A stretch of DNA of 24,047 nt from a virus. The stretch is taken from the IMG/VR virus record IMGVR_UViG_3300021961_000626, positions 1 through 24,047 of that record. One strand, given 5' to 3'. Positions 1 through 24,047 of the stretch are shown one piece after another (the first letter of the stretch is position 1; the number at the start of each line of letters is the position of its first letter). A program made the translations under genes and the position numbers. A model generated the notes under the pieces. It made no database searches. It saw only the letters and a list, made by a program, of their open reading frames with translations, and had not been told where the DNA came from.

Positions 1-1
1 G

Positions 2-196
2 CCTCCTGTGAAGAGTGGGGACAATCCTAGGCGAGCGAGTTTCTTGGCTAGGATGGGGAACATGGCTGGACCTGAGCGTGATGAGAAGGGGGAGCCTACC
101 AGACTTCTTCTTTCATTGCAGGCTTGTGGTGCGAGCAGCAAGGCTGATGCTAGGGCGAAGGCTAGGGCGATCAGCAAGCGTTTGAAGAAGGACTAG
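2..196 (+). CDS. small phage protein, DUF6321-like (5' end outside window)
   Basis: The reading frame is open to the left edge, so this is probably the 3' part of a longer gene; the first in-window start is a GTG at 8 with no clear ribosome-binding site. The visible product is small and very basic. Its core, NPRRASFLARMGNMAGP followed by DEKGEPTRLLLSLQ and an Ala/Lys-rich tail, resembles the small DUF6321-type proteins common in marine and environmental phages (recalled pattern: RMxxMKGPMKDEKGRPTR). No function is established for that family that I know of. It lies 4 bases before the MCFGGG gene and is probably in the same operon. The family call is from memory and moderate. Confidence 0.6.
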   Translation, partial: PPVKSGDNPRRASFLARMGNMAGPERDEKGEPTRLLLSLQACGASSKADARAKARAISKRLKKD

Positions 197-200
197 GGCG

Positions 201-515
201 ATGTGCTTTGGTGGTGGCGGCGGTGGTGGTGGCGGCGGTTCTACGGAGGCTGCTAGTGGTGGCGCGACTGCTGCGCCTACTGGAAGCGGCCCCGGTGGTA
301 GAGAGAAGACCACTGACGAGTTCTATGAGGAGATGAAGCCGGGTCCGTATGAGCTTCCTTCTCTTGGCACTGGTGAGGCACCTGTGACCAGAGCGCCGAT
401 TGCTTATGGCACGATCACGCCTACGCAGCGTCCGGGTCTTCCCCAGCGTTCCTTGCTGATTCCGTTCATCCGTCCTGCGCCAATCTTTGGGACGTTCAAG
501 AAGAGTGGAGGTTAA
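201..515 (+). CDS. MCFGGG-type small virion protein (T7 gp6.7-like N terminus), copy 1
   Basis: A 104-residue protein of low complexity. It starts MCF followed by ten glycines (residues 4-13), continues through a Gly/Ala/Thr/Pro-rich stretch, and ends with a more ordered region containing PQRSLLIPFIRP. The MCF start is shared with T7 gp6.7 (as I recall, MCFSPKIK...), a small ejected virion protein encoded just upstream of the portal. The first 17 bases of this gene are identical to those of the gene at 2660, and both proteins carry RSLL near the C terminus, which suggests they are related. A virion role is inferred from the shared N terminus and location, not shown. The gene runs directly into the next one through a TAATGATG junction. 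Confidence 0.6.
   Translation: MCFGGGGGGGGGGSTEAASGGATAAPTGSGPGGREKTTDEFYEEMKPGPYELPSLGTGEAPVTRAPIAYGTITPTQRPGLPQRSLLIPFIRPAPIFGTFKKSGG
210..239 (+). repeat. GGY triplet run coding ten glycines
   Basis: Ten consecutive GGT/GGC codons lie in the first MCFGGG gene. On the coding strand this gives ten GG pairs each separated by one base. That could allow two-tetrad G-quadruplex folding or slippage during replication, but it may simply encode a flexible glycine linker. Confidence 0.6.
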
Positions 516-517
516 TG

Positions 518-685
518 ATGGCTGACGACATGAAGGTTGGCGGCGGTGGTCGCTATCGTAAACTGGTCAGGGAGCTTGCTGCCAAGGGAGCTAAGGAGCC
601 TCGTGCTTTGGCTGCTTACATTGGCCGCAAGAAGTATGGGAAAGAGAAGTTTCAAGAGATGGCGGCGAAGGGTAGGAAGGACTGA
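518..685 (+). CDS. small basic phage protein (AAYIGRKKYG motif)
   Basis: A 55-residue basic protein, about MADDMKVGGGGRYRKLVREL..., with the segment ALAAYIGRKKYGKEKFQEMA near the C terminus. Very similar short proteins containing AAYIGRKKYGKKKFQ are widespread in environmental and gut phage genomes, with no known function. There are two in-frame ATGs, at 515 and 518. GGAGG at 507-511 sits 6 bases before the second and only 3 before the first, so 518 is preferred. The stop overlaps the next start (TGATG). The strongly basic composition would fit nucleic-acid or virion association, but that is only inference. Confidence 0.75.
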   Translation: MADDMKVGGGGRYRKLVRELAAKGAKEPRALAAYIGRKKYGKEKFQEMAAKGRKD

Positions 686-876
686 TGGGGTGGATCGTCA
701 AGTCGAGCGGTGAGGAATACGAGGGGCCTACGCACGAGTTCATGGGTCATGTCTGGTCTGGCGAGACGAAGACCAATGAATCTGTGAAGCTGATCTGGGA
801 AGGGGGCGAGGAAGTTCTGATCGAGGAAGAGGCTGCTCCTGCTCCCAAGCGTGGCCGGCGGAAGAAGACGGGATGA
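685..876 (+). CDS. hypothetical small phage protein
   Basis: A 63-residue protein that I do not recognise. The first 50 residues look like a small beta-rich domain with several aromatic residues (MGWIVKSSGEEYEGPTHEF, then GHVWSGETKTNESVKLIWEGG). The tail is acidic, then Ala/Pro and Lys/Arg-rich (EEEAAPAPKRGRRKKTG). The start codon overlaps the previous stop as TGATG and its end overlaps the next gene by 4 bases (ATGA), so it sits in a translationally coupled chain. Support is the junctions on both sides and the continuous frame. Confidence 0.7.
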   Translation: MGWIVKSSGEEYEGPTHEFMGHVWSGETKTNESVKLIWEGGEEVLIEEEAAPAPKRGRRKKTG

Positions 877-1079
877 GTTTTCTCTCTACGCTAAAGCAGG
901 AGGAGATCAGCCTGCTTCGTGGCATAGTTCGCAAGACGCACTTGGCCCATGTGATGAAGAAGCATGGGCCTAATCACATGGGCGTGAGCGACAAGGAGTG
1001 CGACAGACTGATCGAGAGCATTGGACCTGAGGTTGCGGAGCGCATGGTCAGGTTTGGCGTAGACAAAGGTCTGCGATGA
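873..1079 (+). CDS. hypothetical phage protein upstream of terminase
   Basis: A 68-residue protein with predicted helices and the conserved-looking C-terminal segment IESIGPEVAERMVRFGVDKGLR. Similar short proteins ending in IGPETAEKLI...G.D.GL are, as I recall, found next to terminase genes of marine podoviruses, with no assigned function. Its place immediately before the large terminase makes a small terminase subunit possible, but no DNA-binding motif can be seen and the protein is shorter than usual small terminases. ATGA overlaps occur at both ends, so it is coupled to the gene before it and to the terminase. Confidence 0.7.
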   Translation: MSFLSTLKQEEISLLRGIVRKTHLAHVMKKHGPNHMGVSDKECDRLIESIGPEVAERMVRFGVDKGLR

Positions 1080-2599
1080 TCGACTTCAAGTATAAGCCTG
1101 ATGGTGAGGTCCTGAAGGCTTTTATGAAGGACGACAATTTTTTTCGTGGCATCAGGGGTCCTGTTGGGAGCGGCAAGTCGGTTGCTTGCTGCGTTGAGGT
1201 CTTTCGTCGCGCCTTGATGCAGAAGAAAGGCGAGGACGGGATACGGAAGAGCCGCTGGGCGATCATCAGGAACACTAACCCGCAGTTGCGGACGACGACG
1301 ATCAAGACTTGGCTGGACTGGTTTCCTGAGAACGACTGGGGCAAGTTTGTCTGGTCGGTGCCCTACACGCATCACATCAAGAAGGGCGACATTGATCTTG
1401 AGATTCTCTTCTTGGCTCTTGATCGCCCTGAGGATGTGAAGAAGCTGCTCTCGCTTGAGGTCACTGGGATATGGATCAATGAGGCTCGTGAGGTTCCCAA
1501 GAGTATTGTCGATGCCTGCACGATGCGCGTTGGTCGTTATCCTTCGATGCGTGACGGCGGTCCTTCTTGGAGTGGGGTCATTGCAGATACCAACGCCCCT
1601 GATGAGGATCATTGGTGGCCCATCATGGGTGGTGATGTTCCAATCCCGGATCATATTCCTAGAGATCAGGCTAAGATGTTGGTTAAGCCAGATAACTGGC
1701 GGTTCTTCACGCAGCCGTGCGGAATGACGGAAGTGAAGAACGAGGCTGGCGAGTTGGAGAAGTATGTGCCCAACCCGCAGGCTGAGAACCAGAAGAACAT
1801 GCTCAAGAGCTACTACCCCAACCTGATACAGGGGAAGACGAAGAGTTGGATTGATGTCTATGTGATGAACCGCCTTGGTCATGTGCAGGAAGGCAAGCCA
1901 GTGTATCCCATGTTTGCGCCTGACGTTCACATCGCCAAGGAGGAGATTCCGATTGGCGCTGGCCTTCCTGTCTATGTCGGACTGGACTTTGGCCTGACGC
2001 CCTCTGCGGTTCTCGGCCAAAAGGTGAGAGGCCGCTGGCTTCTTCAATCTGAGATTGTAGCCGTGGACATGGGCATCGTCAGGTTTGCGGAAGTTCTCAG
2101 GAATGAGCTTTCTACGCGCTTTGCTGCTTGCTCCGAGGTCTACATCTACGGCGATCCGGCTGGTGACTTCAGGGCGCAGACTGACGAATCGACTCCGTTT
2201 CAGATACTCCGAGGTGCTGGACTGCGTGCCCTCCCCACGCATAGCAACTCGGTTGACCTTCGGCTTGAGGCAGTTTCCTCCCAACTGACCAAGATGGTCG
2301 AAGGCAAGCCTGCGCTGTGCGTAGATCGGCGCTGCTCGATGCTCATCAAAGGGTTTGAGGGCGGTTACTCCTACAAGCGCATGGAGGTATCGGGCGAGAG
2401 GTATGCCGATAAGCCCGACAAAAACATGTTCAGCCATGTGCATGATGCGCTTCAGTATATGATGCTGGGCGCTGGCGAAGGCAGGGCCTTGATGACCAGT
2501 CAGAAGCCTGCCATGCCTACTGTTGCAAAGCGCGAGTTCGATGTGTTCCAGAGGACTGGACAGAGGCGCAAGAAGCCGGGGCTATGGGCGCGACTTTAG
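1076..2599 (+). CDS. terL: terminase large subunit (DNA packaging ATPase/nuclease)
   Basis: Packages the replicated genome into the procapsid by ATP hydrolysis and cuts the DNA. At 507 residues it is of normal length. The N-terminal ATPase has a Walker A motif GPVGSGKS at residues 28-35 and a Walker B-like strand GIWINEAREV at 131-140, in which the usual Asp before the catalytic Glu136 is Asn135. The C-terminal RNase H-like nuclease shows its acidic residues in VGLDFG (Asp304), IYGDPAG (Asp360) and HVHDALQY (Asp457). It starts by ATGA overlap with the gene before it. After its stop come 60 non-coding bases with a repeated motif, so the next gene block may have its own control. Confidence 0.95.
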   Translation: MIDFKYKPDGEVLKAFMKDDNFFRGIRGPVGSGKSVACCVEVFRRALMQKKGEDGIRKSRWAIIRNTNPQLRTTTIKTWLDWFPENDWGKFVWSVPYTHHIKKGDIDLEILFLALDRPEDVKKLLSLEVTGIWINEAREVPKSIVDACTMRVGRYPSMRDGGPSWSGVIADTNAPDEDHWWPIMGGDVPIPDHIPRDQAKMLVKPDNWRFFTQPCGMTEVKNEAGELEKYVPNPQAENQKNMLKSYYPNLIQGKTKSWIDVYVMNRLGHVQEGKPVYPMFAPDVHIAKEEIPIGAGLPVYVGLDFGLTPSAVLGQKVRGRWLLQSEIVAVDMGIVRFAEVLRNELSTRFAACSEVYIYGDPAGDFRAQTDESTPFQILRGAGLRALPTHSNSVDLRLEAVSSQLTKMVEGKPALCVDRRCSMLIKGFEGGYSYKRMEVSGERYADKPDKNMFSHVHDALQYMMLGAGEGRALMTSQKPAMPTVAKREFDVFQRTGQRRKKPGLWARL

Positions 2600-2613
2600 A
2601 TTGTGCGTTGATG
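2600..2613 (+). promoter_or_regulatory. repeated 14-base motif ATTGTGCGTTGATG, copy 1
   Basis: The motif begins at the base after the terminase stop and is identical to the copy at 17388-17401. Both copies lie in two of the few real intergenic gaps, upstream of a new structural gene block (portal block here, tail fibre there). This is where T7-like phages place late promoters, so a phage promoter or RNA-processing signal is the leading guess. No convincing host -35/-10 pair is seen at a common spacing in both copies. Confidence 0.55.
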
Positions 2614-2620
2614 CGGACGC

Positions 2621-2654
2621 CCTTCTATGCTCTAGCGCGGAAAAGTCTAGGAGG
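2621..2654 (+). promoter_or_regulatory. hairpin covering the ribosome-binding site of the MCFGGG gene
   Basis: CCTTCTA at 2621-2627 can pair with TAGGAGG at 2648-2654 over 7 bp with one T-G wobble. A mismatch then gives way to three further possible pairs. The 3' arm contains the ribosome-binding site of the gene starting at 2660. The same CTTCT/AGGAG core with the same wobble appears at 17411-17435 behind the second 14-base motif. This may slow translation until opened, or form a processed or protected 5' end. Stability was not calculated. Confidence 0.45.
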
Positions 2655-2659
2655 ATGCC

Positions 2660-2980
2660 ATGTGCTTTGGTGGTGGTAAGAAGAACCAAGAAACTCCTGC
2701 GGCTCCTGCTGCGCCAGCAACTCCCGTAGCGCCCGCCGCTCCTGCTGCGCCTGTTCTGACTGAAACTGAGCAGGAGCGCAAAGCTGCGGCAGAACGTCGC
2801 GTCGAGGCTGAAAATCAGCGCCGCGAGGAAGCTACTCGCCGTGCGGAAGCCAAGCGCAAGGACATTCAGGAAGCTTTGAGCGAGCGTGAGAAGCGCGCTA
2901 CCATGCGGGGTGGCTTTGGCCGCAGCCTTCTGATGACTGCACCACAAGGTGCGGCTGGCTATCAAACTAGGTTCTTCTGA
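2660..2980 (+). CDS. MCFGGG-type small virion protein (T7 gp6.7/7.3-like position), copy 2
   Basis: A 106-residue protein in three parts: MCFGGGKK N terminus; an Ala/Pro-rich linker (about residues 12-36); and a highly charged Glu/Arg/Lys/Ala helix, probably coiled coil (about 38-85), ending with GRSLLMTAPQGAAGYQTRFF. It sits immediately upstream of the portal, as gp6.7 and gp7.3 do in T7. gp6.7 also begins MCF, and gp7.3, as I recall, ends with a similar Ser/Gly-rich tail. A small virion or tail-associated protein is therefore the best guess. AGGAGG at 2649-2654 precedes the start and lies in a hairpin. The stop overlaps the portal start (TGATG). Its first 17 bases match the gene at 201. Confidence 0.65.
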   Translation: MCFGGGKKNQETPAAPAAPATPVAPAAPAAPVLTETEQERKAAAERRVEAENQRREEATRRAEAKRKDIQEALSEREKRATMRGGFGRSLLMTAPQGAAGYQTRFF

Positions 2981-4506
2981 TGGATCAAGACGCCAAGAAG
3001 TATATCGAGCGATACCAGAAGGCCAAGGCTTTCCGAGAGCAATGGGTTTCTCTGTTTGAGGAGTGCTATGAGTATGCACTTCCTCAACGTGAGTCGTTCT
3101 ATTACGAAGAAGCTGGTCAGCGTCGAGACGACAAGATTTTCGACGAGACTGCTGTTGTCGGCGTTCAAGAGTTTGCAAGCCGTCTTCAGAGCGGCCTTGT
3201 TCCCAACTTTGCGCGCTGGGCTGACCTGACCTCTGGCAGCGAGATTCCTCCCGAGGATCGGGATGCCATCGACAACGAGCTTGATGAAGTCACCGAGTAT
3301 GTCTTCGAGGTGCTTCAGAACTCCAACTTTAGCCAAGAGGTGCATGAGTCCTTCATGGACTTGGCCGTTGGCACTGGCGTTCTGTGCATCGAAGAGGGCG
3401 ATGCTATTAACCCGGTGATCTTCTCTGCGATTCCTTTGCCTCATGTGGTTTTGGACACTGGGCCGGATGATCGCATCGACCATGTGTTCCGTGAGCGAAA
3501 GAAGGTTAAGTTCGCCCACCTTCCGATCATGTATCCCAATGCGACCTTTGATCCTAGGATCGTGCAGCAACTCAGCACCGAGAATACTACCACTGTGCTT
3601 GAGGTTGTGTGCCGCGATTACGAGCGTCGGAACGAAGAGGCGTATTATCACTACGCCATCTGCATGACCACGAAGACCGTGCTTCATCGCAAGCAGATGG
3701 TTGGCCTCGGTTCCAACCCTTTTGTCTGCTTCCGCTGGTCGAAGTGCGCTGGCGAGGTCTATGGGCGTGGGCCTCTCATCAATGCACTCTCTGCGATCAA
3801 GACGACCAACCTCACGATTGAGTTGATCTTGGAGAACGCGCAGATGTCCATCTCGGGCATCTACCAGATGGAAGACGACGGGGTTATCAACCCTGACACG
3901 ATCCAACTGGTGCCGGGTTCAATCATACCCAAGGCTATGGGCAGCGCGGGTTTGCAGCCCATCCAAGCTGCTGGTCGCTTTGATGTCGCGCAACTTATCC
4001 TCAGCGATATGCGGATGAACATCAAGCGCGCGCTCTACAACGACATGCTTGGGAACCCGGACCGCACTCCTGCGACTGCGACAGAAGTTGCCGAGCGTAT
4101 GGCTGACCTGTCACGTCGCATTGGCGCTGCGTTTGGTCGCTTACAGGCAGAACTTGTGCAGCCTGTTCTTCAGCGCGTGATCTACATCCTGAAGAAGCAG
4201 GGTCGCATTGAGGTGCCGACGATCAATGGCCGTGAGGTCAAGATTCGCGCTTCATCGCCTCTTGCTCAGGCGCAGGCGAATCAAGACATCTCCAGCGTTG
4301 CCCGCTTCCTTGAGTTGGTTGGCGGCGTGTTCGGCCCGCAGATGCTTCAGATGCTCATCGACAGCGAACAAGTGGCTATCCATCTGGCGAAGAAGTTTGG
4401 TGTCCCAGAGAGCTTGATTCGTGATGAGCAACAGCGTAAGCAAATAGCTGCAATAGCGCAGCAGTTGGCTGAACAGCAGGGGTTGAACATTGCAGGGCCG
4501 AGTTAA
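2980..4506 (+). CDS. portal (head-tail connector) protein, T7 gp8-like
   Basis: Forms the ring at the capsid vertex through which DNA is packaged and ejected, and on which the tail is built. The 508-residue length and sequence fit the T7-type head-tail connector family: an N-terminal helical segment (YIERYQKAKAFREQWVSLFEECYEYALPQ), then DETAVVGVQEFASRLQSGLVPNFARWADL near residues 50-78, a central wing/stem region, and RTPATATEVAERMADLSRRIGAAFGRLQAELVQP typical of portal C-terminal helices. The start overlaps the previous stop as TGATG, with only a weak ribosome-binding site, so translation is probably coupled to the MCFGGG gene. It overlaps the following gene by 17 bases. Confidence 0.93.
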   Translation: MDQDAKKYIERYQKAKAFREQWVSLFEECYEYALPQRESFYYEEAGQRRDDKIFDETAVVGVQEFASRLQSGLVPNFARWADLTSGSEIPPEDRDAIDNELDEVTEYVFEVLQNSNFSQEVHESFMDLAVGTGVLCIEEGDAINPVIFSAIPLPHVVLDTGPDDRIDHVFRERKKVKFAHLPIMYPNATFDPRIVQQLSTENTTTVLEVVCRDYERRNEEAYYHYAICMTTKTVLHRKQMVGLGSNPFVCFRWSKCAGEVYGRGPLINALSAIKTTNLTIELILENAQMSISGIYQMEDDGVINPDTIQLVPGSIIPKAMGSAGLQPIQAAGRFDVAQLILSDMRMNIKRALYNDMLGNPDRTPATATEVAERMADLSRRIGAAFGRLQAELVQPVLQRVIYILKKQGRIEVPTINGREVKIRASSPLAQAQANQDISSVARFLELVGGVFGPQMLQMLIDSEQVAIHLAKKFGVPESLIRDEQQRKQIAAIAQQLAEQQGLNIAGPS

Positions 4507-4750
4507 CATCGGGATCGACGGCTTTCAAAGGAACGCCGAACTAGACTTGCAAATCAGCCAAAACATTGCCGAGTTGTTCTCCTCCCCCACCGGGAAGGAA
4601 GTGCTTCGTTATCTGCGCTCCATCACCATTGAGATGGTGAACGGACCCAACGTCACAACCGAAGAGCTTCGTCACGTTGAAGGCCAGCGATTTCTTGTTG
4701 GCTTGGTCGAGCGGCGAATTGCTCATGCCCACAGGAGCAAAGCACAATGA
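4490..4750 (+). CDS. Bbp19-like phage protein (TTG start)
   Basis: An 86-residue protein between portal and scaffold. The segment IAELFSSPTGKEVLRYLRSITIEMVNG...EGQRFLVGLVERRI matches the pattern I recall for Bbp19 of Bordetella phage BPP-1 and its relatives, which hold the same position and have no established role. The start must be TTG at 4490: a stop lies two codons upstream in this frame, the next ATG is about 48 codons in, and AGGGG at 4478-4482 sits 7 bases before the TTG. The 5' end lies inside the portal gene and its stop overlaps the scaffold start (ATGA). Confidence 0.75.
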   Translation: MQGRVNIGIDGFQRNAELDLQISQNIAELFSSPTGKEVLRYLRSITIEMVNGPNVTTEELRHVEGQRFLVGLVERRIAHAHRSKAQ

Positions 4751-5496
4751 ACGAATCGCTTCTTTCGACGGAGAGCGCAGAGCAGCCCGCTACTGCGGAT
4801 GTGAACTCGCAGATCACTGATGCGGTAACTCAGGCTGCGCCCGAGCCTGCTCAGGGCGATCTTCTGCTTGGCAAATACAAGACGACCGACGATCTTGCCA
4901 AAGCCTACAAGGAGCTTGAGTCCAAGCTTGGGGCGAAGGATGACGACATCCGCGCGCGCATCTTGGAGGAGTTGAACGAGGAAGCCTACAAGGATCGCCC
5001 TGCGTCTGCGGGCGAGTATCAGCTTCCTGAGTCCCTCGATCAAGCTGAAGCCGTAGACAACGAGCTTCTCAAGTGGTGGTCGGAACACTCCTTCGAGAAC
5101 GGCTACAGCCAAGAAGAGTTCGAAAAGGGCATCGAAATCTACGCCAAGTCCGTGATGGGCAACCAGCCTGACATGGAGGCTGAGTCAAAGCGCCTTGGGG
5201 AAAATGCAACGACGCGCATCCAAGCCGCCTCGATGTTTGCCAGCAAGTTCTTCCCCAAGGACGTAATGCCTGCCGTGGCTCGCATGTGTGAGACTTCGGA
5301 CGGGATCATGGCTCTTGAAGTCATCATGGAGGCCATGAAAGATGGTTCGTTCTCTGGCGCATCCGAGCCTGCTGGCCGGGTCACTGAGCAAAGCTTGAGG
5401 GAGATGATGCAGGATGAGCGTTATCACAACCCGGCAAAACGTGATCTACACTTCGTTCGGCAAGTCGAGCAAGGATTTAAAGCTCTCTATGGCTGA
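4747..5496 (+). CDS. capsid assembly scaffolding protein
   Basis: Guides capsid protein assembly into the procapsid and is then lost. The 249-residue protein is acidic and mainly helical, with a disordered N terminus rich in Glu, Ala, Thr and Gln. The characteristic segment LLLGKYKTTDDLAKAYKELE (about residues 39-58) is a typical sign of podovirus scaffolds, and GEYQLPE follows near residue 92. The C-terminal region around ERYHNPAKRDLHFVRQVEQGFKALYG would be the capsid-binding end by analogy. Its position between portal and capsid agrees. The start overlaps the Bbp19-like gene by ATGA, and the next gene begins within its last codons. Confidence 0.88.
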   Translation: MNESLLSTESAEQPATADVNSQITDAVTQAAPEPAQGDLLLGKYKTTDDLAKAYKELESKLGAKDDDIRARILEELNEEAYKDRPASAGEYQLPESLDQAEAVDNELLKWWSEHSFENGYSQEEFEKGIEIYAKSVMGNQPDMEAESKRLGENATTRIQAASMFASKFFPKDVMPAVARMCETSDGIMALEVIMEAMKDGSFSGASEPAGRVTEQSLREMMQDERYHNPAKRDLHFVRQVEQGFKALYG

Positions 5497-5995
5497 ACCC
5501 ATTGCCAGCGCGCACGGCTTGGAGCTTCATCGCCTTCTGCCTAAGCATGTGATGCCGTTCTATGAGAACCTGAGCGATGAGAACCGCCTAGAGTTTGAAC
5601 AATACTACAAGTTCGACCCGCTCGAAGCCATTCTTAGCATCCTTCGTGATCCGATGGTCTTTGCGATCACGAAGGGTGAAGAGGTTCTGTCGATCACTGG
5701 TCTGCACGATGGCGCTATGTGGCTTCTGTTCAACAAGAACCTGAGGAAGAATCGCGTCAGCTTCTTCCGCGCTTCGCCCGTGTTGGTGGACTACTACCAC
5801 CACTTCTACGAAGACATTCACTGTGATGTCTGGGTGAAGAATGAGATGATCTGCCAGTGGCTTGCCAAGCTCGGCTTCAAGGCCACCGGCGTCTACGACC
5901 GCGAGGGCACGGACGAGCAGTTCGTGCGTTTTGTGCGTTGCAAAAAACCTGAAACTAATATCTTCAGCATGATGACACGGCCCGTGATGCACTGA
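5489..5995 (+). CDS. T7 gp13-like internal virion protein (DUF2833, GNAT-like fold)
   Basis: A 168-residue protein that resembles the Gp13/DUF2833 family, which has an acetyltransferase-like fold; T7 gp13 is needed for assembling the internal core. Visible signs are the alternating segments FDPLEAILSILRD, VFAITKGEEVLSITGLHDGAMWLLF, FFRASPVLVDYYHHFYED and ICQWLAKLGFKATGVYDREG; the last is the usual GNAT-like ending (WLKKLGF). The frame is open back to an ATG at 5414, but MAEPIASAHG at 5489 is preferred because it gives an 8-base overlap with the scaffold rather than 83 bases. AAGGA at 5471-5475 is a rather distant ribosome-binding site. In T7 this gene lies after the tail tubes, so its place before the capsid differs. 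Confidence 0.75.
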   Translation: MAEPIASAHGLELHRLLPKHVMPFYENLSDENRLEFEQYYKFDPLEAILSILRDPMVFAITKGEEVLSITGLHDGAMWLLFNKNLRKNRVSFFRASPVLVDYYHHFYEDIHCDVWVKNEMICQWLAKLGFKATGVYDREGTDEQFVRFVRCKKPETNIFSMMTRPVMH

Positions 5996-6056
5996 GAGGC
6001 CCGCAAGGATACCCTCTAGGAAGTGACGCAGCGGATACCCGTAAGGTAGCAACTTC
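5995..6056 (+). ncRNA. candidate structured mRNA leader of the capsid gene with two GNRA hairpins
   Basis: This is the 79-base gap before the capsid gene. Hairpin 1: AGAGG (5995-5999) pairs with CCTCT (6013-6017), and inside it CC-GCAA-GG (6001-6008) forms a GNRA tetraloop. Hairpin 2: GAAGT (6020-6024) pairs with ACTTC (6052-6056), and inside it TA-C-CC-GTAA-GG-TA (6036-6048) forms a second GNRA tetraloop. The two loops share the string CCCGYAAGG. The capsid ribosome-binding site AAGGA at 6062-6066 is left free 8 bases before the ATG. A role in mRNA stability, processing or translation of the most abundant protein is inferred. No known RNA family is claimed. Confidence 0.5.
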
Positions 6057-6074
6057 ACCCCAAGGACTGCAAAA

Positions 6075-6884
6075 ATGGCGAACACTATCGACCAAGCGTT
6101 CATCAAGCAGTTTGAGACCGAAGTCCACATGGCCTACCAGCGCATGGGTTCCAAACTGCGGAACACCATCCGGTCGACCAATGTGACTGGCTCGACTGCT
6201 CGATTCCAGAAAATTGGTTCCGGCTCTGCCGTGACCAAATCCCGCAACGGCAACGTCACGCCGATGGAGCTTGTGCATAACTATGCAGAGGCGACGATGG
6301 CTGACTACTACGCCTCGGAATACATCGACAAGCTCGATGAGCTGAAGGTCAACATCAACGAGCGTCAGGCTGTGGCCCAGTCCGCTGCTGCTGCTCTTGG
6401 CCGTAAGACCGACCAGATCATCACGGTTGCGATGGATGCTGGCGCGAACTCGACCCAACTCGGCAGCGCGGGCAACGTAGTTGACAAGGCCGATCTTCTC
6501 ACGGTCTTCGAGACTTTCGGTGCCAACGACATCCCCGAGGACGGGCAGCGTTACATCGCCATGTCTCCGGCTGGCTTTGCTGACCTTTACAACATCACGG
6601 AGTTTGCTTCGAGCGACTTCGTGGGTCCGCAGAACCTTCCGTTTGCTGGCGGCATGACGATGAAGGAGTTCCTCGGCTTCAAAATCTTCTCGACCTCGGC
6701 TGTCGCTGGTGGCAAGAACTTCTGCTACCACATGACTGCTATTGGCCTCGGCGTGAACTCGGACGTTCAGACCGAGATCAACTATGTGGCTGAGAAGGTT
6801 TCGCACCTCACCACCTCGATGATGTCGATGGGTGCCGTGGTCATTGATGACCGTGGTATCTACGAACTCCTCGACAACAACTAA
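6075..6884 (+). CDS. major capsid protein
   Basis: Main shell protein of the icosahedral head. The 269-residue protein matches the pattern of the podovirus capsid family I know as Phage_capsid_2 (HK97-like fold): N-terminal helix IDQAFIKQFETEVHMAYQRMGSKLRNTI, then GSTARFQKIGSGSAVTKSRNGNVTPMELVHNYAEATMADYYASEYID, an Ala-rich spine helix ERQAVAQSAAAALGRKTDQII (about residues 96-116), and a C-terminal beta region ending MSMGAVVIDDRGIYELLDNN. The ribosome-binding site AAGGA at 6062-6066 is well placed. Upstream lies a structured leader, and downstream comes a probable decoration protein, so head genes are grouped. It is shorter than T7 gp10A. Confidence 0.92.
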   Translation: MANTIDQAFIKQFETEVHMAYQRMGSKLRNTIRSTNVTGSTARFQKIGSGSAVTKSRNGNVTPMELVHNYAEATMADYYASEYIDKLDELKVNINERQAVAQSAAAALGRKTDQIITVAMDAGANSTQLGSAGNVVDKADLLTVFETFGANDIPEDGQRYIAMSPAGFADLYNITEFASSDFVGPQNLPFAGGMTMKEFLGFKIFSTSAVAGGKNFCYHMTAIGLGVNSDVQTEINYVAEKVSHLTTSMMSMGAVVIDDRGIYELLDNN

Positions 6885-6899
6885 GGGAAGGGTTGAATC

Positions 6900-7169
6900 A
6901 TGGCTTTTGCTGCTTCTGGTCTGACCCGCCTCGCTGGCGCTTCTGGCGTTTCGTTGTGGCACTACACCACCACGGACACCATCGCCACTGTCAACACCGC
7001 TGGCTACTTCAACGATGCCTCGGCCATGATGAACGTCAACGACGTTATCATTGCTGTGACTTCGACGGGTGGCACCCCGGTCGTGAGCCACACCTATGTC
7101 AACGCCAACTCCTCCGGGACTGTTGATGTTGTCGATGGCGTGGCGATCACCAGCACCGACAGCGACTAA
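6900..7169 (+). CDS. probable capsid decoration / head protein
   Basis: An 89-residue, Ala/Thr/Val-rich, probably all-beta protein, MAFAASGLTRLAGASGVSLW then YTTTDTIATVNTAGYFNDASAMMNVNDVIIAVTSTGGTP. Proteins of this pattern (short N-terminal anchor, YxTTDxxATVNTxGYF, then DxIxxxxxTGGTP) are common immediately after capsid genes in phages, usually annotated only as structural. A decoration or head-stabilising role is inferred from position and composition. The start has GGAAGGG upstream. It is followed by the GC hairpin at 7179-7198, after which the tail genes begin. Confidence 0.72.
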   Translation: MAFAASGLTRLAGASGVSLWHYTTTDTIATVNTAGYFNDASAMMNVNDVIIAVTSTGGTPVVSHTYVNANSSGTVDVVDGVAITSTDSD

Positions 7170-7171
7170 GA

Positions 7172-7208
7172 AAAGGAGCGGGGGGCTTAGGCCCCCCGAA
7201 CCATCATG
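7172..7208 (+). promoter_or_regulatory. ribosome-binding site split from start codon by a hairpin
   Basis: AAAGGAG at 7172-7178 is the only good ribosome-binding site before the tail tubular A start at 7206, but it is 27 bases away. A perfect hairpin (7179-7198) sits between them, directly abutting the site. If folded, it would bring AAAGGAG to about 7 bases from the ATG, a normal spacing. Such bridging hairpins are known in a few phage mRNAs; here it is inferred from sequence alone. Confidence 0.5.
7179..7198 (+). terminator. perfect GC hairpin after capsid genes (possible partial terminator)
   Basis: CGGGGGGC (7179-7186) and GCCCCCCG (7191-7198) form a perfect 8-bp stem around TTAG. It lies just after the capsid and decoration genes, the place where T7 has its main late terminator after gene 10. 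There is no T-tract behind it, so intrinsic termination by host polymerase would be weak. A phage polymerase could still pause or stop here, or the hairpin could act in translation of the next gene. Confidence 0.5.
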
Positions 7209-7793
7209 TCATCAGGTGTCGCAAATACCCCGATCAAGATATGCTCGCGCGCCTCTCTCCTCATTGGAGGGCAGGCGATTCAGTCTTTCGAGGACGGCAC
7301 CGCCGAGTCCAACGTGGCGGCTGCGATGTATGAAGACATCGCTCGTGCCGCACTGACCAACACTCGTTGGCGCTTTTCCACTAATCAGGCTGTGCTTAAC
7401 CGACTGGTTTCTGATCCGACTGGCCGCTTTGACGCGGCTTATCAGCTTCCGTCAGGGTTCCTGATGGTCAATGCTGTGACGGTCAACGACGCGCCGATTG
7501 AGTATGACATCTACGGCAGCAAGGTTTTCTGCAACGCAACAGAGAACGACGAACTGGTTTGCGACTATGTGTTCCGCGCTGAGGAGAACACTTGGCCTCC
7601 CTACTTCGTGATGGCTGTTGAGTATATGGTGGCAAGCATGTTTGCCGTCTCTGTGGCTCGTGACTCGCAGCTTGCGACGATCATGGATGCCAAGGCAAAC
7701 TTGCAGATGGCTCAAGCGCGTCGGCTGCACTCCCAGCAGCAAACGACCCGCAAACTCAACACATCGAGGTTCATTGCTCAAAGGCGAAGCTGA
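7206..7793 (+). CDS. tail tubular protein A (T7 gp11-like)
   Basis: Forms the adaptor ring joining portal and nozzle in the short tail. The 195-residue length equals the family's usual length of about 190-200. The N-terminal part KICSRASLLIGGQAIQSFEDGTAESNVAAAMYEDIARAALTNTRWRFST is the typical helical signature (T7 gp11: DILASIGEPPV... and RGWTFN). The middle YQLPSGFLMVNAVTV and ENDELVCDYVFRAEENTWPPYFVMAVEYMVASMFAVSVA also match. There is no adjacent ribosome-binding site; translation probably uses AAAGGAG beyond the hairpin at 7179-7198. The stop overlaps the tail tubular B start (TGATG). Confidence 0.9.
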   Translation: MSSGVANTPIKICSRASLLIGGQAIQSFEDGTAESNVAAAMYEDIARAALTNTRWRFSTNQAVLNRLVSDPTGRFDAAYQLPSGFLMVNAVTVNDAPIEYDIYGSKVFCNATENDELVCDYVFRAEENTWPPYFVMAVEYMVASMFAVSVARDSQLATIMDAKANLQMAQARRLHSQQQTTRKLNTSRFIAQRRS

Positions 7794-10003
7794 TGCAAAA
7801 GGTCCGCGTTCCGATCAGCAGCTTCCAGTTTGGCGAGATCAGTGAATCGACATTGATGAGGACTGATAGTCCCGTCTATGCTGCATCTGCTCAACGTCTG
7901 GAAAACATGGTGGTGATGGCTGAGGGCAGCGTGAAGAAGCGTCCCGGCCTCAAGCACATCTACACCTACCCGAGCGTCACCTACAATTCCAACTACCCGG
8001 AGCAGTCTACGCTCTTCAAGTTTACCTTCTCGGACGACGAGCGGTATATCATTTCGGTCGAACATCAGAAAGTTCGCATCTTCTACCTCGACACGGATGG
8101 TTCTGTTGACTGGATACAGACCATCACGCTTGACACAAACGGCAACGCTCTACCGTTCGACCGGGACTATCTGCTGGAATACACCAACGCCCAATTGGGC
8201 GATGTGATGTTCATCTGCCATCCTCTGTTCATGCCGAGGATGCTGATCCGCACTGGCCTGTCGTCTTTCGAGGTAACGCCGTTTAGCTTCGATGATCGCC
8301 GCGACAACAAGGTTACTTACCAGCCTTACTCGCGGTTCCAAGCTACTGGCGTCACGCTTGATCCTTCTGGGACTACTGGCAGCATCACGCTGACTACCAG
8401 CGTTGCGTATTGGACCGCTGCTCACGTTGGCTCGATTGTTCGATACGGCACCGCTGAGGTTCAGATCACCGCTTACACAAGTGCAACTGTTGTTAGTGGC
8501 ACTGTTGTAGACACTTTGACTATCCGCTTAGAGGTTCTGAACCCGCTTAGAACGCGCGAAGGCAGCGCGACTGTTGAAGTTACTTACCTTGGTCATGGTT
8601 TTGCTGGTGGTGAGAGCATCACGATTTCTGACGCCGCTGCAACTGGCGGCATCAACTCTGGTCAAATCAACGGCACGTTCACTGTCTCTGGCATCATCGA
8701 CGAGAACACCTTCACCTATACGGCTGGCGGCTCTGCCTCTAGTTCTGAGGATGGCGGTGGTTACGTCACGCTAGGCTCTCATGCGCCTACGACCAACTGG
8801 GACGAGCAGTCCTTCTCCGCTGTGCGTGGCTATCCTCAAGCGGTGGTGTTCCACGAAAACCGCCTTTGCTTTGGTGGCACGATTGCCGAGCCAGACGTAA
8901 TCTGGATGAGCAAGATTGGCGACTACTTCAACTTCGATACTGGTGAGGGAAAGGACAACGAGTCCATCAGTCTTGTGGCCGCGACTGGCGCTGTAAACGA
9001 GATTAGGTATCTGGTTTCCAACCGGGACCTTCAAATCTTCGCGCACACTTCAGAGCTTTATGTTCCCACCTTCCAGAACCAAGCCCTGACCCCAACCAAC
9101 GCTCAGATCAGGGTCCAGACTTCGTATGGTTGCGAGTATGTGTCGCCTCATCCGTTTGATGGCGCAACCATTTTTGTGCAGAACGACGGCGCTGTGGTTC
9201 GTGAGTATCTATTCACTGACGCAGAGGCCGCCTATGCGGCTACGCCTATCTCCAACTTGGCGTCACATCTGATTGGCCTGCCCAGCTTTATGACTGTGTG
9301 CCACGGGGCTTTCGATGCTTCTGAGTCCTACGCCGTGCTGGTCAATGGCAACAAGGACATCGCGCTGTTCAGTTCCAACCGCACCGAGCGCCGCGCGGCT
9401 TGGAGCCGAGTGACCACCACTGGCGACTTCTCATCGGTGTGCAGCATTTTCTCGCGCCTCTTCGTAAACGTGTGGGGCACTGACAACAAGCTCTACCTCT
9501 GTGAGTTCACTGGCGACATTGGCCTTGATCGCTACATGTATGGGGCTGTTTCTGCGGGCTACGTTGACGTTAGCTCTATCTATCCTGTTGGTGTGAACGT
9601 CCAAGTGATTGGCTTCGATGGAACCAACCTTGGCTTCCTTGGGACGTTCACAACTGTAGACTATGGCGGTCATGCTCATGTGAACCTGAGCGACTATCCC
9701 GACTTCACTCATGCCTATGTTGGATTAGCGTTTACCTCGAAGATTGTGACCAATCCCATCGACGGCAATATGTCCAACGGGCCTGTAACTGGTGAACCTC
9801 GCGGCATCAGCAAGGCTATTCTTGATGTCCGCAACACTGGGTCCATCAAGGTAAATGGGTCCAACGCCGTGATCGAGATCAGCTTTAGCGGGAAGAAAGA
9901 GGTTCGCATCCTTGGCTATAGCCGCGATCCTCAGATCACTGTCGAGCAGAACGAACCCTTGCCGATGCAAGTCAACGGCATCATTGCGGAGATGATTGTA
10001 TAA
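7793..10003 (+). CDS. tail tubular protein B (T7 gp12-like nozzle protein)
   Basis: Forms the nozzle of the podovirus tail. The 736-residue protein begins with the family's recognisable N terminus: VPISSFQFGEISESTLMRTDSPVYAASAQRLENMVVMAEGSVKKRPGLKHI (compare gp12 GGISQQPDILRYPDQGSRQVNGWSSETEGLQKRPP). It continues as a long beta-rich chain with RGYPQAVVFHENRLCFGGT, the conserved nozzle motif, near residues 343-361. It shares 1-base stop/start overlaps with the genes on both sides (TGATG before, TAATG after). The length is close to T7 gp12 (794 residues). Nothing appears broken. Confidence 0.9.
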   Translation: MQKVRVPISSFQFGEISESTLMRTDSPVYAASAQRLENMVVMAEGSVKKRPGLKHIYTYPSVTYNSNYPEQSTLFKFTFSDDERYIISVEHQKVRIFYLDTDGSVDWIQTITLDTNGNALPFDRDYLLEYTNAQLGDVMFICHPLFMPRMLIRTGLSSFEVTPFSFDDRRDNKVTYQPYSRFQATGVTLDPSGTTGSITLTTSVAYWTAAHVGSIVRYGTAEVQITAYTSATVVSGTVVDTLTIRLEVLNPLRTREGSATVEVTYLGHGFAGGESITISDAAATGGINSGQINGTFTVSGIIDENTFTYTAGGSASSSEDGGGYVTLGSHAPTTNWDEQSFSAVRGYPQAVVFHENRLCFGGTIAEPDVIWMSKIGDYFNFDTGEGKDNESISLVAATGAVNEIRYLVSNRDLQIFAHTSELYVPTFQNQALTPTNAQIRVQTSYGCEYVSPHPFDGATIFVQNDGAVVREYLFTDAEAAYAATPISNLASHLIGLPSFMTVCHGAFDASESYAVLVNGNKDIALFSSNRTERRAAWSRVTTTGDFSSVCSIFSRLFVNVWGTDNKLYLCEFTGDIGLDRYMYGAVSAGYVDVSSIYPVGVNVQVIGFDGTNLGFLGTFTTVDYGGHAHVNLSDYPDFTHAYVGLAFTSKIVTNPIDGNMSNGPVTGEPRGISKAILDVRNTGSIKVNGSNAVIEISFSGKKEVRILGYSRDPQITVEQNEPLPMQVNGIIAEMIV

Positions 10004-10500
10004 TGTTCAACATCTTTTTTGGCATCTTGGGTTTGTTGGGCGCGGCTGCTGCTGCGAAATCGCAGCGTGAAGCTGGCAAACAGGCTGCGATTGAGGGCGA
10101 AGAAAAGAAGAAGGCCTCAGAGCTTAATGCCTACAACATGGAGACGGATCGCATCCTCTCCAAGACTGAGGCGATGCAGCGGCATAACGACAGACTTGAA
10201 CTCTTCCGCAGCAACCTCTCCGCAAACATCGCTGCCTTCTCGAAGATGAACCGCGATCCAAAGCTGGATCGTTCGGTTGCTGCTTTCTTGGAGAACCAGA
10301 GATTGATTGCCACTGACGACACTCGCCGCTCTGACTTCATGGGCTGGGCTGAGGAGTCTAGGCGGGCAACTGAAGCTCTAGTGATGAAGGCTGAGGGTAG
10401 GGCGGCTCAACGTGCCGGCTATGCAGCAGAGCGAGCCTCTAGGGCGACTGCGTTCTCGACAATGGTGAGCGGCCTGACAAGCTTTGTTAAGGTCATGTAG
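10003..10500 (+). CDS. internal virion protein, T7 gp14-like
   Basis: A 165-residue protein in the position of T7 gp14, which enters the outer membrane at ejection. It has a hydrophobic N-terminal segment, FNIFFGILGLLGAAAAAKS (residues 2-20), that could insert in a membrane. A long charged, helical body (KQAAIEGEEKKKASELNAYN..., KAEGRAAQRAGYAAERASRATAFSTMVSGLTSFVK) follows. T7 gp14 and homologues share this plan of a hydrophobic N terminus followed by Ala/Arg/Glu-rich helices. The call rests on position, length and architecture more than residue identity. The start overlaps the tail tubular B stop (TAATG). Confidence 0.75.
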   Translation: MFNIFFGILGLLGAAAAAKSQREAGKQAAIEGEEKKKASELNAYNMETDRILSKTEAMQRHNDRLELFRSNLSANIAAFSKMNRDPKLDRSVAAFLENQRLIATDDTRRSDFMGWAEESRRATEALVMKAEGRAAQRAGYAAERASRATAFSTMVSGLTSFVKVM

Positions 10501-10511
10501 GGGATACCAAG

Positions 10512-13500
10512 ATGGCTGTGATCCGCGAGCAACGTCAATTCAAGATCGGTCCCGTTGGCGTAGCGCGCGCATCGGAAGCTGGCGCTATCACGGCGCGCGG
10601 CAAGCAAGTCGCTGCTAACACGATTGCTCAAGCTGCCAATCAACTTGCTGGCGAGTTCTTCGACCTTGGGGCGCAGTTTGCCCAGAAGAAGGGGACTGAG
10701 TTGGGCATGAGTGCTTCTACGGAAGCGGTAATGACCATCGACCCCAAGACTGGGAAGCCGCAAGCTTACAAGCCGGATCAGTTCATGGGCCTCATCGCCA
10801 GTGACGCTTACGAGCGTGTGGTGATGAATCGTTTCCAGCAGTCGATGGAAAACGAAATCCAGAACAAGGCCAAGGAGCTTGCCGTCAAATACGAGAACAG
10901 CCCCAACTCGGCTGCTCTCTACGAAACTGCGATGTCGGAATACATCGCGTCGATGACCAACGTCGCAGAAGGTCCGTTCAAGGGCTACATTCAGGACGTT
11001 GGCACTTCGTATCTGCAAGCTACGCGCACGAACCTTGCCATCAATCAGATGCGCCGCGAGCGCGAGCAGGCGGCTGCTGCTCAAGCAAGCGCGGTTACAG
11101 AAGGGTCTTTTGCGCTTCAGGCTATGATCGCGGAGCTTGGTCCTAACGCCTTTACTGGTCCGACCAACGTCGCCGCAATGATGGAGAGCCTTAGCGTCAC
11201 GGTCAATGACGGCGTAGAGGCTGGTGTTTTCCAAGGCAATACGCAGACCGCCCTTCGCCGCGCAGTCAATATGGCACCTGTTAAGGGGTTGCTTGAGTAT
11301 GCCGCTCGAAATGCCAAGGACCCTGAAGCCCTGAGTCTTCTGCGCTATGCTGTGGCATCGCAGGACTTTGCTTCTATCCCGCCTGAGTTCTCCTATGTTC
11401 GGGATGTCGTTGCCCAGCTTGGCAACAATCCTGAAGTGCTTGGTTCCATCGAGAAGTTTGCCGACGATGTGCTTGGCGACAAGGTGGAGTTTCTGAAGAT
11501 CGAGCAGGACCGTGAGGCTCGCCTTGAGACTGCTCGTCTTGCCCAGATGTCCTACTCGCTTGGCGCAAACACGCCTGCTATGGCGGCGCAATATCGAAAC
11601 TCGACCTTCACCGCTGATCCGATTGTCTCTGCGCGTCGTATTGGTGCTGAGTGGACTACTGCTTCTACCCAAATCAGCAGCGCGATTGCTGCTGGTCAAA
11701 CCGATTACGCGAAGGCGCTAACTGAAAGCAGAGACGCTTTATTCAGCGCCTCGGTCGACGGGCTTTACCTTCGTGCGCTGGACGGTCTTGGCCGCAAGGA
11801 CACCGAGCTTCTTGAGCTTGCGATTGCCAAGCGGGATGTCTCGGTTGCGCCTGCGTCAGCGCGCGATGAACTTGGGGCGCTGTTCAACCTTGAGGCCATC
11901 AACCCTAGTGTGATGGACGACTTTCTGCCGTTCATCGGCTCTTATCGTGACGGGGCTGGCAAGGCTATTGACTCAATCAACGAGATGCGCGCAGCCACTC
12001 AACTCGATCAGATTATGCCAGACATCACCAATGTGACCATCGCTCGCGGCGATGAAATCACATCGTCTGTGGCCGCACTCACCTCTAAAATCGCAAGCAT
12101 CCCCAACCTCGACGCATCGCTCCGCGACAGCCGGATCAAGGATGTTCAGTCGAATGGCTCTCGCGCTTTTGTGAGCGACTTCTTTCTGACCAATCCTACA
12201 GCGCCTCAGATCGAAGAGGCCAAAGCCTACTTGGCTGGTGGCGATGCAGCTGACATTTTGACGCAGGGTCAGCGCGCTCTTCTCGACTCTGGCCGCAATC
12301 TTGCTGCTCAATCTGGCCGTGACAGCGAACTAAGAACACACTTCAACGCGCTCTCTGACGCTGCGTTTGATCGGCAAAAGCGCATCAAGGAACAGGCTGA
12401 AGCCGCATACACCCTCGGCCAGATAATGAACGCTCAAGGCGATCCTACTGACGCCAATCAGCGCAAGCTTTTTGAAACTCATCTACAGCAAACTTTTGGA
12501 CCTGCTTTCAACAATAGGCCGTTGGCTTCTTTGTGGAATGACCCTGCCGCTCTTTCTGATCCGCGTATGGCTCCGATGCTGGACTATCTGCGGACCACCA
12601 ACGTCCTGCCAGAGTCTCTGCATGATGCGTTCACCTCTGCTGCTCGCGGTGGCTTCTCGGGTGGCAACGTCTCTGCGGTTGCTTCTCTTTATGCCAACCT
12701 TCGCAACTTTGAGTTTGATGGGCAAACCATTCGTAACCCATCCATGCTTGCTTTGAGCGAGGCGCAGATTGCGACACTGGACTACATTGCTGATGCGCTG
12801 CCTGTTGTCGGCAGCGATCCTGCGGCTATTGCCCAACTGTTTCGACTTAGGTCTGAGTTTGCTTCCGATCCCATGTTTCAAAAAAGAATTGAGACTACGT
12901 TTGGGATGAAGATGGAAGATGTTGTGATGGAGCTTGATGGCATTGAGAACGTGCCTTCTTCTGCCTACAACGCCATGCTCGCCGCTGGTCTTGAGATATT
13001 CAAGATTGCTAGCCCTCAAGGCGCTTCTGCATCCGACATGATTGACCGCCTGCAATCGCAACTTGACAGAACTTACGTTGATGGCGGTGGTGTTGTTTTC
13101 GACGCCGTTGGCAATCGTAGAACTAACGCGGCCATCTCTTTTGCGGCACCCGGCAACGAATCTGAGTTTCGTGGATATGCCGTAAATCGTGCGCGAGAAG
13201 CTCTTTCTAATAAGGTAAAGTTTGTTCAGTTTGACACAAGTGGTGCGCTTATGCGGGCTACTTTGGGCGGGCTTCAACCTAGCGAACAACTGGCAGTTGT
13301 TTACCTTGAGCCTGTTGGTATTCCCGGTTCTGGCGGAAACTACACTTATGTTGTCAAGCAGCGTATGCCTAACGGCTTTGATGAAGTGGTCGTCACTTCT
13401 ATGCAGATGTCTGATGATGCTGGTAAGCCTATCACTGTCTTTGCCCCCCTTACTGTGAGCAATACCGATCCTCGCTTCAGGAACATCATTGCTGCCAAGA

Positions 13501-13571
13501 ACGCTGCAAGAGTATCTGATGTTGAGAACGCAATCAGGTCCTATCCGTCTGAAATACCCATCATGCCGTAG
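10512..13571 (+). CDS. internal virion (ejection) protein, T7 gp15-like
   Basis: A large 1019-residue, mostly helical, Ala/Gln-rich protein located between the gp14-like and gp16-like genes. Its start, AVIREQRQFKIGPVGVARASEAGAITARGKQVAANTIAQAANQLAGEFFDLGAQFAQKKGTE, resembles the N terminus of gp15-type proteins, which form the ejected core tube spanning the periplasm. It is clearly longer than T7 gp15 (747 residues). I see no transglycosylase, protease or other enzymatic motif in it. GGGGA shortly before the ATG is a modest ribosome-binding site. The last part, from about residue 780 on, looks somewhat richer in A and T than the earlier part. Confidence 0.75.
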   Translation: MAVIREQRQFKIGPVGVARASEAGAITARGKQVAANTIAQAANQLAGEFFDLGAQFAQKKGTELGMSASTEAVMTIDPKTGKPQAYKPDQFMGLIASDAYERVVMNRFQQSMENEIQNKAKELAVKYENSPNSAALYETAMSEYIASMTNVAEGPFKGYIQDVGTSYLQATRTNLAINQMRREREQAAAAQASAVTEGSFALQAMIAELGPNAFTGPTNVAAMMESLSVTVNDGVEAGVFQGNTQTALRRAVNMAPVKGLLEYAARNAKDPEALSLLRYAVASQDFASIPPEFSYVRDVVAQLGNNPEVLGSIEKFADDVLGDKVEFLKIEQDREARLETARLAQMSYSLGANTPAMAAQYRNSTFTADPIVSARRIGAEWTTASTQISSAIAAGQTDYAKALTESRDALFSASVDGLYLRALDGLGRKDTELLELAIAKRDVSVAPASARDELGALFNLEAINPSVMDDFLPFIGSYRDGAGKAIDSINEMRAATQLDQIMPDITNVTIARGDEITSSVAALTSKIASIPNLDASLRDSRIKDVQSNGSRAFVSDFFLTNPTAPQIEEAKAYLAGGDAADILTQGQRALLDSGRNLAAQSGRDSELRTHFNALSDAAFDRQKRIKEQAEAAYTLGQIMNAQGDPTDANQRKLFETHLQQTFGPAFNNRPLASLWNDPAALSDPRMAPMLDYLRTTNVLPESLHDAFTSAARGGFSGGNVSAVASLYANLRNFEFDGQTIRNPSMLALSEAQIATLDYIADALPVVGSDPAAIAQLFRLRSEFASDPMFQKRIETTFGMKMEDVVMELDGIENVPSSAYNAMLAAGLEIFKIASPQGASASDMIDRLQSQLDRTYVDGGGVVFDAVGNRRTNAAISFAAPGNESEFRGYAVNRAREALSNKVKFVQFDTSGALMRATLGGLQPSEQLAVVYLEPVGIPGSGGNYTYVVKQRMPNGFDEVVVTSMQMSDDAGKPITVFAPLTVSNTDPRFRNIIAAKNAARVSDVENAIRSYPSEIPIMP

Positions 13572-13580
13572 GAGTGCTGA

Positions 13581-16500
13581 ATGGAACCTTTCCGCCCTGC
13601 CCTGTTTGAGCGCAGCGTCGTTCCAGAGGCCCCCGGAATCGGAGAAGTTGTTGGCGCGCAGCTAGGCTATAGCTATGCGCCAGTCCTCGACTCGATCTAC
13701 AACGACCTTCGCTATGGTCCGCGCGATCCCAGCTATGATCCCAAGGCTGATGCCGGGGAATATTTGGGCATTGCTCCAGAGCTAGTTCTTCGAGCAAGGA
13801 ACGAAGCCCATATGGCTGCCATCAAGCGCAGCATAAATGGGATGAATGAAGATCGTCAGGTGATGTCGCAAGCTTCTATTTGGCAGCATTTGGGTGCTGG
13901 CATCTTTGACCCGATTAACCTCATGGCCCTTCCTTTTGGTGGGCCTACAATTGGCATTGGGCGTTCTGCGTTGCGTATAGGCGCTGGCGTTGGGGCAATT
14001 CAAGCTGGCCTTGAAGCTGCTTCTTTGCCCGTTGACCCTTATCGCACCTATCAGGAAAGCGCGCTGAACATTGCTACTGCTTCTCTGTTTGGCGCTGGCT
14101 TTGGCGCTGCGCTTGGCGCGCCATTGACTGCTCGCGCTCAGGCATGGACCAACACGCGGAACCAACTTCGCGCTCAGTTCGATCAGATCAGGCGCATCGA
14201 GGAGGTTGCCAATCTTAGCCGTGACGACATCGCTGGGATGCAGCCGCGCGATCAGCGTCCTTTCGGCGCTTTGAGCGACGAAGAAATCAGAGTGACTGTT
14301 GCGCGCATTGAGGCTGACGCAGAAAACCTACAACGCTCTGCTGATCCTGCTGCTGGCGGTATGGACATCAGGGATCGCGCTGACGAGATTCTGGCCGAGG
14401 CTACTCCCTATCGTCGTGAGCTAGGGTTCCGTGCGCTTGAGCTTGAGAACATCGACATCAAGGACCCCTACAACATTGCGCCGTCATGGTTCACCGACAG
14501 CATGTTGTTCAAGTTTGTGACCACGCCGTTTAAGCGTCAGCTTCAAGCCAAGATTCCTTCTTCTGTGAAAGAAAAATTTGTCAAACTTGCATCTGACGCA
14601 GGCATGGCGTTGAACCTTAATCTTCTTGGATTGGCAACGCCTCAATCTGTTTATCAACTTGCTGCCGTCTCTCAGGGACGCTGGGTCGCTTCGCATGACG
14701 AGCTTCTCAAGCTCTGGTCTGCGGATACCAATGCTCCACTTGCAACTGTGCTTGACCTGAACATTGGCGATTTGGCGCGTCAGGCTTCTCGCGCGCCTGA
14801 CACCTACGGCCAGTGGCTTAAGCAAGTGAACGAGAAGCGCATCCAGAATGACACGAACCTGACCGAGAACCAGATCAAGGCGGTCGAAGTCATCAATCGC
14901 TACTTCAAGGATGCAGAGCGCCGCCTTGAGGATGTCGGTCTTATTGGAACCAGCAAGGGGATGCAGAACCAGATTGCTCGCCTTGAACAAGAGATTGCTG
15001 CCCTTACGAATGAGCTTGCTGCGTTTCAGACTGTTCGCACGATTACTGTTGGCACTGGAACTGCTACTCAGACTGTGACCACTGGTCGCGGCATTAGAGA
15101 ACGTGAGATGATCAAGGGCCGTCTTGAGATGCTTCAGAAGCGCCTTGAGGAGCGTCAGGAAGAAGCATCTGCATTGCAAGATTTTGCTGTGAACCCTGAA
15201 CGTGAAGATGTGTTCTTCCCCCGCTTCTGGGACAACGCAGCGATCAACGCCAATCGCCAAGAGTTCGCTCAAGTCCTGTTCAACTGGTATCAGCAGAACC
15301 CGACGATCATGCGCTTTGACCCTGAGCAGGGTCGCTTTGTTCGCGTTGAGCTAGAAACCAGCGAGCGAGCTATCCGTGAGCGTGTAGATCAGACCATCGC
15401 CAACATCCTTGGCGAGAAAGACCCAACCAATGTGGACAACATTGGCTTTGGTTATGGCCGCTCCAAGCACTTCCGCCATCGTCAGGTAGACATCCCTAAC
15501 AAGCTGGTGATGAAGTTCATCATCACTGATCCGTTGGCTGCTATGAAGGCATATGCCACGCGCATCGAGCCGCGCTACGAGTATGCCCGCATGTTTGGCA
15601 AGGACGTTGATGGCGTTATCTTTGACATGCGTCGTGAGATGATTCGGGCTGGCAAAACAGAAGCAGAGATTGCCAAGACTATTGTTGACTACAACCACCT
15701 CTATGATCGTATCGCTGGCACTGTGGTCCGCAATCCGGGCGCTCTCAACCAGCGCGCTGCCTTTGCTCTCAAGGAAGCTGCCTCGTTCACTTACATGACT
15801 TCTGCTGGCTTCGCTGCTTTGCCTGACTTTGGCCGGATTGTGATGGAGTATGAACTAGAGAATGTGGTGAAAGGCGTTCAGACCATCCTTGATCGGCAGA
15901 AAGTGTCGATGACTGTAGATGAGGTAAGGCTTGCTGGCGAGGCGATTGATATTCTTCGCGGCACGGCTCACCTTCGTCTTGTCGAAGGCATGGCAAACGA
16001 CATCAACGCCAACGAGCTACTGACAAAAGCTCGCAACGCTTTCTACATCCTTAACGGTCTTGCTCCTATGACCACGCTCGCCAAGCAACTAGCTGGCATC
16101 GTGGACGCTCATACGATCATCGACTACTCGATCAAGCTGACACGCGGAGAGTTGGACGATCAGTCTCGCGTTTGGCTTGCTCGTCATGGCATTGACGAAG
16201 ACTTTGCTGGCAAGATCGCCCGTGCGCCTTGGCATGTAAATGACAAGGGACTCTACATGGCAAACACCGAGCAATGGGCTGACAGCATTTTCATTCCTGA
16301 GATTGATGGCAAGACCGTCAGGATCATCGAGTCAAGCGAGGATGGCTCTCCTGTTGGATACACTAACGAGAATGGCCGCTACGTTCCCGCCCGATACAAC
16401 CGGGAGACGAACACCATTTTCTTTGACCGCGAGTTCATCGAGGGCATTCAGTTCAACGAGAAGGCTTGGCTTGATCCAAAGGTGGAGGGCGTTGATGCGC

Positions 16501-17372
16501 TGCCCGACATCTTCAAAACCCCCAAGCAATGGTCCAACTTCGTGATGCTGCATGAGATTATGCACACGCGCTCTGCGAAGATGGATGGCGAGACACTGCC
16601 TGCCTACGAAAATCGCATCAACCAGATGGCTCTGACTGAGTATCGCAAGCAGCAGACGATCAACCAAGACACTGTTGAGAAGTTCCGTGTTGCTTTGAAC
16701 AGCGGCGTCATGAACGTGATTATGTCTGGCACCCCGGCAGACAAGCCGATCATCACCGATGGCGTGATCTACATTCCGGCGCGGATTGGGAAACCGTTTG
16801 GGTTCAAAGAAGACTCGCGCAATCCCGGCTATGTTCGGATTGAGAACGGCTTCCTTGGTCTGCCCTTCCAGTTCTACAGCTTTGCTTTTGCAAACGTGAA
16901 CAAGACTGTTGGCGCGTTGGCGCAGGGTCAGGTGAAGAACCGCGCCATTGGCGTGGCAACGATGCTTGGCTTGGCCTACATGTCTATGCAGCTCAGGACG
17001 CCAGATTACGTTTGGGACAAGATGAGTTGGCAGGACAAGTTCGCCAGAACCTACGACATGAGCGGCGTGACTGCGCTCTACTCTGATCTGTTCTACACGG
17101 CGATGCACACCTCGCTTGCTCTTGGCGGGCCGAACATCACTGGTGGCTTGCTGTCTCCCAAGTTCCCTCAGCAGCCCAGCATGGCAGATGCGATCAATGG
17201 TTTTGCTGGTGCTGGCCCGTCTTGGGCTACTGACATGGCTCTTGGCATCTACCAGTTCGCTGGGGGCGACTACGGCGAGGGCGCTAGGGAGGTTGTGCGG
17301 AACCTTCCATTTGCGCGGATGTGGTTCTGGAAGGACGAGATGAACCAACTGACGAAGGCGTGGGCGCAGTAA
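13581..17372 (+). CDS. internal virion (ejection) protein, T7 gp16-like, with HExxH metalloprotease motif
   Basis: A 1263-residue protein, similar in length to T7 gp16 (1318). The N terminus begins directly in a gp16-like helical region. It has hydrophobic, glycine-rich segments (about residues 105-180), coiled-coil stretches (about 461-485 and 508-535) and a C terminus ending RNLPFARMWFWKDEMNQLTKAW, recalling gp16 ends. The lytic transglycosylase domain that opens T7 gp16 is not visible. Instead, near the C terminus, WSNFVMLHEIMHTRSAKMDG holds an HExxH zinc-binding motif at 991-995 with catalytic Glu992; Glu1010 in AYENRINQMAL is a possible third ligand. The ejection role is inferred from position; the protease from the motif. 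TAGGAG at 13569-13574 is a good ribosome-binding site. Confidence 0.8.
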   Translation: MEPFRPALFERSVVPEAPGIGEVVGAQLGYSYAPVLDSIYNDLRYGPRDPSYDPKADAGEYLGIAPELVLRARNEAHMAAIKRSINGMNEDRQVMSQASIWQHLGAGIFDPINLMALPFGGPTIGIGRSALRIGAGVGAIQAGLEAASLPVDPYRTYQESALNIATASLFGAGFGAALGAPLTARAQAWTNTRNQLRAQFDQIRRIEEVANLSRDDIAGMQPRDQRPFGALSDEEIRVTVARIEADAENLQRSADPAAGGMDIRDRADEILAEATPYRRELGFRALELENIDIKDPYNIAPSWFTDSMLFKFVTTPFKRQLQAKIPSSVKEKFVKLASDAGMALNLNLLGLATPQSVYQLAAVSQGRWVASHDELLKLWSADTNAPLATVLDLNIGDLARQASRAPDTYGQWLKQVNEKRIQNDTNLTENQIKAVEVINRYFKDAERRLEDVGLIGTSKGMQNQIARLEQEIAALTNELAAFQTVRTITVGTGTATQTVTTGRGIREREMIKGRLEMLQKRLEERQEEASALQDFAVNPEREDVFFPRFWDNAAINANRQEFAQVLFNWYQQNPTIMRFDPEQGRFVRVELETSERAIRERVDQTIANILGEKDPTNVDNIGFGYGRSKHFRHRQVDIPNKLVMKFIITDPLAAMKAYATRIEPRYEYARMFGKDVDGVIFDMRREMIRAGKTEAEIAKTIVDYNHLYDRIAGTVVRNPGALNQRAAFALKEAASFTYMTSAGFAALPDFGRIVMEYELENVVKGVQTILDRQKVSMTVDEVRLAGEAIDILRGTAHLRLVEGMANDINANELLTKARNAFYILNGLAPMTTLAKQLAGIVDAHTIIDYSIKLTRGELDDQSRVWLARHGIDEDFAGKIARAPWHVNDKGLYMANTEQWADSIFIPEIDGKTVRIIESSEDGSPVGYTNENGRYVPARYNRETNTIFFDREFIEGIQFNEKAWLDPKVEGVDALPDIFKTPKQWSNFVMLHEIMHTRSAKMDGETLPAYENRINQMALTEYRKQQTINQDTVEKFRVALNSGVMNVIMSGTPADKPIITDGVIYIPARIGKPFGFKEDSRNPGYVRIENGFLGLPFQFYSFAFANVNKTVGALAQGQVKNRAIGVATMLGLAYMSMQLRTPDYVWDKMSWQDKFARTYDMSGVTALYSDLFYTAMHTSLALGGPNITGGLLSPKFPQQPSMADAINGFAGAGPSWATDMALGIYQFAGGDYGEGAREVVRNLPFARMWFWKDEMNQLTKAWAQ

Positions 17373-17387
17373 CTTTGTCCTAGATAC

Positions 17388-17401
17388 ATTGTGCGTTGAT
17401 G
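17388..17401 (+). promoter_or_regulatory. repeated 14-base motif ATTGTGCGTTGATG, copy 2
   Basis: Identical to 2600-2613 and placed in the gap before the tail-fibre gene, where T7 has promoter phi17. Downstream, both copies continue with a C-rich stretch and then CTTCT at nearly the same distance (9 bases here, 8 at the other copy). A late promoter or RNA-processing element is inferred. Confidence 0.55.
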
Positions 17402-17404
17402 TGA

Positions 17405-17441
17405 CCCCCTCTTCTGTGGATTAAGAGCCAAGGAGAGGGGG
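17405..17441 (+). promoter_or_regulatory. strong hairpin covering the tail-fibre ribosome-binding site
   Basis: CCCCCTCTTCT (17405-17415) pairs with AGGAGAGGGGG (17431-17441) over 11 bp with one T-G wobble. A bulged G leads to three more pairs, TGG (17417-17419) with CCA (17428-17430), closing an 8-base loop. AAGGAG at 17430-17435, the likely ribosome-binding site for the ATG at 17448, is buried in the stem. It could block translation, act as a processing site, or pause transcription; there is no T-tract after it. Confidence 0.55.
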
Positions 17442-17447
17442 GAACCC

Positions 17448-19064
17448 ATGACCATCGACATCTCGGACAACAACCCGCGCATTATCTATAGCGTTGCCCA
17501 AGGGGTGACGCAGACTTCGTTTGCTGTCCCGTTTGAGTTCTTCGCAGATTCAGACCTAAACGTGTATGTGGATAGCGTCCTCAAGACGATCACCACCCAC
17601 TACACTGTGAGCGGTGGGGACGGCAGCACTGGCACGGTGACGATGAGTGTCACTGGTGCGACTGGTGGCTCTATCGTTGCAATCACCCGCGATGTGACCA
17701 TCGAGCGAGTGACTGACTTCACTCCCGGCGTGGAGATTAACCGCGCCGCGCTGAACACGCAGCTTGATACGCTGACTGCCATCGCTGCCGACATCAAAGA
17801 TCAGGCTCTGCGCGCTATCCGTGTGCAGGACTTCGATCCGTCTACGACTGGCTTCGAGATTCCGCTTGCTGCTGCTCGTGCGAACAAGGTGTTTGCTTTC
17901 GATAGCGCAGGCGCGGTGAGCATCACCAACGAGATTGGCGTCTACAAGGGTAACTGGGCTGCTTCTACCGCCTACGTCGAGCGCGATCTGGTCAAGGACA
18001 CTTCGACCAACAACATCTTCCTCTGCTTGGTTGGGCACACCTCAAGCGGTTCTCAGCCTCTTACGACGAACACTGACAGCGCCAAGTGGGCGCTCATTGT
18101 CGATGCTGCGACCGCTACAACATCGGCCTCTGCGGCTGCTTCTAGCGCCTCTGCGGCGGCATCTAGTGCTTCTTCTGCGTCATCGTCCGCTAGTTCTGCT
18201 TCTGCCTCTGCAAGTTCTGCATCTACAGACGCAAGCTACGTTGCTGGCGTTGCAGACAACTATCTCGGAGCTAAGACAAGCGATCCAACCTTGGACAATC
18301 AGGGCGATCCCCTTGTTGCTGGGCAGCTTTACTTCAATACCGTTTCTGGCGACATGCGCGTTTATACGGGGTCTGTTTGGTCAATCGCGTATCTTCCTGC
18401 CACTGGCTATGTTACTCTTGCTGGAACAGAAACGCTTCTCAACAAGACGCTAGATGACCCTAAGATTTCCCTTGGTGGAACCAATGGAACATCTGGTCAG
18501 GCTTTGGTTTCTCAAGGCGTTGGCGTTGCTCCCACTTGGGGATCGGTTAGTTCTGTAATTACTAAGACCTATACAAACCGCGCTGATCTAAGATCAATTG
18601 ATGGTCCAGCGGCGCTTATTGCTGTCGTTGAAAGTCTTGGCGTATTTGCTTGGGAGGCAGGCAGCGCTCAAGTCGACGACGACGAAACTTGCTTTGCTAC
18701 AACTAGCGGTCGCTGGCTTCTCTACGCTGCCGCGTGGGACTTGGTATATGAATACATTGTTGGCGAGCTTGAGCTTTTTGATGAGCTTAGGTCCATCGTC
18801 GACACTGTTTACAATGCAAATACCAACATTGGCAATCTCACCAGCCTTCAAATAACTAAAAACATTGCTGGCGCAGAACTTAATGATGCTGTGATTGTTA
18901 CTCCTGTTTTGCCACTTAGCACTGGCAATGATGGTTCTGTAACATTTTCTGGGGCAGTAACATCTTCTGGGGTTGTTACTGTAAACATTGGAAACGCATC
19001 TGCTTCTTCAAGAACTATTACTGCTGGCAACCTCAAAATACTCGTCCTGAAAGGAGTCAAGTGA
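17448..19064 (+). CDS. tail fibre protein with T7 gp17-type N-terminal domain
   Basis: Receptor-binding fibre. The 538-residue protein begins with the T7-fibre N-terminal attachment domain (residues about 10-130: YSVAQGVTQTSFAVPFEFFADSDLNVYV, then RDVTIERVTDFTPGVEINRAALNTQLDTL and the helix IAADIKDQALRAIRV). Next is a possible carbohydrate-binding ChtBD3-like module (166-218, YKGNWAASTAYVERDLVKD). A Ser/Ala-repeat shaft linker follows (222-263), and then a region with TETLLNKTLDDPKISLGG common in fibre proteins. The C terminus, NIGNASASSRTITAGNLKILVLKG, is beta-rich. The 3' part becomes AT-richer, suggesting exchange of the distal half. Preceded by the motif-and-hairpin region; overlaps the next gene by 1 base. 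Confidence 0.9.
   Translation: MTIDISDNNPRIIYSVAQGVTQTSFAVPFEFFADSDLNVYVDSVLKTITTHYTVSGGDGSTGTVTMSVTGATGGSIVAITRDVTIERVTDFTPGVEINRAALNTQLDTLTAIAADIKDQALRAIRVQDFDPSTTGFEIPLAAARANKVFAFDSAGAVSITNEIGVYKGNWAASTAYVERDLVKDTSTNNIFLCLVGHTSSGSQPLTTNTDSAKWALIVDAATATTSASAAASSASAAASSASSASSSASSASASASSASTDASYVAGVADNYLGAKTSDPTLDNQGDPLVAGQLYFNTVSGDMRVYTGSVWSIAYLPATGYVTLAGTETLLNKTLDDPKISLGGTNGTSGQALVSQGVGVAPTWGSVSSVITKTYTNRADLRSIDGPAALIAVVESLGVFAWEAGSAQVDDDETCFATTSGRWLLYAAAWDLVYEYIVGELELFDELRSIVDTVYNANTNIGNLTSLQITKNIAGAELNDAVIVTPVLPLSTGNDGSVTFSGAVTSSGVVTVNIGNASASSRTITAGNLKILVLKGVK
18111..18236 (+). repeat. Ser/Ala low-complexity tract in tail fibre
   Basis: It encodes 42 residues almost entirely Ser and Ala (fibre residues 222-263). 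A unit of about 21 bases starting GCCTCTGCGGC occurs twice in near-identical form. Such tracts link the virion-bound and distal parts of phage fibres and are common points of length change and recombination. Confidence 0.8.
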
Positions 19065-20416
19065 TGGCTACCGTCCGCGCACAACGTCTGCTGAACAACA
19101 TTACTGACGGCACAACAAATAGCACCGCTCTTGAAACTGCTCTTGGAACAAGCAGTATTCGTAGCGACTTTCAGCAAATTGTAAACGAAAGAAGCAAGGC
19201 TAGATTAATTCTTGCGGTAACAAATTCTGCATCATCTGTCGGCCAAAGTCTAACGGCTACAGAAGATTTTCTATCGTCTGCTTATGCGCTAAAAGAGTTT
19301 GCGCTTAACCCATCAAAAATTGGTCAATATTTTGGGCCGTCTATTGCTGCAAGCAATAGTTTGATGAACATCTTTACTGGCAACTCTGGTAATTTACTTG
19401 CTGCTACAAATAACCGTTTACTTGGTAGTAATATTTATACCTCTTCTTTTTCAAAAAATTATGCGTCAAGATTTATTACTGGGGCAGGGGCTACGTCGGC
19501 ATGGAATCTGCCGGTAATGACAAAAATAAGCACAATTTCCACTGGCAACACACGGCCTTGTGCAATAAATGGTTCTACTATTATTTGGAGCTTTGACGGG
19601 ACTCCATATAATAACAGTAACGTATTGCAGATTTCTACAGATGGTGGATTAACTAGTTCATTTCAAAAAATTGACGCTGGGAACAGTCAATCAATACGGG
19701 ACCTTTCTTATGGAAATGGACTATACATTGCTTGTGGGGATGCCAGCACGCTTTACAGATCAACAGACGGAACAACTTGGACTGCTGCTATTCTTTCTGG
19801 GAATCATAGCAAAGTTCGTTATGCTAATGGCAGATGGATTTTGATGGGACAAAGCACTGCATATTATAGCACTGATGGCATTTCTTGGTCTGTAGCAACC
19901 GGCAGTACTCCGGGATCACCTTCGCTAGACCTTCAATATATTGGAAACGACACATGGATTTGTGTCTACAATAGCACTAATATTTTGAGGTCAACTAACA
20001 ATGGCGCAAGCTGGAGCGTCGTTGGCGCTGGAGCAACTAATTATTGCCTTGCTTCAGATAACGCTGGAAACGTTGTTGTTGGAAGCACTTCAGGAGAATA
20101 TAGGTATTCTACAAACTACGGAGCAAGTTGGAGTAGCGGCGGCGTATTGAATGGCCTGAACTCAGCTTATATAGTTTATGGCGCAGCTTTTTATGGCGGC
20201 ACGTTTATTTTTAACCAAAATACAGTAAGCAATATGAGCTATTTGAGAACCGTTGGGGGAACTAGCTACCAATTATCGGTTGGAGTCGCTGCTGGAATTA
20301 ATCCTGTTCCCTCATTGGGTGCGGTAAACGCTGCGTCAAACTTGCGTGTTATTGATGGAAGGCTGACAACATCAATAGACCCTAATAATTTTTATGTGAA
20401 TTATGTGGGCCAATAA
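19064..20416 (+). CDS. tail-tip / receptor-binding protein with Asp-box (BNR) beta-propeller
   Basis: A 450-residue protein with five Asp-box-like repeats about 40 residues apart: STDGGLTSS (191), STDGTTW (233), STDGISW (269), STNNGASW (310) and STNYGASW (349). This is the SxDxGxxW pattern of sialidase-type propellers; the last two carry Asn or Tyr in place of Asp. The N-terminal 140 residues do not match anything I recognise and may bind the fibre. It probably contacts host surface sugars; no catalytic residues can be assigned. A GTG at 19061 is also in frame, but ATG 19064 overlaps the fibre stop (TGATG) and is 7 bases after AAAGGAG. The gene is visibly AT-rich, unlike most of the window, suggesting recent acquisition. 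Confidence 0.78.
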   Translation: MATVRAQRLLNNITDGTTNSTALETALGTSSIRSDFQQIVNERSKARLILAVTNSASSVGQSLTATEDFLSSAYALKEFALNPSKIGQYFGPSIAASNSLMNIFTGNSGNLLAATNNRLLGSNIYTSSFSKNYASRFITGAGATSAWNLPVMTKISTISTGNTRPCAINGSTIIWSFDGTPYNNSNVLQISTDGGLTSSFQKIDAGNSQSIRDLSYGNGLYIACGDASTLYRSTDGTTWTAAILSGNHSKVRYANGRWILMGQSTAYYSTDGISWSVATGSTPGSPSLDLQYIGNDTWICVYNSTNILRSTNNGASWSVVGAGATNYCLASDNAGNVVVGSTSGEYRYSTNYGASWSSGGVLNGLNSAYIVYGAAFYGGTFIFNQNTVSNMSYLRTVGGTSYQLSVGVAAGINPVPSLGAVNAASNLRVIDGRLTTSIDPNNFYVNYVGQ

Positions 20417-20417
20417 A

Positions 20418-20759
20418 ATGAAAGCAATCATCAAAGGCAGCAGAGTTATAGCAACTGCTCTTGACGACTACCCTGTGCAGGGGTGGGAGCAGGATGTTCT
20501 TGACGCACCTGATGGGCTGACTGTCGAGAACATGCACGAGTATGTCTATCAGGACGGGGTGCTTGAGCGCCCTGTCGCTAAGCTTGAACGGGACAAACGC
20601 AATCAACTACTCGCAGAAACAGATTGGGTTGTTGTGATGCACTCTGAGAAAGGAACGCCAGTTCCTTCTGAGTGGGCCGCTTATCGTCAAGCTTTGAGAG
20701 ACATCACTAACCAACAAGGTTTCCCGGACACTATCAACTGGCCCGCTAAACCTGAGTGA
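20418..20759 (+). CDS. tail fibre assembly chaperone (Phage_tail_APC-like)
   Basis: A 113-residue protein. The C-terminal half, RNQLLAETDWVVVMHSEKGTPVPSEWAAYRQALRDITNQQGFPDTINWPAKPE, fits the typical tail assembly chaperone pattern (RdxLLxxtDW...W..YRqaLRdip.Q.GFP..i.WP..P). The N-terminal half, MKAIIKGSRVIATALDDYP, is probably a small beta domain. Its role would be folding and trimerising the fibre or tip proteins encoded just upstream. An in-frame ATG at 20403 lies inside the previous gene; ATG 20418, right after that gene's stop, is preferred, although neither has a strong ribosome-binding site. Confidence 0.85.
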   Translation: MKAIIKGSRVIATALDDYPVQGWEQDVLDAPDGLTVENMHEYVYQDGVLERPVAKLERDKRNQLLAETDWVVVMHSEKGTPVPSEWAAYRQALRDITNQQGFPDTINWPAKPE

Positions 20760-20764
20760 CGCCC

Positions 20765-20974
20765 ATGAATACACTTGTCTCTGCTCACCAGCGCCTTGAT
20801 CGTCTGGAACCCAAGGTTGACCAGTTGGAGAAGGATGTCGCATCCGTGAAGACCGAGGTTCACTTTCAATTCAAAGAAGTGTTCCATCGTGTGAAGCGGC
20901 TTGAGGCAATCCTGATTACTGCTGCTGGCACGATCATCATGCTGCTTGTCTCTGTGCTTCTGAAGATGGGGTGA
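20765..20974 (+). CDS. XhlA-like membrane protein, possible holin
   Basis: A 69-residue protein with a heptad-like amphipathic N-terminal half (HQRLDRLEPKVDQLEKDVASVKTEVHFQFKEVFHRVKRLE) and one C-terminal membrane span (ILITAAGTIIMLLVSVLLKMG, residues 49-69). Coiled coil plus single C-terminal span is the plan of the haemolysin XhlA family often found in phage lysis cassettes. The position, at the head of the lysis block, agrees. A GTG at 20756 is in frame, but ATG 20765 is preferred. Which of the membrane proteins here is the true holin cannot be decided from sequence. Confidence 0.65.
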   Translation: MNTLVSAHQRLDRLEPKVDQLEKDVASVKTEVHFQFKEVFHRVKRLEAILITAAGTIIMLLVSVLLKMG

Positions 20975-20977
20975 AAA

Positions 20978-21217
20978 ATGGAAGGCTACTTGGGTCAGGT
21001 GATTCTCTTCGCGGGTTCTTTTGCCCCCAAGGATTGGGCATTTTGCGATGGTCAACTCATGGACATCTCGCAGAACCCGGCGCTCTTCAGCATCCTTGGG
21101 ACAACTTACGGAGGGGATGGGGTTCGCATCTTTGGGCTGCCGAATACGAAGGAGCGTGATGCAGATGGGATGCGGCACATCATCTGCATCTACGGCGTTT
21201 ATCCTTCGCACGGGTAG
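20978..21217 (+). CDS. mini tail-collar domain protein (MdpB-like)
   Basis: A 79-residue protein. Residues 1-56, MEGYLGQVILFAGSFAPKDWAFCDGQ then NPALFSILGTTYGGDGVRIFGLPNT, are a clear phage tail-collar domain as in microcystin-dependent protein MdpB. The last residues, MRHIICIYGVYPSHG, match the usual MdpB C terminus (YIIxxxGIFPSRN). The roughly 90-residue glycine-rich middle of full-length members is missing, so the collar joins directly to the end strand. It is probably a minor tail or fibre-tip component. The odd position between two lysis-type membrane proteins is worth noting. Starts 3 bases after the previous stop. Confidence 0.85.
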   Translation: MEGYLGQVILFAGSFAPKDWAFCDGQLMDISQNPALFSILGTTYGGDGVRIFGLPNTKERDADGMRHIICIYGVYPSHG

Positions 21218-21226
21218 TGAGTTAAA

Positions 21227-21697
21227 ATGCTTGATCCTGTAAGCGCCATAGCTCTCGCTTCGAGCGCCTACAATGCGATCAAGAAGGGCATTGAGTTCGG
21301 GCGTGAGCTTCAGGACATGGGTGGTCAACTGTCCCAGTGGGCCAGCGCCATCTCTGACTTGGAGTATTTCGAGAAGAAGGCAGAGGACCCGCCTTGGTAT
21401 AAGGCGTTCAGCGGCAGCGCCCAAGCTGAGGCTATGGAGGTCTTTGCTGCCAAGAAGAAGATAGAGGCGCAGCGCAACGAGCTTCGCACCTACATCCAGT
21501 TCAGCTACGGCCAGAGCGGGTGGGATGAGTTCCTCAAGATGGAGGCTGACATCCGCAAGCGGAGGCAGGCTCACGAGCATCGCAGAGCAGAGATGAAGGA
21601 GATGATAATCTCGGGCCTTCTCATCTTTCTTATGGTATCAAGTATCTCGGTCTTCCTTGCAGTTGTCCTGTGGCTCTATGTGGAGCAGAACAAATGA
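21227..21697 (+). CDS. conserved phage membrane protein of unknown function
   Basis: A 156-residue protein. The N-terminal region DPVSAIALASSAYNAIKKGIEFGRELQDMGGQLSQWASAISDLEYFEKKAEDPPWYKAFSGSAQAEAMEVFAAKKK is helical and charged. A basic helix (ADIRKRRQAHEHRRAEMKE) leads into one membrane span (about residues 125-148, MIISGLLIFLMVSSISVFLAVVLWLY). I recall very similar proteins (DPISA..., LSKWSKAISDL, GSA..A.EIF..KKK) in lysis regions of marine podoviruses without an assigned function. The membrane anchor, large N-terminal soluble part and location suggest a lysis accessory or holin-related role, but that is inference. It overlaps the next gene by 4 bases. Confidence 0.75.
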   Translation: MLDPVSAIALASSAYNAIKKGIEFGRELQDMGGQLSQWASAISDLEYFEKKAEDPPWYKAFSGSAQAEAMEVFAAKKKIEAQRNELRTYIQFSYGQSGWDEFLKMEADIRKRRQAHEHRRAEMKEMIISGLLIFLMVSSISVFLAVVLWLYVEQNK

Positions 21698-22032
21698 CAC
21701 CTAAGAAGTTAGAACCAAATAGCCTGTTGGATGTTGCCGATCTTGATGGAGATGGGGTTGTCACTAACTCCGAAATCAACCGGCACGAGAAACTGCTTCG
21801 CATAGACAACTGGGACAAGCAGCAAGATCAGCAAAGACAGATGGCATGGGTAGCTATGGGGTCGATGGTCTTACTGACGCTGGGTCTGATTCTGCCAATC
21901 TTGCCGACTGAACGTGTAGAAGTGCTGAATGGCCTGATGACGATGTTCTACACATCTCAAGCTGCGGTGGTCGCTGCCTTCATGGGAGCAAGTGCTTACG
22001 TCCGCACACGCGAGCGGAGCCATGAGGATTAA
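21694..22032 (+). CDS. EF-hand membrane protein in lysis cassette (holin candidate)
   Basis: A 112-residue protein with a canonical EF-hand calcium loop at residues 16-27 (DLDGDGVVTNSE: Asp at loop positions 1, 3 and 5, Glu at 12). A charged helix (EINRHEKLLRIDNWDKQQDQQRQ) follows, then two membrane spans at about 50-72 and 86-106, and a charged C terminus. One EF-hand and two spans in a lysis block suggests a class II-like holin or a calcium-sensing regulator. I recall similar unassigned proteins in marine phages. The frame extends back to 21670, but ATG 21694 gives the ATGA overlap and is preferred. Confidence 0.75.
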   Translation: MTPKKLEPNSLLDVADLDGDGVVTNSEINRHEKLLRIDNWDKQQDQQRQMAWVAMGSMVLLTLGLILPILPTERVEVLNGLMTMFYTSQAAVVAAFMGASAYVRTRERSHED

Positions 22033-22360
22033 CATCCTCTTACTGCTTTTGCTTCTTAGCGCCTGTGGCGCGTTGCCTCTTGGGATGTTGGGTGGCGGCG
22101 GGCCGAATGTAGCTGCGAATGTTCAGGCTGGCAAAGAGAACACCCAGCAAGTTGTAGCCAATCAAGAACGAACTGAAGCTGGGCGTGACATCATCACGGA
22201 AACCAAACAGATCGAAGCGGCTTCGGTCGAGAGCGTGACGATCAACAATGTCCAAGACATCCCGATTTGGATATGGATCGCGCTGATTGTGGGTTGGGTT
22301 CTGCCGTCTCCAAGCGAGATGGCTCGCAGTTTCGTGGACTTGTTCAGGAGAAAGAAGTGA
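22022..22360 (+). CDS. unimolecular spanin (u-spanin)-like lipoprotein
   Basis: A 112-residue protein with a lipoprotein signal (MRINILLLLLLLSAC: lipobox LSAC, Cys15) and a C-terminal membrane span (about residues 80-96, IPIWIWIALIVGWVLPSP) followed by a basic tail. A lipidated N terminus in the outer membrane joined to a C-terminal inner-membrane anchor is the u-spanin plan used to fuse the two membranes at the last step of lysis. Gly16 rather than Asp after the Cys fits outer-membrane sorting. The segment GGGGPNVAANVQAGKENTQ is shared, as I recall, with spanin2-type proteins of other podoviruses. The start lies inside the previous gene, and the stop overlaps the endolysin GTG. Confidence 0.85.
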   Translation: MRINILLLLLLLSACGALPLGMLGGGGPNVAANVQAGKENTQQVVANQERTEAGRDIITETKQIEAASVESVTINNVQDIPIWIWIALIVGWVLPSPSEMARSFVDLFRRKK

Positions 22361-22866
22361 AAGAGAACTTCGACGACTGTTTGGAGATGCTCCTCAAGCA
22401 CGAGGGGGGCTACGTCAATCACCCCAAAGACCCTGGTGGCGAAACCAACTTGGGCGTGACCCGCAAGGTTTGGGAAGAGTGGATCGGCAAGCCTGCTGCA
22501 CCTGATGCGATGAAGAAGCTGACAGTAAAGGATGTCGCTCCTCTCTACCGCAAGATGTATTGGGACAAGGTGCGTGGCGACGACCTTCCCGGTGGCGTCG
22601 ATTGGGTGATCTTTGATTGGGCTGTGAACTCTGGCGTTGGTCGTGCAGCGAAAACGCTACAGAAGATTGTTGGCGTGAAGCCTGATGGTGACATTGGCCC
22701 TGCAACCTTGACGGCTGTCAAGAAGATGAACCCAAAGGATGTTGTGCATGACGTAACCGACGCGCGAGAGGTTTTCTATCGTAGCCTTCGCACGTTTGAT
22801 ACCTTTGGTCGCGGCTGGCTTCGTCGCAATGAAGAGACGTTACATTCGGCTCTTTTATTGACTTGA
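22357..22866 (+). CDS. endolysin, glycoside hydrolase family 108 with peptidoglycan-binding region
   Basis: Cuts the peptidoglycan at lysis. A 169-residue protein; the GH108 N-terminal motif KHEGGYVNHPKDPGGETNLGVT is complete, with catalytic Glu16. The middle YRKMYWDKVRGDDLPGGVDWVIFDWAVNSGVGRAAKTLQ and the C-terminal part VGVKPDGDIGPATLTAV...YRSLRTFDTFGRGWLRR are the usual GH108 plus PG_binding_3 arrangement. The frame extends further left, but GTG 22357 overlapping the spanin stop (GTGA), with AGGAG at 22346-22350 six bases before it, is the clear start. No signal peptide is seen, so it needs a holin. Last gene of the rightward operon. Confidence 0.93.
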   Translation: MKENFDDCLEMLLKHEGGYVNHPKDPGGETNLGVTRKVWEEWIGKPAAPDAMKKLTVKDVAPLYRKMYWDKVRGDDLPGGVDWVIFDWAVNSGVGRAAKTLQKIVGVKPDGDIGPATLTAVKKMNPKDVVHDVTDAREVFYRSLRTFDTFGRGWLRRNEETLHSALLLT

Positions 22867-22888
22867 ACTTACCATGCCGATCTGATTA

Positions 22889-23176
22889 CTAGCCATCGGC
22901 GGGACGCAATGGGACACTTGCGTTCCGCACGAACTCCGCAGGCTTGGTGAAGATGAACCCCGGTGGGGTTTTGATTGGCTTTCTTAGAAGCCGATAGACG
23001 TTTGTATAGTCTATCTTCAGAAGCTTGCTGATGTCCTTCATTGTGTGACCTTGGGCGTAGGCTGCTTCGATGAAGCGGTTGCGGGCATAGGCTGCTGGTA
23101 TCTTGACCTTGCCCGGCCCAGTGATCTTGTGGCCGTAGGTTTCTTCGTAGGCTTCGAGCATTGATTCGAGGGTCAT
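22889..23176 (-). CDS. small helix-turn-helix DNA-binding protein
   Basis: A 95-residue protein. The segment YARNRFIEAAYAQGHTMKDISKLLKIDYTNVYRLLRKPI (about residues 24-64) reads as a classical helix-turn-helix of the resolvase/sigma region 4 type (IxxxYxxGxxxxxIaxxLxixxxxVyrlLr). It is a likely transcription regulator or DNA-binding accessory; target unknown. The frame runs further upstream, but ATG 23176 has GGAG 8 bases before it. It lies convergent to the endolysin gene with a 22-base gap. It is directly downstream of the terminator at 23187-23216, so its expression probably depends on read-through. Confidence 0.7.
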   Translation of the reverse strand: MTLESMLEAYEETYGHKITGPGKVKIPAAYARNRFIEAAYAQGHTMKDISKLLKIDYTNVYRLLRKPIKTPPGFIFTKPAEFVRNASVPLRPADG

Positions 23177-23186
23177 GCGATTCTCC

Positions 23187-23216
23187 AAAGAAAAAGGGCG
23201 GGTATGACACCCGCCC
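23187..23216 (-). terminator. rho-independent terminator after SSB-like gene
   Basis: On the minus strand, GGGCGGGT and ACCCGCCC form a perfect 8-bp stem with a 5-base loop, followed at once by TTTTTCTTT. This is a textbook intrinsic terminator. It stands 31 bases after the stop of the SSB-like gene, and its T-tract is immediately followed by the ribosome-binding site of the helix-turn-helix gene. Confidence 0.88.
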
Positions 23217-23247
23217 AGTTGAGGTTCACAGGGAGAACAGGTGTGTC

Positions 23248-23622
23248 TTACCACGGAACATCGTCATCCACAAACTTCGTTTGCTTGACGGCTGCTGCTG
23301 GTTCTGACTTGCGATTGTCGCTGATAGACAGGCTCATGTAGGGCTTGTCGCCTTTCATCTTCCTCCATGCGGCAATGCGCCGCGTCTCGTTGAAGGGGCC
23401 AGTGTAGTCGGGCGAACCTTCGCTGTCTTTCTTGGTGTTGTCGAAGAGGACGCCAACCTTGGCGTAGACCTCGATGAGTTTCTTGTCGTCTTTGGTTTTG
23501 TCGCTGACGAAGATCACCTTCATGTCACGACCGTTATCGTTGACCTTGCCTTGAAGAATCATCTTTTGCGTGTCGAAGGGTGCAAACGCAGCGCCGCGAT
23601 TTGTTTCGTCATAGTCTGCCAT
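23248..23622 (-). CDS. SSB-like / DUF736-like protein with acidic tail
   Basis: A 124-residue protein. The N terminus, MADYDETNRGAAFAPFDTQKMILQGKVN, and the middle (KLIEVYAKVGVLFDN, YTGPFNETRRIAAWRKMKGDKPYMSLSISD) resemble the small beta-rich DUF736 type often found in alphaproteobacterial phages and plasmids. The C terminus is DDDVPW, very like the DDDIPF tip through which single-stranded DNA-binding proteins recruit partners. A single-strand-binding role is inferred from this tip and from the annealing-type recombinase just upstream. ATG 23622 has GAGGAG 8 bases before it; an upstream extension to 23649 is unlikely. Followed by a strong terminator. Confidence 0.65.
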   Translation of the reverse strand: MADYDETNRGAAFAPFDTQKMILQGKVNDNGRDMKVIFVSDKTKDDKKLIEVYAKVGVLFDNTKKDSEGSPDYTGPFNETRRIAAWRKMKGDKPYMSLSISDNRKSEPAAAVKQTKFVDDDVPW

Positions 23623-23642
23623 GCTTCTGGCTCCTCTGTTGA

Positions 23643-24047
23643 TTACCAATCTTCCGACTTCTTGTTCGAGTCAGCGGCATACTTGTTGCCGTCCATCTCG
23701 CCAAGGAACACATCGGCGTTGAAGCCGAGGTGAGACAAGGCCTTTGTCAGGCCATCTGTGACAGCCATCTTGGGGCCGTCTTCGTTGATGCGTCCGTTCT
23801 TTGCGTCGAAGAACTTACGGCATCCGGGAAAGGGACCGAAGGTATTTGCGGGCGAGCCGTGCCATACGCTCACATCGCAGACGACTGCGGTATCGCCATT
23901 GGATAGGTTGACGAAGTGCGTTGCGCTATGCCAGCCCCAGCCCTCGCCGACAGGACCAAACTGATCGGTAGCCGATCTGATCTGATACTGCGGGTCGATA
24001 GCTGTGAAGCCGCGCTGACCGAAGCTTACCTTCTTTAGATACTTTGG
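23643..24047 (-). CDS. single-strand annealing recombinase-type protein (Rad52/ERF-like), N terminus outside window
   Basis: The frame is open to the right edge, giving the last 134 residues. They start PKYLKKVSFGQRGFTAIDPQYQIRSATDQFGPVGEGWGWHS and include GCRKFFDAKNGRINEDGPKMAVTDGLTKALSHLGFNADVFLGEMDGNKYAADS. The combination FTAIxxxYxIxxATxxFGPxGxGWGW and D.xPKxAxTDxLTKALSxLGFxADVxLGxxDxNKY matches phage proteins generally regarded as Rad52/ERF-like single-strand annealing proteins, which pair complementary DNA strands in recombination. The family call is from memory. It lies 20 bases upstream of the SSB-like gene in the same direction, and such pairs commonly work together. Confidence 0.7.
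   Translation of the reverse strand, partial: PKYLKKVSFGQRGFTAIDPQYQIRSATDQFGPVGEGWGWHSATHFVNLSNGDTAVVCDVSVWHGSPANTFGPFPGCRKFFDAKNGRINEDGPKMAVTDGLTKALSHLGFNADVFLGEMDGNKYAADSNKKSEDW

Follow-up and report, generated by a model that had tools for sequence, protein, structure and literature searches.

Why does the same 14-base sequence stand in two gaps of a viral genome fragment, once before the portal genes and once before the tail-fibre gene? The stretch of 24,047 bases analysed here (the window) is a linear virus record of IMG/VR and itself a fragment. Two exact copies of ATTGTGCGTTGATG, and no more, are found in it, one at 2600-2613 and the other at 17388-17401; both are intergenic, as had been noticed in an initial annotation, and both are on the plus strand. 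The first copy has the gene of the large terminase subunit (1076-2599) on its left and a small gene (2660-2980) on its right, and the second is flanked by the genes of an internal virion protein (13581-17372) and of the tail fibre (17448-19064). These gene calls agree with the assignment of the two sites to the fronts of the portal block (from 2660) and the tail-fibre block, which the same annotation had made. It had missed, however, that the core is present once more, as TTTGTGCGTTG at 5930-5940 in the scaffold gene.

The bare repeat is near chance: first-order Markov sequences average 1.7 repeated 14-mers, and the window has 14, mostly overlapping coding repeats. Because such a repeat is expected one or two times in 24 kb, the 14-mer is weak by itself. 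What makes it notable is the intergenic location of both copies, in a window of which intergenic sequence makes up 1.6%, together with the conservation of the sites in relatives. The boxes and the genes beside them are as follows.

2600..2610 (14-mer to 2613), plus strand: site A box ATTGTGCGTTG, of the pattern [TAC]TTGTGCRTTG present here in 56 of 58 non-redundant relatives, with its final TTG as a -35-like start
2628..2629, plus strand: TG of the TRTGCTTACGA block of site A, extended -10-like, within the TG offset of 27-31
2649..2654, plus strand: AGGAGG, the ribosome-binding site that serves the gene at 2660; its pairing with CTTCT at 2622-2626 is not conserved
2660..2980, plus strand: small gene (MCFGGG...) opening the portal block
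2980-4506: portal gene, head-tail adaptor phrog_332
5930..5940, plus strand: box of site B, TTTGTGCGTTG, in codons F-V-R-C within the 3' end of the scaffold-position gene (5414-5995)
17374..17383, plus strand: second box, of degenerate sequence (TTTGTCCTAG), 14 bases ahead of the one at site E
17388..17398 (14-mer to 17401), plus strand: site E box ATTGTGCGTTG
17448..19064, plus strand: tail-fibre gene, proposed to be controlled by site E (phrog_38058, phrog_1640)

Two small genes of the window, at 201-214 and 2660-2673, open with the identical 14 bases ATGTGCTTTGGTGG (MCFGGG...), and the MC(F/L)G start of such genes is conserved in relatives.

A search with the portal protein gave 80 related loci, in which the region tested at the portal junction was the 280 bases before the portal-preceding gene, picked by homology and not by the motif. 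The initial annotation had suggested close relatives as a place to look for the motif, and there [TAC]TTGTGCRTTG was found before the portal block in 56 of 58 non-redundant relatives, all near-misses at this junction differing in the first base alone. Among random windows of the same loci, true sites included, 6.5% carry this pattern. The strict core TTTGTGCRTTG was present in 3-4 copies in 21 of 22 records of 20-35 kb, nearly all of them on the late-gene strand (the exception is a single extra copy on the opposite strand in G009), and the reversed pattern used as a control gave one match in total across the 22 records. In near-complete relatives the late genes run rightward and the early genes leftward, the latter including a YqaJ recombinase, an SSB-like protein, a nuclease and small HTH proteins. 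Along the late strand the box has fixed places, in the order C/D (terS), A (portal), B (scaffold 3' end) and E (tail fibre). Site D is just before terS, with a full TTGACA in some relatives, and site C is just after terS in others; site B is in the last codons of the scaffold-position gene, ~140 bases ahead of the major capsid gene. The window has its boxes at 2600 (A), 5930 (B) and 17388 (E), and C/D would be beyond its left end. When IMG/VR was scanned openly by pattern, numerous unrelated matches in coding sequence came up as well (e.g. GATCAAATCCTTTGTGCATTGATC); these were excluded from the statistics of site types. No description of this box was found in a literature search.

Some further features were observed around these places. 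The pre-terS site (L094:12619, L026:3307, L063:31 and others) is followed by a purine-rich leader, GGGGGGAGAGAGGGAGAGGGGGG, and in L089 (~18040) the pre-terS box is lost with TTGACA retained. The distant contigs L260, L309, L135, L141 and L222, which probably represent sister genera, have several boxes each, and a AACAGCCTGTTTCTA-like sequence replaces the GGCCCGT leader. In the scaffold-capsid gap, at 5979-6003 (extending over ~5970-6020), a near-invariant leader ACGGCCCGTGATGCACTGAGAGGCCCG...GGATACCCT is present in almost all relatives; it had no Rfam match.

Site B lies in coding sequence, and its conservation can be read there at the nucleotide level. Among 44 distinct sequences the codons of the box are fixed (TTT in 44/44, GTG in 42/44, CGT in 44/44), while the neighbouring codons vary synonymously (TAT/TAC, AAG/AAA, GTT/GTG/GTC) and the base right after the box is free (TGC 38, TGT 6). 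Fixed codons amid synonymous variation mean that selection maintains the nucleotide sequence as such, be it that of the DNA or of the RNA. A chance repeat combined with ordinary conservation near gene starts could account for one repeated 14-mer in 24 kb, but the place-by-place conservation in relatives, the conservation of synonymous sites at B and the near-zero control with the reversed pattern speak against it; given these comparative data we consider this explanation refuted and give it practically no weight.

The box is followed by a second conserved element. TG is located 27-31 bases from the box start in 94% of the non-redundant A sites (n=50, against 23% by chance), 82% of B, 100% of C, 100% of D and 86% of E sites, compared with 14-29% in control windows of the same length, the five site contexts being unrelated; the window's own copy of site B has no TG at 27-31. 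The element is therefore of two parts, an 11-base box, ~16 variable bases and then TG. The box ends in TTG, which would be the start of a -35-like element, with a spacing of 17-18 bp to a TG-extended -10-like element. This TTG is fixed at all site types, with the full TTGACA at terS-side sites only. The hexamers at -10 show a poor average fit to TATAAT, and mainly for this reason we do not call the sites plain sigma-70 promoters. By analogy, a poor -10 is what may be expected of activator-dependent promoters, and we favour as the probable explanation a set of some four late promoters, each with the box as its activator site, which would be read by the host RNA polymerase and would need a phage activator, with a promoter-in-hairpin switch at the tail-fibre gene.

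Could the sites be read instead by an RNA polymerase or a sigma factor of the phage itself, T7-like or T4 gp55-like? The motif is phage-specific, repeated and on the late strand, the -10 is a poor TATAAT, and the box is changed at all sites of a variant clade (see below), all of which would suit such a reader. Moreover, one relative (L087:4050-4511, minus strand) encodes an early protein of 153 aa that matches the C-terminal HTH of DnaA (4e-10) and, weakly, sigma region 4 (E = 7e-4). This protein is, however, outside the clusters conserved across seven near-complete genomes. No match to the single-subunit RNA polymerase (PF00940) was obtained in eight near-complete relatives, although the same search recovered T7 gene 1 at 9.9e-110 as the positive control, and the largest leftward early gene is of ~300 aa. 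In addition, TATAAATA, the -10 of T4 gp55 late promoters, is missing from the consensus blocks of all five site types. A polymerase or sigma factor of the phage is, in our judgement, quite improbable. MEP301 and Skadi were also reported to be without RNA polymerase (PMC8024684, PMC10504331). Like T7 late promoters, the sites stand in several late-strand copies before structural blocks, and the initial annotation had put them in the place of T7 late promoters. Position, strand, copy number and conservation bear out its idea of a phage-specific late promoter, but the T7-style part of it fails because of the absence of a single-subunit RNA polymerase in the eight relatives and the gapped, two-part form of the element, which is not a compact block of ~20-23 bp with a consensus reaching the start site. 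A T7-like late promoter was rejected on these grounds.

With regard to the hairpins, CTTCT does follow both copies of the 14-mer after 8 or 9 bases and can pair at both with AGGAG of the next ribosome-binding site, as originally described. The structure at site E of the window consists of the following elements.

17405..17415, plus strand: left hairpin arm CCCCCTCTTCT, between the -35-like and -10-like elements, covarying
17415..17418, plus strand: TGTG at the extended -10-like position, at the loop edge
17431..17441, plus strand: right hairpin arm with the ribosome-binding site (AGGAG)

Covariation was assessed with chimeras, in which the left and right halves of a site were recombined between relatives, keeping composition and conserved blocks. 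At site E the mean stem score was 18.2 against 13.6 in chimeras (z = 6.9; 28 non-redundant sequences) and the MFE was -12.3 against -8.7 (z = -8.2), and no chimera set was as extreme. At site A, 50 sequences gave no covariation signal for the hairpin (stem z = 0.8, MFE z = -1.3), and at sites B, C and D the chimera test gives no support for one. Folding of the window against shuffles gave z = +0.2 for copy 1 and z = -3.7 for copy 2. The hairpin of copy 1 was thus discarded as a conserved structure, both the chimera test and the shuffles being negative, and the earlier idea of the same conserved hairpin at both sites holds for copy 2 but not for copy 1. In only about half of the sequences is there a direct overlap of the E stem with the ribosome-binding site. 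The excess of GU over AC is modest there (15 vs 6), which fits an RNA hairpin without proving it.

The position of the left arm is important for how this hairpin might work. The arm is upstream of the transcription start that we infer for site E, so the hairpin would form in RNA reading through from upstream and not in RNA from the site E promoter. The suggestion of a promoter giving mRNAs with a 5' hairpin is accordingly turned around at copy 2. A different explanation of the hairpin is that it forms, together with the box, a site of processing or binding within long transcripts of the late genes and not a promoter, for example a site for an RNase III-like or other ribonuclease, or an antitermination or stability element. 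The covariation at E is real, and every site is upstream of ribosome-binding sites on one transcribed strand, as such a signal would be. The hairpin is, however, found at E only, and the box and TG are common to the other sites (A, B, C and D) without any such structure; the spacing from box to TG is constant to within a few bases, the box ends in TTG (TTGACA at terS sites), and no Rfam family was matched in the window. We regard a signal acting at the RNA level as unlikely.

Further information on the proposed late promoters comes from a side clade of relatives with an altered box. L067/G016 has no canonical box and carries TTTTCCATTG at A, TTTGTACGTTG at B and TTTGTACATTG at E, and the near-complete G028 has TTTTACATTG, TTTCTACGTTG and TTTGTACATTG at the respective sites, its post-terS box being deleted. 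Scans for TTTGTAC found further records of this kind, and in 12 with TTTGTAC forms the canonical box is missing altogether. The second box, TTTGTCCTAG or a close form, which is upstream of most E sites, changes from TTTGTCCTAG in canonical genomes to TTTGTACTAG in 6/6 side-clade E sites, and the sixth base of this second box (17374-17383 in the window) shifts together with the main box. On the other hand, the side clade retains TTG and the TGTGCTTACGA block. A box that changes at several sites together, while the polymerase-contact elements stay the same, would be expected of a trans-acting reader of the box, and the pattern points to one that is separate from the polymerase contacts. The A sites of the side clade are not uniform, being TTTTCCATTG, TTTTACATTG or TTTATGTATTG (the last in L364), and therefore partial decay is possible and part of the box change may be of this nature. 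A clean one-letter switch from G5 to A at all side-clade sites, considered from G016 and G028, was rejected because of this variation, and our claim is limited to a box that is changed everywhere.

Which protein may bind the box? All seven near-complete canonical genomes (7/7), and G028 too, encode two small HTH proteins next to each other on the early strand (clusters 17 and 18, for example L051:2418-2666 and L051:2539-2823, minus strand), which are conserved among them. The first is of ~85 aa (HTH_3, 'IGCTVSLIHKWE'), and its model shows an XRE/C-protein fold with PDB matches including HipB, P22 c2 and C.BclI; Pfam Phage_CII matched it at E = 0.12 only. The second is of ~94 aa ('PTSTYYRTINGxTELRY') and gave a confident helical model (pLDDT 89), for which no significant PDB match was found. 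The G028 copies of both are diverged, recognition region included (SIVHKWE; PSSTYYRTVQGKTDMRY). This divergence alongside a changed box concerns one lineage and is suggestive only. We propose the two proteins as candidate late activators, one or both of which may bind the box.

Based on these results, the late switch may work as follows. The holoenzyme of the host RNA polymerase would contact TTG as a -35-like element and the TG-extended, poor -10, 17-18 bp apart. A phage protein made early would bind TTTGTGC at about -44 to -38, touching -35 from upstream in class II fashion, and would thereby activate simultaneously the blocks of terminase, portal, capsid and tail fibre. At site E the hairpin would span the promoter, with its left arm between -35 and -10 and the ribosome-binding site covered by its right arm. 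RNA reading through from promoters further upstream would fold this hairpin and be translated poorly, whereas RNA started ~7 bases after the -10 of site E would be without the left arm and be translated. The hairpin of the tail-fibre copy thus probably keeps the gene silent until the late switch-on. As far as sequence comparison can tell, this box and the host RNA polymerase appear to be the means by which many uncultured viruses of the ocean, forming a large group, turn on their late (structural) genes. Tentatively, though with a chance not far from even, the whole may amount to an undescribed late switch of abundant uncultured marine podoviruses that combines the host polymerase with a new phage activator (one or both of the two HTH proteins), a box and an activator co-changing from clade to clade, and a translational lock of the tail-fibre gene by its promoter-in-hairpin arrangement.

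The closest cultured relatives by portal and capsid protein are the RNA-polymerase-less pelagiphages Hodr, HTVC010P and Skadi, and also MEP301. In contrast to the group of the window, Hodr and MEP301 are without the box, and Hodr has a distant homologue of one HTH protein only. The record of Hodr (EXVC031P; OQ414635.1, L083) has locus tags reading EXVC032PBaldr, the name of another phage. For Skadi, the only promoters reported were sigma-70-like ones near replication genes (PMC10504331). For the question of late-gene timing in small marine podoviruses without RNA polymerase, a concrete box with known positions is now offered. Together with the two candidates for the activator and a clade that is a natural variant, it opens the question to direct tests.

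The activator-dependent phage promoters of the lambda CII type have TTGC-N6-TTGC flanking -35. The sites described here are similar in having a conserved box overlapping -35, a weak -10, a proposed use of the host RNA polymerase and a small HTH candidate. They differ in the box itself, TTTGTGCRTTG, which has a TTG repeat at 7 bp and does not follow the TTGC-N6-TTGC pattern, in serving ~4 late blocks, and in belonging to a phage that is not known to be temperate. The closest parallel to site E is in T4, where gene e, soc, 49 and I-TevI have a late promoter inside a hairpin sequestering the ribosome-binding site (PMC3014915). As in gene e and I-TevI, the putative late promoter of site E precedes a ribosome-binding site that would be masked by a hairpin in longer transcripts; RNA initiated at those T4 promoters is without the 5' arm, and the geometry of site E, with the left arm upstream of the -10-like element, fits this. 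The T4 late promoters are TATAAATA read by gp55, unlike the TTTGTGCRTTG box and TG found here, and the gene concerned here codes for the tail fibre of a small podovirus, the sequences of the stem covarying among relatives. The T4 arrangement of a promoter inside a hairpin masking the ribosome-binding site would in this way be extended to a tail-fibre gene and to an unrelated group of phages.
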